Shown piece after piece: positions 1 to 64,000 of a stretch of DNA of 64,000 nt. Each line of letters opens with the position of its first letter. Within the stretch, counting starts at the first letter, position 1. Position numbers and translations under genes: made by a program. Location of the stretch: NCBI GenBank assembly GCA_020186115.1, contig WSYJ01000186.1:434001-498000 (forward strand), in the 5' to 3' direction. The notes under the pieces were generated by a model. It was not told the origin of the DNA. It did not search any database and saw only the letters and a program-made list of their open reading frames with translations. Source of the stretch: Histomonas meleagridis (lineage: Eukaryota; Parabasalia; Tritrichomonadida; Dientamoebidae).

Positions 1-1
1 T

Positions 2-100
2 GTTTTTAATTGTCTTGAAATTTCTGAAGTTGTCATTGATGATGAGTTCACTGATAATTCTGGAACAGAATGCCATATACATGACCATACCAAAGCATGA
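2..100 (+). CDS. 3' end of an unidentified gene (partial)
   Basis: An open frame enters from the left edge and ends at TGA 98-100, giving 32 C-terminal residues with an acidic stretch (EVVIDDEFTDNSG) and a His-rich end (CHIHDHTKA). It is too short to assign. The next gene starts 121 bases later on the same strand. It could also be chance open sequence. Confidence 0.35.
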   Translation, partial: VFNCLEISEVVIDDEFTDNSGTECHIHDHTKA

Positions 101-221
101 AAAGCCATTACTGTGTATCGTATATAAAATAACTTCATATGGGGTTTTTCCTTCGCCATTTTTTCTTTAGAAAGACGTTTATTAAAAAAACACGTTACAA
201 TGCGGAAGACGTTTTTTTCAA

Positions 222-1484
222 ATGGGTTCAATAGCTCCTTATGTTTTTCTTGGAATCCTAGCTTTATTTATTGTTTTATGCATTTATGTTTGGAAACACA
301 AAGAAGAAATCCTTGAAAAAGCTGGTATTGAATTACCTCCGGCTCTTCAAGGTTTTCGAAAAAAAGAAAAAAATCAAAGAATTCATCCAAACTCAAAAGG
401 GCTTAAAAAATTACATAAAAGTAAACCTGCTCCTAGTCAAGAAGTTAAGAAGGCTCCCAATCCAAAACCAAAAAACATTAAAAAAAATGATGAATCCAAA
501 GAACCCAAAAACAAAGAAGATGACAGAATCTCTGATTTAACTATACAAACTCAAGATTCACCTATATCATCTTTAATGATAAATAATCCAGGGACTCTTT
601 TGATTTGTAATACCAAATCTCATACTTCTTTTCTTTTTGCAGTTGGTAGTCTTGATTTTGGACTTTATCCATTTAAGCAACAATTCCAACTTTCTGAAGA
701 TGATATATTAGCATTAGCATCCATTCAACTTAAAGATAATTTCCAAATTTTATATGCTCTTTCAACGCAAAAATGTATCCAGAGCTCTGCAATCACGTTT
801 AATGATGAAGCCAAAGCAGTAACATCCAAAGGTCAATTTGAAGTTAATAATGCATTTCAAAAATCAATTCAAAAATTACTAGCTACACCTGATGGTGATC
901 ATGTGTTCGCCCTAACTGACCATGAACTCTTCACCATTTATAGTAACACAGGCCAACTCCAATTCCAACAAAGTTTCCCACAGAAAAAGTGCCACGACTT
1001 TCAAGTTAGTCGCGACTTCAAAAAATTATACATATCAACAAATTGCAATATTGAGTGTTATTCTATCGAAAATATAGGTAAGCCTAACATATCATTAAAG
1101 AAAATTTCCGCAGTTACAACTAATTCAATTATTATATCACTCACATACTTCGAAAAGACAAAACAAATCACATGTGCAGCAATAGATGGAAGCATTTCAG
1201 TATTTAAGGAGAAAATGGAACAAGGAACTGCATTAAGATTTAATTCTACTGGTGTTAGAATTATTAGAGCTTCACCAACGTCCACTTTAATGGCTGTTAT
1301 TTCACAAAAATCGAAGCTACAAATTGTTGATATTAAGTCTGGAACTTTACTTGCACAACTTGATGAAGTTCATAAAGGTGATGTACATTTCATTGAATGG
1401 GCTACCAAAGGAAACTGGATTTTCGTCGCAAGTAAAACGAAACCTGGAATCGAAATATTTAGTACCTCTCTCGATAAAAAGTGA
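222..1484 (+). CDS. membrane-anchored WD40-like protein, TBL2-like
   Basis: 420 residues. Residues about 5-24 (PYVFLGILALFIVLCIYVW) form one hydrophobic segment near the N-terminus. A Lys-rich linker (about 25-100) follows, and then a beta-propeller-like region to the end with weak WD-type blades (for example HKGDVHFIEWATKGNWIFVA near the C-terminus). A single N-terminal anchor with a cytosolic propeller is the plan of TBL2, an ER membrane protein of animals; the match is by architecture, so the name is tentative. The ATG lies directly after a TCA initiator (TTTTTTTCAAATG), which supports this start. The stop is followed by AT-rich sequence and the RING gene begins 47 bases downstream on the same strand. 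Confidence 0.55.
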   Translation: MGSIAPYVFLGILALFIVLCIYVWKHKEEILEKAGIELPPALQGFRKKEKNQRIHPNSKGLKKLHKSKPAPSQEVKKAPNPKPKNIKKNDESKEPKNKEDDRISDLTIQTQDSPISSLMINNPGTLLICNTKSHTSFLFAVGSLDFGLYPFKQQFQLSEDDILALASIQLKDNFQILYALSTQKCIQSSAITFNDEAKAVTSKGQFEVNNAFQKSIQKLLATPDGDHVFALTDHELFTIYSNTGQLQFQQSFPQKKCHDFQVSRDFKKLYISTNCNIECYSIENIGKPNISLKKISAVTTNSIIISLTYFEKTKQITCAAIDGSISVFKEKMEQGTALRFNSTGVRIIRASPTSTLMAVISQKSKLQIVDIKSGTLLAQLDEVHKGDVHFIEWATKGNWIFVASKTKPGIEIFSTSLDKK

Positions 1485-1531
1485 TGATAATAAAAAGATA
1501 ATTTATAAAATGCACTTTTTGTGATAATTGT

Positions 1532-2284
1532 ATGGATATTTGGCCAAATAAATTTGGAATGGAAGAAACTAACAAAGAAAATGATGATTTGCATGAGGAA
1601 CAACATGAAAATATAAACGAAAATGACGATGATTATTATGCTCCTTTTGATCCAACGGCATTTCTTAAAAATCGGAATACAGAATCACCTAATGACTCAA
1701 ACGAAACAGAAACAAATAACGACCAACAAAATAATATCCCTAGGGCTCACATTCGCTTAAGAACACCTCCACCTGAAATTGAAGAAGAAAATCAAAAAGA
1801 AGAAGATCAAACAAACGAACAAGTGAAAGAAAACCAAACAGAAGAAATTCCTGAGCCACCTAAACAGGAGCCAAAAAAGGAATCCGAGGATACTATGTCA
1901 GAAGAAGATAAATGGAAATGTCCAATTTGTCTTGAAACACTTCAACAACCTGTTGTAACCCATTGTGGCCACGTTTTTTGCTACCCATGTATTTCCGAGT
2001 GGTTGCGTCGCTCTAACAGTTGTCCCGTTTGTCATGGACAAATTGACGCCAGTCAGCTAATTCCGATTTATGGGCAAGGAAGCGAAGCTGATGTGAGCTC
2101 TCCACCGCCACCAAGGCCAGAATATCAAGAAGCAAGAAATGATTATGCATTCAATAGATTCACTCCATTTCAATACACAGTTAACATCACGATGAACAAC
2201 GTTCGTAACTTCTTCCATATGACACCACAAAAGGCTCTTTTTTTGGTTTCTCTAGTTTTTTTGGTTCTAACATTTTATGTCTAA
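1532..2284 (+). CDS. RING-finger E3 ubiquitin ligase, RNF5/RNF185 type, tail-anchored
   Basis: 250 residues. An acidic low-complexity N-terminal half (about 1-125) precedes a C3HC4 RING at about 130-170 (CPICLE, then THCGHVFCYPCI, then CPVCHGQI). A C-terminal hydrophobic anchor at about 232-249 (ALFLVSLVFLVLTFYV) ends the protein. RING plus C-terminal anchor is the plan of RNF5/RNF185/RMA1 ligases, which sit in the ER membrane and ubiquitinate misfolded proteins for ERAD. All eight zinc ligands are visible. The family usually has the RING close to the N-terminus, so the 125-residue acidic extension is unusual. A second in-frame ATG at 1559 is an alternative start; no clear TCA initiator is seen close upstream of either. 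Confidence 0.85.
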   Translation: MDIWPNKFGMEETNKENDDLHEEQHENINENDDDYYAPFDPTAFLKNRNTESPNDSNETETNNDQQNNIPRAHIRLRTPPPEIEEENQKEEDQTNEQVKENQTEEIPEPPKQEPKKESEDTMSEEDKWKCPICLETLQQPVVTHCGHVFCYPCISEWLRRSNSCPVCHGQIDASQLIPIYGQGSEADVSSPPPPRPEYQEARNDYAFNRFTPFQYTVNITMNNVRNFFHMTPQKALFLVSLVFLVLTFYV

Positions 2285-2885
2285 AAATCCATAAATTTTA
2301 AACTTTAAATGTTTTTTAAAATCTAACCAAATGAAGATTGCATGAAACTTTTAGTAATTTAACGAATTCATTATGCAATGTAAATAATTTGTATTTTTTA
2401 ACGAATAAAGACGCCATAAAAAACAACCTGCTTTCATACTACTAGATGAAATGCTTGGAAAAAATATATAACGATCCATGTACGAGAAGATATTTATTGC
2501 CTGCAATGCAAGAAATTTTCTTACAATTGTACCAAATTGGAAGTTGTGAAAATTGAAAATCTCTTAAACAATAGATTCTTCAAATAGCATTTTGAGTGAA
2601 ACATAATGATATTATTTAACATTTATTCTGAGTATATATATATAGAACTTCAAATTCATTTTCGTTAAATTTATTAAACCAAAACAACGATCAATATATT
2701 TTCCAATGTAAATTGCATAATTATCTTTAGGTTGCTCCAATGAAAGTATAACTTAGAAAGGCGCATGAAGAAATCGCATTCGGCACAAAGATAAAGTCTG
2801 TCAGTGGCTCCATATGATATTTCGAAACAAACGTATAAGATATACATTAATCGATTTGGAAAAACAAAATATCAATAAATCGTCT
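2285..2885. other. intergenic, AT-rich; one possible small ORF
   Basis: Convergent region between the RING gene (plus) and eL19 (minus). It is AT-rich with a short TA run near 2632-2642. Apart from the small ORF at 2446-2556, listed separately, I see nothing supportable. Confidence 0.6.
2446..2556 (+). CDS. possible 36-residue small protein
   Basis: ATG to TGA frame of 36 codons, preceded by a good trichomonad-type initiator (TTTCATACTACTAGATG, 5' UTR about 11 bases). The product has a mixed, globular-looking composition with three cysteines (MKCLEK, NDPCTRR, IGSCEN) and an amphipathic middle (AMQEIFLQLYQ). No family is recognised. It is kept only because promoter spacing and composition look gene-like; it may be chance or a relic. 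Confidence 0.22.
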   Translation: MKCLEKIYNDPCTRRYLLPAMQEIFLQLYQIGSCEN

Positions 2886-3422
2886 TTATTGAGCAGCCTT
2901 TGCCTTTTTTTCTCTCATTCTCCTGCTACGAGCGCGGCGTGCGGCGATTTGTTGTTGAAGATTCTTTTCACGTTCGTTTTCAACTTTGAGGGTGTGGATG
3001 TGTTCCATTAAAACGCGCTTGTTACGGAATTCATTACCCTTTGCTTTGAGATATAATTTGCGATATAAGTGGGAATCGATTTCTTTCTTCTGTTTGAAAT
3101 CTCTGAGTGTACGACGAAGAACACGGATACGACGGATCCATTGCCACTTTGAGTTAAGACGGGCATTACGTGTACCACGGCGTTTACCATAACCCCTATG
3201 ACGACCAAGACGCTTTGCAAGAACACGCTTCGTGTGGCGAGCACTTGAATGCATGGCAACTGGGCGACGAACAATGATACCATCACCAACAAGCTTTCTG
3301 ATTTGTTGGCGAGAGTTTGCCATGGCAATTGTGGATATTTCTGTTTCATCCATCCAAACACGGCCAACACCGCAGTTAAGTACTGAAGCAGCTAATCTCT
3401 TTTGGAGCTTGAGGCTGGACAT
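2886..3422 (-). CDS. RPL19: 60S ribosomal protein L19 (eL19)
   Basis: 178 residues, close to the family's usual length. The N-terminus ([18 protein letters not shown]), the central [16 protein letters not shown] block and the long basic C-terminal helix ([17 protein letters not shown]) are the eL19 signature. It is a large-subunit protein that contributes to an intersubunit bridge. The start is preceded on its own strand by CCTTTAATTA immediately before the ATG, like the CCTTT (M5) element described for trichomonad core promoters. The stop TAA runs into TAAAG, a typical trichomonad stop/poly(A) overlap. Long frames on the opposite strand here are shadows. Confidence 0.97.
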
Positions 3423-3497
3423 TAATTAAAGGATCGGCCGTGTCAAAACCGCTATCGAATCTGGGGTGATCCAAAAAGTTCGTTTAAAAATTGCGGA
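3423..3497. promoter_or_regulatory. 75-bp divergent promoter (eL19 / longin-like gene)
   Basis: Only 75 bases separate the two divergent ATGs. The minus side carries CCTTTAATTA next to the eL19 start. The plus side has TCAAAACC and related A/T-rich steps before ATG 3498. It must hold both core promoters, so control elements are very compact. Confidence 0.55.
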
Positions 3498-4736
3498 ATG
3501 AATGGAGAGATTCCAATTGGAACATTTCTTTCTAAATTACAATACTCAGAAAATGAAGGAAAATTACCGCAAATAATTCATGATGATCCGACTATGCCAT
3601 TTCATTTCGCTGTATTAAAGTTAAAAATTGAAAGTGAAGCAGACGAATTTATGATTTACCATGTTTCTTCTTTTCCACAAATACGGAGTCTATGTGGAAC
3701 TTTTCACGCAATGTTTTTTCAATTCAAAGAACTAATGGATGAAGATCCATCTTCTTTTGAATCAGAAGGTGTAAGAGCTGCCTTCAAAATCAATAAGCAA
3801 TGGGACGCATTACTCATATTAATGACAGCATATCGATATCCTGAATCATTCCTTGTTAATGCACTCAAACGACTTAATTTTGCCTTAACAAAACTTTTTC
3901 CTCGTCCCTCATACTCCTCAGCCGTATTTGTACAAAAGTCACTTATATGTTTTTCTAAGTATATGTCTAGCGTTGAAGGCATTTCATCAGTTCTTGCACA
4001 ATTTCCAGCAACCAACCAAACATTACCAATTCTTTCCGAAACAGACACAGAATTACGTGAAGTTGGTCCAGGTCCTATTATTTCTGGTTTGATTGAAGAT
4101 TCCATTAATTCCAATCAACTTTGTGTATTTGTATTTGGCCGCGTTTTATATACTACAATGACCAGTGATCAAATTGTTATATCTGAACTTCTTGTTGCTA
4201 ACCTTAGTGAGACTACATCCGAATACGAAACAGTTGATGGACAACTTTATTGTTTAGCGCGACATTATCATGTTGTTATGGTATCCATTGCGAAACCCGG
4301 CGATGGCCTTAAAGTATGTTGTGCGATGCAAGTCACATTAATGAAACTTGATCATCAACAATTGATAACTAAAATGCAACAAACATTAGGAAAGAAACTG
4401 ACACCTAAAAATGCATATGACGTAATGGTCGTTTCTGGTCCATTTATAGTTACACAGCCACCATTTATCGATGCGCCAATATTCCCACAAACTTCGTCTG
4501 AATATAAATTGGCATATAAAGCAAAGGCTACAGCCGCAGAAATGTACGAGAAAATGGTAAAGTCGGGATTTTATTGCTTTGTTGATTTCAGAATTGCAGA
4601 CGCTGTATTTAGAGCACAGTTCAAGAAACAAGGAGACGCATTCACTTTCATGCTTTCGAATAATGAGAAAAAGGTCGATGAAAGTGTAGTAAGCTCAATT
4701 CCACATATGCTGAAATCAATTCGTGAGACTTTGTAA
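3498..4736 (+). CDS. uncharacterised protein, possibly tandem-longin (CCZ1/HPS-like)
   Basis: 412 residues, no signal peptide or membrane segment. The order of predicted strands and helices, with two longin-like stretches (about 95-155 and about 195-260, the second starting NQLCVFVFGRVLYTT), loosely recalls the CCZ1/MON1/HPS group of Rab exchange factors. I see no diagnostic motif, so this is a weak structural impression, not an assignment. ATG 3498 is the first in frame. The gene is divergent from eL19 and followed by the ankyrin-family relic on the other strand. Confidence 0.7.
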   Translation: MNGEIPIGTFLSKLQYSENEGKLPQIIHDDPTMPFHFAVLKLKIESEADEFMIYHVSSFPQIRSLCGTFHAMFFQFKELMDEDPSSFESEGVRAAFKINKQWDALLILMTAYRYPESFLVNALKRLNFALTKLFPRPSYSSAVFVQKSLICFSKYMSSVEGISSVLAQFPATNQTLPILSETDTELREVGPGPIISGLIEDSINSNQLCVFVFGRVLYTTMTSDQIVISELLVANLSETTSEYETVDGQLYCLARHYHVVMVSIAKPGDGLKVCCAMQVTLMKLDHQQLITKMQQTLGKKLTPKNAYDVMVVSGPFIVTQPPFIDAPIFPQTSSEYKLAYKAKATAAEMYEKMVKSGFYCFVDFRIADAVFRAQFKKQGDAFTFMLSNNEKKVDESVVSSIPHMLKSIRETL

Positions 4737-4868
4737 CTGTTTAAGAATAAATATTTTGTGTTTATATTTATTTTAATATAAAGTTATTTTAATAAGTCAA
4801 ATATGTAAAGGCTTTAGATTTTATTCATTTTTAAAAATATTTTTTATTTCCTCCGAATTTGCATATTC

Positions 4869-5530
4869 TTATGGTGTTTTTCTTGGAATAACTTTTTCAT
4901 AATCCACAAGCTTTTTATTATCTCTTTCATGTAAATCAATCCCTTTTGACATAAGATACTTTGCAAGAGGAATATTATAGATTACAGCATGCAAAAGTGT
5001 TTCCCCACATTATGTATTTACAAAAGATAAATTTTCCAAAGAATTTTCGTCTGAAAAATAGAAAAAAAGCTCAGTACCAAAATATGCTATACATCATCAG
5101 TTGAAATAAAATCTTTAAGCGAATTAGCTGGATGGAAGGGTCCTTTATAAAAGTTAATTTGATCTCTGAAATTAGTGTCATCCCTTTGGAACAAGAAACC
5201 AATCTTGTTCTGTAATATAATTCCTCGAAGGTCTAATTAAATTTTCGAATTTAAGAGGGTAATACTCAAGCTGGATATCGTAGCTTGTAACCAATATATC
5301 ACCTGTTAACATGAGAAGGTCTGCAAGTAATTTGGCTTATATTCAGAAACGCAAAAAATTAAAACATTGAGTCCACGTTATGTCCCATATATGGGTTCTA
5401 AACTCATTGTTAGATTTGGGAGTTCATTGAAAGAGAAGGTTTTCATAACGAATTTGAATCTTTACTTTCCTTATTCTAAATTGTTTTCCATGTGATGTGC
5501 AAGAACTTTTCCTGAGTTAAATTATCTTTA
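4869..5530 (-). pseudogene. decayed trichomonad ankyrin-family gene
   Basis: Read on the minus strand, 5336 down to about 5095 gives coding-like sequence (LLADLLMLTGDIL, then EYYPLKFENLIRP, then DQINFYKGPFHPANSLKDF). It is broken by a frameshift near 5180 and by stops. At 5010-4869 the remnant continues as an ankyrin repeat (GETLLHAVIYNIPLAKYL, then SKGIDLHERDN) that ends in a stop at 4869-4871. Further fragments (FRTHIWDITWTQCFNF) extend up to about 5450 with several stops. There is no start codon and no continuous frame, so this is a dead copy of a larger ankyrin protein. Its N-terminal part differs from the two DUF3447 head genes in this window, so it belongs to another subfamily. Confidence 0.75.
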
Positions 5531-5704
5531 TCAAATGGAAGTACAAATTACATCTATGTGATTTTATCATTAGAATATGCATATAAAACTATTAAATTGT
5601 TTCTAGTTTTAAGAAATAGAAATAATTGATTTTTTTTTTACTTATAATACAATAATACGCTTCGAAGTGCATTTACAAAAAAATCAAACAAAATTTTATT
5701 AAGA

Positions 5705-6445
5705 CTAAAAATCAGAATTTGTAACACGTATAAAATGAAGCTTATTGGTTGGTGGCTTTGCATCAGTGATTAATCTCTTTAATCTGTTAAAGTTTGAAGT
5801 TCTAAATGTTACCATTAGTTTTGAGTCCATTGTAAGTCTTGGAATTACAGTGTCAATTGGGAACCAATATTGACCAAAGATATGATCACCGATTTCTCTG
5901 AAGCTAGTTGCATATGATTTAGCTTGTTTATCTTCATCTTTATTATTTGACTGAAATGATTCTTCTTCATCCAATTCTTTGGGAAAGATTTCATCATCTA
6001 CATCACTGCCTTCATATGCAGGTGTGTTATATTCTTCAATTTCATTGTCATCTTCTTGAATATCAACAACATTTTCATCTTCAATAATATTATCAAAATT
6101 ATCTTCATCCTCTGATGGTGAAATTACCTCACTTTTTGTAATAGGAGTTGAGTCTTCTGACATTTCATCTGCATTGTCTGACGTAAATAAACTTCGTGAT
6201 GATTGAAACGATCGCGTTTTTATCAAACTCTGTGAGTTATTTTGAAGAGAATAAATTCTCTCTTTTAATTGTCTTACTTTTGGTGTTTTTGCTTCTTTTT
6301 TAGGTATTATAATAGCATCATCTTCAAAAAATATATTTCCACTTTCTTGAAAAAGATTTGCTGCTGTACCAAAGTATTTAGGAATAGGTGCGCCTTGATG
6401 TAATTCACTTAGTTTCTTTTGTACGTATTGATCCCATTTATCCAT
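5705..6445 (-). CDS. acidic protein of unknown function
   Basis: 246 residues, no membrane segment. The N-terminus (MDKWDQYVQKKLSELHQG) is followed by a long Asp/Glu/Ser-rich, probably disordered middle (about 75-180). A conserved-looking folded C-terminus follows (about 180-246, including FREIGDHIFGQYWFPID and RLTMDSKLMVTFRT). I do not recognise a family. The ATG is preceded on its strand by ACATCAAATG, a TCA initiator, and by the Myb-like AACCGTTAAC. It shares a very short promoter with the WDR60-like gene, so co-expression is plausible. Confidence 0.75.
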   Translation of the reverse strand: MDKWDQYVQKKLSELHQGAPIPKYFGTAANLFQESGNIFFEDDAIIIPKKEAKTPKVRQLKERIYSLQNNSQSLIKTRSFQSSRSLFTSDNADEMSEDSTPITKSEVISPSEDEDNFDNIIEDENVVDIQEDDNEIEEYNTPAYEGSDVDDEIFPKELDEEESFQSNNKDEDKQAKSYATSFREIGDHIFGQYWFPIDTVIPRLTMDSKLMVTFRTSNFNRLKRLITDAKPPTNKLHFIRVTNSDF

Positions 6446-6504
6446 TTGATGTTAACGGTTTCTTTTATTAACTAAGTTTGTTCGAAAGTTCACACGTTAA
6501 CTCA
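6446..6504. promoter_or_regulatory. 59-bp divergent promoter with AACGGT motif
   Basis: Between divergent ATGs at 6445 (minus) and 6505 (plus). GTTAACGGTTT at 6451-6461 matches a Myb-type AACGG core. TCA initiators abut both ATGs (TCAAATG on the minus side, ACTCAATGG on the plus side). One Myb-type site seems to serve both genes. Confidence 0.6.
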
Positions 6505-7965
6505 ATGGAAGAAAATAAAGAAACAACAGAAGATTCACCAAAATCTACACCTAAAATGCGTAGATCAAGCAAGCGTCCAGGCTTATCAAAAAATGATATA
6601 TCATATGCACAATCCAGAAAAAAATACATGAATTATTTAACAATGTCTCCAACTACAATGATTTTTTCGTTGGAAACAAGCCAAATTAAAATTGGTTTTT
6701 CTAATAGAAGTACTCAATATAAATTAGAATCTTTTAATGATTCAACACAGACAGAACCTATATCATATTCCGAAAACGGAATACAAATTCCCGAATTCGA
6801 AAGCAAGCCACGATTTCCATCTCTTATTCACTTCTTAAAATCAGCAAGCATGACTATTTCGACACTTCTTGAACAATCTCAATTTCAAACATCACAATCA
6901 TCCAATACACCTCTCATTAGCATACACAAATTTACCACAGATACAGTTCCTTTACAAGTCGAAACCACTGCCAATCGAACATTTGCATTAATATCAGATC
7001 CTTCTCCATTAGGTAAAATTGTTGTTTGGAACGCTACAAGTGCACAAGTTTCATACAATCTGATTTCTTCTGCTTCACCATCATGTTTTACACTTCATAA
7101 TGAAGGAAGATTTGTTATTTCTGGCACTGAATCTGGATCATTACTTTTATGGGACATGCATAAAATTGACGTGATTAAAGAAAAGGGAACATCATTAGTT
7201 ATCCAGCCCCATTTTTCAACTGATTCCTTATATACGAAAAATCATAATTATCCAATCACATCAATTACATCATTTGGAAATATCGGTACAAGTGTGGTCT
7301 GTGCACTTGATAAATCATCCATTGTTTCATTTTGGTACATCCAAAACGAGTCTACTGATGTTTGTTTAGTTAAAGCGGAGACCGTTAAAATCAGTTCTGG
7401 ATTTTTACCTTCGTTTTCCCTTTGTATGTTTCCAGATTCTGTTAATTCCTTTTTGATTGGAAGTGGAAACAGAATATTTAATTGTTGTAGATTTGGTGGT
7501 TCTACTTCACCAACTTTTTATCATTCCAATTCTATCATTAGACATATATCCTTTTGCTTAAAACTTCCAACTATTTTTGCAACAGGATGTGATAATGGTA
7601 AAATTAGTATATATAATGTACTTGAAGCAGATCCAATTTTTGAAATTCAAGTAAATTTGTCAATGGGCGAAATGTCTCCAATTTGGTCTCCAACTCGCGC
7701 TTCGGTTTTGTTTGTTGCTGATCATAACGGAATGAGAATACATATCTATGATTTCTTAAAGTCGCTGAGATTGCCTGTGTTTACTTATAAGGTCGGAAGT
7801 GCCGCAATAAGTATAAGTGTGAAGGAATCAACAAAAGGAGTAATTATGGCGGTAGCTGAGGGAGGAATGGCTGTGAACGTTTTTAGGGTGGCTGATGAAC
7901 TGTCAAAGCCATTATCGGATGATGAAATGAATAAGTTCAAATTGATTGTGTTTAATGCAAAATAA
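6505..7965 (+). CDS. WD40 protein, dynein-2 intermediate chain (WDR60/DYNC2I1)-like
   Basis: 486 residues. A Ser/Thr/Lys-rich N-terminus (1-130) precedes a propeller (about 150-470) with recognisable blades (GSLLLWDMHK, then GKISIYNV). Near the C-terminus, SPIWSPTRASVLFVAD resembles the WSPTRPAVFLV blade of WDR60. The C-terminal LSDDEMNKFKLIVF also fits that family. WDR60 with WDR34 forms the intermediate chains of cytoplasmic dynein-2, the retrograde motor of intraflagellar transport. I use ATG 6505 because it lies right after a TCA initiator; the frame extends upstream only to a TTG at 6478. A generic WD40 protein is the alternative. Confidence 0.6.
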   Translation: MEENKETTEDSPKSTPKMRRSSKRPGLSKNDISYAQSRKKYMNYLTMSPTTMIFSLETSQIKIGFSNRSTQYKLESFNDSTQTEPISYSENGIQIPEFESKPRFPSLIHFLKSASMTISTLLEQSQFQTSQSSNTPLISIHKFTTDTVPLQVETTANRTFALISDPSPLGKIVVWNATSAQVSYNLISSASPSCFTLHNEGRFVISGTESGSLLLWDMHKIDVIKEKGTSLVIQPHFSTDSLYTKNHNYPITSITSFGNIGTSVVCALDKSSIVSFWYIQNESTDVCLVKAETVKISSGFLPSFSLCMFPDSVNSFLIGSGNRIFNCCRFGGSTSPTFYHSNSIIRHISFCLKLPTIFATGCDNGKISIYNVLEADPIFEIQVNLSMGEMSPIWSPTRASVLFVADHNGMRIHIYDFLKSLRLPVFTYKVGSAAISISVKESTKGVIMAVAEGGMAVNVFRVADELSKPLSDDEMNKFKLIVFNAK

Positions 7966-8231
7966 AAATTATATATAATATAGATTTGATTTTTAAATAC
8001 TCATAAATTTATGATTAACAAAACAAAAAAACTTCTTAGAGCTGCATGTGAGTTTTATATTCATATTAATATGTAGATTAATTTTTTATTTCAAATTACT
8101 TTTATTCATTTGAATCAAAATAATAATAAAGTAAAGAAACAAAGTTAATCTTATTTAGTAGGTATAAAAAAGCAAAATAAAAAATTAGCATAAAAGTAAT
8201 AACTTTATTTATTTCACTATAAAAAGACACC

Positions 8232-8765
8232 TTATCCAAGTGATTGTAATGCAAGCATTCCGACTGAATACAAAGCACCTTTGGCTGCACCACTCTTGAT
8301 ACCTCTAAAGCCATCAGGAATACCAAGGATAGCACCAGCTGTAGTTCCTGCTATGATTTTGTCATAGAATTTTGCTTTTCCGCGATTGCATGCTAGAGTG
8401 CTTTCTATGTACTGTGTAATACCTGCTTCAATACCTAACTGAGCTCCCGTTTTAAGGCCCGTTAGAGCGCATTCTTTAAATGAGAATTTGCTTTTGTCAG
8501 TAAATAAAATTGAGGCTGCATAAGATCCTGAGCCAATTGCAAAACCAAGAGCACCCATAGAGGCTGCTGATCCTAAAGATTTTGCGAGGTTTGATTGTCC
8601 TAAATCACGATACAAAACTTCTTCAGGAGTTATTGGTAATAGAAAACGAGCAACTTGATTAACTGTCATTGGTGATATATCCATTTTGTTAGGCTCTGGT
8701 TCTTCGAATTTAATAGGCTTTCTGTCTTCTTTTAGTGGAATTGGGCGTCTTGTTTTATTGGACAT
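8232..8765 (-). CDS. Tim17/Tim22/Tim23-family protein (hydrogenosomal import channel)
   Basis: 177 residues. After a polar N-terminus (1-60) come four weakly hydrophobic, Gly/Ala-rich segments (about 65-85, 105-125, 135-150, 157-175) with small-residue spacing such as GSAASMGALGFAIGSGSY and GTTAGAILGIPDG, typical of Tim17/22/23. In trichomonads these form the inner-membrane protein translocase of hydrogenosomes. The length fits. The start ATG 8765 is followed upstream by ACCGTT (AACGGT on the other strand, 8790-8795). Other proteins of the wider superfamily (OEP16/TMEM14-like) cannot be fully excluded. Confidence 0.8.
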   Translation of the reverse strand: MSNKTRRPIPLKEDRKPIKFEEPEPNKMDISPMTVNQVARFLLPITPEEVLYRDLGQSNLAKSLGSAASMGALGFAIGSGSYAASILFTDKSKFSFKECALTGLKTGAQLGIEAGITQYIESTLACNRGKAKFYDKIIAGTTAGAILGIPDGFRGIKSGAAKGALYSVGMLALQSLG

Positions 8766-9085
8766 AATTCAGCAAGTTCAGATATTGTAAACGGTCATTA
8801 ATAAAACTTCAAGAAGCAAAGGAAGCAGAAAATGAGCTTTTTTGTTTGTTATTGACTTATTAACCTTATACATAAATGGTTTAAATTATTGCTATCAAAT
8901 TATTTTTGTATTTTTTTAATCTAAAATTAATATGTATCTGATTTCAAATTCATTATAATTTACACCAAAATTCATGGATATCTTAAATAATAGAGAAGTT
9001 GGGCAACATGGATATCAAATGATTTATCTATAAAAAACTGCAAAAAAAAAAATTTTTTTATTACATTAACGGTTTTCACAATCAA
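8766..9085. promoter_or_regulatory. 320-bp divergent promoter region, two AACGGT motifs
   Basis: Separates the Tim17-family gene (minus) from the RhoGAP gene (plus). AACGGT is found at 8790-8795, 25 bases from the Tim ATG, and at 9068-9073, 13 bases before the RhoGAP TCAAATG. The rest is A/T-rich with no frame of interest. Confidence 0.5.
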
Positions 9086-9892
9086 ATGACACTAGCAGAC
9101 CCTGCGCCTGGACCGCATTTTTTCACTAAACGTCTTGTAGAATATAATGGTAAGGTTCCTTTTATAGTCACAGATCTCATCAAAGAAATGAAAGTACTTG
9201 ACTCAGGGAAGATAGAAGGTATTTTTCGAATTAGTGCACAAAAGAGTACAGTTGAAAACTTGTGCTTACTTCTTGACCGTAATAGAGTTAAAAATTGGCA
9301 AGGCTATGAAGATCCTCATATCATTGCAGGTGCACTCAAACGTTATATCAGAGAATTATCTGGCTTAGACCCACTTATTGGTGAAGATATCTATGACAAG
9401 ATAAATACAGCAATGCAATGTTCTACAAGTGATGAAACCCTATTCACCGAGCTTCATAATCTTGTTTCTCAAGGATGTCCAACAAGACGAAATACTCTTG
9501 CCTATCTGATGCACTACTTCAACGTCATTACAACAGAGGTAGAATTTAACAAGATGGATGCTTCTAATCTGTCAATCGTTTTTGCGCCATCCTTATATCC
9601 ACGAACGGATTCTGTTGCATCTGGAAGTTCAATGAAAGCAATTGAAGTTATGATCAAAGATTTCGACAAAATTTTCGATGCTGAATGGTATGGTCCAAAT
9701 GTTGAAATGACTGATGAAGATATCGAACGAAGTTCCGAACCAGAAATCGATGAATCCGATGCAGCCCTTGAATCAGTCAGAAGGCAATTGATATCAAAGT
9801 CTCTCATGAAGCTTGATAGAGAAAACTTAGTTTCGATCTTGGGCTTACAGAGACCAGATAGGAAGCCACCTCAAATTGAGATGGAAGAATAG
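9086..9892 (+). CDS. RhoGAP-domain protein
   Basis: 268 residues. The RhoGAP domain covers about 12-195. The catalytic arginine finger is R48 in GIFRIS, and downstream helices are clear (HIIAGALKRYIRELSGLDPL, NTLAYLMHYFNVI, MDASNLSIVFAPSLYPR with the conserved Asn/Pro motif). It speeds GTP hydrolysis by Rho/Rac GTPases, which control actin in these amoeboid-flagellate cells. The C-terminal 70 residues are acidic and contain no other domain. Start supported by AACGGTTTTCACAATCAAATG, i.e. Myb-like core, initiator and ATG. Confidence 0.95.
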   Translation: MTLADPAPGPHFFTKRLVEYNGKVPFIVTDLIKEMKVLDSGKIEGIFRISAQKSTVENLCLLLDRNRVKNWQGYEDPHIIAGALKRYIRELSGLDPLIGEDIYDKINTAMQCSTSDETLFTELHNLVSQGCPTRRNTLAYLMHYFNVITTEVEFNKMDASNLSIVFAPSLYPRTDSVASGSSMKAIEVMIKDFDKIFDAEWYGPNVEMTDEDIERSSEPEIDESDAALESVRRQLISKSLMKLDRENLVSILGLQRPDRKPPQIEMEE

Positions 9893-10273
9893 AAAAATAT
9901 GCAATTGCGCGTGATTATTCTAAAAGAACGGAATGTATTCACAAATTTAATATTTTTTATTTACAAATTTGTGAGCTTATTTTTTTCGACTGAAACAAAT
10001 ACAAAGCTCACTACTATTTAGATCAAATCATTAAAGCACATTTATAACACAAGTGCTGCAAAACGAATTTGGTCGTTCTTGATTTGTTTTGTTAACGGTC
10101 ACCTATCCGAACAAAAAAAAATGAAATTAGAGCATATTATCTCTCTTGAAACAAGAATTCTTCGATTGTTGATTTTTTTCTACAGATTTACACATTAATA
10201 TAGAATATTAAAAAAAAATCATAATTTCGAAATAATTAAGCTTTATTATAACAAAAGATAAAACAGAGAAATT
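9893..10273. other. intergenic, one isolated AACGGT motif
   Basis: A/T-rich spacer between convergent genes. GTTAACGGTCACC at 10091-10103 matches the promoter-type Myb-like motif, but no start codon with an initiator follows on either strand nearby. Nothing else supportable. Confidence 0.5.
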
Positions 10274-10459
10274 TCAATTAGAAGAAGGCGTACTTGACAC
10301 GTAATCATCTGTGGGAGATTCTGAATCATCTTCATTTATAATAACTTGAAATTGTAAAAAGTCTTTACTACGCATAACATCTGGGAATCTATTAGCAGGT
10401 GGTGGAAGTGATAGTTCGTCAGAAGAGCTGAGTGCAATCTCATCCAATTCGTTGCACAT
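10274..10459 (-). CDS. small acidic protein, 61 residues
   Basis: A complete short frame (MCNELDEIALSSSDELSLPP to the stop) with high Ser, Asp and Glu content and a hydrophobic middle (DFLQFQVIINED). On its strand the ATG follows AATCACAAAAAAATG, a good TCA initiator with about 8 bases of 5' UTR. No family recognised. Promoter spacing and composition favour a real gene, but its size leaves doubt. Confidence 0.5.
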   Translation of the reverse strand: MCNELDEIALSSSDELSLPPPANRFPDVMRSKDFLQFQVIINEDDSESPTDDYVSSTPSSN

Positions 10460-11077
10460 TTTTTTGTGATTTTTGCTGACGGCTATTTGAAAGAGATTAT
10501 TTCAGGTTTTTCAATTGAAATTATTTCAGGTCACTTTTTTCCTACAGTATCCAACACAAAATTGAATGATTAATCTTGGCAATTTGACAGACAAATTAAA
10601 TTTTGTGAGTACAGTTCTGACGTTTTTCTCCATTTTATCGACTCTAATTTTTGTAGCATTCCACAAAAAAATGTAAAAACCTCAAAACTTTATAAGCAAC
10701 AGTACTTTTATTGAAAAAATATATCAATAACCTGTAATATTTACAAGTAATTTGCAATTCGATCACATTTTTAAATTAATTAAATCATTCATAAAAATTA
10801 TGAATATAAAAGATACGCAACAAATACAAAATGTTTGCATAAATATCCTTAATATTAATTTATTGTTTAAATCAAATCATCTGTTTAAAATTCGAAAATT
10901 GAAAAATATCAAATAGCATAACTAATGTTAACGAATGTATTTTATGTGATTTTAATAATGAATAACACAAAGAACACATAATTAACCCAAAATTCTGATC
11001 TGTAAAAATTGACTAAGTCTGTTCACTCACTTTGATGTCTTTTTGATGTTCTAATTAAAGAAGGAATTTAAATTTTA
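10460..11077. other. intergenic; short direct repeat
   Basis: ATTATTTCAGGT occurs twice (about 10497-10508 and 10520-10531) just upstream of the small acidic gene. The rest is A/T-rich sequence up to the 3' end of the SPX transporter. No gene seen. Confidence 0.4.
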
Positions 11078-13192
11078 CTACATTCCATAAGCGAGTCCTA
11101 TTCCATAGTACACACTCATGCATGCGATCAAGCATGCTATAGTTACTATTATTCCCCACACTATCATTTCTTTTGATGTCAAATAAGCCTTTCCTGAAGT
11201 ATCCTGTAAAGTTACTGTACAAATGTTTGGGAATGAAGATACAGGCAATACTTGAGAAGCTGTTGTTGTCATACAAGCGCACATGGCATAAAGAGCCAAA
11301 TGACCAGAATTTGCAGCGAATGTACAAACCAAGGGCAATGTAATCATTGATGAAACAGTATGCGTTAATAATATATCTATAACCAAAACGCATGCGTTTA
11401 CGACCAATATTGAAACCCATAAACTTGTACCTCCCAATAAACTTTGAAGGAGGTTCTTAGCAACGTCCATTAAACCAGAATCAGTAACAATTTTACATAG
11501 TGCATTACCACCCATTAACATAAATATAATATTCCAAGGCAACTCTGTAATTTTGGAAGGATTTAATATTCCGACTCCATAAAACATTAACACTGGAATT
11601 AAACCTACAACACCATAATCCGAAAATGCCTTATTACCACCGAATGGTAATGATATCCAAATTGCTATAGTTGCGAGTGATATAATCGAAACATACCATT
11701 GCATCCAACCGAACTCAGTTTTAGAGTTTGGTACTGGTGGAACCTTATCAATATCCATTTTATATTTAATTTGTAATATTCCCCATGCAATTAAGCAACA
11801 TACTAATGCATAAGGTAACGCGGTAGCAAAGAATTCAACGAAACCTACTGATACATCTAAGTTATTTTCACGTGCAGCTTGATCAACAGCTTCAACAGTA
11901 ACAGCATTTTGAGGTGATGATAAAGGAGTCATCATACCTCCGAGGTTACCACCCACTGCTACAGCGAACAACATTGCCTTAATATATTCTGAATCACGTG
12001 GAATTTGTTTCATTGTTGGTACTATTAATGCTACAACAATCATTGTACTAGTAATATTTGATATCCACATAGCTATAAAAGCATTAAGTATAATCAATAC
12101 CAAAAGGAAAAATCGTTTGTTACATGCAGCCTTTTGGAGAATCACTGTAGCTATACGTTTGTCAAGTTCAGTTTCACGTAAAGCTGCAGCTATTGTAAAA
12201 CCACCGATTGTAAGGAAAACGGTTGATGACATTGTTGATTGATGAATAACTTTACCCACAGTTTCAAATGAGTCAGGTAATACACCACAGACTACACCGA
12301 GAAATGGAATACTTAATGAAGTTAACCATAAAGGAACTGCCCCAGTCGCCCATAGAATTGCAGCAAAGAATACAATTCCAAGACACCGCTGAGCGCTCAT
12401 CTCAAATTTCAGAGTGAATTGAAAAAATTGAAAGGCAAGTAAAACCGCGAGTGAAATCACCAACGGTATGAATTTGATACTAGCTGGTGCTAAAAGAAGC
12501 TCATTATGACGAAACGTCATAGCTTCGAACTTAGAAAGAACTGTGGATTGTTTCCAAAGTAGAGCATTTTCAACTTGGGAATGTAACTGCATGATGATAT
12601 CAGAGCGGGAAACATGTTCGGTGTTTGTTGAGACACGACGTTTCATCGTGACAAACAAATCTTCAAGAGAAGATATTAAAACAGAAATCTCTGAGAGAGA
12701 GCCAAATACATCACTTTCAATGGATAAGTACTCTTCTCGGAATTCTGGTTGATTTAGAAGGCGTGCAAACTTTTTTACTATCTTTTCTCCACCGGTTTTG
12801 TTTACCTCTAAAAAGGTCCTTAGCTCATAGACAGTAAGCATTTCTCCATAGATTCTCTTATGGAATGACTTTTCGGCTTCGGCGGACCTTTCATCCGTTT
12901 CAAGCTGATCTTCAAGATCCGCTCGAATCTCTTCAATCGACTTCTCGATTTCTTCATATTGCTGGGAATAAAACGTGGCAATTTGATTGATACTTTCACG
13001 AAGCGCATGAAGAAACCGATCATAACATGCGCTCTTAAATGATTCTATGCTTGATTGAGATTCAGCAATATCGACCGACTCATCAATCTGCGTTAGGAAC
13101 TGCTTTATCATCTTCTTGAATTCTTTATATGGGAGATATTGATCATACCATTGCTTAACAGCGACAAATCGCAACTGTTTACCAAATTTCAT
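11078..13192 (-). CDS. SPX-domain phosphate/anion transporter (Pho87/90-like, SLC13 superfamily)
   Basis: 704 residues. The N-terminal SPX domain (about 1-215) begins MKFGKQLRFVAVKQWYDQYL with the Tyr/Lys pattern (YKEFKKMIKQF) that binds inositol pyrophosphates. About 12 hydrophobic segments follow from about 235. Conserved SLC13/DASS features are visible: NITSTMIVVALIVP, NLGGMMTPLSSPQNAV and, in the second half, MLMGGNALCK plus LLTHTVSSMITLPLV. The architecture matches yeast Pho87/Pho90, low-affinity phosphate carriers whose SPX domain limits uptake. Length is a little shorter than the yeast proteins. It probably acts in the plasma membrane or a vacuole-like compartment; the substrate is inferred from the SPX fusion. 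Confidence 0.92.
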   Translation of the reverse strand: MKFGKQLRFVAVKQWYDQYLPYKEFKKMIKQFLTQIDESVDIAESQSSIESFKSACYDRFLHALRESINQIATFYSQQYEEIEKSIEEIRADLEDQLETDERSAEAEKSFHKRIYGEMLTVYELRTFLEVNKTGGEKIVKKFARLLNQPEFREEYLSIESDVFGSLSEISVLISSLEDLFVTMKRRVSTNTEHVSRSDIIMQLHSQVENALLWKQSTVLSKFEAMTFRHNELLLAPASIKFIPLVISLAVLLAFQFFQFTLKFEMSAQRCLGIVFFAAILWATGAVPLWLTSLSIPFLGVVCGVLPDSFETVGKVIHQSTMSSTVFLTIGGFTIAAALRETELDKRIATVILQKAACNKRFFLLVLIILNAFIAMWISNITSTMIVVALIVPTMKQIPRDSEYIKAMLFAVAVGGNLGGMMTPLSSPQNAVTVEAVDQAARENNLDVSVGFVEFFATALPYALVCCLIAWGILQIKYKMDIDKVPPVPNSKTEFGWMQWYVSIISLATIAIWISLPFGGNKAFSDYGVVGLIPVLMFYGVGILNPSKITELPWNIIFMLMGGNALCKIVTDSGLMDVAKNLLQSLLGGTSLWVSILVVNACVLVIDILLTHTVSSMITLPLVCTFAANSGHLALYAMCACMTTTASQVLPVSSFPNICTVTLQDTSGKAYLTSKEMIVWGIIVTIACLIACMSVYYGIGLAYGM

Positions 13193-13742
13193 TTATCTTA
13201 AATAAACTTTTTCAATACATTGTAAATCTATTTTATAAATAAACCATTGAATTAGCAATTTTGGCTATGGTCGACCAAAATTGGTATTCAATTACCAGTT
13301 TTTGAATGTTCAGCGAATTTTACTAAAAAAACATTTTTGCGATTTATATATTTCATAGCGTAACAAAAGTTACTGCAATTTGATGTCCTTATTTAAGACT
13401 TTATGATATATAAAAATAATATAAATTATCATGGACAAAGTCACAAAAGTGAATTACTTACAATTAACGGCGTGAGTTAATTTTGTTGTAAACAGATTTG
13501 TCAAATTTCATGTAAGACACTGAAATCAGTTGAAGTAGAAAACTTTTTCTTGAAGGTTTATTAGTTGTATAATAGTGTGTATGCTTATTAAATTCTATTT
13601 CATTTCATTTCATTTTTTCTCTTTTGAAAAAAATTTTGGGTGTATACCATTTTGTTAATGAGAAACATCAACAAGAAAAGGAAATGGCTTTATTTGAACG
13701 TTAAGAATAATATTATTAAAGTTATGTAACGTTTCACATAAA
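13193..13742. other. intergenic, divergent promoters
   Basis: 550 A/T-rich bases between the SPX transporter (minus) and the roadblock gene (plus). TTAACGGC at 13464-13471 resembles the Myb-like motif. The roadblock start is preceded by TTTCACATAAAATG. No gene seen. Confidence 0.5.
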
Positions 13743-14039
13743 ATGTCAGATTCGAATGAGATCCTTCAAAACATCCAAAATAAACCAGGAGTGCTCGGAA
13801 CAATTATAATAACTCCTGACGGCATCCCTATCAAAACCACTTTCAGTAATACTGAAACATCTAGATATGCTGGATTTGTATCAGACTTTATAAGACAGAC
13901 AAACTCAACACTTAATGCAACAAAAACCAAAGAAAAATTACAATGTGTTCGTGTACGGTCGTTTAAGAATGAAATTCTAATTTTTCCAGACAAATCATTC
14001 ATTCTTATTGTAATCCAAGACACATTTACCACCAATTAA
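13743..14039 (+). CDS. roadblock/LC7 dynein light chain
   Basis: 98 residues, the normal length of DYNLRB proteins. It shows the family pattern: an N-terminal helix (ILQNIQNKPGVLGTIIITPDG with a PDG turn), GIPIKTTFSN, a middle helix and the closing strands LQCVRVRSFKNEILIFPDKS and FILIVIQD. It is a light chain of cytoplasmic and/or flagellar dynein that binds the intermediate chains. The initiator TCACATAAAATG gives a 7-base 5' UTR. Confidence 0.93.
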   Translation: MSDSNEILQNIQNKPGVLGTIIITPDGIPIKTTFSNTETSRYAGFVSDFIRQTNSTLNATKTKEKLQCVRVRSFKNEILIFPDKSFILIVIQDTFTTN

Positions 14040-14107
14040 AACTATTTGTATTTATAAAAATTAAATTAGATTAATTTTTTTTTTAGTTATTTTGATCAAT
14101 TTTTTTT

Positions 14108-14881
14108 CTAATGAAAGCAATTGATGTCAAATTCTTTTCTTCGTAATATGAATTTGCTTAGCATAGCCCTTATTTCGAATGTGTTTTTCTTTTCGAATAT
14201 TTTTTTATCGCTAAATTGTTTTGGATCCAAAAAATTCAAAATTAGAAACAAGATCTGAGGATTTGGTATAGAGCTCATTAACAAAGTGCAGTGCTCGAAC
14301 TTTAATTGCTTAGCCATTTGGAAATATTTTTCGTTTGGATTTATCTCATCAATAACAAGATAACGCCATTCAATTCCATTAATGAATTCATAATCAGCTA
14401 AAAATGAATCATAATCAGTAATAAGTACATCAAAGCAAACGTAAGCTGAATCTATTTTTCCATTTTCATCATAAGCATAAATTTCATTTTGTATTGTTTT
14501 GATTCCATGAGATATAACACAATTAAGTATTGAACATTTCTCAAACTCCTCCTTCCATTTTGAAAGAGATGACTCAGGAGCAATAACTAGAAATGGGCCA
14601 TTGATACCATGGCTACATGAAATGTCGGATAACGTAGATGCAAGTTGAAAAGGTTTGTTAAAACACTCTCCATCAGCAAGGATTGAATTCTTTGAGTTGT
14701 ACCAACAATAACGGAGCCAATTGATCCCAGAAACTTGGCATTTTAGAAGTGGTGTATCATTGTCTGTGAAAGGCAATTCTTTAAAAGAATCTGGATTGAC
14801 ATTTCGAGGGTTAGTTATTTTAATTGGATTTTTGTGGAGGACTTTGTTGGTCTTATTATCCATATTATGGCATATATACAC
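14108..14881 (-). CDS. degenerate SNF2/CHD-type ATPase lobe (catalytically suspect)
   Basis: 257 residues that align in order with lobe 1 of CHD-type SNF2 ATPases: VSGINWLRYCWYNSKNSILA, then GPFLVIAPESSLSKWKEEFE, then FDVLITDYDSFL, then INGIEWRYLVIDE, then FEHCTLLMSSIPNPQ and LILNFLDPKQF. The catalytic motifs are changed. The P-loop (DEMGLGKT in the family) reads DGECFNKP, keeping the Lys but losing the Gly and Thr. The Walker B DEAH reads DEIN. Lobe 2 is absent. The frame is clean from ATG to stop, so it is either a maintained pseudo-ATPase or a young pseudogene. It is divergent from histone H4 across 97 bases. ATG 14863 is an alternative start. Confidence 0.7.
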   Translation of the reverse strand: MYICHNMDNKTNKVLHKNPIKITNPRNVNPDSFKELPFTDNDTPLLKCQVSGINWLRYCWYNSKNSILADGECFNKPFQLASTLSDISCSHGINGPFLVIAPESSLSKWKEEFEKCSILNCVISHGIKTIQNEIYAYDENGKIDSAYVCFDVLITDYDSFLADYEFINGIEWRYLVIDEINPNEKYFQMAKQLKFEHCTLLMSSIPNPQILFLILNFLDPKQFSDKKIFEKKNTFEIRAMLSKFILRRKEFDINCFH

Positions 14882-15284
<403 letters not shown>

Positions 15285-15665
15285 AGTAATTTTTTTTTTG
15301 GAAATGATTTTTATTTTAATTTAGAATAATTTTAAAATTCCAATTACCCTTAAACTAGAAATCAATACTTACCAAAGGCACCTTGTTTTAAGTTCATGTG
15401 GTTGTAGTTGTCATGATAATGAAGGGAAAATATTTTTGATCAAACATATCAAACAATTTTTATTGTGTTGTACTATGGTAAGGACAAAAAACCTCCTTTT
15501 TAATGGAGATTTAAATTTTTTTAAATTTTAAATAATTCTTCATTACCTAAAATCACAAAAATGGCCGATCATTTATCGAATTTTATAATATATTTTGTTT
15601 ATCATGATAAAAAAAATGTAGTTTGATTAAAAATATAAATGTTTAACTCATATGATTTTAATTTT
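15285..15665. other. intergenic, nothing recognised
   Basis: Convergent spacer between H4 and the importin gene. A/T-rich, no frame with a supported start and no repeat. Confidence 0.6.
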
Positions 15666-18638
15666 TTAAACTCCAAACAATTGTGACAAAAATTGGGAAA
15701 CATAAGGTGGAATATTTTGCATTTGTGATGCCAAATTCCTTATTTCCGGTCCTATTGCGTTTGCCACGTTTGGAATTTGCATTCCTTGAAACAGTTTTTC
15801 TGCAATTTCCTGCACGAAAGGAGCTATATCATTATTATTTTGAGCTTGACAGAACAATTGGAACAAAAACATGTAACCAATTTGTGCTTCTTCTATATCA
15901 TCTTCCGCAGGGAACATATGTATAAACTTTGAAACTGCTTCAGCTGCATTTCCGAAGTTTAATCTTTGCTTCAACAAAATCGAATATGAACTTACAGCGT
16001 TATCATTTCCAGCATAGAATGATTCATTCTCTGTTGCTTCTTCTGTATTTACTGCGTTAAATAATATATTTAATATTTCGTCAAGTTGTTGTGAATTTAA
16101 GTTTAACCTTTCGTAAATTCGTCCAACTCCAAATAAAGCCATTCTTCGAGATGAAACATCAGGAGAGTTTACAAATGTTAAAATTTGTTGTAATACATTT
16201 CCACATTGAGCTATGAATTCGATCGGACATATTATTAAGAAATCAATCCAAAGTCCTAATGAAAATTGTATTAGAAGTGGAATAGTTTCTTCGCTTAATG
16301 GTTTTAATAATGAAGTTATTTGAGTAAATATATTTAATGCTTGATCTGGGAATAAATCATATAATGGTTTAAGTGATGTTAAAAATGCCCAAAGTAAATT
16401 AAGGAACAAATCTTCTTCGCAACTTTCAAACTCATCATTTTGTATCGAAGATCGAAGAAGTTCAAATGAAACTTTAAGTAATGCAGGAACAGTTTGGAAA
16501 TAAAGAAGTTTCGCCTCATTCGGACAATCAGAATTCTCAACAAGTGAAGAAATTGATTCCGCTATTTTAGCTTGAACTTCAATTTCTGGTTCTTGAGGGA
16601 ATTCATTTATTAATTGTTGTAATATCTCAAAAATATGACCTTTTACAGATATTGCCAAATCTGTTAAGAGCTCAACGCCAGCCATTCTTATTTGACTATC
16701 AAAAACAATTGCGATTGAATGCATAGCTGCCTTAAAAGATTCTTCGAAATATGGAGTAAATGCTTCTTTAACAGCTAATGCATAATCACCTAAAGATTGT
16801 AATGCTGAAGTTATTTCAGCAAATTGCTCATTTCTAAATAACATCATTTTGTTTTTCCCAGGAACAAATATCGATGAATATTCAAAACTATCTTGCCAAT
16901 TTGTATCATCTTTTTCTTGGACAAATACTTCGATTTCTTGATTTGATACTTCAAGTAATTTTGGTACTATAAATTGTAAAAATTGTGCAAATGGAGGACC
17001 GATTTGTTTTGCAATTATTCTTAACCCTAACCAAGTTGATACTTCAGGACGAATTTGTGTAAGTGATAATAAATGTTGAATTAATGTTCCTAAATTTTGT
17101 TCATCCATAACTTTCGCAAACTTAGATATAGCTATCATTAATGTATAACATGTATCAGCATCAGCACCTTGAACAATCATTTCAAGTGCTTTTCCAGCAA
17201 ATTGCAATGCAATTGGTGGCGCTTCATCAATAATTGCTGCTGCACATCTAATTGAGTCTGATGTATTTATACTTTGTATAAGTTGTAATAGAGTTGGAGC
17301 AATTTGTTTAAGAAATCCTTTATCTATATCACTGATTTCTTCAACAAATCGAGCAAGTGGTGCAACAGCAATAATTTTCCCTTGTGAAATAAGTTGGAAA
17401 AGAAGTGTAACTATATTAGTTGGGAAACTTTTATCTTTGGATATAATTTTACTAAGTTTATGATGAATTAAATAATCAAGTGAATAAACAGCATTTTCAA
17501 ATATTACTAAATCATTATGTTGTAATAACTGAATAATTTGTGGTAGAAGATCAATTTGTGGAATCCATCGAATTACTGCAGAAAGAGATTGAAGTGGAAT
17601 TTGTTGTGAGTTTTGAGTAACAATTTGAAGAAGTTGTTTTCCTGATTTTGGATCTTTGGAAACAAAATCTTCAAGAAGTTGACATGTATAATTATATACA
17701 GCAGAACGTTCTCCAAATTCATCATATGGATTAGCTAATGCAACAACAATTGATTGAGCAAAATCACCAAGATGTGATGAGATAAAACGCCAAACAGGTG
17801 GCGAACGATCAAGCATTCGACTAATAGTTTCAAGTGATGAGATACGTGATGCATCATTTCTTGCGGTGTTTTGAATGATATTAAGAAGTGCTGCGGTAAA
17901 TTGCTCAAGATGTGAACCTAAGATATTTCCATGAAGTTGGAAGAAATAAAGAAAATCGGATAAAGATTCAGTTACATTTTGATCAGGAAGAGAAAGAATT
18001 ACTTGTGGAATGAAATTGAATAAACCAAGAAGATTGTTGTCAAGAATCATAAGATTGTATGCAAGATTAAGGGAAGCAGAACGAGCTTCGGGATATTGAG
18101 AATCAAATTGAAGTGCTGATGAAAGAGATGCTAATAATTGTTGTGGAATTTGTTCAGGATTTGCGGAACTTATATAATTTGCAAAGAAACGTATAGATTT
18201 GAAGCTAAGTGGTGTTTGAAGTAACCTGAACATGAGATCAAATATTTCTGGCCATTCAATATTGCTTGATAAAATAACGATAATTTGATCAATAATTAGA
18301 AATATATAGTTTTGTTCACGTGGATCCCTTTGAGTGCCAAAATTAAGAAGTTCACCAAATACTTGTTTTAAACATGAATAAGTATTTGGACTTAATGTTA
18401 ATGTTGAATTCATTGATTCAACTCTAAAAAGATAATTCTTGATTTGAATTAAAGCTTGAATCCTACAATTAACATTTGGACTTGATTTGACGATTTCAAG
18501 AAGTATAATGATGACTTGATTTGGGTCTTGAGTAAGAAGTGTATTAAAAGTTGTTTCTGCAGCTGCTCTTTCATCATTATTTGGGTTACCGAAGTTTATA
18601 AGAAGAGAGTTTATGTAATCTACTGGAGAAGAAGACAT
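15666..18638 (-). CDS. importin-beta family karyopherin, importin-5/Kap121-like
   Basis: 990 residues of HEAT-type repeats. The N-terminus (VDYINSLLINFGNPNNDERA, then QIKNYLF) is an importin-N domain. At about two-thirds length, DDTNWQDSFEYSSIF followed by LQSLGDYALAVKEAFTPYFE parallels the DDDGWEFV and YAKELKEGFVEYTE region of importin-5, which sets it apart from other karyopherins. It imports ribosomal proteins and histones in other eukaryotes and binds RanGTP through its N-terminal third. I use ATG 18638 (MSSSPVD); the frame extends only to a TTG at 18653. Importin-4 is the near alternative. Confidence 0.85.
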   Translation of the reverse strand: MSSSPVDYINSLLINFGNPNNDERAAAETTFNTLLTQDPNQVIIILLEIVKSSPNVNCRIQALIQIKNYLFRVESMNSTLTLSPNTYSCLKQVFGELLNFGTQRDPREQNYIFLIIDQIIVILSSNIEWPEIFDLMFRLLQTPLSFKSIRFFANYISSANPEQIPQQLLASLSSALQFDSQYPEARSASLNLAYNLMILDNNLLGLFNFIPQVILSLPDQNVTESLSDFLYFFQLHGNILGSHLEQFTAALLNIIQNTARNDASRISSLETISRMLDRSPPVWRFISSHLGDFAQSIVVALANPYDEFGERSAVYNYTCQLLEDFVSKDPKSGKQLLQIVTQNSQQIPLQSLSAVIRWIPQIDLLPQIIQLLQHNDLVIFENAVYSLDYLIHHKLSKIISKDKSFPTNIVTLLFQLISQGKIIAVAPLARFVEEISDIDKGFLKQIAPTLLQLIQSINTSDSIRCAAAIIDEAPPIALQFAGKALEMIVQGADADTCYTLMIAISKFAKVMDEQNLGTLIQHLLSLTQIRPEVSTWLGLRIIAKQIGPPFAQFLQFIVPKLLEVSNQEIEVFVQEKDDTNWQDSFEYSSIFVPGKNKMMLFRNEQFAEITSALQSLGDYALAVKEAFTPYFEESFKAAMHSIAIVFDSQIRMAGVELLTDLAISVKGHIFEILQQLINEFPQEPEIEVQAKIAESISSLVENSDCPNEAKLLYFQTVPALLKVSFELLRSSIQNDEFESCEEDLFLNLLWAFLTSLKPLYDLFPDQALNIFTQITSLLKPLSEETIPLLIQFSLGLWIDFLIICPIEFIAQCGNVLQQILTFVNSPDVSSRRMALFGVGRIYERLNLNSQQLDEILNILFNAVNTEEATENESFYAGNDNAVSSYSILLKQRLNFGNAAEAVSKFIHMFPAEDDIEEAQIGYMFLFQLFCQAQNNNDIAPFVQEIAEKLFQGMQIPNVANAIGPEIRNLASQMQNIPPYVSQFLSQLFGV

Positions 18639-18829
18639 TTTGCATCCCGCCAACCATTGAATTCAAATTTACACGAGAATTCAATGATTTATTTTTTGGC
18701 CGGGCAAAAATCTTAACGTGCATTAAGTCAAACCCTAAGACGATACAACAAATTGAACATTTTGCATCGGTTAATAGCACACAAATTTCGATTGAACGAT
18801 TATAATGAATTGAATCGATCACATCACTT

Positions 18830-19921
18830 TTATTCATTTTTTTCTTCTTCTTCATTTGGTTCATTTTTTTTCATTTTCTTTTTTGCTTCTCTTATTTTAT
18901 TTGCTGTAATATCTTCAACAAACATTCTCCTTAATATCATTCTTTTCTTTCTTTCATCATCATTAACATTTTTCATTTGACATTCCATTTTTTGTTTCTC
19001 TTCTATTTCAACAACTTTTTCATTAACTTTTTCGGTAATTTTCGCAATTAATTCGCGCGTAACTGATGCCTCTGACATCCTTTGTGCAAGATAAGGCAAA
19101 AAGTTATCTTTGATTTCTTTTTCGACTTCGTCATAGAAATATCCATTTCTTTCCAACAAATTCATTGCATCGCTTAACAAATCCGATGCAAAGAATTCGC
19201 TAAATCCACGCGCAGCAACTTTGTTCTTAAGTTCATTTTGCGCTTGTTCAACTTTAGCGCGTTCTTCAATTCGACGTTGTTTCTCTTCGAACTTTCGACG
19301 CTCAGCTTCTTCAAGCCTTTGTACATCAGCAAGTTCGACGTTCCGTTGATGTTCAATTGCTTCTTTGTGTCGGCGTATGTTCGCAAGTTCTTCTTCTTCT
19401 TGGACTTCCATGAATGATTGTTCAAGAATTTTATTTACGATTGTGGATACTATGGGTTTGACTTCAAAATCAAAGTCAAAAAGTTCGGATTCTTCAACTT
19501 GCGTTTCAATGTCAACACCTGTTTTGGGTGGAATATATGGAGGTGTTGGAGGTCTGTCTAAAAATGCATCTGTTTGTGTCATAACACTGACTTCAATTGG
19601 CTTGTCGTTGATTTCATGAAGATAGGGCTCGGTTTGAATTTCAAGATCAATTCTATCTTCCTGTTGTTGTGGAAAACCTAATGTATTTGTTCGCTCAAGA
19701 GTTCTTACACGAGGTGATGGAGTTTTATGTGGTTTTCTTGGTTTTGGCTTTTCTTCCTCTTCAAAATTTTGTTTTCTCCTTATATAAGTTGATCCACGAC
19801 AAACTCGTGGATCGACTGTGATATGACAAGGTGCTTGATTGGTGTCTGATCTATATTTTGGCTTTTGTTCAATTGGGCGGGCTCCAGCTTGGAAAGTAAA
19901 TCCCCCGCTCTCACCAAGCAT
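18830..19921 (-). CDS. RSPH3: radial spoke protein 3 (RSPH3)
   Basis: 363 residues. The family hallmark is DPRVCRGSTYIRR near residue 37, followed by a Pro/Lys-rich stretch. Residues about 90-140 hold IQTEPYLHEI and MTQTDAFLDRPPTPPY. A coiled-coil core (about 165-240) and a dimerisation region (about 240-320) complete the RSP3 plan. RSP3 anchors radial spokes to axonemal doublets and, in other organisms, binds PKA regulatory-type domains through amphipathic helices. The ATG follows a TCACATAAAAAAACG initiator. The stop TAA overlaps TAAAAG. The C-terminus is Lys/Glu-rich. Confidence 0.93.
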   Translation of the reverse strand: MLGESGGFTFQAGARPIEQKPKYRSDTNQAPCHITVDPRVCRGSTYIRRKQNFEEEEKPKPRKPHKTPSPRVRTLERTNTLGFPQQQEDRIDLEIQTEPYLHEINDKPIEVSVMTQTDAFLDRPPTPPYIPPKTGVDIETQVEESELFDFDFEVKPIVSTIVNKILEQSFMEVQEEEELANIRRHKEAIEHQRNVELADVQRLEEAERRKFEEKQRRIEERAKVEQAQNELKNKVAARGFSEFFASDLLSDAMNLLERNGYFYDEVEKEIKDNFLPYLAQRMSEASVTRELIAKITEKVNEKVVEIEEKQKMECQMKNVNDDERKKRMILRRMFVEDITANKIREAKKKMKKNEPNEEEEKNE

Positions 19922-20105
19922 TTTTGTAACGTTTTTTTATGTGAATATTTTTCACTAATACTGTGAAAATAATTTGAACTGAATTTGATCGGTAAAAATT
20001 TTCACAATTAAGCAAGAAGATGATTTTTTTGATAGTTCTCTATTTTTAATATTACTAAGATTATTATTAGTATCATATTTAATAATATTTTTGTATAGTT
20101 GTATT

Positions 20106-20732
20106 TCATCTTGTTGCAAAAGCAGGAAACAAATCTATTTTCTTTGATTCATTCGTTGTTTTTGGTTTGCGTGGATCATCAACAACAACTGAATGATAAC
20201 TTTCGGCAGGGGTATTTTCTATGTATTGTGTCTGTTTTTGGATTTTGTCAGGTTTTTTGACAATTTTTGTATCCAAATCTTGTTCGATTACATTGACCTT
20301 GGGATTAATATCGTATGGTTTGGAAAGAGGATAATCCCTTATTAGTTTTTGGAGCTTTAGTCTGGTCTTTTTAAATATATTGAGCCATAATTCATCTTTT
20401 GTCCGAGGATAATTTTCTACCTTTTTTTTAAACCAATTAGATAACTCAAGGGCCATTGCATAATGAGGTGATTTTTCATTAAATAAAATTAGTGCATTTT
20501 CCCAAACCAAATTTACATCGTATTCCCATTCTCTCATGCTTGAATATTTTTTGTTTTTTATTTTTTCGATTATTGTTTCGAGATCTATTGGGTATTTTAA
20601 AATATCGTAAATATTTCTACCAGATTCAGGAGGCATAAGATTTTGTAATGAGCAAAATGGTGCAGATATTGGTATGTCCTTGATTTTTTTCATTATGTTT
20701 AGACACCATTCTTGCTGAAATTCAGTGAGCAT
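20106..20732 (-). CDS. bromodomain protein
   Basis: 208 residues. One bromodomain (about 1-110) with FQQEWCLNIMKKIKDI, the PI-D motif (KYPIDLETIIEKIKNKKY), and WENALILFNEKSPHYAMA, in which FNEKS keeps the acetyl-lysine-binding Asn. The rest (about 110-208) is basic and mostly disordered, without an ET domain. It should read acetylated histones. Short single-bromodomain proteins of this kind are known in protists. The ATG follows AATCAATG and, further up, AACCGTTAATCAAGG, so initiator and Myb-like core are both present. Confidence 0.9.
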   Translation of the reverse strand: MLTEFQQEWCLNIMKKIKDIPISAPFCSLQNLMPPESGRNIYDILKYPIDLETIIEKIKNKKYSSMREWEYDVNLVWENALILFNEKSPHYAMALELSNWFKKKVENYPRTKDELWLNIFKKTRLKLQKLIRDYPLSKPYDINPKVNVIEQDLDTKIVKKPDKIQKQTQYIENTPAESYHSVVVDDPRKPKTTNESKKIDLFPAFATR

Positions 20733-20831
20733 TGATTCTTTCCTTGATTAACGGTTATTCATTTAACGTTCTACCCAAAATTCAATTTGCATAACGTCTT
20801 CTGCTTCAAAAAATTGACACCATTGCTTCAT
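20733..20831. promoter_or_regulatory. 99-bp divergent promoter with AACGGT motif
   Basis: Between the bromodomain gene (minus, ATG 20732) and the nucleotide-sugar transporter (plus, ATG 20832). AACGGT is at 20750-20755. Initiators are TCAATG on the minus side and GCTTCATATG on the plus side. Confidence 0.55.
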
Positions 20832-21920
20832 ATGACCAAAGACAATGTTGTTCCTCTTGAAACCAAGCAACTCGTAAGAAAGCAACAGCTTCAGTCATTT
20901 TTAGCTGTATCATTTTACATGTCAGTGTCAATTGCTCTTGTGTTTTTAAACAAAACGATAATGAGTAATAGCAAAGAAAAAGCTGGTGCTTTTTTCGTAT
21001 CATGGTATCAATTTATTGTTGCTTATGTTTTAATTCTAATCATTACCACTTTGTGTCCAAATGTTCCCTTATTAAATCTTTTCCCTCCTCTTCATTATCA
21101 AAAAGAAATATTTATCAAAGTCATTCCAGTCAGTATTTCATACCTTTTAATGATTGGTTTTAATAACAAGTGCCTTGAATTTGTTTCGGTTTCAGGTTAT
21201 CAAATTGTTCGATCACTTACAATTATTTTCAGTATTATTTTGACATACATTTTCCAGAAGCAAACCACTTCATTCCGTGCCACCCTTGCTTGTTTAGGTG
21301 TTATTATTGGGTTCTGCATGGGTGTCAAAGGAGATTTAAATCTTACACTCAAAGGTTGTATTTATGGTATTTCATCATCATTCTTTGTAGCCTTATACTC
21401 CATTATGGTCAAACGCGTTATGGGTCTTCTTGACAATAATGAATATCTTCTCATCGAATACAACACACCACTTGCCATTATTATGCTAACACCTGTAGTA
21501 TGGTATAATGGTGAATTTAATGTCCTTAAAGAGAGGCGATCTTTGAATTTTTGGGGCATGCAAACACTTGCTGGTGTTGTTGGGTTTATCATTAATATTG
21601 CGATTTTCTTAAACATTAAATACACGACACCACTTACACATAACTTAAGTGGTACGGTTAAGGCTTGCATACAAACATTACTCGCGTTCGTATTTTTCCC
21701 GAAACAAGAAAGCATGACAACGCAAAAGTTCATCGGAACTGTTTTAGTTATTGGCTTCTCAGCTTATTACACGTTTGTAAGAAAGGCTGAAATGAAACAA
21801 AAAATAGAACAAGAGCATATAAAGAAAATGGAAGAAAATGATCAAACAGCATTGCTTGGACAAGATGAAGAAAAAGATGAAGAAGAGGAAGAAGATGGCA
21901 ACGAGAAGCCACTTCTGTAA
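20832..21920 (+). CDS. nucleotide-sugar transporter, GDP-fucose type (SLC35C1-like)
   Basis: 362 residues with about ten membrane segments. Several blocks parallel SLC35C1: FNNKCLEFVSVSGYQIVRSL, FQKQTTSFRATLACLGVIIG, NFWGMQTLAGVVGF and YTTPLTHNLSGTVKACIQT. These carry GDP-fucose into the Golgi for glycan synthesis; the substrate here is inferred. The C-terminus is an acidic tail. ATG 20832 follows TTCATATG directly; the upstream extension begins at a TTG (20787) and is rejected. The stop is TGTAAATAAACG, another stop/poly(A) overlap. Confidence 0.85.
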   Translation: MTKDNVVPLETKQLVRKQQLQSFLAVSFYMSVSIALVFLNKTIMSNSKEKAGAFFVSWYQFIVAYVLILIITTLCPNVPLLNLFPPLHYQKEIFIKVIPVSISYLLMIGFNNKCLEFVSVSGYQIVRSLTIIFSIILTYIFQKQTTSFRATLACLGVIIGFCMGVKGDLNLTLKGCIYGISSSFFVALYSIMVKRVMGLLDNNEYLLIEYNTPLAIIMLTPVVWYNGEFNVLKERRSLNFWGMQTLAGVVGFIINIAIFLNIKYTTPLTHNLSGTVKACIQTLLAFVFFPKQESMTTQKFIGTVLVIGFSAYYTFVRKAEMKQKIEQEHIKKMEENDQTALLGQDEEKDEEEEEDGNEKPLL

Positions 21921-22166
21921 ATAAACGTAATTTGCACAAATGTGAATTCAATAAATCAAAATTTTGATATTACACTTTGTAATTAAACTCTTTTGCAATG
22001 AAATTCATTAAAATGTCTTTCAAAATATTAAACATAATCAAATCTGCAGATTATCCCAATGTGAAAATTTTTGATCAAATTAATATATTCGTAAAATAAA
22101 AAGTTGTTAAGTTGGTTCATACTGTGAAATAAATGAGAAAATAAGTTTAAATTTATTAAAAAGGTT

Positions 22167-22538
22167 TTAGGCCAACCCAAGTAATGCAGAAACACGTTTG
22201 AAGACTGTGTCATCTTCGGGTTTGTATGGATGATCTTTACTTGGGATTTCAAGAATGGATGGAAGTGGTTTATCATATCTTTCAATTAATGGTCTAATAT
22301 CATTGGCAATGTGTTGATTTATGAGAAGAATGGCAACATCATCACGTTCGGTAAAGGTGTTGAAAGCTTTTTCGATTTCTTCAAGCTGAGTTTTAGGACG
22401 AACGACAAGGAAATTTGAAGTTCCATCTTGTTCCATTTGACCAATTCCTGTCAATAGAAATCCGGTTACTGTATCTTCGTCACCAATCATAGCTATGTAA
22501 TATCCAGTTTCATTTGGGTGAATATGTCTAAAACTCAT
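22167..22538 (-). CDS. V-type ATPase subunit F
   Basis: 123 residues, the usual length of Vma7/ATP6V1F. Family blocks are visible: AMIGDEDTVTGFLLTGIGQ, FTERDDVAILLINQHIAND, and the C-terminal PSILEIPSKDHPY. It is part of the V1 central stalk and couples ATP hydrolysis to proton pumping into acidic compartments. The ATG follows TTTCAAATG. The stop is TAAAACC. A 258-base frame that overlaps the 3' end on the same strand is a shadow. Confidence 0.95.
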   Translation of the reverse strand: MSFRHIHPNETGYYIAMIGDEDTVTGFLLTGIGQMEQDGTSNFLVVRPKTQLEEIEKAFNTFTERDDVAILLINQHIANDIRPLIERYDKPLPSILEIPSKDHPYKPEDDTVFKRVSALLGLA

Positions 22539-23324
22539 TTGAAATTAAGAATGAAATCAAACAAAGCTGCTGAAATTGATCATTTGTTAACGGCTGCTGA
22601 ACATTTTGTCTTTTTTGAAAAATTCAGAAATTTTAATGTCATGAAAATTTTATACTCAATAAATCATTGAAAACTTTACTTGACATTATGGTGTTGTTTT
22701 TCTTCAATTTATTCTTGTAAGTCAATTAATGGAATTGCTTGGTAACAATATGAAGATTTAAAAGCTTATTCCCAAATTTATATTGTGTATCGATAATTAG
22801 AGTAAATAAAAATGGGTTTTAGTCAATTCAACATTATGCTTATAAATTTAAATGTTTATTTAAACTTTGTTTTTGAAAAATATTTAGAATTAGCAAAGTT
22901 AAAAAATAAGATGTATAGGGAAAATTATCTAAGATATGTTAATATATTGTCTGATTGTATTTAATAAAATCTGGATATTGAAATTAAGAGCATAACGCCA
23001 CATAAATTTTATTGGCGATACATTGTAATTGTTCGGATATAGAATCTCATATTGCAAAGGTAAATTTTGATATCAATTGGAAATTAAAACATTAAAAACA
23101 AAATATACCTCAAAATCCTCCTTCTACCCGGAGACATCCTAATGCACATAAGTGAAGATTAATCAAAAACGTGGGAAACAAATAACCTTCGCGAGAACGT
23201 AATTTGCAGATTGTGAATCGCTCAACTTTTGAATACTATTGAATGAGTGCTCTGAAAAATAACCCGTTATTTATAAATTGAATGGTTTGGCTGAATCCTT
23301 AAAAATCGAAAAAGAAAATCACAA
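22539..23324. other. intergenic, divergent promoters
   Basis: 785 A/T-rich bases. TTAACGGCTGCTG at 22587-22599 is a near match to the Myb-like motif, about 50 bases from the V-ATPase start. AATCACAAATG precedes the kinase. No gene or repeat recognised between them. Confidence 0.5.
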
Positions 23325-24416
23325 ATGGGTACCTGCTCCTCATCAACAGCTAAGGTGAGAAAGTCAGGAGATAAATCAGAGACAGAAAAAACAGAATTGG
23401 AACTCCAACAAGACACAGAACTTATCACTTCCGAATTTTCAATTGCCAATGAGCAAGTGTTTAATTCTATAAACTCTACAGATTCCGGTGGAATTTCAGC
23501 GGTGCCTTCTTTTTTTAATCCGGAAATCAAGCCAACAATTTTCGAATATGAATTTATTCGACATGTTGGTCATGGAGCCACTAGCGATGTTTTCCTGGTC
23601 AAAAACACAGAAACAGGTGAGTTTTATGCAGCCAAAGTTTATGACAGAGGTTATTTATTCCGGACTTCAATAGGAGACGCAGAACAACCAATACAGAAAC
23701 TCCTTCGTGAGGCACAGATCATGTCTTCTGTCCAACATGAGAATTGTCTTTCATTGATTGAAATTCTCGAGGACGATGTAACCAATTCTATTACATTAAT
23801 AATTCCATTTGCAGATGCTGGATCTCTTTCAAAGTATTCATATAAAGCAGATCCCCTCCCCGAGGACGCTGCTAAGTCAATTTTCTACCAGATTGCATCA
23901 GGTCTCCAACGACTTCATTCCATGAATATAATTCATCGCGACTTGAAACCAGATAACATTCTAAAGTTCTCAGATGGTCATGTTGCGATTGCAGACTTCT
24001 CTGTATCTATTGTTCTCGAAGATGAAAATGAGTTACTTGAAGATACAGACGGAACCCCGGCTTTTTATTCTCCAGAAGAGTGTCTTGGAGGTCCATATCT
24101 CGGCAAACCTACTGATGTATGGGCTTACGGGATGATATTGTATGTGATGATTTATGGAAAATTACCATTTTTCGACCTTGACGACGAGAACATATTTTTC
24201 TCACAGTTCTTCGAAATTTCACAGAGAATAATTAACGACGAATTCACATACCCACAGACAACTCCTATTTCAGCAGAATTAAGAGATTTATTTTCTCATG
24301 TGCTCGACAAAGACCCTAAAACAAGGTACACAATCGAACAAGTTTTGGCTCATCAATGGTTCGATGATGTTCGAGTGGTCAAAGATAATAGTATTAGTGT
24401 TGGTGATTGTAAATAA
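23325..24416 (+). CDS. Ser/Thr protein kinase, CaMKK-like, probably myristoylated
   Basis: 363 residues. The N-terminus MGTCSSST offers Gly2 for N-myristoylation and Cys4 for palmitoylation, which suggests membrane attachment. The kinase domain (about 73-345) shows HVGHGATSDVFLVK, AAKVYD (VAIK Lys), HRDLKPDNIL, and the CaMKK-like activation segment ending GTPAFYSPEECLGG. The DFG motif reads DFS (IADFSVS), an unusual change at the Gly; other catalytic residues are intact. After the domain little is left, so no calmodulin-binding tail is obvious. Initiator TCACAAATG; stop TAAATAAAATG. Confidence 0.88.
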   Translation: MGTCSSSTAKVRKSGDKSETEKTELELQQDTELITSEFSIANEQVFNSINSTDSGGISAVPSFFNPEIKPTIFEYEFIRHVGHGATSDVFLVKNTETGEFYAAKVYDRGYLFRTSIGDAEQPIQKLLREAQIMSSVQHENCLSLIEILEDDVTNSITLIIPFADAGSLSKYSYKADPLPEDAAKSIFYQIASGLQRLHSMNIIHRDLKPDNILKFSDGHVAIADFSVSIVLEDENELLEDTDGTPAFYSPEECLGGPYLGKPTDVWAYGMILYVMIYGKLPFFDLDDENIFFSQFFEISQRIINDEFTYPQTTPISAELRDLFSHVLDKDPKTRYTIEQVLAHQWFDDVRVVKDNSISVGDCK

Positions 24417-25480
24417 AATGTTTTTTTTGCGAATAATATTTTCATAATAGAAACCGTTAATTGCTTTTTCAATACAACTTTTTGAAAGAATTTGTGATGA
24501 AAAGTTTACAGTCAAAATTGATGAGTCACTTTTGATTCAGATTTGGGTTGCGAGACCTCATAGAAAATATTGAATGAAAAATGGAGCTTTTTGGACTTTC
24601 CTGCACACATGCTTTCACTTTTGTATGCAATTGAATGCATGCTGTCAGTATGGGATAGCTTTGATATCAAAGCAAAAAATATTTTTTCACTTGCTTTAAG
24701 ATAGTGTATATTCATCTTAATTTTAAATTCTTGTTTTGGAATTTACGAAAACTATTTCATACATTTCTTACATATGCAATTTCTATACAGCATTCTAAAA
24801 TTGTTGAACTTCTTCAAAATCATATAAATATTAATAAATAAAACTGTATTAATTCATGATGAATTATTCATCTTTCTAATTGACTTCTCCAGAGAATTTT
24901 TCATTACTTTAGAAGAATTTATTAATTTTTAATTTTTCAGAATTAGAGTTATTGTTTCTCGTTTGTTTTTTGATTCAATTAAAGAATCAAAATTCAAAAA
25001 ACATGTATGTTATAAGCTTGTTTTAATAACGCTGGATAATAATAAGTAAAATTAATCATTTTCACATTACACTTCAAATATATTAAAATGAATAATTCAA
25101 TGAATAAGCAAGCTAAAGAAAGTATATTCTATATTGATCATTGTATTCTATGTATTCACATATTCATAAAAAATGTTTATAATACGCATCAGTATAACCA
25201 TCTTCAACTTCATTTTATCTGATTAAAGAATAAAAATATATAAAACAAAAATAGCATCACCATATTTATCAATATAATTCTAAATTATCAACTATTTCTT
25301 TAACACATATCATAATTTGCTTTCCATGTATAGTATACATAATCAATGTCAATCAAATTTCGGCAAAATTTCATTAAAACATTAATACACAATACTCTTT
25401 ATTTTGGAATTATTATGAATATTTACATATATATAAACATAAATTAAACAAAAAACTATTTACTATATCTCTATTTATAA
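24417..25480. other. 1.06-kb A/T-rich gene-free stretch
   Basis: Between two convergent genes. AACCGTTAATTG at 24452-24463 is a Myb-like core without a credible start nearby. A 67-codon ATG frame on the minus strand (24512-24715) has biased, non-globular composition and no initiator, so I do not call it. Nothing else supportable. Confidence 0.5.
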
Positions 25481-26983
25481 TTAAAGATAAACAAAATTCT
25501 GTTCTTCGAAATCTTTAGCGAACGGATCCTCTTTAATATCTTTCATTTCATAAACTCCATTAACTTCGTTTGTCTCATTCCAATCATTTACATTCACTTC
25601 CTGTGCCATTTCTTCTCTACATGACGAAGATGTTATTCTGTTTTTCATATATCGATTTATCAACACCAGTGCCACAACAATAATCACAACAACAATAACA
25701 ACAGCAGCTACAATTGCAATTATTATTCCAATTCCGATTTCCTTTTTAGTTTCGACTTCTTTTTGTTCCCCATATGAAAAGAAAAATGAAAAATATGAAA
25801 CGTAACGAACAATTGTATATTGGTAATAAATGAATTCCGTCATTAAATGTGTATAACTTGAATCAAATAGGAAAAGTGTATATGAATATATGATTGAAGA
25901 AAATGTAATTGATAATGTTTGTATCATTGTTTGCGAATTAGAAATTGTTAATAATGAATTATATGTTTCTATTTGTTGATGTTCATTTGTTTTTGTTAGT
26001 GGAACAATTGTTGTTAATGTCGATGATATTATATTACTAATTTCAATATTCGTTAATGTTATTGTGTTTATTAATGTAATCGTTTCCTTGATAGTGTTCG
26101 ACAAAACATATGTTAAAGATCTTTGCATCATTATAGTTTCATCAAATAATGATACATATGTATTGATTGGCGTAAGTAATGGTGATAAAGTCATGGAATT
26201 CGTTTCGGTGAATGATTGTGTTGGTATTTGTGTTATTGATGGAATATATGATATGGAATCTGTTGTTGTGTCTGTTTCAATTGATGTTTGAGATGGAATA
26301 TATGTATAGGACGTGACAAAAGATTGTTCAGTGTAATGTAATATCGATTGTACACTGGTTGTAACAAGAGTACTTAAACCAAAAAGTTGCCCATAAGTCA
26401 GGATAAAAAATGTTGAGCTGCATGTTATCGAGTATGACATTGTTTTTGTGCTTTTCTCTATATGTGTCTGAGATTTGGTAGCAGAATTAGATAATGTATT
26501 TGATGACGTTAGAGCAGATGTTGAAACTTGAACCAACGAAGGAGATGAAGTGTCTGAAGTAAGAAACGATGTGCCATAGGATTGAGACATTGTATTAGAT
26601 AAAGTAAGAGATGGAGAAAGCGTAGAAGAATTACTTGGTATATCAAAATATGAGAATGTATGCTTGCTCGAATATGAAAAAGATGGTGATAATGTATATG
26701 AAGTTACATTTATTTCTGTATATGTATTTGTGATTATGTAACTTCGTGACAATTCATTGATTTTCTTGTTTCCTTTTGCAAAAACTAAATTTCCTGAATT
26801 CAACTTCAAAGAAGGCGATGGTGATATAATTGAATCTGATTCTCTTCCTAATTGAGATATTTTTTTGGTATAATCATATGGATTCGAGGACTTGCGATAT
26901 ATGATATTATGATTTTTTCGTTTTACATCTCCTTCGACGGTGCTTACATGATAAAAGAACTCAACTATAATAAGAACATGCAT
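25481..26983 (-). CDS. Ser/Thr-rich type I surface protein, adhesin-like
   Basis: 500 residues from ATG 26983, which opens a signal-peptide-like segment (MHVLIIVEFFYHVSTVEG). The frame continues upstream only to a TTG and is rejected there. The ectodomain (about 20-410) is very rich in Ser, Thr and Ile with short degenerate repeats such as SPSLTLSNTMSQS and TSSPSLVQVS. One strong transmembrane helix (about 413-441, GIIIAIVAAVVIVVVIIVV) leads to a 58-residue tail with acidic clusters and DPF, NFVYL ending, which look like endocytic or sorting signals. The plan, long glycosylatable ectodomain plus TM plus short tail, is common among trichomonad surface proteins. Family not identified. Confidence 0.75.
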   Translation of the reverse strand: MHVLIIVEFFYHVSTVEGDVKRKNHNIIYRKSSNPYDYTKKISQLGRESDSIISPSPSLKLNSGNLVFAKGNKKINELSRSYIITNTYTEINVTSYTLSPSFSYSSKHTFSYFDIPSNSSTLSPSLTLSNTMSQSYGTSFLTSDTSSPSLVQVSTSALTSSNTLSNSATKSQTHIEKSTKTMSYSITCSSTFFILTYGQLFGLSTLVTTSVQSILHYTEQSFVTSYTYIPSQTSIETDTTTDSISYIPSITQIPTQSFTETNSMTLSPLLTPINTYVSLFDETIMMQRSLTYVLSNTIKETITLINTITLTNIEISNIISSTLTTIVPLTKTNEHQQIETYNSLLTISNSQTMIQTLSITFSSIIYSYTLFLFDSSYTHLMTEFIYYQYTIVRYVSYFSFFFSYGEQKEVETKKEIGIGIIIAIVAAVVIVVVIIVVALVLINRYMKNRITSSSCREEMAQEVNVNDWNETNEVNGVYEMKDIKEDPFAKDFEEQNFVYL

Positions 26984-27034
26984 AAACCTATCTAAGCTTT
27001 TTTGTGAAACTGTAAAATCAATTTGTTGGTCCAA

Positions 27035-27734
27035 CCAATGAATTGCTGTTTATTGAATTTGGTTGAAAAGTTCAATGTCTTTTGTGTTCATTACGATCAT
27101 TTTTGACAAAGTTTCTTTGATTTTTTGTGCCAAACCAATGTTTAATTTGAATGCATAACTTTTGGTTACATTTTAACCGCATGGTCTTAACGGTTCAATT
27201 CAATTAATATTCCGGAATTTCTTGACAAAAATGATCGTCCAGCATTCAAAAAAGTATTCAAAAAACTCTTTGAAGTTTTTGCTGATTTTTTGAACGTGAT
27301 TAAACATCGACTCATGTTAATGCAAAATCTGTTTGATATGACATTTGTGTTTCATTATGTACTGTGGTAAATAGAAACGATACGCCCCAAAATGGTCATT
27401 TTTTCTAAACCTTCCATAACACAATAATTTGAAGCAATTCCTTTGGTTCCATGCACCGTTTTTGATATCAACTTCAATTTAGAAGCATACGTTGAACAAT
27501 TTTTGCATAAAACAATTATGTTATATCAATCTTCAGGGGTTTTACACAAAACAAACAAGCACAAAATAACATGTTACCTAAATCATAAAAACAAAAATAA
27601 GAGCTCTCAACTTACAAACCATCAAAATATTACCCGTAATCCACGTACATAAATTTGTTGATTTTATGATACTTTAGAGTGGAATGCTCTACTTGCACAA
27701 TTCTAATACACAAATCAAACATTAAAAAAATTTA
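27035..27734. other. intergenic with a Myb-like motif and an ATG-less open stretch
   Basis: AACGGT at 27189-27194 is followed by TTCAATTCAATTAAT, promoter-like on the plus strand. From 27191 a frame stays open for 59 codons to TAA 27368-27370, with protein-like composition (FKKVFKKLFEVFADFL) but no early ATG. A 13-base near-palindromic pair, CGATCATTTTTG near 27092 and its complement near 27227, flanks the motif. It may be a gene relic or a noncoding transcript. Confidence 0.35.
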
Positions 27735-28736
27735 TTAATTATCAGTTTCCAATTGAGCAGCAACAGCGATTGGATTTTTACATTGTTTTTGAGCCTTCTC
27801 CTTTAGTGCTTCGAAATCATTTCCCCAATTTAATTTTGTAACAACATTCATAATTGACTCTTGGCAATCACCTCCAATGAAGAAATCAGATCCATTTCCG
27901 TAATCGAAAACGCCGGAATAATCAGCGTAAAACAGAGTTATAGCTGATCTTATCCAATTTCCAATAGTTCCGAAGAATCCGCTTTTTCCTCGGACAGGAT
28001 CCATGTTAATTACATATCGCGGGACTTTGGCTTTGACTTTATTAACTAAGCCGGCAAACGGATACACTTGAAGAGCAGTTCCAGCGACGATTAATAGGTC
28101 ACATTGTTCGAAATCATCTCGAAGGTGATCATAAAAAATTTCTGGAAGATCTTCTCCAAAAAATGTAACATCTGGTTTGACGTGATTCTTGCCGCAGTTT
28201 GGACAGATGGGAACAACAGTTTCCTCAATTTGGCCTTCTAAATTTTCTCGATTTGGTGCAACTTGTCGAAGACATTCAGCAAAAGGAACTTCGGCATGGC
28301 AGTCTTGACAATGTGCTGTTGTTAGTGAGCCGTGGCATTGAATAACTTTTTCTGGTGGAAGACCTGCTTGGATTTCTAGGCTATCAACATTCTGTGTATA
28401 ATTGCGGAGAAGAATACCTTTTTCGTTGAGAAGAGAGATGAAATAATGCATGTTTGTTGGTAAAGGCCAATCATCTCTAGGCCAAAGTTTATTAAAAATC
28501 CACCAGAAAGGTTTTGGATTATCCATAAAAACATCTATGTCAAAAACAAAAGTTGGACTTCTAAATTTCAAATGTGTCATCTCTTTAATTGATGCATATA
28601 AACCTATCTTTGGTGATCTAAAATCAGGAATTCCTGCAGCAGTGGAAATGCCAGCACCTGTCATTACTATAACATTTCGAAATTGCCCTGATTGAATTTT
28701 ATTTACTAAATTTTCGATTGCTTCTTGTGATTCCAT
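27735..28736 (-). CDS. class I sirtuin, SIRT2-like NAD-dependent deacylase
   Basis: 333 residues from ATG 28736. The Rossmann motif GAGISTAAGIPDFRSP, the NAD-binding TQNVDSLE, and the catalytic His in QCHGSL are present. The Zn knuckle is CQDC and CPNC, and VKPDVTFFGEDLP and GTALQVYPFAGL are intact. The C-terminal DYSGVFDYGNGSDFFIGGDC resembles the SIRT2 tail. It removes acyl groups from lysines of tubulin or histones. The start is chosen because a longer extension (to 28943) would overlap the divergent ARL2BP-like gene. A bidirectional promoter lies between 28737 and 28857. Confidence 0.94.
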   Translation of the reverse strand: MESQEAIENLVNKIQSGQFRNVIVMTGAGISTAAGIPDFRSPKIGLYASIKEMTHLKFRSPTFVFDIDVFMDNPKPFWWIFNKLWPRDDWPLPTNMHYFISLLNEKGILLRNYTQNVDSLEIQAGLPPEKVIQCHGSLTTAHCQDCHAEVPFAECLRQVAPNRENLEGQIEETVVPICPNCGKNHVKPDVTFFGEDLPEIFYDHLRDDFEQCDLLIVAGTALQVYPFAGLVNKVKAKVPRYVINMDPVRGKSGFFGTIGNWIRSAITLFYADYSGVFDYGNGSDFFIGGDCQESIMNVVTKLNWGNDFEALKEKAQKQCKNPIAVAAQLETDN

Positions 28737-28857
28737 TTTTTTATTTGGCAAAAAATTTTGATTGACACTTTTCAATTTTATGATATGGAAATACGTTAAA
28801 ATATTAAAACTTTTTGAGAGCACAAATAACCGTACAAACTGCTTCAACTCAGAGCTT
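28737..28857. promoter_or_regulatory. 121-bp divergent promoter (sirtuin / ARL2BP-like)
   Basis: Start codons at 28736 (minus) and 28858 (plus). The plus side has TCAACTCAGAGCTTATG. The minus side has TCAAAATTTTTTGCC about 25 bases before its ATG. Confidence 0.45.
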
Positions 28858-29298
28858 ATGAGCGAAGAATTTGTAGACGAAATTATTTGTGAAGATAATA
28901 ATAGCAAAAAGGAACTATCAAGAGTTGATAAAATTATTAACATACTCGAAGAAACTCTGCAAACAGAAGATTTTATTCAAAGTCAAGATGAATTTATTGA
29001 TAAGAACTGTGATCTATTTGATGAAGAGGGAGATTTGCCTCCACAGTGTATGTCAATTTATAAGCAATTTGCACAATTAGTCGAAGATAAATTACTTTCT
29101 TCAGTTCAAAAAGTTTTTCCTGATTTCCAATTCGAGGAACTTATGCCATGTGTTACAGCCAAAAAAGGAAGTGATTCTTTCGTGCATGCTGAAATTTTTG
29201 ATCTATTGAATGCTCTTCTTGATTTCAATGAATTCCGCTCTTTTATGGCATCTTACAAGAGAGGGAAAGGCGTTAATCTTGAAATCTTGAAAGTGTGA
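28858..29298 (+). CDS. ARL2-binding protein (BART) domain protein
   Basis: 146 residues from ATG 28858 (MSEEFVDEI). The BART fold is recognisable in order: VDKIINILEETLQTEDFIQS, EFIDKNCDLFD, SIYKQFAQLVEDKLL, then AEIFDLLNALLDFNEFRSFM and YKRGKGVNLEI. The length is near that of ARL2BP. It binds GTP-loaded Arl2/Arl3, small GTPases that govern cilia and tubulin folding. The upstream in-frame extension (from 28762) overlaps the sirtuin promoter and lacks an initiator. CFAP36-type BART proteins are the alternative. Confidence 0.85.
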   Translation: MSEEFVDEIICEDNNSKKELSRVDKIINILEETLQTEDFIQSQDEFIDKNCDLFDEEGDLPPQCMSIYKQFAQLVEDKLLSSVQKVFPDFQFEELMPCVTAKKGSDSFVHAEIFDLLNALLDFNEFRSFMASYKRGKGVNLEILKV

Positions 29299-29827
29299 AC
29301 AATTAAACATAAAAGTTCATTTTCTGTAATTTTCAATTTTTTAATATTTCACAAATTATTGTTTGTTTACAAAGGATTGATGACCCTTGTTTCCAAGTCA
29401 TGATACAATAATAAGAGTCGTCTCTAATTAATTGAATATTTCCAAATATTATAATTAAATATCATATGATATTGAATTGTTTGTGATTATTTGAGGTATG
29501 CACTTCCATTTACATTTTTTTAGCGCAAAATATCATGCAGATCAAATTAATTATTCAACAAGTTGAAATCATATGTTCAAATCATACCGAAGGTCGTGGA
29601 GGAATATATAATAAAAGCGCCTCTCAGGTTTTGTTCACGTTTTTAAAGCTAAAATTCTTTTTTCTGCTCCATTTATTGTTACAGAATTTTTCATTTATCG
29701 TTTATCCCAAAGTATACGATTTTGTAAGTTTGATCAAATTAATGAGATAGAAAACGAATTTATTAGTGAACTTAAGTTTTTAAATTATTAAATGATTAAT
29801 AAACAATTTTATTATCTAAATTTAGAT
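29299..29827. other. intergenic, nothing recognised
   Basis: A/T-rich convergent spacer. A 71-codon ATG frame at 29535-29750 has no initiator and poor composition. A GTTCAAATC near 29574 looks like a tRNA T-loop, but no acceptor or anticodon stem can be built around it. Confidence 0.5.
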
Positions 29828-32800
29828 CTAAGCATAGAGCTTTGCTGTTGTTTCCTCTACAACCTTACCCAACGACCTTGCCAACGAGTCCAAATTCCTT
29901 TCCATCAACATTTTCAAAAATGCTGATACAGATGATCCTTCACAAGATAATAATAATGGAATCATTAATTGTTCTATCGCAGCCATACTTTCATTTCCAA
30001 TCTCTTCATGATATGTTTTCATGAGCCATTTTTCGGAATATTCTGGTGGTGATATTAATAATGATATTGCGAAAAAATCACGTTTTTCTTGTTCCACAAA
30101 AAATAGTTTTAAGCTAACCTCTGTTGGAACATTTATTGTTGACACGTCAAATGTTGATTCGTCTGAGAGATACTTTTTGAAAAATATAATATATTTCGAA
30201 TATTCTTGGTTATCGATGTTCAAACCCTTCTTCAATTGAGGCTTTAGTTCATTTTCAAAGAAATTAATTTCTTCTTCGGATAAGATTCTAGGAACATAAG
30301 CGATTCTATAGTAGCATAAAACCAGAAACGATAGCAGCGTCACGACCGTTTGCGCCGATACAAAATTCATATGTTTCAATTCCATGAAGATAACGTTCGC
30401 CGCCGGTTTTGCATAAAGTAAAAAAACGTTTTCGTTATCTCTTATTAATCTTTTCATTGAAGCAACTGCTAAATATCGAATAGGATCATTTACTTCAGCC
30501 TCATGTAATATGATTTCATATCTGTATACTATATTTTGAATTTTTTCTGATTTAAAATCGATAATTTTTATTTGTTCAATTTCGATTTTATTTGACTCAA
30601 TTTTATCTTCAACAAAATCGAAATTATTAATTCGCATTAAATCTGGAACAACTATTTTATTAATTCGAGGCTGTGAAATATTTTTATTTTTAATTCTTTT
30701 TTGAATCACATTAAATTTTGGAAAATCGAAATCAGGCGAATAATTCATATCATATTTTGTCGTATTTAAATATTTAGATAAAGCAGGATGTTGTAAGCAA
30801 TTACACAGTAAAGGTTTCTCAGTCGCGAAAGTATATAACACATTATTAGCAAATTTTGAATTATCCAAAAAGTCAATATAACTCAAAGCTATCGGTATCT
30901 CACTATCAGTAAAAAGTGCCTTTGTGATAATGTTGGCATTTTTTTGCGTATCGTTCACTGTAAAGTGTAATTTTGTATCGTCTGCGTTAATCAAAGAAAT
31001 TACTAAAAACGATGAAATTCTAACCGCTCTATCGGAGCTCTCTAAGTAACCGATAAAATCTTCCGAACCTTTATTTCGATCTTCTATAGAAATATTTCTT
31101 TGTTTAATGATATTCAACCAATATTGAATATACTCATTAGGAAATATCTTTAAAAATGGATCGGAATTATTATAAGCACAATTATATATATTCACAAAAA
31201 CATATTTTAAAAAACAAAATGTCGAAACATTATTAATATATTGAAATGGGATTTTCGATATCCAATTATTTTGTTCGAAGATATTTTGTTCATTAATTAT
31301 CATATCTTCTAAATAATTTGGGATCTTACATTGTAAAAACGCGTTATTTGTAATGAATTTCATTTGAGCAAATTTTGTTATATATTCAAGTTGACTGTTT
31401 TCATCAATAATTTGTTGAATTCCTTCGTCGAATTCGATTTTATCATAAATTTTCTCATTAAAAGTTGCGGACAAAAACTTTAGAATTATTTCATGGCAAT
31501 TATTCGTTGCAAAAATCGCTGCACCAATAGTTTCAGGTGCAATTAATATTAATAAACAAGATAAAACTAATGCTTGAGTTCTTTGGATAATATCATTTGT
31601 AAAACAAAATTGTACAATCACTAATGACATTGTAGTGTTATCAATTATTGCTTTGTTATTATTAACTGTTTGATATTTAATAGCAGAACATAAATACGTA
31701 TAAGCGAAATTGAAATAAATCGGATTCGATAAAAATTTCGATAATGATTCATCATATAATGGTAACCCAACATTAACATAATAATTAGGTAATATAATGT
31801 TTGTTATTTGTATTGGTAAATTACAATTTTGACTAACAACAAATAGAATAAAATTATGTATTAATTCACATACTTTCGAAATATTGGAATCAAATTGCGT
31901 ATAATTAAATACAATTAAATATAACGAAGTTAATCGTTCAACATTTTCTTGTGGTTGTTTTAAATGTATTTGTAGTTGTGTTAAATACCCTTTTAATAAT
32001 TCATATGAATAAGAAAATGTCGGCTGATAATTATGTAATTGTTCTTCAAGTTTTAATATTAATGAATTAAATTCAGGTAAACTTGAATTAATAAAGGAAT
32101 TAATAAGTTGTGATAATTCATTTGTGTTTTGTTTAGTGGAATTAATTGACATGCGTGAATTAAAGATAGTGACAGCATAATTTTTATCAATACTTTCAAT
32201 AACATGTAAAGCTTTTTGAAAGTCATTTGAATACTTTACGGTGTTCAACGATAGGAAGCCGTTTAAAAACATTATCGTTTTTGTATCGGAAGAATTAACT
32301 GATTGGAAAAAAAATATGACTGATTGAAATAGACGTGGAATATAATGTGGTGCATTGTTTGATATATTATCAAATTCATTTAAAAATATGGTGCGGCCTT
32401 TCGGCATTTGTAAAAAATAAACTAATGACTCTAAGGCACTAACAGAATAATTACGATTCGCAATGCTTTCCATATAACTGCTGGCATGTGATTGCATTTC
32501 ACCAACTACGATCGAATCATTACTATCAAATTTAAAAAATAATTCTGGAATTTGATCTTTCTTCGGATTGGAATAATGAAAAAGTTTAAGTCGGGTTTCA
32601 GCAGATAAGAGTGAGGGCTCAAAAAAATAATGTAATTGAACTCGAACAATAAATTGTGTGGTTCTTTCAAACCTACAAAATTCTCGTGCTCCTTGAACAT
32701 CACGCAATAAAAGCTTGGCCATGATAATGGGTGGGCGAGGTTCTGTTAAATAACATTGACCAAAAATCATAAACATGGTGGTGGCTAATCCTTTCGGAAG

Positions 32801-33046
32801 TGTACCAGAATTCATAGATTCATTAAGCATATTATGTATTTCAGGGATTTTAAAAACTTCTGGTCGTCGCTTGGCGACATAAAATAATTCTAAATGTGCA
32901 GACATGAATATAAAATCATGTTTTTTCTTTAAAAATTCAAATTTTGATCCAATGTATTTGATCATTTTAGGTGTTAGACTGTTAATTGGTAAAGAAAGCA
33001 TTTTTTTTAAAATCTCAAGCCTCTCTCTGTACGAGTTACCACTCAT
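29828..33046 (-). CDS. large alpha-solenoid protein of unknown function
   Basis: 1072 residues from ATG 33046 (MSGNSYRERL); an in-frame ATG at 33103 would add 19 residues. The whole length looks helical with HEAT/ARM-like pairs and no membrane segment, signal or catalytic motif. The N-terminal region (MIKYIGSKFEFLKKKHDF, then KLLLRDVQGAREFCRFERTT) is the part most likely to be conserved. The C-terminus ends LARSLGKVVEETTAKLYA. I do not recognise a family; scaffolding or transport is a guess from fold only. Confidence 0.8.
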   Translation of the reverse strand: MSGNSYRERLEILKKMLSLPINSLTPKMIKYIGSKFEFLKKKHDFIFMSAHLELFYVAKRRPEVFKIPEIHNMLNESMNSGTLPKGLATTMFMIFGQCYLTEPRPPIIMAKLLLRDVQGAREFCRFERTTQFIVRVQLHYFFEPSLLSAETRLKLFHYSNPKKDQIPELFFKFDSNDSIVVGEMQSHASSYMESIANRNYSVSALESLVYFLQMPKGRTIFLNEFDNISNNAPHYIPRLFQSVIFFFQSVNSSDTKTIMFLNGFLSLNTVKYSNDFQKALHVIESIDKNYAVTIFNSRMSINSTKQNTNELSQLINSFINSSLPEFNSLILKLEEQLHNYQPTFSYSYELLKGYLTQLQIHLKQPQENVERLTSLYLIVFNYTQFDSNISKVCELIHNFILFVVSQNCNLPIQITNIILPNYYVNVGLPLYDESLSKFLSNPIYFNFAYTYLCSAIKYQTVNNNKAIIDNTTMSLVIVQFCFTNDIIQRTQALVLSCLLILIAPETIGAAIFATNNCHEIILKFLSATFNEKIYDKIEFDEGIQQIIDENSQLEYITKFAQMKFITNNAFLQCKIPNYLEDMIINEQNIFEQNNWISKIPFQYINNVSTFCFLKYVFVNIYNCAYNNSDPFLKIFPNEYIQYWLNIIKQRNISIEDRNKGSEDFIGYLESSDRAVRISSFLVISLINADDTKLHFTVNDTQKNANIITKALFTDSEIPIALSYIDFLDNSKFANNVLYTFATEKPLLCNCLQHPALSKYLNTTKYDMNYSPDFDFPKFNVIQKRIKNKNISQPRINKIVVPDLMRINNFDFVEDKIESNKIEIEQIKIIDFKSEKIQNIVYRYEIILHEAEVNDPIRYLAVASMKRLIRDNENVFLLYAKPAANVIFMELKHMNFVSAQTVVTLLSFLVLCYYRIAYVPRILSEEEINFFENELKPQLKKGLNIDNQEYSKYIIFFKKYLSDESTFDVSTINVPTEVSLKLFFVEQEKRDFFAISLLISPPEYSEKWLMKTYHEEIGNESMAAIEQLMIPLLLSCEGSSVSAFLKMLMERNLDSLARSLGKVVEETTAKLYA

Positions 33047-33103
33047 CCCAACTAACCGGTAAATGTATTGAAATTTTGATCGGTAATATATTGAAATTAT
33101 CAT

Positions 33104-33557
33104 TTAGTAAAATAAAACATTTCGCCATTAATTTCTGATTTCAATTATATTCCAAGAGTAAAACAAAATATTTTTTATTATGGGTATCATTAAAAGAATT
33201 TAAGTATCATTTGTACAGTTCTAAGGAAAATATATTCTTGAATTAATTAAAACAAGGCATTGTTTTAAAGAAAACCATTCGTGTGTAATAAACACATTAC
33301 AATAAAAGCAAATAATATCAAAGAAAAAAATCAGGTATTATGTTAAAAATGTATTATTTTTCAAAAAGCAAAAAAAAGGTATTTTATTTTTCAAACATTG
33401 CGTAATATGTTTACCATATTAGTAGTAGACAATACCTCATTACCTTCAATAGAATGGAAAAAAAATTAATTAACGTACAAAAAAGACGTTAAATCACGTC
33501 ATTTTACCCTTTTTAGCCAAAGAAAAAAGTGTTGGTGTAAACTATTCATTATAAAAA
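33104..33557. other. intergenic, divergent promoters
   Basis: A/T-rich spacer between the solenoid (minus) and the DnaJ gene (plus). ACGTTAAATCACGTC near 33486-33500 and the TCATTATAAAAAATG initiator serve the DnaJ side. No gene seen. Confidence 0.5.
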
Positions 33558-34502
33558 ATGTTAGCACCACTTCTATTTGGCTTAGCAATCATAAATAGTG
33601 GTGGCAATCGTGATTTCTACTCAATATTATCTCTTAGGCATGATGCAACAGAAAGAGAAATAGAGAGAGCTTTCCAAAAATTATCTCGTAAATATCATCC
33701 AGATAAAAACAAAGGAGATAAAAAAGCTGCTGAACGATTCTCCGATATAAATGATGCATATGGAACTCTTAAAGATCCTCAAAAACGTAGAATTTATGAT
33801 CTTTATGGCGAAGGTGGTGTATCTGTCTATGAAACACCTACAAATGATCTTGATGAAGTCCTTGGCTTAGGAGGTAACAATCCAAATGACAATACAGCCA
33901 AAATCATTCGTATGAAAGGAAAGAATTATCTAATCAAATTCCCAGTAGATTTACGTGATTTTTATGAATCCAAACAATATTCACTATTTATATCCAGGAA
34001 AGCAATGTGCCGTTGTCCACAAGCGGGTTATTCATGCTCAAAATGTCGTGGCCATCCAACAATTCTTGAGAACACAACTCTTTCTCTTTTTGTTGAAAAG
34101 GGAGCCGATGAAGGCACCGTAATTTTGTTTAAGAACGCTGGTGACACTACTGAACTTAATGCGCCAAGTGATATTGAAGTTGAAATTGTTAGTAAACCAC
34201 ATCCATTGTTCGAGCGTAAGGGCTCAGACCTTCATATGAACCTCCGCTTGACTCTTAAGGAGGCTCTCATCGGGTTCCGTAAGACATTCAAAAATTTGGA
34301 TGGATCTGATCTTGTGGTCGAATCTGATAAACCACTTGGATGCGACCAGACAATAGTACTCAAGGGCAAAGGACTGCCTCTATACTTATATCCGGGTGAA
34401 TTCGGTGATATTGTTATCCACCCATTACTCAAATGGCCGAAGCAATTAACGGATGAGCAAAGAGAAAAACTTGCGAATGCACTCATGACGAAAACAGATT
34501 AA
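33558..34502 (+). CDS. ER-type DnaJ co-chaperone, DNAJB11/ERdj3-like
   Basis: 314 residues. A short signal-like start (MLAPLLFGLAIINSG) precedes a J domain at about 18-82 with YHPDKNKGDKKAAERF, carrying the HPD that stimulates Hsp70. The C-terminal substrate domains show HPLFERKGSDLHMNLRLTL and EALIGFRKTFKNLDG, as in DNAJB11. Between them a short Cys cluster, CRCPQAGYSCSKC, replaces the larger zinc-finger of DnaJ type I. No KDEL-like tail, so retention would rely on the Hsp70 partner (BiP). Initiator TCATTATAAAAAATG with a 10-base 5' UTR. The stop TAAATG overlaps a TAAA signal. Confidence 0.9.
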   Translation: MLAPLLFGLAIINSGGNRDFYSILSLRHDATEREIERAFQKLSRKYHPDKNKGDKKAAERFSDINDAYGTLKDPQKRRIYDLYGEGGVSVYETPTNDLDEVLGLGGNNPNDNTAKIIRMKGKNYLIKFPVDLRDFYESKQYSLFISRKAMCRCPQAGYSCSKCRGHPTILENTTLSLFVEKGADEGTVILFKNAGDTTELNAPSDIEVEIVSKPHPLFERKGSDLHMNLRLTLKEALIGFRKTFKNLDGSDLVVESDKPLGCDQTIVLKGKGLPLYLYPGEFGDIVIHPLLKWPKQLTDEQREKLANALMTKTD

Positions 34503-34534
34503 ATGATTTTCTAATTTTCTTTAATGATTAAACA

Positions 34535-35808
34535 CAATTTTTGATTAATAAATATTCTTCTTTTAAAGTAACATATCTGTTTCTGTATTAATTATGAAGA
34601 GGCAATTCTATCAGCTGTTTTAAATAATTTAATTAAATTTTTATTTATAAATAAATATCATAAAAATTACTATCGGATTTATTTTGGGAGAGAAGTAATT
34701 TGACTATCTTGTTATGATCATTTTGTGATGCATGCATATGTGCTGTATTAAATAATTTAAATAATTTCCAAATATTATTTTGTAATTTCAAATCATGTAA
34801 ATAAATACAAAATAAGATAAATGGTATATCTTTGGCATTAATATCAATTCTTTTTTGTTCAAGAATTAATTTAACTATGTTTGTATAGCCATTTTTAGAT
34901 GCACTTATAAGTGCTGTTTTAAATAATATGAATATTTTCCAAATATTGCCTTGAAATATTAAATTCGTAAAGTAAATTTCAAACAAAGCATTTAAATACT
35001 TTTTGCATTAATATCAATTTCTTTTTGCTCAAGAAGTAATTTAACTATTTTTGTATGTCCTTTTTCAGATGCTTTTATAATTGCTGTTTCAAATAATTTA
35101 ACCAGTTTCCAAAAATTATTTTGAAATTTCAAGTCATATAAATAAATACAAAATTAGATAAATGAATATCTCTAGCGTTAATATTTATTCCGTTTTGTTC
35201 AAGAAGTAATTTAACTGTTTTTGTATGGCCATTATTTGAAGCCAAAATAAGAGCTGTCCAAAATAATTTAAATAATTTTTAATATTTTTTTTTAAATATT
35301 AAGTTGATAAAATAAATAATAAAAAATAAATTTAAATTCCTATTGCATTGATATCAATTCCTTTTTGTTCAAGAAGTAATTTTACTATTTTGGCTTTTCT
35401 CTTCAAAGACGCATAAATAAGTGCTGTATTAAATATTATTTATGATTTCCATATATTATTTTAAAACATGAAAATATTAAAATAAATTTGTAATATAATA
35501 AATAAATTCCTTTTGCATTGATATCAATCCCTTTTTGTTCAAGAAGTACTTTAACAATTTTTGTATTACCTTTCAAAGATGCATAAATTAGTGCTGTATT
35601 AAATATTATATATTATTCTCAAATATTATTTTAGAACATAAAATTATTTAAATCAATTTTAAATTTTATAAAGAAATATCTTTTGCATTAATATCAATTC
35701 CTTCTTGAACTAAAAGTAAGTTAACTATATCTACATGACCATTTAAAGCAGTTAAAATAAGTGACGTTCTAAATGGTTTAAATAAACACCAAATATCATG
35801 ATAAAACA
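34535..35808 (-). repeat. ankyrin array 1: 170-bp units, 7 full ankyrin blocks plus a truncated last one
   Basis: Continues directly from the head gene at 35809-37002. On the minus strand, blocks starting Thr-Ala-(Leu) begin at 35767, 35597, 35427, 35257, 35087, 34917, 34746 and 34618. Steps are 170, 170, 170, 170, 170, 171 and 128 bases. Each of the first seven blocks is 30 codons (pattern TALxxASxxGxxxIVKLLLEQ, then GIDINAKD) and open in phase. The eighth is short and reaches a stop after 8 codons. The ~80-base spacers between them share a consensus with ATTTATTTG at the 5' side and AATAATATTTGGAAATTATT at the 3' side, and most hold stops. Only the spacer between the sixth and seventh block can be read through. 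The same arrangement occurs at 53361-56368. Confidence 0.85.
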
Positions 35809-37002
35809 TCAAATTATAAAAATATATTTCAAACAAAACAAAAAAATATTTTTTACATTAATCTCATTCATTTTTTGTTTTAAAATATAATCCACAAGTT
35901 CAATATTGCTTGACTGTACTGCATATAACAAAATATTCTTTGGAGGTTGAATATTTTGAAGAAAATACAAAATAAGATATAAGTTACCATCTTTTGCAGA
36001 TTCATTAATAATTGAATCATTAATTTTCATTCCTTCTTCAATCAAATACAAAAATATTTCATAATTTTGATATAAAACACATTTAATACCTAGTTTTTCT
36101 AAATGATTAATATTTTCAAAGTTATTTTCATAAATATATTTAAAAATAACGTTTCGATGAAATTCAATTGCTGTCTCATAAGAACCATCAAATGATGAAT
36201 GATTTTGTTCACATAAATGAATGATTTCAAGATTTCCGCCTGCAACAGCATATTTACCTGTGTTAATAACATTTGAACCATTCATAAGTAAATATTTAAA
36301 ACATTTAACAGATCTAAAAAATGCTGCAAAATCAATTAATGAAACACTTTTTTCATTAACATATGAAAACCTTTCATAGAGTGATGGTTCAATTATTTGA
36401 TTAAAATCAAAATTTGTTTGCGATGATATTTTTTGAAGTTTTCTTATTTCATCATTTCGAATTATTTTTGATATTTCATTTGTGTTTATTCCTTCATAAA
36501 TATATTTCCTATGTAACTCAAAATTATTTTTTGAAAGCTCTTCATATTCATCAACAATTTGTTTTTTAAACTTTACATGATGTTTTTCTTTAATATATTT
36601 TTCTGTCATATAATGTGCAAAATACGAATGCTTTTTATTTATTACAGTTTGTGATTTGATTAAATTTTGTTCAATAATTTTCTCAAGAAGATAATTTGAT
36701 TCTTGTGTATTTTTATCAAGAAGAAAGTTTGTAAACACATTTAAAATATTGGGCTTGATTTTATATATTTTTTCAATTGTTTCAATTTCCTCGATTTGAT
36801 TTATTAATGTGTTTGAATCATTTACTTGAACAACAAATGAAGAATACATCATAGAACTAATAAGTAAGTTAAAAGAATAAGGAAAATTTTCATCGAATAT
36901 TTGGTCAATGATCATATTGATCCTTTGTGATGAGTTTTTATTGCGTAGATCAAAAATGATTTGAATTATTGATTGAAGTGTATGTACACTAATATTTTGC
37001 AT
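35809..37002 (-). CDS. ankyrin (DUF3447-type) head gene of locus 1
   Basis: 397 residues as a continuous frame. An N-terminal helical region (about 1-160) precedes EYEELSKNNFELHRKYIYEG and the DUF3447-like ankyrin part: LYERFSYVNEKSVSLIDFAAF, CFKYLLMNGSNV, KYAVAGGNLEIIHLCEQNHS, FHRNVIFKYIYENN. The last repeats run to NIELVDYILKQKMNEINVKN and then into the first spacer, where the frame stops (FLFCLKYIFII). The frame therefore ends exactly at an ankyrin-repeat boundary where array 1 continues, so this is probably the 5' part of a longer gene. It is a close paralogue of 52137-53360. Function of the family is not known; ankyrin repeats bind proteins. Confidence 0.85.
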   Translation of the reverse strand: MQNISVHTLQSIIQIIFDLRNKNSSQRINMIIDQIFDENFPYSFNLLISSMMYSSFVVQVNDSNTLINQIEEIETIEKIYKIKPNILNVFTNFLLDKNTQESNYLLEKIIEQNLIKSQTVINKKHSYFAHYMTEKYIKEKHHVKFKKQIVDEYEELSKNNFELHRKYIYEGINTNEISKIIRNDEIRKLQKISSQTNFDFNQIIEPSLYERFSYVNEKSVSLIDFAAFFRSVKCFKYLLMNGSNVINTGKYAVAGGNLEIIHLCEQNHSSFDGSYETAIEFHRNVIFKYIYENNFENINHLEKLGIKCVLYQNYEIFLYLIEEGMKINDSIINESAKDGNLYLILYFLQNIQPPKNILLYAVQSSNIELVDYILKQKMNEINVKNIFLFCLKYIFII

Positions 37003-37323
37003 TTAAATTTTTTTCCTACCTACGTTCACAAAAGTATTATCGTTTTTTAACGATAATTTTTGAAAAAAAAATTTTCTTCTATGAAAAACATGAAAATATA
37101 ATAAAATGCCACAATAATCATTCATACCAAGAAATAGTATTGATCATCATAAAGAAATCATTAAATTTCCTTGAATATAAATTATTTAAGATTAATACAT
37201 ACATTTAACTTTTAACATAAAATGCTATTAAACAAAAGAAATCTTGTGATTTTATTAAAAAAAAAAAAAAGATGAATTTCTCCACAAGTATACGAGTCTT
37301 TTATTGAGCCAAATTTAAATGGT
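37003..37323. other. intergenic, A/T-rich
   Basis: Between the ankyrin head gene promoter and the 3' end of the TRAPPC12-like gene. TTTAACGATAATT near 37046-37058 resembles the TAACGATA Myb site known from Trichomonas. An A run at 37256-37270. No gene. Confidence 0.5.
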
Positions 37324-38286
37324 TTACGTTTTGATGGGGGTAGGCTGTAACGGCCACTGCGATCTTTCTTCGGGCGTTTTAGGCTTAGGCGCGAATGTTG
37401 AACCTGTTGGATCCACAACAAGCTCACATGTGTGTTGGCCTATTGCATCTGTCTTTGCAGGTGCCGATGCGCCAGCGCGTGAAAATGATTGTCGGGATTC
37501 AGTAAATGATTTCTCAAGAAATTGTTGATATCCTTTGTTTGCGCTCTTTAGTGAGCTGTCTTTTACTAGATCAAAATATGATTGACTGATTGCTTGTTCA
37601 CCACATGCAGCCGCGATTCGTCCTAAATGAGAAAGTGCTTTTTCATCTTTGACAAAGGATGGTGGCAAGTGCTCGCGAAGAAATGAAATAAGAAGATCAA
37701 TTTGACCTTGTGAGAAAAGGTAAGAAACGAATAATTCAGATACAAAATTAATGCGATCTTGAACAATGGTTTTGGCCTCATCAACACTAACACTAATATC
37801 ACTAGATCTAGTGCGATCATTTAGATAAATATTTTGCGATGATTTTGCATTATTAAGTAATTCATTAATTTTAATATAATGTTGGAATAACAATGTATAT
37901 AAAGAAGTCTTCGACGTAGATGCATTTGTAGATGACATAAATGTAAGAATGAAGAAGTCAAAAGGAGGTGTTGGAATTTCACTGAAGATGCAATTTTTAT
38001 AATCAGTTGAGCGAATGATTTCAACAAGGTTTTCAATATGTGAGTTAGCTAATTCATTTAAGCGATCAAATGTGTTAGTACGGAAATAATATAGAAGTTG
38101 GATAAATTGATATCGATATAAAAGGAAAAGATCATTTTGAGGTGCAACATACTTTAATGCAAGAATGTTTTGGTAAACATTGTTCTTAATTTGATCTAAA
38201 TCCGAGTTAAATTCATTTTCTGTGTAGGTCATGATAAAAGACAAATGACGGTGAACGTTAACATTTCGACCGTTAAAATATGACAT
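37324..38286 (-). CDS. TPR-like protein, possibly TRAPPC12
   Basis: 320 residues from ATG 38286 (MSYFNGRNVNVHR), which directly follows TTTCATATCAAATG. The frame extends to a TTG at 38340, which is inside the neighbouring gene and is rejected. The protein is helical, with TPR-like pairs (FLLLYRYQFIQLLYYFRTN, then LFVSYLFSQGQIDLLISFL). KALSHLGRIAAACGE followed by SQSYFDLVKD recalls the C-terminal repeats of TRAPPC12, a TRAPP III trafficking subunit. The last 60 residues are Pro/Ser/Thr-rich. The name is tentative. Confidence 0.7.
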   Translation of the reverse strand: MSYFNGRNVNVHRHLSFIMTYTENEFNSDLDQIKNNVYQNILALKYVAPQNDLFLLYRYQFIQLLYYFRTNTFDRLNELANSHIENLVEIIRSTDYKNCIFSEIPTPPFDFFILTFMSSTNASTSKTSLYTLLFQHYIKINELLNNAKSSQNIYLNDRTRSSDISVSVDEAKTIVQDRINFVSELFVSYLFSQGQIDLLISFLREHLPPSFVKDEKALSHLGRIAAACGEQAISQSYFDLVKDSSLKSANKGYQQFLEKSFTESRQSFSRAGASAPAKTDAIGQHTCELVVDPTGSTFAPKPKTPEERSQWPLQPTPIKT

Positions 38287-38322
38287 TTGATATGAAAAAA
38301 ATCTGATGGCTCTTTCAATTGA
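38287..38322. promoter_or_regulatory. 36-bp divergent promoter
   Basis: Only 36 bases separate the two start codons. The minus gene uses TCATATCAAATG. The plus gene uses TTTCAATTGAATG. The two initiators point outward from a core of about 20 bases, so any transcription factor site must overlap one of them. Confidence 0.65.
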
Positions 38323-39357
38323 ATGAAAGCAATTCTTCAAGAAATTATTTCAGATCAAGATCCAGAAGAAGTGCAAAAAATCGATGTTTCTAATAGAGAA
38401 ATTACAAAAATATCAGGTTTATCATCATACCCAAATTTAACACAATTAAATATATCAAAAAATGCACTTACATCATTAAGAGGAATCAACAAATCTACAT
38501 CTCTTACTATGCTTGATGTCAGTGAAAATCAAATTACAAGTATTCATTCAATTAAAAATTTGGTTAATCTTCATGTTTTAAAAATATCAAAGAATCAACT
38601 AACAGATCTCAATGGGGTTAACTCATTATCTCAACTTGGAGCACTTATTGCTACCGATAATAAATTTACAGAAATTCCTGATCTCACAGGTTTAATTAAT
38701 TTAAATACTATTTCATTTTCACACAATTTTATAACATCTGCGATATTTACTTTTGCTCCACCTCTTCGTAAAATTACACTTTCACATAATGAGTTAACAG
38801 AATTTCCAGATTTGTCACAATTTCCAGAACTCACTGAGCTTAGACTCAATTCCAATAAAATAACATCAATTCCACCCACAATAACTGTTCTCAGCAATCT
38901 CAGACTTCTTGAAATTGGGTGTAATCTAATTGATAGCATTTCCAAAATTTCACCAGTCTTTGAAATGGAACAAATTCAACAACTTAATGTTCAAAAGAAT
39001 CCATTTTCTGAGGAAAATTACATCGATATCATCAAGGAAAACATGCCGAAACTTTTGGTTTTGGATTCAAAGCGCGTGAAACCGAAGAAAAGCCACTTCA
39101 CAGAGGACCATCCGAAGTACCAAATCAAGAAAGAGCAGAGGGACGAAGCTGTGCGCGAGAAGAAGAGGGAAGAGAGAAGAGAAAGAAGAAAAGCGCTGAA
39201 GAAAGCTGTTGAAGAATCGGGAAGAAAGTTCCATCCGAATGTTCCGAAGTATAAAGTCGCGGAAAGAAGAAGAGAAGAAAGGAAAAGGAAAAAGGAAATG
39301 AAAAGGGAAAAGAAGCTGAAAGAACAGAACAAACAAAAGAAAGAAAATATTGAGTAA
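38323..39357 (+). CDS. leucine-rich repeat protein, SDS22-like, with basic coiled-coil tail
   Basis: 344 residues. About ten LRRs of 21-23 residues lie at about 18-225 (SYPNLTQLNISKNALTSL, LVNLHVLKISKNQLTDL, and so on), capped by LNVQKNPFSEENYIDIIKEN. Residues about 240-344 are a highly charged Lys/Arg/Glu helix (REKKREERRERRKALKK). SDS22-type LRRs plus a charged coil are common among flagellar and centrosomal proteins, but I cannot place the family exactly. The start follows TTTCAATTGAATG. The shadow frames on the minus strand are not genes. Confidence 0.88.
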   Translation: MKAILQEIISDQDPEEVQKIDVSNREITKISGLSSYPNLTQLNISKNALTSLRGINKSTSLTMLDVSENQITSIHSIKNLVNLHVLKISKNQLTDLNGVNSLSQLGALIATDNKFTEIPDLTGLINLNTISFSHNFITSAIFTFAPPLRKITLSHNELTEFPDLSQFPELTELRLNSNKITSIPPTITVLSNLRLLEIGCNLIDSISKISPVFEMEQIQQLNVQKNPFSEENYIDIIKENMPKLLVLDSKRVKPKKSHFTEDHPKYQIKKEQRDEAVREKKREERRERRKALKKAVEESGRKFHPNVPKYKVAERRREERKRKKEMKREKKLKEQNKQKKENIE

Positions 39358-39904
39358 ATAGAAATTAAATTTTGTTCTTTTTGATGTTGTATGAAATGTT
39401 TCGTGCGTTTTCATCATTTTCATCTTAAATCTGTATATGTCAAACATGGAAGAATATAAAATTAAGTTCATACTATTTTACGTAAAATCTTCTTGTTGAA
39501 AAATTCTTCATATTTGAAATATAGGGGGGTAAATAAAGATTGACCCCCAAACTATCTCAACTTCTAGTGAATAAAAAAAATTTTAATAATATTGCTTTAT
39601 TATATATAAGATATGTTATATAAATAAACTATGATTAAAGATTATGAAACTATAATTTTCTCAAAAAAGAAGAAAAAAAATTTAATCAAGGAATATTAAA
39701 CATTCTCCATCTTTGACCAATAAATCCATTTATTAGCTTGAAAGTAATAGACCAGTATTATTCGTATTATGCCCCAACTTCATCAAAGAAATTTCTTTGA
39801 TTCAACATCAAATGCGCCGGCACTCATTTGATTAACTCATTGGATCTTTTGGCTCTCCGACAATTTATATAAATTTTCTTTTATTAAACACAACATCACT
39901 TCAC
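39358..39904. other. intergenic, nothing recognised
   Basis: Convergent A/T-rich spacer with a short GGGGGG-containing step near 39524 (ATAGGGGGGTAAATAAAGATTGACCCCC is a G-run with a C-run 15 bases later, able to pair). No gene seen. Confidence 0.45.
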
Positions 39905-40966
39905 CTATGGTATATGCGTATATATTATTTCCGACACTGATTTATTTGCCTTAAAGTCCGCATTTATCGCAGTTATCAAGTTCGGGTCCAAGTTATCCAG
40001 CACGTCGTACGGCACGCCCTGGTCGGCCAGCGCCATGTAGTCCATCTCTCTCATTCCGTTTTTGTTTAGCTGGTTCGGGTCGTATATTCTTCTCTTGAAT
40101 CGCTTTCGCGGCACCGCATCTTCATAAATATCGAAAGAGTCCGTCGTTTTGTCTTTGAACTCCTCCGGGTCAACGGAGAAATCAGTGTTCGGCTCGTTCT
40201 TAGTTTCTTCTTCGTTATGTTCATTTGCTTTAAGTAATGTTTGTGCATCGTCTTCAAAAATTGGCTTCGAAGCACAACGAAATCGATATGAATAGCGATA
40301 TTCGTCGGTCTCTTCGCGAAGTAGGCTCACTAAGTACCACTTCGGCATGGAGTTGACCATCCCTGTGTGATAGTTTCGCTTGATAAGTTCTTGCTGAATA
40401 AGCTCGATCGGAAGCGCCATCAGATCGTTGATGCCCTCTTTGATGCTGTCGTCCTTGGTGAAGCCGTCAATCGTCTTCGGCTTCTTAGGCTTCTTCGGTG
40501 CTCTGGGCTTCCTTTGGGGCTTGGGGCGTGGTGGCTTCTTGGAATCATCGTCGGGTTCCGATGTGAAAGATTCATCTATAAGATCTGACTTGAGGCGTCT
40601 GCATTTTTTGGGTGCGGGTTTTATGGATTCATTCGTTTCAGTGGGAGTGTATTCGTCATCGGATTCTGATTCGGCCTTCTTTGGCTTGCGGCCTCTTTTA
40701 TTCTTTGGTTGTTCTTCTTCTTCGGATTCTGATTCGATCTTCTTTGGCTTGCGGCCTCTCTTCTTCTTTGGTTGTTCTTCTTCTTCGGAATCTGATTCGA
40801 TCTTTCTTATTCTCCGTGTTGTTCTAGTTTTCATTGGTTTTGTTTCATCTTCTGATTCTGACTTCCTTAGTTTCTTTGTGTTTTTTTCTTGACTTGTTTC
40901 ATTATCTGCATCTGATTCTATTTCTTCATTTTTTGAGTTTGTTCTTGGTTTTCTTCTTGGTGCCAT
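39905..40966 (-). CDS. AT-hook nuclear protein with SAP-like region
   Basis: 353 residues. The N-terminal third is Lys/Arg/Ser/Glu-rich and holds two AT-hooks (KKRGRKPKK and NKRGRKPKK) inside a 21-residue tandem repeat (ESESEEEEQP plus hook). A Pro/Lys-rich linker (about 140-165) follows, then a SAP-like helical pair (LPIELIQQELIKRNY then PKWYLVSLLREET), and a folded C-terminus (MDYMALADQGVPYDVLDNL). It likely binds A/T-rich DNA. The 3' part uses GC-rich codons (for example GTGCCGTACGACGTGCTG near 39995-40020), in contrast to its neighbours. The ATG follows CTTCAAAATG. Confidence 0.88.
   Translation of the reverse strand: MAPRRKPRTNSKNEEIESDADNETSQEKNTKKLRKSESEDETKPMKTRTTRRIRKIESDSEEEEQPKKKRGRKPKKIESESEEEEQPKNKRGRKPKKAESESDDEYTPTETNESIKPAPKKCRRLKSDLIDESFTSEPDDDSKKPPRPKPQRKPRAPKKPKKPKTIDGFTKDDSIKEGINDLMALPIELIQQELIKRNYHTGMVNSMPKWYLVSLLREETDEYRYSYRFRCASKPIFEDDAQTLLKANEHNEEETKNEPNTDFSVDPEEFKDKTTDSFDIYEDAVPRKRFKRRIYDPNQLNKNGMREMDYMALADQGVPYDVLDNLDPNLITAINADFKANKSVSEIIYTHIP
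40672..40803 (-). repeat. 63-bp tandem coding repeat (AT-hook module)
   Basis: Two copies of a 21-codon module (acidic Ser/Glu stretch plus RGRKPKK hook), period 63 bases (TCTTTGGCTTGCGGCC starts at 40678 and 40741), and a third partial acidic module. The copies are nearly identical, which points to recent in-frame duplication. Confidence 0.75.
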
Positions 40967-41790
40967 TTTGAAGGTGAGCTAACTACAGATGAAAAGTGCC
41001 AATAAAAAACTTTTGCGCAATCTATGAGCAAAGCATTATGCTAAGCATTAACAACAAAAATGAACAAAGCTAATTTAACTAATTTTTCAAGTCTAGCTCA
41101 TTTAGTGCAACAAAAAAATTGTTGGAAAATAATGAAAAAAAAAAGTTAAAAACATAAAGCATAAACAATATATGTAGTTCATAAATAAATTGTTGTTTGT
41201 ATAGTCTTAAATTTTTGATCATTAATTATTATTAAAAGGAATTCCTTATATGAAGATACTTAACGTGTTTTTAGACTTCAATGAAAATTTTCCAATGCTG
41301 TTATTTTTTATAGAATCTTCAAGTTAAAATGGTACTATTCAAAGTAGATTCTATGATAAAAATTGAAATATTACAACAAATACAGGAAATAATTTCAAGA
41401 ATGCAATCAAAATAAGTTATTACAAATCACACACTTTCAATTTAAATTAAAACACATTAGCATTTGTTTTTTGTTTGAACATGTTGATAAAAGAACTTAG
41501 ATTTAGTTTGAGTTGCATCAAAACCAAGTTTCAAAAAACCTTTTGATTATTTTACAAAAAGTGACGACAAAAATGGTCCTCGTTCTCAGAAAAAGTTGGG
41601 AAGATGGCCACTTACCGATCATTTCATTATCATTTTTTTCTCATCGTCTTTTATAAACTTTTTCATAACTTTATCGAAGATTGAGCCGCCCTGTTTTACT
41701 TCACTTTTAATTCAAAAAAAGCCGTTGGTCGTTATTTTCAGTGGCGAAAATGTATGTATATAAATAATTCATGGTCTTCATTTTCTTTAA
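40967..41790. other. 824-bp gene-free divergent region
   Basis: A/T-rich. A 29-codon ATG frame near 41060 has no convincing initiator. The promoter of the sugar transporter ends in TCTTCATTTTCTTTAAATG. No repeat or RNA recognised. Confidence 0.5.
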
Positions 41791-43041
41791 ATGAGTCCTA
41801 AGGTTCCTGAGATTAATATACCTATTATCTCTGGGATTATTCTCATGATGGGAGGTTTTGCAATGGGTCTAACACTTGCTTATTCTTCACCAACCCTTGA
41901 TGAAATCCAAACACAGTTTAAACTTTCATCCATGGGAAGGTCCATGTTTGTAGCATGTAGTCCTCTTGCAGGTTTTGTTGGATCACCATTAATATCAATT
42001 TTAGTTATTAATCGATATGGTAAAAATGTTGCAGGTGTAATCGCAGGTTTTATAGGTGCATTCGCTTATATTGGCATGGGTCTTTCCCAAGTCACATGGC
42101 TTCTTTTCTTAATGCGCGTACTCACAGGTATGAGCAATTTAGGTTTTTATTCAGCCATTTGCCCTGTTTATCTTGCTGAAATTGCACCTGAAGGGAAGAG
42201 TGGTTTCTATGGATTTCTTAACCAAGTTGGACTTTGTCTTGGATTTCTATTTTCCACAATTTTTGGCTTCTTTGCCAAGCGTTCTTTATTGGCTTACATT
42301 TGTTCCATCCCATCCTTTATCTTTATGATAGGAATTATCTTTATCCCATCCAAAGACAATCAAGCCAAAATCAAAACAAAATTTTCATTAATTTTCAAGT
42401 ATAAGAAGAAGCTTGTTATTGCATTTTTCTGCATGTTCTTCCTTCAGTTCTCAGGTCTCAATGCAATTTTAGGTAATCTCCAACCAATAATTGAAAGTTC
42501 AAAAGTTGGCATGGAATCTAAATATGTTGCATTAATCGCCAACATAGTGCAAGTTATTGCCACATTTGTTGCCACATTCCTTATCGACAAGTTAGGATAT
42601 CGATTATGTTGGATCGTATCAACAATTGGACAATTCATTGCATTTCTCTTACTCTTCTTCCAACAACAATTCACACTTGCAGGAGCAATGTTTATGGTTG
42701 GTCTTTTCTTGGAACAGTTTGCATATGGAATCGGTACTGGACCAATACCATTTTCATATGTTTCGCAAATATTTAACTCAGAAGTGCGATCGATTGCATC
42801 TTCATTAGCTACAGCATGCAGTTGGTTGCTGTCTGCAATTGTTTGCTTCTTGTGGCCCGTGTTAGAGGACGCAATGAACAACTATTCGTACATCTTCTTC
42901 GCGGTACTTTTGTTGGCATCCGCTATTTTCGGATTCTTCGCAATTGTTAATACAAAGAAGGACGACGAAAGCTCAAGTTCAAGCGAATCAATTACCAGAA
43001 GATTGTCTAAGAGAACTGAAGATGATGATTACCAAATTTAA
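41791..43041 (+). CDS. MFS sugar transporter, SLC2/GLUT-type
   Basis: 416 residues, 12 membrane segments. Sugar-porter features seen: FVACSPLAGFVGSPLIS, NRYGKN, PVYLAEIAPEGKSGFYGFLN, QFSGLNAILG (helix 7), and GTGPIPFSYVSQIFNSEVRS near helix 10. The PESPRWL motif after helix 6 is missing (IFIPSKDNQAK instead). The C-terminal tail is Ser-rich and short. It probably imports hexoses; the exact substrate is unknown. Initiator TCATTTTCTTTAAATG gives an 11-base 5' UTR. Confidence 0.92.
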   Translation: MSPKVPEINIPIISGIILMMGGFAMGLTLAYSSPTLDEIQTQFKLSSMGRSMFVACSPLAGFVGSPLISILVINRYGKNVAGVIAGFIGAFAYIGMGLSQVTWLLFLMRVLTGMSNLGFYSAICPVYLAEIAPEGKSGFYGFLNQVGLCLGFLFSTIFGFFAKRSLLAYICSIPSFIFMIGIIFIPSKDNQAKIKTKFSLIFKYKKKLVIAFFCMFFLQFSGLNAILGNLQPIIESSKVGMESKYVALIANIVQVIATFVATFLIDKLGYRLCWIVSTIGQFIAFLLLFFQQQFTLAGAMFMVGLFLEQFAYGIGTGPIPFSYVSQIFNSEVRSIASSLATACSWLLSAIVCFLWPVLEDAMNNYSYIFFAVLLLASAIFGFFAIVNTKKDDESSSSSESITRRLSKRTEDDDYQI

Positions 43042-43439
43042 TAAAATATAATAAAATTTTAATAAGTAGAAATAATTAATATTTTTTTTTTTTGACAAAT
43101 AATCAATGTAAAATTGTTGAATAATTTATGTATTTTGAAGAAAAGTTTGAATATGTAATAAAATCAGTATTTGCAATCCGAAAGTCATTTTTCCTCATCC
43201 ATCCAGTTACAACAATAAAATTTTAATTGAAAATTCTGCAGTGTAAAAAGAGTTTTGTTGTCAAAATTGAATAGGTTAAAGTTCAATGTCAAATGTTTTT
43301 AGATACTTTTTCACAGAAATTTGACAAGATTTTTCTCAATTCTCAGAAATATAGTCATTTGTGATATGCTCGAACTATAAAAACTGCCAAATTCAACGAA
43401 ACCTCCATAGTGCATTCAATTTAATGTCATTTTGACATT
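43042..43439. other. intergenic and promoter of the repeat polyprotein
   Basis: A/T-rich. The last 15 bases hold TGTCATTTTGACATTATG, a strong initiator (A at 43429) inside a small palindrome (AATGTCATTTTGACATT). The palindromic form is unusual among the starts here and could bind a dimeric factor. Confidence 0.5.
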
Positions 43440-44636
43440 ATGTTCTTTGCATTCCTCGCTTTAAGAACTATCAAGATCCCTCCAATCAAGCCACCAACAA
43501 CAATCTATAGGCCAACAATTCCTAAGCCAGTTTTTTTCAAAACAGTTAACGATGATGAAGAAGAAAACAAGATCAAGATCAAGAAGATCATCAAGAAGGT
43601 TAAGGATATCGTTGACAAGACAAAGAAGGTCGTCGATGTTGTCGATGAAATCACAAACGATGAAGAAGAAGATGATGGATACTATGTCTTAGAATACGAT
43701 CCAGAAGCTGAAGGCGAAAACAAGTTCAGACTCAAGAAGATCTTCAAGGGAATCGGTAAAGCATTCAAGAAGATTGGCAAGATTTTCAAGAAGGGAAAGG
43801 AAATCTACACAAAAGGCAAAGATATCTATGAAAAGGGTAAGAAGATCTATGACATCATCAAGAACGACGAAGATGAAGATGAAGAAGCCTACTACATCGT
43901 AGAATATGACTCAGAAGCTGAAGGCGAAAACAAGTTTAAGATCAAAAAGATCATCAAGAAGGTTAAGGATATCGTTGACAAGACAAAGAAAGTCGTCGAT
44001 GTTGTCGATGAAATCACAAACGATGAAGAAGATGAAGAAGCATACTATGTCTTAGAATACGATCCAGAAGCTGAAGGCGAAAACAAGTTCAGACTCAAGA
44101 AGATCTTCAAGAAGATCGGAAAGGGAATCAAGAAGATTGGCAAGATCTTCAAGAAGGGAAAGGAAATCTACGAAAAGGGCAAAGATATCTATGAAAAGGG
44201 CAAGAAGATCTATGATATCATCAAGAACGAAGACGAAGAAGAAGAAACATACTATGAACTTGAATACGATCCAGAAGCCGAAGGTGAAAACAAGATCAAG
44301 ATCAAGAAGATCATCAAGAAGGTTAAGGATGTTGTTGACAAGACAAAGAAAGTCGTCGATGTAATCGATGAAGTTACAAACGATGAAGAAGACGAAGAAT
44401 TCGAAATCGAATACGTCCTCGAAGAAGCACCAGAACTTGGCGAAAACAAGTTCAGACTCAAGAAGTTCTTCAAGAAGCTCGGAAAGATCGTTAAGGTAGT
44501 TGTCAAGGTCATCAAGATCGGCTCAAAGATCATCTCTGTAATCGGCAACGATGAAGAAAACACGATTATTAAGCCAGCTATCTGCTACCACTGCAAGCTC
44601 CTTGGAAGAGACTGCCCAAAAATGTGCTATGTATAA
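43440..44636 (+). CDS. secreted cationic/acidic repeat polyprotein, candidate antimicrobial-peptide precursor
   Basis: 398 residues. A short hydrophobic start (MFFAFLAL) may be a signal peptide. A Pro-rich cationic stretch (about 9-37) follows. Then Lys-rich amphipathic segments alternate with acidic spacers. Type A (30 residues, KIKKIIKKVKDIVDKTKK core) covers 44-73, 165-194 and 285-314. Type B (48, 48 and 34 residues, cores such as KKIGKIFKKGKEIY) covers 95-142, 216-263 and 337-370. Spacers of 21-22 residues between them end (A/L)EGEN or GEN. The tail (371-398) has four Cys (CYHC, CPKMC). All 14 Asn lie at segment ends or right beside them, so an Asn-specific legumain-type protease could free each segment. 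Lysines are mostly AAG and codons GC-leaning, unlike neighbours, suggesting high expression. The function is inferred. Confidence 0.8.
   Translation: MFFAFLALRTIKIPPIKPPTTIYRPTIPKPVFFKTVNDDEEENKIKIKKIIKKVKDIVDKTKKVVDVVDEITNDEEEDDGYYVLEYDPEAEGENKFRLKKIFKGIGKAFKKIGKIFKKGKEIYTKGKDIYEKGKKIYDIIKNDEDEDEEAYYIVEYDSEAEGENKFKIKKIIKKVKDIVDKTKKVVDVVDEITNDEEDEEAYYVLEYDPEAEGENKFRLKKIFKKIGKGIKKIGKIFKKGKEIYEKGKDIYEKGKKIYDIIKNEDEEEETYYELEYDPEAEGENKIKIKKIIKKVKDVVDKTKKVVDVIDEVTNDEEDEEFEIEYVLEEAPELGENKFRLKKFFKKLGKIVKVVVKVIKIGSKIISVIGNDEENTIIKPAICYHCKLLGRDCPKMCYV
43566..44562 (+). repeat. threefold ~360-bp tandem coding repeat (A-B modules)
   Basis: The pair type A plus type B with both spacers repeats three times; module starts at residues 44, 165 and 285 (period 363 then 360 bases). 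The third B module has diverged to a Val/Ile-rich form. Within type B a seven-residue step (GKxIYxK) repeats three times. DNA similarity between copies is high, so expansion is fairly recent. Confidence 0.85.
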
Positions 44637-44741
44637 ATGCAAATAGCAGGTAAATAGTTTTTAACCAAATTTTTTTTTTTGCTTCTTTTTGCTGATTTGA
44701 CTGGGTTTGTTTGGATTTGGTTTCGTTTTCAGAATGATGAA

Positions 44742-46958
44742 ATGAAAAAAACGGAATTTTCTGAGGCGTTCGGGCAGTTTAACATGTCGTACCATGGTGG
44801 GAGATGTGTACTACTTCACGCACGCCATGAGCAGCTCTGTTTGTATGATTTTTCGTCTTTAGATGAAATAGAAAGAATTAATTTCAAAATGCCAATTTAC
44901 AAAATGTTAATGTTGAACACAAACAAAAGCCTAGAAATGCGTGTTGTTGTCATTACAGTTGATGGATTTGCTCATATTATTCAAAATCAGAATAATTCAT
45001 TCAAAAAAACAAAATCAATTGATTTAAAGCAATCTATACAGTCTAACTATATAGCATTTATTAACTTTAAATCACGTATATATATTTTATCAGAAAATAG
45101 AATTGTTATTATAAGTTCATCTGATAAAACAAATAGAAATCAAATATCATGGCCACCTAAAACAATGACTCGTATTCAACATTTTGAAAATTACGGTCAA
45201 TTTGAAGGAGAAAGAACTGTTGCACCAAATTCACATGGATTTTTTGCATACCATTACGTTGGCGAACAATGCCATATCACATCGTGGATTTACGACTTTC
45301 GCACAGACACAGTTATCAACGGACCATACTCAATCCAAGTTTCACCATTTTCAATATATTTATCACCTTTCCACTATATTCAAGGTGATAGCATATATTC
45401 TGTACGTAAAAAACAAAAAATAGGCACAATTAGTAATGTTTCATGCATTTCATCAAATGTAATTTCCGATTCTTCAAATAATTTATTTGAAATTTCGGAT
45501 AATGGAATTAAACAAATAAAATTACTAACAACTTCTCCATTTCAAATATTATCAAATGAATCTGAATACCATTGTCTAAACTTTGATGGGACAATGGATA
45601 ATTTAAAAATTTTTCCTCATTACTCAATATCATCATACTTATCACTTTTTGCAATTCCTTGTACTCCAAAACTTAATATTTTCCCTACTGTTGAAGCTCC
45701 AGAACAAAATCCTTGTTCACTTAATTTTACCCAAGAAATCATTACATCCAAACCAGGTGGTAAATGGGAATCTCCCCATAAAATTGTATCATATGACTCT
45801 ATTCGTGTTGGTCAATATGATTTTTTTATTGCTGCTACATCAGCCACAGTCCACATCTATAAATCGCATCTTAAGAACCCATCAATTTTGCCGATAGACG
45901 AATTTAACTGGGAATCAGCGGTTTTAGCGGTTTCTCTAAATTCCAAACTTTATTCTGTATCAAGTGTTGACAAAAGAATTAAAATACAGCAATATATTGG
46001 AGATGAATATTCATTTACATTTGAGTCATCACTTTGTGTTTCTATTTCTATGTCAGAAACACTTTTAGTAAGTGGGTTTATTGATGGATCTCTAATTGCA
46101 ATATCACTTACAGATAAAACATCATTATGTTCAATTCATCCATTCCGTGTTGCGATAAATTCTATTTCACGATTATCTAACGATAATTTTCTAGTTCAAT
46201 GGGATAAAGTATATGGAAAATTATCAACGACAAAACTCGAATGGGTAAAATTTCCCGAATTTCCAAGTGGATATAACATTTGTTTTTCAGATTATGGCAT
46301 ATTAACAATCGGGAATTCTAACTCTGTAAATGTTTATTCTTTTGCTAATGGACAAATTTTAACGACAATTCCACAAAAGTCAATTTCGATTTGTTCATAT
46401 CAAAGACGAATATATATATTAACAATTTATAACGAAGTCATTGTACTTTATTATCGAAATGTACTTAAATTAGAAACGCAATTTGTTATCGACGTTGATA
46501 CACCTATAAATATTAAAGCGTCGAAAGAAATTATTTATATAATTACATTAAAGAATTTGATTATGTACGATAAGAAAGGTAAAAGAATTAATGAAATATC
46601 ATTAAATTATAGGCCAAGAGCTATTGACTCTATTGATAATGGAATATATTTATTGTATCAAAGATATGTTTTGTTTGTTCAGTCATTAAAAGAAATGAAA
46701 AAAATCGAATTCGACTTACAAAACATTTGTTTCTTAAGTGCGATTGATGAATTAAGATTCATTATAGCATCGAATAATAGAGTGATATATTGTGAGAAAA
46801 AAGGTCAAAAAACTTCGTTTGCACCTTTAGCAAAAACAGAAAAAAATATAATTGGAATAAAATGTTTCCCAAAACTTCCAAAGGAACCATTAAATATGAT
46901 AATGATTCTTTTGGAAGATGGATCAACACATCAATTGGCTATTCCTAAATATAAATGA
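44742..46958 (+). CDS. large beta-propeller (WD40-like) protein of unknown family
   Basis: 738 residues from ATG 44742; an in-frame ATG at 44784 (MSYHGGRCVLLHARHEQLCL) is an alternative. The upstream frame begins at a TTG and is rejected. The whole length is beta-rich with propeller-like blades (LCLYDFSSLDEIERINF, SFEFTFESSL-type strands, LIAISLTDKTSLCSIHPF) and no membrane segment. About 12-14 blades would make two propellers. It is close to, but not identifiable as, IFT or trafficking WD40 proteins. An out-of-frame ATG at 44734 precedes the start (MMK then stop). Confidence 0.8.
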   Translation: MKKTEFSEAFGQFNMSYHGGRCVLLHARHEQLCLYDFSSLDEIERINFKMPIYKMLMLNTNKSLEMRVVVITVDGFAHIIQNQNNSFKKTKSIDLKQSIQSNYIAFINFKSRIYILSENRIVIISSSDKTNRNQISWPPKTMTRIQHFENYGQFEGERTVAPNSHGFFAYHYVGEQCHITSWIYDFRTDTVINGPYSIQVSPFSIYLSPFHYIQGDSIYSVRKKQKIGTISNVSCISSNVISDSSNNLFEISDNGIKQIKLLTTSPFQILSNESEYHCLNFDGTMDNLKIFPHYSISSYLSLFAIPCTPKLNIFPTVEAPEQNPCSLNFTQEIITSKPGGKWESPHKIVSYDSIRVGQYDFFIAATSATVHIYKSHLKNPSILPIDEFNWESAVLAVSLNSKLYSVSSVDKRIKIQQYIGDEYSFTFESSLCVSISMSETLLVSGFIDGSLIAISLTDKTSLCSIHPFRVAINSISRLSNDNFLVQWDKVYGKLSTTKLEWVKFPEFPSGYNICFSDYGILTIGNSNSVNVYSFANGQILTTIPQKSISICSYQRRIYILTIYNEVIVLYYRNVLKLETQFVIDVDTPINIKASKEIIYIITLKNLIMYDKKGKRINEISLNYRPRAIDSIDNGIYLLYQRYVLFVQSLKEMKKIEFDLQNICFLSAIDELRFIIASNNRVIYCEKKGQKTSFAPLAKTEKNIIGIKCFPKLPKEPLNMIMILLEDGSTHQLAIPKYK

Positions 46959-47152
46959 AATTTTGTGAATAAAAAAATAGATTTAAATTATATTTTAATG
47001 TTTTGCAAAGATGAATTTATTCAAAATTTGCTGATATTTCAATAGGACAATAAAAAAAATTTGAGGGAAAACCGATATTTTTCAATAGCGATTTTATCGG
47101 GCAATACAAAAGTTCGCAAATTGACTGCTTGACGATCGTTATCTTCTTTGGA

Positions 47153-48532
47153 ATGGGGGTTCGATTAAGGCTTCTCAGAAGAAGTAGAAATATATTGAAA
47201 TGGACAGATAATAAAGACCCGATGTTAAGGTGGGCTTTAAGATATCAACCACCAATGTACATATTAACTCATTTAGTTCAAGTTATTTTATTATTCATAA
47301 TTTTATTCGCATTCATAACACCAACTGTTACAGTGACATTTTTGAAGAGAGAAATGTTCAAACGTTTTTTAATTCCAGGTATAGACATTAGAACACCAAT
47401 TTCACGATTTGATTTCATAATAGATTTCTTTTCAAGTTTTAAAAAAAATCTCTACAAAATTACCAATAACTCCTTTATGAATTTACAACCTTCAGATGCG
47501 CTTCCTTTTTATATTTCAACCACATGGCTTAATGGCACAATTATTAATTCATCTGATTTTTCACATGATATATCCTTATTTCTTCACATATATCAAATGA
47601 GTATTGTCACAAATCTTAACTATGCCATAGAAGGTACCACTCAACCAGGTTGTACCAAATGGATTATTGCAACAGATATCACTCTAGAGAAAAGTTCTAA
47701 CTCATTTCATGCCGCACCTTCCATTTCACAAGCCACTTGTTCCCCAGATTTTATGGCACAAATGAATTTAACTTATTTACCTCAACGATATGAGATTCGC
47801 CATTACTCATTTGATCTCTTAATTGTCAGTATAATTAGCATCACTGTTATCATTGCTGATCTTTCTAATGGTTGGAAGCATCATACGATCTGGACTGCTA
47901 CTGATTCCACATATAATGATTTAGACGTCTATGATCAAATCCATTTTTCTTTAGGTTTTTGGCATCCATTACAATTTGTAATGAATATTGTTTTGATAAT
48001 CCTTTCGGTATTTTTAATGATCGAATCATTTACATTAACACAATATTTATCTAGTCGAACAATTAACTTATTTTCGATTGGATTCTTCTTAGTTATGATC
48101 ATTATATGCCGTTGGTTTGTTTATATGAGAAATGTGTATCAAATTGTTTTGATTATTCGAGTTTCATTTGTGCGACTTGTTTCGATATTTATTGGATTTC
48201 TTCCACTTGTTTGTGCTTTAATGATGTTTGGCATATATTTATTTGGTTTAGTGTCAATGCCAAATGTGACATTTTCTTATTATCGATTCTTCCAAATGTT
48301 TATTGGTAATGTTTTCGGTGATGATAATTTCGGATTTTACCAATATTTTACTGATGGAAGTAATCTTTTCGATGTTTTATCTTTGATTTATTGTTCTTTG
48401 ATTGGAATAGTTTCGGGATATGCTGTGTTCCCTGCTTTCACTGCTTCTGTAGCTAGATTAAGAGAAACCGAAGCATTAACAGTAGGGAAAAATGTGGAAG
48501 TTGATGATGATGAAGAGATTTCTTTTGATTAA
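47153..48532 (+). CDS. mucolipin/polycystin-like (TRP) cation channel
   Basis: 459 residues. Helix 1 (about 33-60) is followed by a luminal domain (about 65-220) with N-glycosylation sites (NNS, NGT, NSS, NLT). Helices 2-6 then occupy about 225-440, with VYQIVLIIRVSFVRLVSIF, MMFGIYLFGLV, and a pore-like FQMFIGNVFGDDNF resembling the NGDD filter of TRPML. This is the TRPML/PKD plan. Such channels release Ca2+ from lysosomes or act in flagella. ATG 47153 is the first in frame; upstream it begins at TTG 47129. The C-terminal tail is acidic (EVDDDEE). Confidence 0.85.
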   Translation: MGVRLRLLRRSRNILKWTDNKDPMLRWALRYQPPMYILTHLVQVILLFIILFAFITPTVTVTFLKREMFKRFLIPGIDIRTPISRFDFIIDFFSSFKKNLYKITNNSFMNLQPSDALPFYISTTWLNGTIINSSDFSHDISLFLHIYQMSIVTNLNYAIEGTTQPGCTKWIIATDITLEKSSNSFHAAPSISQATCSPDFMAQMNLTYLPQRYEIRHYSFDLLIVSIISITVIIADLSNGWKHHTIWTATDSTYNDLDVYDQIHFSLGFWHPLQFVMNIVLIILSVFLMIESFTLTQYLSSRTINLFSIGFFLVMIIICRWFVYMRNVYQIVLIIRVSFVRLVSIFIGFLPLVCALMMFGIYLFGLVSMPNVTFSYYRFFQMFIGNVFGDDNFGFYQYFTDGSNLFDVLSLIYCSLIGIVSGYAVFPAFTASVARLRETEALTVGKNVEVDDDEEISFD

Positions 48533-48872
48533 ACATTTTTGTTTGTTAATAAAAAATTAAAAAATATTTTTTTTATTTTTATTTTAATGAAGAATTATAT
48601 ATATATATATATTTGAACTGGTTATCTAAAAATATTTATGAAATGTTATAAAAACAATAAAAAATTATATTTTATTTTAGACAAAATTTATTCCTTAATA
48701 AACAGATAATGTATAATTGAACGAAGTTTTTAATGTTCGAAATAAGAATAAATTTGACAGTAAACTTCCTCAATCGAACTTTTTGAATCCGAAAGATTGT
48801 CATATTCAAAAAAGTTAACGGTTCTTCATACAAATTCTTACAAAAACAATAGTCGCAAAAGTGACAATCTGG
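48533..48872. other. intergenic and TKL-kinase promoter
   Basis: Contains an AT microsatellite (about 48596-48612) and an AACGGT at 48817-48822, followed by TTCATACAAATTC, an initiator about 44 bases before the kinase ATG. Confidence 0.55.
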
Positions 48873-51584
48873 ATGGGCGACGACATCCCCTTAGCACAAC
48901 AACTAGCACCGGTCTCGAGCTTCAAAGTATCATTCTCAGATTTCAAAAAACTGAAACAAATTGGAAGTGGTGCTTATTCTAATGTTTATCTTGCAATACA
49001 TATACCTTCAAACTACCAAGTCGCCTTAAAAGTTTTAACATCGAAAAAACTTGAAGGAACAGCTAAGGTTTATTTTGTTCGTGAAGTTATGATTTTAGCT
49101 TCATGTAATAATCCATTTTTAATTTCATTATTAGGTTACACAGATACATATCCATATTGCATTGCAACTCCTTACGTCGATAATGGGTCACTTTATGATG
49201 CTTTAAAGCATAATCCAGGAGCTCCTGAACTCGACAATACTGATAAAACAATTATTGCAATGTGCGTTGCATATGGAATGGCATCATTACATGCATTATC
49301 TATTATCCATCGTGATTTAAAGTCACTCAATATTTTACTTGATGGAAATTGTTTACCTAAAATTATTGATTTTGGTATTTCTCGTTTTCATGGAGAACAA
49401 GGTGAACTTGTCACAGTAACCATTGGTACACCTCATTGGATGGCTCCTGAAATGTTTGATTCATCGCATTATGACAACAAAGTTGATGTATATTCATTTG
49501 CAATACTTTTATGGGAAATGTTAACAGGTGAAACTCCATTTGAAGGTATGACAGCGTTTCAGATTATGCTTGGTGTCACACAAAACAACCAACGACCACC
49601 AATACCAGAAGACACTCCAGATGGCTTAAGGACTCTCATTGAGAATTGTTGGGAGAGTAATCCGAAAGACCGTCCTACATTTGTTGAAATTTTCCAAACA
49701 TTTGCTAATCATGAAGCAGAATTTGCTGATACAGATCAAAGCAAAGTTGATGCACTTGTTGGTTTTATCCAACAAGATGAACAATCGAAGTCACAACAAA
49801 GTGAAGATCAACAAGAATTATTCCAACAGCAAATACAACAAATCCAAGAAGAGAACATGAAAGAGCCAAAACTTGTCACAAAATCTGACAAACCGAAAAC
49901 CGTCAGCGATACGGCATCAAACGGTCACCGCAGGACCAGCAGAAGAGAACATCACACAAAGAAGGTCAAACGCCAGTTATATGGCTCCAATGAACCTAAA
50001 ACAGATGAACACGTGTACTCAAACGAAATGCATCGAAACAAACGTCTTCAAAGACAAAATCGTGATTCAGACGATATATTATCAAATCAAATTCAATTTG
50101 TTCGACATGGATCATATTCACCGCAGTTCGGAGATCTATTACATGCGAATAGTTATGCTCCTGCTGCATTTTTAGAAAATTCATTTGGAATTGATATGTC
50201 AATAATTACTGATACAACTTCTCCATCATTTGTTAGTAATATGAGATCAATAACATCTCAGTTAACCACTTATCAAGCAGAAGAGTTCTTTCAAATTACA
50301 GCAGATAATTTACGACATGACCTTGATGAAGAAACCGCAATATGTATATTTAATTGTGTTTCTAAACTCCTTAAGAAGAACCAAACATTCTTACAAAGCT
50401 TTTTAGACACAGATTGTTTGGAATATATGTCATGCTCAACATCCCAATTATGCAAATCATTGTTACGTATTGTCCTAATTATCTCCAAAGTTGAGCCTGA
50501 ACTCGTTCCATTACGAATTATTAATGAATCTTTTCAATTTGCAAATGAGAATGCGCAACGACTTGTTTGTTTATTGTCATCATTCCACACCAGCTTCTCC
50601 AACAACCCTAATTTCCAAATGATAGTCCAATTATATGTTGCTAATTATGCACAATTATTAGTATCTGACGAAGCCGTTAATTTCTTATTAGTTTTATATC
50701 AAATCTATCGAAGCCAGCCAACGTTCACATTTATATCGCAAGTTTTCTCTAAATCATTATTATCTAATGTTCCCGAAGTAATTACAACAGGTTATAAATC
50801 ATTATGTTCAATGCCATTTAACTTCAAACAATTGCCTTTAGAAGTTATCGTCAGTCATTTTGAATATTTCCCTCTCGAAGCCACTTCAATCATCGCTCGA
50901 ATGCCGACGATACCAAACAGCACACGTTTAGTTAACGGTCTCCTCAAAGCTGTTAATACTGTCCCGTTAGCGTTATATTTGTTATGTAAGATTACGATGT
51001 CAAACAAAGGCGCAATGATATTTGTAGAAAATGGGCAATGGTTAGAACCTCAAAGAATTAATATTGACTCACAATTAAAGATATTTTTATCTATATTTCA
51101 ACATCCTGAACTTCGTTTACCATTAATTCATAAGCCTTATGTCATAGATATGTTTATCGAAGTGGTCGAAAATTGTCCAATTGAGTCAATACAAGCAATT
51201 GTGACTGCGATCAGAAGAATTAGTTCTCAATCACCAGACTTCATACAGCTCTTAAGTGAAAGAGGGTTCTTAAAGGAGTTTATTCAAACTGCTTTCGTAC
51301 AGCCAAGTACCGAGATGGCTAATTGTGGATTATTGTTATTTGATAATCTGGCAAGATGTGCATATGTCGATGATTACTTGGATATCATACCTTACTTCCC
51401 AACGTTGCTACAAATGAACCAACAGTTGCAAGCAAGTACTTTGTGCACAATGTTAATTTTGACAATGCATCCCCAAACTTTGCCAGTGTTTAAGGAACAT
51501 AACATACCCGAAATGGTAAAGAAAATGAACGTGCCAAAAATGGAAGAATACCAAAAGGAATTCATACAGCAATTCGAAAACTGA
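48873..51584 (+). CDS. TKL-family protein kinase with C-terminal alpha-solenoid
   Basis: 903 residues from ATG 48873 (MGDDIPLAQQ); the frame extends to GTG 48861 and is rejected there. The kinase domain lies at about 18-285: IGSGAYSNVYLAIH, VALKVL, IHRDLKSLNILLD, IIDFGISR, GTPHWMAPE, and CWESNPKDRPTFVEI. All catalytic residues are present. A Gln-rich, probably disordered linker (about 300-430) precedes a helical repeat region (about 430-900) of ARM/HEAT type. The TKL plus solenoid plan is a large expanded class in trichomonads. Substrate unknown. Confidence 0.93.
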   Translation: MGDDIPLAQQLAPVSSFKVSFSDFKKLKQIGSGAYSNVYLAIHIPSNYQVALKVLTSKKLEGTAKVYFVREVMILASCNNPFLISLLGYTDTYPYCIATPYVDNGSLYDALKHNPGAPELDNTDKTIIAMCVAYGMASLHALSIIHRDLKSLNILLDGNCLPKIIDFGISRFHGEQGELVTVTIGTPHWMAPEMFDSSHYDNKVDVYSFAILLWEMLTGETPFEGMTAFQIMLGVTQNNQRPPIPEDTPDGLRTLIENCWESNPKDRPTFVEIFQTFANHEAEFADTDQSKVDALVGFIQQDEQSKSQQSEDQQELFQQQIQQIQEENMKEPKLVTKSDKPKTVSDTASNGHRRTSRREHHTKKVKRQLYGSNEPKTDEHVYSNEMHRNKRLQRQNRDSDDILSNQIQFVRHGSYSPQFGDLLHANSYAPAAFLENSFGIDMSIITDTTSPSFVSNMRSITSQLTTYQAEEFFQITADNLRHDLDEETAICIFNCVSKLLKKNQTFLQSFLDTDCLEYMSCSTSQLCKSLLRIVLIISKVEPELVPLRIINESFQFANENAQRLVCLLSSFHTSFSNNPNFQMIVQLYVANYAQLLVSDEAVNFLLVLYQIYRSQPTFTFISQVFSKSLLSNVPEVITTGYKSLCSMPFNFKQLPLEVIVSHFEYFPLEATSIIARMPTIPNSTRLVNGLLKAVNTVPLALYLLCKITMSNKGAMIFVENGQWLEPQRINIDSQLKIFLSIFQHPELRLPLIHKPYVIDMFIEVVENCPIESIQAIVTAIRRISSQSPDFIQLLSERGFLKEFIQTAFVQPSTEMANCGLLLFDNLARCAYVDDYLDIIPYFPTLLQMNQQLQASTLCTMLILTMHPQTLPVFKEHNIPEMVKKMNVPKMEEYQKEFIQQFEN

Positions 51585-52136
51585 CACGAGATATCCAAAT
51601 AATAATTTTTTATATATAAATGCCATGGCGAAATAAAGAATATATTTTGAATTATAAATAATCGGTTTTAACATAAAAAGTTGTGTCGTAATTGTTTATG
51701 AAGTTTCGGAATTTTCAGTGAAATATGGAAATAGTTTAATGTTTTCATTTTTCCGAACGGGTATTGTGCTTCACAACAAGAGATGTAATGAATATGTTCA
51801 AATATTTGCGAACCTTTAATCATCTGTAATTAAATTAACATTGCATTCGAGATAAAAAGAGCATGTGGTTATACATATAATGTAGTATATAAAAATGGTT
51901 ACGATCTATCAAATAATGAAACATTTTTTTTTTTGATTCAATGTTATCTTGTAACAAATTGAAAATTGGGTCTTCAAAAGATAGTACTATATTTAAGTTT
52001 ATTTAGTATTTTGTATATTGTTTCGTATATAAGTAATGAAATATCAAGTGAGATTTATGTGCATTTGTTGTATGGCTTGAAAAATTATTTGTTAGTATTT
52101 TAATCGTTTTAATATCAAATTCATATTTTCCCATAA
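51585..52136. other. intergenic and promoter of ankyrin head gene 2
   Basis: A/T-rich. The head gene starts after TCATATTTTCCCATAAATG (initiator A at 52123, 14-base 5' UTR). No gene seen between. Confidence 0.5.
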
Positions 52137-53360
52137 ATGTCTAATGAATCGATATCAGCCAGCACAAATCATTTAGGAGAAAACACTGAACCCAAAAGCG
52201 AAATAATTATTTTAGATTTACTTATTTCACTTGAACAATTAATATATAATTTAAAAGAAGAAAATCTTGTTTTATCAATTGAACAAACAATCAAACTACT
52301 TGATCTAAATTTTCCATATTCATTTAATTATATAATAAGCAATTTAGTTTACTTTGCGTCTTTTACGCAAAACAAAGATAGTTCTCTATATATCAATTAT
52401 TTACAATCAATTCAAACAGAAGAAGAAATTCATAAAAACATTCCCAAAATCATTGAAATTTTTAATGCGTACATTTATGATTTCAAGTCACAAGAATCTT
52501 ATTATCTGATTGAAAAAATGATTCAAAGAAATTTAATTAGGCAAAACTTTTCAAAAAAGATTCGCTCAAAATATTTTGCTCATTATAAGACTAAAAAAGA
52601 AAACACGAAAAGAATAAGTGATGATCCATTTTGCGGTACTTTTCTAAAAAATTATGAGGAGCTATCAAAGAATGATTTTGAAATTCATAAGCAATTAATT
52701 AAAGAAGGACATAATCCAAATGAAATTGCTAAAATAATTCGAAATGATGAAATCGAAAAACTTCAAGAAATATCATCACAAACAAATTTTGACTTCAATC
52801 AAAGAATTAAACCATCACTTTATGAAAGATGTTCATTTGTTAATCATGAAAATGTTAGATTAATTGATTATGCAGCATTTTTTTCTTCTTCTAAATGTTT
52901 TAAATATTTACTTATGAATGGTGCTAAAGTAAATAAAACAGGTAAATATGCAATTGCAGGTGGAAATGAAGAAATCATTCATTTATGTGAACAGAATCAT
53001 TCAACATTTGAAGGTGCATATGAAGCTTCAATAGAATTTCATCGAAATAATATTTTTAAATATATTTATGAAAACAAATTAGAAAAATTGGATGATAATG
53101 ATTTGATATGTTATTGTATTAGAAGTGGAAATTATGAAATTATATCATTTTTAGAAGAAAGAATGAAAATAAATGAAAAAGTTATCATTGAATCAGTAAG
53201 AATTGGTAACTTATATCTTACGAAACATTTTCTCCAAAAAAATAAAGTGCCAAGAAAAATAATGCTTTTTTGTGTTGAGTCTAAAAATAATGAACTTATT
53301 AAATATATTTTAGAACAGGATGGAATTGATGTTAATGCAAGAAATGTTTTTATATTCTAA
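52137..53360 (+). CDS. ankyrin (DUF3447-type) head gene of locus 2
   Basis: 407 residues. It has the same plan as the minus-strand head at 35809-37002: helical N-terminus (about 1-170), YEELSKNDFEIHKQLIKEGH, RNDEIEKLQEISSQTNFDF, then ankyrin/DUF3447 repeats (SLYERCSFVNHENVRLIDYA, CFKYLLMNGAKVNKTGKYAI, FHRNNIFKYIYENKLEK) ending LIKYILEQDGIDVNARN. The frame stops four codons later (VFIF), exactly where a spacer of the array begins. The ankyrin series resumes in register after the spacer at 53426. The head is thus probably exon 1 of a longer gene, or a shortened gene followed by silent repeats. Confidence 0.85.
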   Translation: MSNESISASTNHLGENTEPKSEIIILDLLISLEQLIYNLKEENLVLSIEQTIKLLDLNFPYSFNYIISNLVYFASFTQNKDSSLYINYLQSIQTEEEIHKNIPKIIEIFNAYIYDFKSQESYYLIEKMIQRNLIRQNFSKKIRSKYFAHYKTKKENTKRISDDPFCGTFLKNYEELSKNDFEIHKQLIKEGHNPNEIAKIIRNDEIEKLQEISSQTNFDFNQRIKPSLYERCSFVNHENVRLIDYAAFFSSSKCFKYLLMNGAKVNKTGKYAIAGGNEEIIHLCEQNHSTFEGAYEASIEFHRNNIFKYIYENKLEKLDDNDLICYCIRSGNYEIISFLEERMKINEKVIIESVRIGNLYLTKHFLQKNKVPRKIMLFCVESKNNELIKYILEQDGIDVNARNVFIF

Positions 53361-56300
53361 ACAAAGTTTGCATTAATATTTTGATATTTCAAAATAATAT
53401 TTGGAAATTATTTAAATTATTTTGTACAGCACTTATGTTTGCAGCTAGAAATGGTTATACAGAAATAGTTAAATTACTTCTTGAACAAGAAGAAATTGAA
53501 ATAAATACTAAAAATATTTTTTCGTTTTGTTTAAAATTTATAATAGTAATTTGATAATTCAAAATAATATTTGGAATTTATTCAAATTATTTTGTACAGC
53601 ACTTATGTTTGCAGCTAGAAATGGTTATACAGAAATTGTTAAATTACTTCTTGAACAAGAAGAAATTGAAATAAATACTAAAAATATTTTTTCGTTTTAT
53701 TTAAAATTTATAATAGTAATTTGATATTTCAAAATAATATTTGAAATTTATTCAAATTGTTTTGGACTGCACTTATATATTCATCTTTTCATTGTTACAT
53801 AGAAATAGTTGAATTACTTTTAAATCAAAAAGGAATTGATGTTAATGCTAAAGATAATTATTTGTTTTATATAAATTTTATTTTAATAATTTAAAATTTC
53901 AAAATACTATTTGGAAATTATTTAGAATATTTAAAACTGCACTTATTATAGCGTCCATGAATGGTAAAATCGAAATTGTTAAATTACTTCTTAAACAAAA
54001 AGGTATTGATATTAATGCCAAAGCTAAAATTTATTCTAATAATTTTTTGATTTAAAATAATATTTGGTAATTATATCAAATATTTTGGACAGCACTTATG
54101 TTTGCATCTAAAAATGGTTGTACAAAAATAGTTAAATTACTTCTTCAACAAGAAGAAACTGATATTAATGCCAAAGATTTTTGTTTATTTTATATAGTAT
54201 TTATTTGTTTAAATTAAAATTTGTTTTAATCATTTGATATTTCAACATAGTATTAGGTAATTATTTAAATTATTTAAAACAGCACTTATTTGTGCAACTG
54301 AAAATGGTTATATAGAAATAGTTCAATTACTTCTTAAACAAAAAGGAATTGAAATAAATGCTAAAAGTATTTATTTGTTTTATTCATTATTCATTTTAAT
54401 GATTTTATAATATTTCAAAATAATATTTAAAAATTATAGAAATTATTTTGGACAGCACTTATGTATGCATCTGTAAAAGGTTATACAGAAATAGTTAAAT
54501 TACTTCTTGAACAAGAAGGAATTGATATTAATGCTAAAAATATTTATTTGTTTTATTTAGTATTTATTTTAATAATTTAATATTTCAAAATAATATTTGG
54601 AAATTATTTAAAATATTTGATACAGCACTTATGATTGCATCCAAAAATAGCATTGAAATAGTTAAGTTACTTCTAGAACAAGAAGGAATTGATATTAATG
54701 CTAAAGATATTTATTTGTTTTATTTAATATTTATTTTAATGATTTGATATTTCAAAATAATATTTGGAAATTATTTAAATTACTTAAAACAAAACTTATT
54801 TGTGCATCTGAAAATGGTTATATAGAAATAGTTAAATTACTTCTTGAACAAGAAGGAATTGATATTAATGCTAAAGATATTTATTTGTTTTATTTAATAT
54901 TTATTTTAATAATTTGGGATTTCAAAATAATATTTGGAAATTGTTTGAATAATTTAATACAGCACTTATTTGGGCATCTGTAAAAGGTAATATTGAAACA
55001 GTTAAATTACTTCTTGAACAAGAAGGAATTGATATTAATGCTAAAAATATTTGTTTATTTAAATTAAAATTTGTTTTAATAATTTGATATTTCAAAAAAA
55101 TGTTTGAAAATTGTTTGAATTATTTTATACAGCGCTTATGTTGGCATGTCATAAAGGTCATACAGAAGTAGTTAAATTACTTCTTAAACAAAAAGGAATT
55201 GAGGTCAATTCCACTGATATTTTTTTAAGTTTTATAATGTTTATTTTGTTAATTTTATGTTTTAAAACAATATTTGGTTTTTATTAAAACAATTTAAAAC
55301 AGCACTTATGTTGGCATGTCATAATGGTCATACAGAAATCTTTAAATTACTTCTTGAACAAGATGGAATTGATATTAATGATAAAGATAATATTTATTTT
55401 AATAATTTTCTATTTCAAAATATTATTTGGAAATTATTTAGAATATTTAAAACTGCACTTATTATGGCATCCATGAATGGTAAAATCGAAATTGTTAAAT
55501 TACTTCTTAAACAAAAAGGTATTGATATTAATGCCAAAGCTAAAATTTATTCTAATAATTTTTTGATTTAAAATAATATTTGGTAATTATATCAAATATT
55601 TTGGACAGCACTTATGTTTGCATCTTTAAAAGGTTATACAGAAATCTTTAAATTACTTCTTGAACAAAAAGGTATTAATATCAATGATAAAGAATTTCAT
55701 TTATTTTCTTTAAATTTTTTTAATGCGGTTTGATATTTGTAAGTTATATTTGGAAATTATTTAAATTATTTTTGACAGCACTTATGTTAGCATCGAAAAA
55801 CGGTCATACAGAAATCGTCAATTTACTTCTTGAACAAGAAAATATTGATATTGATTGCAAAGATATTTATTTATTTTTCATAAAATTTATTCGAATTACT
55901 TGAACTTTCAACATAATATTTGGAAATTGGTTAATTTATTTAAAACAGCTCTTCTATGTGCAGTTTCAAATGGGAATATAGATATATATAAATTGCTTTT
56001 TGCACGCAAGAGGGCCGATATTAATGATAAAAATATATATTAAATTTGTTTAAAATTCGCTTTGATAATTTTTTGTTTCATCATAATATTTGGGATCTAT
56101 TTAAAATTATTCATACGGCTCTTATCCTTGCATCCAAATTTAATCATATAGAAATAGTTAAATTCCTTCTTGAACAAAGAGGAATTGACATCAATTTAAA
56201 AGATATTAATTTGTTTTAATTAAAATTTTTAATAATGATTTAGTACTTATTAATCATATTTGGAAATTGTTCAAACTATTTAATACAGCTCTTTTTTATG

Positions 56301-56368
56301 CATCAGAAAAAGGAAACATAGGAGTAATTAATTTACTTCTTGAAAAAGGCGCTAAAGAAAGTTTGTGA
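53361..56368 (+). repeat. ankyrin array 2: 18 single-repeat units, mostly 170-bp period
   Basis: Blocks (Thr-Ala-Leu start) begin at 53426, 53596, 53766, 53936, 54089, 54279, 54452, 54622, 54789, 54959, 55129, 55299, 55452, 55605, 55775, 55945, 56115 and 56285. Twelve of the 17 steps are exactly 170 bases; the others are 153 (three), 190, 173 and 167 where counted. Each block is 30 codons (one is 29, a whole-codon loss) and all 18 are open in phase. Pattern: TALxxASxNGxxEIVKLLLE then QEGIDINAKD. The last block ends ...LLLEKGAKESL and TGA 56366-56368, a natural C-terminal cap. Spacers of about 80 bases share a conserved core (TTTCAAAATAATATTTGG) but contain stops and length changes that are not multiples of three. 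Confidence 0.88.
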
Positions 56369-56457
56369 TGTTAAATGTCGCATTAAAAGATTTAATAATA
56401 AACACAATTTTTTATTATAAAAATTTATCACATGTTAGTTTATTTACAATAAATCAT

Positions 56458-56815
56458 CTAAAATGTCATCAAATGAGTCGTTTTCTTCATGTTTCGAAAA
56501 ATTGAATTCGTAACATTTTTCATACATGAATTAAATTGAAGTGTTCTAACTTGTATTTTTTCTGCTTTACAACCATCCATTTTTTGTTCTGCCTTTAGCT
56601 TAATTGGTTTTGATTCAATGTTTTCGTTAACGAAGTTGGATATTTTCAAATTGGTTCATATATTCCTTTAAAGAATGGATGTAATAATGCTCGTTTAGCA
56701 CCAATTCTTTTCAAAGGGTCCATTTTTAGCATTTGGTTCAGTAGATCTAGAGCTATTCTGATGAAGAAGTTGAAAATTTCGATTTTCTTATTTTCTCTCA
56801 CATGTCAAATGAAGT
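56458..56815 (-). pseudogene. relic of a CDK/MAPK-like kinase C-terminus
   Basis: On the minus strand 56815 to about 56655 encodes the last part of a CMGC kinase domain (FIRIALDLLNQMLKMDPLKR then IGAKRALLHPFFKG), with the DPxKR and HPFF signature of subdomain XI. A stop follows. After a frame change a 63-codon tail continues to 56458 (KISNFVNENIESKPIKL). There is no N-terminal lobe or catalytic loop upstream, only unrelated A/T-rich DNA, so this is a truncated, frameshifted relic. Confidence 0.7.
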
Positions 56816-57136
56816 AACTAATCGTTTCGATGTCAAAATGAAGCAAATAATCATTAATTTATTCCCATGGTTAAAACAGATGCATAAGTCAAAAAATAAT
56901 TCGTACGTTTACAATAATTGTTAGATTTACTTTGTTATAAGATGTTTTTTGCGTATAATACTTTACGATATGGTTTAATATTCAAATAAAATCTCCTGGT
57001 ATTTAAACTTCGTTACAATTGAAAAATCCCGAATTCAATGTGAATTCCATTCAAACAAAAATCGAGATTTTGGTTGTTTGGTCGACGGCTGTGTAAACAA
57101 TTAAAAAAACAGATCGTAAGTGAAGTCATTTTTCAT
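56816..57136. other. intergenic, promoter of HRI-like kinase
   Basis: A/T-rich with no gene. The kinase start is preceded by GTCATTTTTCATATG (initiator A at 57128). Confidence 0.5.
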
Positions 57137-58171
57137 ATGCTTCAAGAAGCTTCCTCGTGCCCAGTTTCCACAATTCCCAATGGAGGATATTTCAGCGAGG
57201 TACAAATGAGCTCATTGTGTGAGGCATTAACTTATTTGCAATATTTCTGCAAAAGTTTATTCCCAGATAATTATGAAGAGATGGCAAAAAACATTATCCA
57301 AGAATTATTCAAGAACAGGTACTTACAGTCGCTAAGTCCAATCAAAGGGAAATCACACAATTCGAGTTCATTATCTCGTTTTCAATCAGAATTTACAATT
57401 CTTCAAAAAATTGGGGGAGGTATGGAAGGAACTGTTTACTCGGTCGTTAATAATTTCGACAGAAACAACTATGCAATCAAGCGCATAAATGGTTCATCTT
57501 TATCATTTGATAAGATCAACCGTGAAGCAGTCATAATGTCTAAGCTTTCACATCCAAACGTCATCAGATACTTTACCTCTTGGATTGAGTTCAAGTGCAA
57601 TCAAAAGAATCCACAAAAAGTCAAATTTTCTCTTTTCATCCAAATGGAGTTATGTACAAACTTAACAATTATTGATGCTTGTCGTAAAGATGTATTCAGT
57701 GATAAGCTTCAAAAAGCAATTATGATTTCCAAAGGAATTAAGTATCTTCATGACAACAAAATAATACACCGCGACTTAAAACCTTCCAATATTCTTATTG
57801 GGAAAGATGGCCTTCCAAAAATTCTTGACTTTGGTATTTCATCATTTAATTCATCCATAAATGATGATGCAATTGATTCTGCAACACCACTTTATGCTTC
57901 TCCTGAACATTATGAACAGGATAAGCTCAGTCCTAAAGTTGACATTTATAGCCTTGGAATAATTTTCCTTCAAATCTTTGGATTATTTAACACGTATATG
58001 ATGGAAATGAAGGCCATAAAGAAACTGAAGGAATGTGGCGAAGTAGAAGCAAAATTTGAGGCACATTCGGATGAACTTTCATCTCTTATCGTCAAAATGA
58101 CAGATAAGGATCCAAGCAAAAGACCAGATGCTGCTGGTGTCATCAGCGCACTTGAGTCTTTAGCGATTTAA
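57137..58171 (+). CDS. eIF2-alpha kinase, HRI (EIF2AK1)/GCN2-like
   Basis: 344 residues from ATG 57137, placed right after the initiator TCATTTTTCATATG; the frame extends upstream to a TTG and is rejected. The N-terminal 90 residues are helical (LCEALTYLQYFCKSLFPDNY, then IIQELFKNRYLQSLSP), reminiscent of HRI. The kinase domain (about 98-340) shows IGGGMEGTVYSVVN, YAIKRI, LSHPNVIRYFTSWIE (the HPNIVxYxxxWIE pattern of eIF2alpha kinases), IHRDLKPSNILI, LDFGISS and ASPEHYEQDKLSPKVDIYSLG, again as in the family. The kinase insert is short. It should phosphorylate eIF2alpha under stress. Confidence 0.85.
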   Translation: MLQEASSCPVSTIPNGGYFSEVQMSSLCEALTYLQYFCKSLFPDNYEEMAKNIIQELFKNRYLQSLSPIKGKSHNSSSLSRFQSEFTILQKIGGGMEGTVYSVVNNFDRNNYAIKRINGSSLSFDKINREAVIMSKLSHPNVIRYFTSWIEFKCNQKNPQKVKFSLFIQMELCTNLTIIDACRKDVFSDKLQKAIMISKGIKYLHDNKIIHRDLKPSNILIGKDGLPKILDFGISSFNSSINDDAIDSATPLYASPEHYEQDKLSPKVDIYSLGIIFLQIFGLFNTYMMEMKAIKKLKECGEVEAKFEAHSDELSSLIVKMTDKDPSKRPDAAGVISALESLAI

Positions 58172-58249
58172 TTTGTTTGTAAAAATTCTTAGTTTTCATA
58201 ATTTTTTTTTGTATTTTGTCACTTTTTAGCTTTGGAATCTAATGGCGAA

Positions 58250-58861
58250 ATGTTCGCTGGCAAAATTGGCTACACGACGTTTCCTAAGCGCGTGTACGAC
58301 AAAATCGTAAGCTGCAAGTGTTATGTTAGAGTGAATCCGGATTCACCAAAAATCGACATTATTGATATTGGAACTAATTCACTTATCATTTCAATAGTAA
58401 TGGAAGAAAACATTGAGCAACGTTGCGAGTTAATACAAACAAAAAATTCTGTAATAGACAAACAAGCAGAAATTAATTGTAATTTACACGTAGATTCTCA
58501 AACATTAACCCCAATCAAAATCCGTCAAAAAACAAATACTGTCAAAGAAAAAGTGCCATTAAAAGATTTGCCTTCTTCCACTAAGCAAGTAATAATTCCT
58601 CATCCCTTTTTTACCTTATCAAATGTTTCAGATACGCAAATTATGAAAACGAAAATCAAGCGCACATTGGAATATATAGATAATCTTAAAAATGATGAAG
58701 AAAAGAAAGGATGTATTCGCGAATTAACAAATTTTGTAATCCGTGAATATAAAAATACATCAGATCAGAAACTTAAAGTACAAGTAGAACAGCTTCAAGC
58801 TTCAAGAAGGCAAACAAATGAAACAAAGCAAAACATGTATAATTTATTAAAAAATCTATAA
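58250..58861 (+). CDS. protein of unknown function, 203 residues
   Basis: From ATG 58250 (MFAGKIGYTTFPKRVYDKIV). No signal or membrane segment; a beta-rich N-terminal half (to about 60) is followed by a polar middle and a helical, coiled-coil-like C-terminus (about 140-203). No family recognised. A strong initiator (TCACTTTTTAG at 58219) lies 20-30 bases upstream, but the first ATG after it (58242) is out of frame and opens a 22-codon frame. Translation would need leaky scanning, or the gene carries a start-site error. The longer extension starts at a TTG. Confidence 0.65.
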   Translation: MFAGKIGYTTFPKRVYDKIVSCKCYVRVNPDSPKIDIIDIGTNSLIISIVMEENIEQRCELIQTKNSVIDKQAEINCNLHVDSQTLTPIKIRQKTNTVKEKVPLKDLPSSTKQVIIPHPFFTLSNVSDTQIMKTKIKRTLEYIDNLKNDEEKKGCIRELTNFVIREYKNTSDQKLKVQVEQLQASRRQTNETKQNMYNLLKNL

Positions 58862-60513
58862 ATAATTTTCTTTACTATTTATAAATGAGATTCTTGATTC
58901 TATAAGGGATTATTTTATTTCTGATTTCAAAATTATCCAATTATTAAAGCAGTGTTAATAATATAAAACAAATGGTTTTCCCTTATAGATTCAATTGAAA
59001 ATCGGAAATGGTATTTCTATCATAAGGATAATAAATAAAATGTCAATAGTAGGATTTACCATAAGTTAAAAGACGCACGAAATTTGGTTCCGATTAGCAA
59101 CACTTAAAAATAACATTGGACTTGATCGTGATGATCCAAATTGTAAAAAAAGTTTTTTTTTAGATGTCAATAACATTTTTGGGAATAACTCTAAGAAATT
59201 TCTAAAAAGCATATATATACATATTTCCAATGTACATAGTATGTAAAGACAGTTATATTATAACTAGATTCATTTGGCAAATTTATGATTAATTTATGGG
59301 AAAATTATCAAGAATATGTCTGAAGAACAATCACCATTTCTACTCCATCTGTTTTATGTGTTAAATTTTCAAGTGAACATGAAATTATTGCTATCATAAG
59401 TGGTAAAGGCAAAACTATTCATCTTTAAATAATAATTTCATGAATTGGACATATTGCATTTAGTTCTCGTGGTGTTATGAAAATAATCTTTAACTAAAAA
59501 AATTATACTTACAATTAATCACTATAATTTTAATGTACCTTCTGTTCTATTTCAAGTTACTCGTAACACAATATGGAAATCAACATTTCTTTTTGATTTA
59601 GCGAAAAATTATATAAATCATTCCAAATTAAAAAATGCAACATTTAATAATAAGGAATTTCACATACTTATTATGTGTACTTGAAAAGATAATTTGATTT
59701 AATCCACTAATAGTTCTCAAAATTTAAACTATAGATTAATATATATTAATATAAAGCAGTATGATGAAAAGTAATTTCAAGTAACTTTGATACATTAGAT
59801 GACAAGAAAGAAAAGAAAATTTTAAAAATGAAAGAAAAAAACTTTAACATTAATTATTTTTTATTTATATAATTTTTCGAAACCATTTGAAGATAAAATA
59901 AATTTTTTTATGAATATAAAGTAAGTAAAACAATTTATTGCATTCAAAAATATGTGAACATCAACAAAGTAAATTGTATCATGAGAGCTATCATGCATTG
60001 GTAGATAGTCGATTTAAATCAGATTTTCAGAGTAGGTTTAGATTCAATGCTTTACTTAAATAAACATCCCAAATCTTTCGTTTGGCAGTTACATTACAGT
60101 TGTTCCCACTTCTGTGTAATTACCGACTTTGAAATCACTTCTAGTTATTGTAAACATTTTCAAATTAATGACCTTCATTAAGATATTTTTATAATTAATC
60201 ATCATCATTTTGAAAAAAAGTTATTAATTAATACATGAATTGATAAAATGTTCAAAGATATTGTGAATATAGTTTGCCTTAACCTTAAATCGAGAGTGTC
60301 TTAACAATTTGAACACTGAAATAGTTTAAAATCTAATAGAAATTTCCATGAGATCTTTTGGAAATTTTGGTACAGTTACTGCATCACTATAAACGTATAA
60401 AAGTGAACATGGATTTCAAGAAGTGTGATAGTCGTATTTTATAAGAGATTTTTTCAAACAACGAAAAAACATCTTTCACATGAACATTCCACTGAAATCC
60501 ACTTTTTCAAAAC
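58862..60513. other. 1.65-kb gene-poor stretch with decayed coding-like fragments
   Basis: At about 59065-59242 a frame reads HEIWFRLATLKNNIGL then DVNNIFGNNSKKFLKS without an ATG. At about 59340-59430 PSVLCVKFSSEHEIIA resembles a WD40 blade, and at about 59500-59690 SVLFQVTRNTIWKSTFLFDL is open for about 60 codons. The pieces lie in different frames on the plus strand with stops between. This suggests an old, dead gene. The remainder is A/T-rich. Confidence 0.35.
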
Positions 60514-61515
60514 ATGGGTATGTTACGTAATCTTCACAATTTTTTTGGGGAGGAGCGAGAAATGAACCTTTCTCTCGATCAATTTGAAATCATCAGAACC
60601 ATTGGTGTTGGTTCATTCTCTCATGTCGAACTTGCTTTTCATATTCCATCTCAGATTTATTGCGTTCTTAAAATCATGAGTAAAGAAAGAATTATAGAAC
60701 TCAACCAAAAAGAGCATGTTACAAATGAAGTTTACACATTACGTGATGTTCAACATCCTTTTGTTGTTACTCTCCATGGGACCTTTCAAGACGACCGGAA
60801 TGTTTATTTAATGCAAGAATTTATAGCAGGTGGAGAAGTTTTCTCTCATTTACGTACTCTCCAATGTTTTGATCTTGATGTTACTCGTTTTTATGCTGCA
60901 GAGATTCTTCTTGTCTTTCAAATGCTTCATTCCAAAGGATATGTTTATCGAGACCTAAAACCAGAAAATCTTGTTTTCAATGCCGAAGGACACATCAAAT
61001 TTATAGACTTTGGGTTTGCAAAACGGATTGTTGATAGAACATATACTCTTTGTGGGACCCCAGAATACCTAGCGCCTGAGATTATTCGAGGTGAAGGATC
61101 ATCATTTTGTAGTGATTGGTGGGCTTATGGAATATTAATATATGAATTTTTAGTTGGCCAGACACCATTTGTTGATGAGAACGAAAACAAGATGTATCAA
61201 AAGATCTGTCGAGGGCAAGTGTATTTTCCAGATTATATCGACCCAATTACAGCAGATTTCTTGGAAGGCCTCTTAACGGTCGACGCCACACATCGTTTAG
61301 GTTGCACAGCAATTGGAGCAGAAGAGATAAAGCAGCATCAATGGTTCCAAGGAATTGACTGGAGCAAGGTCTATCATATGAGATATCAACCGCCATTGGT
61401 ACCGATTGTTGAAGATGATGGCGATTCAAGTAACTTTGCAGATTATTCTGACCCTGCTACAATACAGGACGTGGTTGCTACAAGATCTGTTGACGTTTAT
61501 TTCGAGGGATTCTAA
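60514..61515 (+). CDS. cAMP-dependent protein kinase catalytic subunit-like (AGC kinase)
   Basis: 333 residues. The kinase domain (about 25-270) shows IGVGSFSHVELA, CVLKIMSK (VAIK-type Lys), the AGC EYxxGGEVFSHLR motif as EFIAGGEVFSHLR, VYRDLKPENLVF, FIDFGFAKR and TLCGTPEYLAPEI, ending with RLGCTAIGAEEIKQHQWF. The C-terminal tail ends SVDVYFEGF, with FxxF-like hydrophobic residues as in PKA. The length matches PKA-C. No pseudosubstrate is included, so it needs a regulatory subunit. The ATG follows TTTTTCAAAACATG. In flagellates PKA acts through RSP3, also present in this window. Confidence 0.93.
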   Translation: MGMLRNLHNFFGEEREMNLSLDQFEIIRTIGVGSFSHVELAFHIPSQIYCVLKIMSKERIIELNQKEHVTNEVYTLRDVQHPFVVTLHGTFQDDRNVYLMQEFIAGGEVFSHLRTLQCFDLDVTRFYAAEILLVFQMLHSKGYVYRDLKPENLVFNAEGHIKFIDFGFAKRIVDRTYTLCGTPEYLAPEIIRGEGSSFCSDWWAYGILIYEFLVGQTPFVDENENKMYQKICRGQVYFPDYIDPITADFLEGLLTVDATHRLGCTAIGAEEIKQHQWFQGIDWSKVYHMRYQPPLVPIVEDDGDSSNFADYSDPATIQDVVATRSVDVYFEGF

Positions 61516-62181
61516 GTAAAATAAATTTGAAAAAATATTTTTCATCAAAGATTTTGTATAAAATATTTTCATAACATCTTTTTTTTTTAATTATTTTTAA
61601 TTCACTATGTTATAACATTACATTTTATTTATTGACAAGCGTTACAGCAATAGAACTTTGTTAAACTCAAATATTTTTAATTTTTTTTTGATGATGGTGT
61701 TATTATTATTCGTATTTTTCATTATGGGTAGATCTCTGACCATTGACATACAGTAGGTTATTTTTTTTTTTCCAATTTAAAAAATTCTATTGAAGGCAAA
61801 ATGACAAAAAAATTAATTTGAAATGATGAATTTTTATGTAAGAATTCAGTTGCAACTGAAAAGTTCCCTACCTGAAAAGTTCAAATTTGTATCTAAAATG
61901 ATCGAAAACCGATGCACCCCAAAGCTGGAGTTCTAATGTAAACTTCGCAAAAAAAGCGTATCGTTCAAGGAACATCCTCCAAATTTGCTATTTTTGTTTT
62001 TGTTGTGTTTAGCATTGACGCAACAAGGCTCCTTGCCGTGAGCTTTCTATTGCTCGAAATTATTTATTTTCTTTTGAAGACTCATCTTGTTGGAACAAGT
62101 CATTTTTTTGTGGGTATGACAAAACGGTTTACGATTAATATCATCTGAAAAAATCGAATAGCAGTTTCTTCAATCTACCAG
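61516..62181. other. intergenic, nothing recognised
   Basis: A/T-rich with several T and A runs. A TCAATCTACCAGATG initiator precedes the exportin-like start. No frame or RNA supported. Confidence 0.5.
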
Positions 62182-64000
62182 ATGAACTTTACAAAAGAAA
62201 ATGTTTTACAAGCTATAGAAGCAGCATCAGGACAAAACCCAAATGATATACAAAATGCTTTAAACTATCTACAAGAATGGAGGGAATCACCTCAAGGAAT
62301 TCAAGTAGCTGTTGATATTTTAATATCTTCTAATAATTTAAACGCAAGACTTTACTCTGCTTCCTTAGTTAATCACCAAATTCAATATGTATGGCATAAT
62401 GTACAGACAGAATCAAAAGCACAAATTCGCCAAGGTTTTTATTCTCTTATTCTTTCTAATGCTCAATTTCCACCAATATCTTCACTTCTAACAGAAGCTC
62501 TATCACAGATAGCCATATTAGATTTTCCAGATGAATTTCCCGAATTTGAATCTGTAATCTTTCCAGGTAACTATGAAGAACTTGAACAAGTTCAATGTGT
62601 TACTTCCACCTCATTACTTGGTTCTTTTGGTAACATGGTTGAAGAATCCACACAGATAACAACAGCACGCAAACAATCTCTTCGAAATTATCTATTAGAC
62701 AAAAACCAAGAGCTTTCAATGGCGGCCAATTTTTGTTTTGTCAGTCAAGATGTTTCCCTCAATTTAAATGGTCTTAAGATCTTCAACATATTATTACAAT
62801 TATTACCCTTAAATCAAGTCATCACACTTAAACCATTTTTACAAAAGGTATGTTTTGAGTTTGTATATAAAGACGAACTTATTGATGACAGTGCCAAATG
62901 TTTACGCACATTATTTTCTAAGCGTATTGATAGTCGAGAAATGTATCCACTTGTACCATTAATTTTATTTTCATTTACATCGCCTAATGCATTATTACCG
63001 AGCGGATTACCTATTTCATCCAAGCAACAAATCATTAATATAATTATGTTATTATTATCACAATTCTTCTTAATGATTTTACCGATATTTTATACACAAC
63101 AAATGGAGCCAAGTCCAACAACACAAACGATACTTAACACATTAAATGAAGAACAAATTTCGATCAATGATTTTTATGTCAATATTATGCATATTTTCGA
63201 GGTAATCATCTCATTAAGGAAAGTCGAAGAACTTTCTACTGAATATTGGGGAATGTGGACAATATTACTCCGGACAATGATTAGTGAGAAGAAGATCTCA
63301 CGCGGCTTATTACATAATTTCATTGCGCCAATTATTGGTCATATCAGGGAAAGTTTATTTGAAGTTATCCCAAATGATTTAATCGATGACTTTACATGTA
63401 GTGCACGTTCTAAGAATGTATGGAATTGTTTAGCATTATATGACTTCGAATCGATGAAACAATTTTTATTAGAAAAGACGCCATCGATATCATTATGTTA
63501 TGCACTTGGTAACTTAGATGATTCATTACCAATTGGCTTTGACTTTTCTATCTTCAATCAATTAATATTTGAAACATTCCAACAATTTTCGAATGAAACA
63601 AACCCTAAGTGTCATGTAAGTTTATTATATTGTTTATCACATGTTAAAACTATTTCAAATCCACAAATATTTAATATGTTTTTCGAATATGCACTTAAAT
63701 GTATATCAGAGACAAGTGGAACAATATTACCAGCTGCTGTTAACGCATTATATTATGCATTTCGGAAAGACATAGAGAATAAACTTGGTACAACATATCA
63801 AAACTTACTCGAAAATGATTGCGCTAAAATGTTATGTCAGTATAGTGAGTTATACTTAAAACAACTTGACTTTAATGACGGAGTTAAAATGTATGTAATA
63901 TCTATCACTTTAACTTCTTATGAAACTGATAAAGATAAAGTCATCGAATTATTGAAGTTACTCATCGACCCGTTAATGGAAGCAATTTCGGTTACTTATC
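62182..64000 (+). CDS. exportin-like importin-beta family karyopherin (5' part, runs off the window)
   Basis: An open frame from ATG 62182 (MNFTKENVLQAIEAASG) stays open to base 64000, so at least 606 residues lie in the window and the 3' end is outside. The N-terminus has an importin-N-like pattern (NNLNARLYSASLVNHQIQYV). The exportin-type stretches DFPDEFPEFESVIFP, KIFNILLQLLPLNQVI and CLRTLFSKRID follow. The order and spacing fit exportins such as XPO1/XPO6, but the exact member is uncertain. The rest is helical HEAT-like repeats. No stop in 606 codons. Confidence 0.8.
   Translation, partial: MNFTKENVLQAIEAASGQNPNDIQNALNYLQEWRESPQGIQVAVDILISSNNLNARLYSASLVNHQIQYVWHNVQTESKAQIRQGFYSLILSNAQFPPISSLLTEALSQIAILDFPDEFPEFESVIFPGNYEELEQVQCVTSTSLLGSFGNMVEESTQITTARKQSLRNYLLDKNQELSMAANFCFVSQDVSLNLNGLKIFNILLQLLPLNQVITLKPFLQKVCFEFVYKDELIDDSAKCLRTLFSKRIDSREMYPLVPLILFSFTSPNALLPSGLPISSKQQIINIIMLLLSQFFLMILPIFYTQQMEPSPTTQTILNTLNEEQISINDFYVNIMHIFEVIISLRKVEELSTEYWGMWTILLRTMISEKKISRGLLHNFIAPIIGHIRESLFEVIPNDLIDDFTCSARSKNVWNCLALYDFESMKQFLLEKTPSISLCYALGNLDDSLPIGFDFSIFNQLIFETFQQFSNETNPKCHVSLLYCLSHVKTISNPQIFNMFFEYALKCISETSGTILPAAVNALYYAFRKDIENKLGTTYQNLLENDCAKMLCQYSELYLKQLDFNDGVKMYVISITLTSYETDKDKVIELLKLLIDPLMEAISVTY

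Follow-up and report, generated by a model that had tools for sequence, protein, structure and literature searches.

A conserved gene family of Histomonas meleagridis encoding putative asparagine-cut multi-peptide precursors

Introduction

Several described systems lie close to the gene family reported here. SFTI-1, which is released by an asparaginyl endopeptidase, belongs with the Bowman-Birk-type inhibitors of plants, and Bowman-Birk-like peptides are also present in frog skin. Saposin-like proteins constitute a folded domain family. In the caecal parasite Histomonas meleagridis, the agent of blackhead disease in poultry, expanded saposin-like pore-forming proteins have been proposed to serve an anti-bacterial use (PMC8529796, excerpt), and the trichomonad AMP-Lcn972 bacteriocins, Lac_972-domain proteins of bacterial origin, have been proposed as antibacterial peptides, and H. 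meleagridis is reported to have a homologue (PMC12612818, excerpt). With regard to precursors built of several units, the Ib-AMP precursor of Impatiens balsamina joins a signal peptide to several mature peptides that acidic propeptides of 16-35 residues keep apart, the Ib-AMPs themselves being small disulfide loops without a helix, and one type of plant alpha-hairpinin precursor contains 5-12 modules (PMC10136942, excerpt).

The gene considered here occupies positions 43440-44636 of the forward strand of a 64,000-nucleotide stretch of the H. meleagridis genome (the window; contig WSYJ01000186.1, positions 434,001 to 498,000) and encodes a protein of 398 residues. As in the Ib-AMP precursor, several peptide units are parted by acidic propeptides; the Histomonas repeats, however, are free of Cys, amphipathic and flanked by Asn, and are thereby set apart from Ib-AMPs by description. 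The loop of SFTI-1 and its plant and frog-skin counterparts is exact in the tails of some paralogues, but there it closes a protist precursor made up of amphipathic units, and no match extends outside the loop. The alpha-hairpinin pattern C-X3-C-Xn-C-X3-C recurs in the tails of L009, L011, L012 and P0010, whereas the tail of the window protein reads C-X2-C-X6-C-X3-C; in contrast to alpha-hairpinins, the Histomonas Cys unit is single and terminal, and in three of the four tails the Cys pairs enclose the 7-residue Bowman-Birk loop. The window protein gave no Lac_972 Pfam match at E <= 1, and no saposin Pfam match was obtained for the family proteins examined.

A search of titles and abstract starts in the open-licence PMC literature found no description of the family. 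One excerpted report (PMC8529796) names eight expanded H. meleagridis families, one of them labelled I43 peptidase inhibitors, and the present family may be among them. The peptide polyprotein is a known kind of precursor, and the combination of amphipathic units, flanking Asn and, in some members, Bowman-Birk tails was not found for a protist in the literature searched.

Layout and setting of the gene

The window protein had been put forward in a preliminary description, based on the letters alone, as a candidate antimicrobial-peptide polyprotein with Asn at its segment boundaries. On recheck, the open reading frame, the length of the protein, the segment lengths and the 14 Asn (residues 37, 43, 73, 94, 142, 164, 194, 215, 263, 284, 314, 336, 370 and 374) all proved to be as given there. 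Lys-rich amphipathic segments of 30, 48, 30, 48, 30 and 34 residues alternate with acidic pieces, of which five are spacers of 21-22 residues and two are shorter (6 and 4 residues). When the protein is split after each Asn, the successive net charges are +6, -5, +5, -11, +14, -12, +5, -11, +14, -12, +5, -12, +11, -3 and +3; the precursor as a whole carries 88 basic residues against 91 acidic ones, a net charge of -3. The features are collected in Table 1.

Table 1. Features of the window protein, with positions in the window
Feature	Position	Strand	Residues	Basis or remark
Hydrophobic leader, probable short secretory signal	43440..43469	+	1-10 (MFFAFLALRT)	Hydrophobicity of residues 2-8
Basic Pro-rich N-terminal piece	43470..43550	+	11-37, Asn37 at end	Similar-length Pro-containing basic stretch after the leader in most paralogues
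Short acidic piece	43551..43568	+	38-43, Asn43 at end	Charge split
Amphipathic basic module A	43569..43658	+	44-73 (30 aa, net +5), Asn73 at end	Helical moment 0.74 vs shuffled mean 0.39, p=0.003
Acidic spacer	43659..43721	+	74-94 (net -11), Asn94 at end	Amphipathicity absent, p=0.63
Amphipathic basic module B	43722..43865	+	95-142 (48 aa, net +14), Asn142 at end	Helical moment 0.83, p=0.001
Acidic spacer	43866..43931	+	143-164 (net -12), Asn164 at end	Charge split
Amphipathic basic module A	43932..44021	+	165-194 (30 aa, net +5), Asn194 at end	Charge split, helical moment
Acidic spacer	44022..44084	+	195-215 (net -11), Asn215 at end	Charge split
Amphipathic basic module B	44085..44228	+	216-263 (48 aa, net +14), Asn263 at end	Helical moment 0.86, p=0.001
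Acidic spacer	44229..44291	+	264-284 (net -12), Asn284 at end	Charge split
Amphipathic basic module A	44292..44381	+	285-314 (30 aa, net +5), Asn314 at end	Charge split, helical moment
Acidic spacer	44382..44447	+	315-336 (net -12), Asn336 at end	Charge split
Terminal amphipathic basic module C	44448..44549	+	337-370 (34 aa, net +11), Asn370 at end	Motif in 10/14 genomic members
Short acidic linker DEEN	44550..44561	+	371-374, Asn374 at end	Charge split
Four-Cys tail C-X2-C-X6-C-X3-C, without Bowman-Birk loop	44562..44633	+	375-398	Cys pattern

The gene is flanked by two open reading frames on the same (+) strand, one at 41791-43041, whose product resembles a sugar transporter, and a long one at 44742-46958. 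Upstream of the start codon, at 43420-43439 of the window and at the corresponding place in paralogues, the element TTGCCAAA, TGTCATT or a close form was observed in 11 of 12 members, L013 being without it; this TTGCCAAA/TGTCATT-like element is possibly the trichomonad initiator element. Elsewhere in the window, at 52001-56000, GC content falls to 20-22% with a positive GC skew, and this region holds an open reading frame (52137-53360) that by eye resembles the one at 35809-37002. No Rfam match was obtained at gathering thresholds between 38000 and 50000 of the window.

Members of the family

Genome searches with six queries (the window protein, L011, L020, L018, P0007 and P0008) located at least 14 family places in the 43.28-Mb, 121-contig H. 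meleagridis assembly, namely the window gene, L009-L020 and L047, a count to be read as a lower bound. Protein profile searches added P0007, a 15th H. meleagridis family protein, and three more relatives (P0008-P0010), whose contigs measure 589 to 1528 bases and which have the leader, spacers and junctions common to the family. Homologous genes, which the preliminary description had left to later searching, were thereby found. A single-sequence search with the window protein against a set of 5.8 billion proteins gave no match at E <= 0.001; the two profile searches returned only H. meleagridis hypothetical proteins and the three relatives, the first of them giving six proteins, all from H. meleagridis. 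Relatives from Trichomonas vaginalis or Tritrichomonas foetus were not among the 8000 candidates scored in each profile search, an absence that is weak as evidence because only that number was scored. The PDB sequence search returned nothing useful (best E 0.39 for the window protein, none for the L009 terminal module, best E 0.91 for alignment A1). Matches of the window protein below the Pfam and NCBIfam cut-offs (NHR2, poxvirus A6, adenosine deaminase and others) were rejected as composition-driven, as were those of P0002 and P0008.

The 18 family proteins range from 121 to 438 residues and contain from none to 11 intact modules, with module type and spacer length also varying. L011 has 11 basic modules, nine of which are of 27 residues and are joined by acidic linkers of 4-6 residues; L016 alternates two unit types, L019 carries a 30-residue unit three times over, and L047 is a short, degenerate member.

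Several side observations concern individual loci. L014 (C8:118263-118685) and L015 (C8:141488-141910) are near-identical, lie about 23 kb apart on opposite strands, and differ by an extra interior Asn in one of them. At L017:885-1367 (reverse strand) the frame lacks the leader ATG, and the public protein P0005 starts differently; this is possibly a broken gene or a sequencing error. P0007 lies on a 385,887-bp contig and was not found in the assembly used (best match 63%), which comprises 121 contigs compared with the 187 published for the virulent strain. Finally, L048:778-2139 (C40:1488401-1489735) encodes a 445-residue protein whose leader (MFFAFFAL) is similar and whose basic repeats, each about 38 residues long and with Asn in their interiors too, are separated by linkers such as N-E-D-N-E-N. 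No relatives of it were found in the assembly, and it is possibly a second, unrelated precursor of like plan.

Chemistry of the pieces

The helical moment was calculated for pieces of at least 18 residues, taking the best 18 residues of each and comparing them with shuffles. Basic modules have moments of about 0.60-0.86, above their shuffles (p 0.000 to 0.018), with a peak near 105 degrees, and would probably form helices. Amphipathicity is doubtful for two pieces between Asn, one of 31 residues in L017 (p 0.055) and one of 25 residues in L047 (p 0.099); among the acidic spacers, none is amphipathic relative to shuffles (lowest p 0.07). The modules span net charges from +14 to -1. In L011, L012 and L016 the modules of 27 residues are amphipathic but, at a net charge of only -1 to +1, hardly cationic, and in this they are unlike a classical cationic antimicrobial peptide. 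Module charge and the charge of the upstream spacer are inversely correlated (Spearman -0.75, over 48 related pairs). The net charge of the precursor lies within +-4 in 10 of the 18 proteins, the outliers being L011 (-22), P0010 (+17), L013 (+10) and L019 (-9).

Asparagine at the module boundaries

In the window protein all 14 Asn stand at or beside junctions between Lys-rich and acidic stretches. The charge step was measured over seven residues on either side and compared with 5000 random placements, with Asn counted as neutral because the segments are partly defined by the Asn themselves. The step averages 6.07 at Asn versus 2.46 at random positions, a value that none of the 5000 placements reached, and the control residues G, P, Y, S, T, I and V gave no signal; the placement of Asn in the window protein is not due to chance. 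In the same test all 18 family proteins gave p <= 0.0424 for Asn, although these proteins are related and hence not independent, and the only control residue below 0.05 was Gly, in L012 (0.0188) and L047 (0.0264). The interiors of the segments are indeed free of Asn in the window protein, as had been claimed, but this feature is not specific to Asn, since the protein has no Gln at all and only 3 Ser. Because of this scarcity of Gln and Ser, Asn depletion within modules was dropped as evidence. N-glycosylation was ruled out as a cause of the Asn: the N-x-S/T sequon is absent from 16 of the 18 proteins, and three occur in total, in L015 and L018.

Across the family, almost all module ends retain their Asn, with modules of 27, 30, 33/34 and 48 residues and spacers of 4 to 28 residues, and Asn stands on both sides even across linkers of 4-6 residues. 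It closes the module despite residues inserted before it (one in L012, three in P0007), and L016 terminates exactly at a module-closing Asn, with the stop codon next and no tail; L018 is an exception, its C-terminal end lacking a final Asn. The 14 genomic members have 139 Asn between them: an acidic stretch follows 62, Lys follows 52, and neither follows the other 25. Several of these 25 are still at boundaries, such as the EEN that precedes the tail in the window protein and in L009, and the true interior ones include N52 of L014/L015 and N124 of L015, together with N15 and N39 of L018. The preliminary description had made its proposal hinge on whether homologues place Asn at random and lose the charge alternation; in the relatives, Asn placement is non-random and the alternation is kept.

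A module-start model was built from the 14 residues after N-K junctions, the Asn itself being left out, and scanned over the 18 proteins; since Asn served to select the training pieces, the model could miss a module type that never bears Asn. Asn precedes 37 of 37 places scoring at least 8, 54 of 56 at a threshold of 5 and 57 of 72 at a threshold of 3, where the 15 Asn-less places are shifted matches within modules that have their own Asn. The residue before the module-start Asn is E in 50 of 58 cases, A in six, and D and V in one each. A corresponding module-end model was undiscriminating (Asn at 46 of 68 places scoring at least 8, the remainder being mostly register shifts), so that the claim for module ends rests on the sequences themselves.

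Constraint was estimated on 10 copies of module C, whose 45 pairwise comparisons (the near-identical L014 and L015 among them) gave a mean pS of 0.64 and a mean pN of 0.13. Synonymous change in this terminal module is near saturation and the protein is under purifying selection, a pattern strongly against the view that the genes are low-complexity coding sequence devoid of peptide function and kept through duplication and biased codon use. Such a view would accommodate the repetitive, Lys/Glu-rich composition and the empty single-sequence search, yet the same plan recurs in P0008-P0010 with leader and junctions conserved, and we consider it very improbable.

The main rival holds that the protein is never cut and acts as a modular polyampholyte, for instance a granule matrix or membrane-coating protein, in which Asn caps both ends of each helix. 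Asn is a common helix-capping residue and stands at either end of helically amphipathic stretches, where caps are expected, and alternating charge blocks would suit self-association. Helix-capping positions, however, normally accept Asp, Ser, Thr and Gly besides Asn, whereas Asn precedes all of the best module starts despite near-saturated synonymous change. Moreover, the flanking Asn persist where the spacer has only 4-6 residues, and copy number and module order vary, as they do in precursors. On balance, the Asn features of the family agree more readily with cleavage than with helix capping, and an uncut protein appears unlikely, though it is the alternative to be taken most seriously.

Leader and legumains

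At residues 2-8, the window protein has seven hydrophobic residues of seven and 17 of the 18 family proteins have at least six, L017 having five; none of the 32 other open reading frames of the window reaches six. A degenerate pattern of the family leader matched eight places in the genome, seven of them in the family, and a reversed control matched none. Position 9 of the leader is Arg or Lys in most members, which is unusual for a signal peptide.

At a legumain cleavage site, Pro is not expected after the Asn. The window protein has Asn in the putative P1 position at its boundaries, with Pro after none of the 14, and in the 18 proteins a single Asn of 165, in the P0007 tail, is followed by Pro. 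A preliminary suggestion that trichomonad legumains perform the cutting can now be set against the source organism, which is the trichomonad H. meleagridis and does possess such enzymes: the legumain family PF01650 gave 12 genome matches above its cut-off, one of which is partial and two of which are adjacent fragments. Seven legumain open reading frames read from these 12 loci begin with similar very short hydrophobic leaders (e.g., MFFALLSFVQS). Peptidases of family C13 cleave after Asn (PMC4450334, excerpt), and the H. meleagridis exoproteome contains one legumain (PMC6391000, excerpt).

Cysteine-bearing tails and the Bowman-Birk loop

A Cys-bearing tail ends 12 of the 14 genomic members. 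Four of them have the exact loop CT-P1-S-x-PP-x-C, with Lys (L009), Leu (L011), Phe (L012) and Lys (L019) as P1, and the window protein is without it. Such P1 residues suit trypsin- and chymotrypsin-like enzymes. When the tails were shuffled, the loop motif arose 0 to 4 times per 200,000, and a looser DNA pattern of the loop had six matches in the genome, including those four tails, compared with two for the reversed control. CT-x-S-x-PP-x-C is given as the Bowman-Birk inhibitor motif in a review (PMC7760496, excerpt). Against the family model PF00228, the L019 tail scored below the cut-off (18.0 versus 20.4 bits, E 0.0035), the L009 tail reached 8.3 bits and ranked behind an unrelated family, and the tails of L011, L012 and the window protein gave no match; a genome search with PF00228 found no match and missed L019 as well. 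Among solved structures, pro-SFTI-1 is the best match to the L009 tail (E 0.22), which is not significant alone. As judged from these comparisons, the Bowman-Birk likeness of the four tails is one of motif and not of family membership.

These loops also speak for a variant in which the precursor is cut and its products work chiefly on the host rather than on bacteria, by lysing cells, modulating immunity or inhibiting proteases. H. meleagridis invades the caecal wall, and the P1 residues of the four paralogue tails (two Lys, Leu and Phe) would fit such a target. Nevertheless, the loop is absent from the window protein and nothing in the present data ties the family to host cells, which makes a mainly host-directed role improbable.

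Codon use

Codon adaptation was scored against two genes, 417 codons in all, that we take to encode ribosomal proteins; the reference is small and the score partly depends on amino acid composition. The window gene scored 0.676, close to the reference gene within the window (0.712), compared with 0.356-0.459 for the 31 other non-ribosomal open reading frames of the window. Within the family the values run from 0.392 (L013) to 0.701 (L019), with 5 of 14 below 0.47, and codon bias is ordinary-looking in L013, L047, L020, L014 and L015. All 14 Asn codons of the window gene are AAC, while the genomic members together have 93 AAC and 46 AAT. The codon bias suggests strong expression of some members, including the window gene.

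Proposed function and its meaning

The genes form a real, conserved family, laid out as an Asn-cut precursor of several peptides would be. The best explanation, to which we assign a probability of roughly 60%, is a secreted precursor of several peptides that is charge-masked by its spacers and cut by legumain after Asn, yielding helical peptides that act on membranes; between cut and uncut protein, the precursor is the reading that we favour as somewhat the likelier. Helix formation, secretion, cutting, membrane or antimicrobial activity and inhibitor activity are what we infer from the sequences. According to this model, the short hydrophobic leader would direct the precursor into a secretory or lysosomal route, and the acidic spacers would offset the basic amphipathic modules, so that the window precursor would remain near neutral and do no harm to the cell that makes it. 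Legumains, the asparaginyl endopeptidases of family C13, would then cut after each boundary Asn and release Pro-rich, helical (30, 34 and 48 residues) and Cys-rich peptides. The helical peptides would most likely be membrane-active, chiefly on the bacteria that the caecal parasite depends on and eats, and in the four paralogues with an inhibitor-loop tail this last unit may shield the peptides or weaken the trypsin or chymotrypsin of the host gut. Bacteria are required for the growth of H. meleagridis and also serve as its food (PMC8529796, excerpt). Given the chemistry of the modules and this dependence, antibacterial action would be the likeliest use.

In its most far-reaching form, the proposal would make this the first protist peptide system released by asparaginyl endopeptidases, with Pro-rich, helical and Cys-rich peptides, a uniform cut code of flanking Asn and, in some members, a convergent SFTI-like Bowman-Birk inhibitor as last unit; this broader claim is tentative, and we put it at slightly below even odds. 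Trypsin-based proteomics would reduce the Lys-rich units to very small pieces, which may explain why the family has gone unnoticed.

If the proposal is true, peptide precursors of the type found in plants and frog skin would extend to a parabasalid protist, where the cut code could be read off the sequence, and the presence of a Bowman-Birk loop in a protist would constitute a striking convergence. Trichomonad legumains, which in paper titles are treated as adhesion factors or biomarkers, would acquire a role in maturation. For the parasite itself, a family that resembles an arsenal of peptides, its window gene and several paralogues using codons much as ribosomal-protein genes do, would supply named genes for the way in which H. 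meleagridis handles the bacteria it needs.
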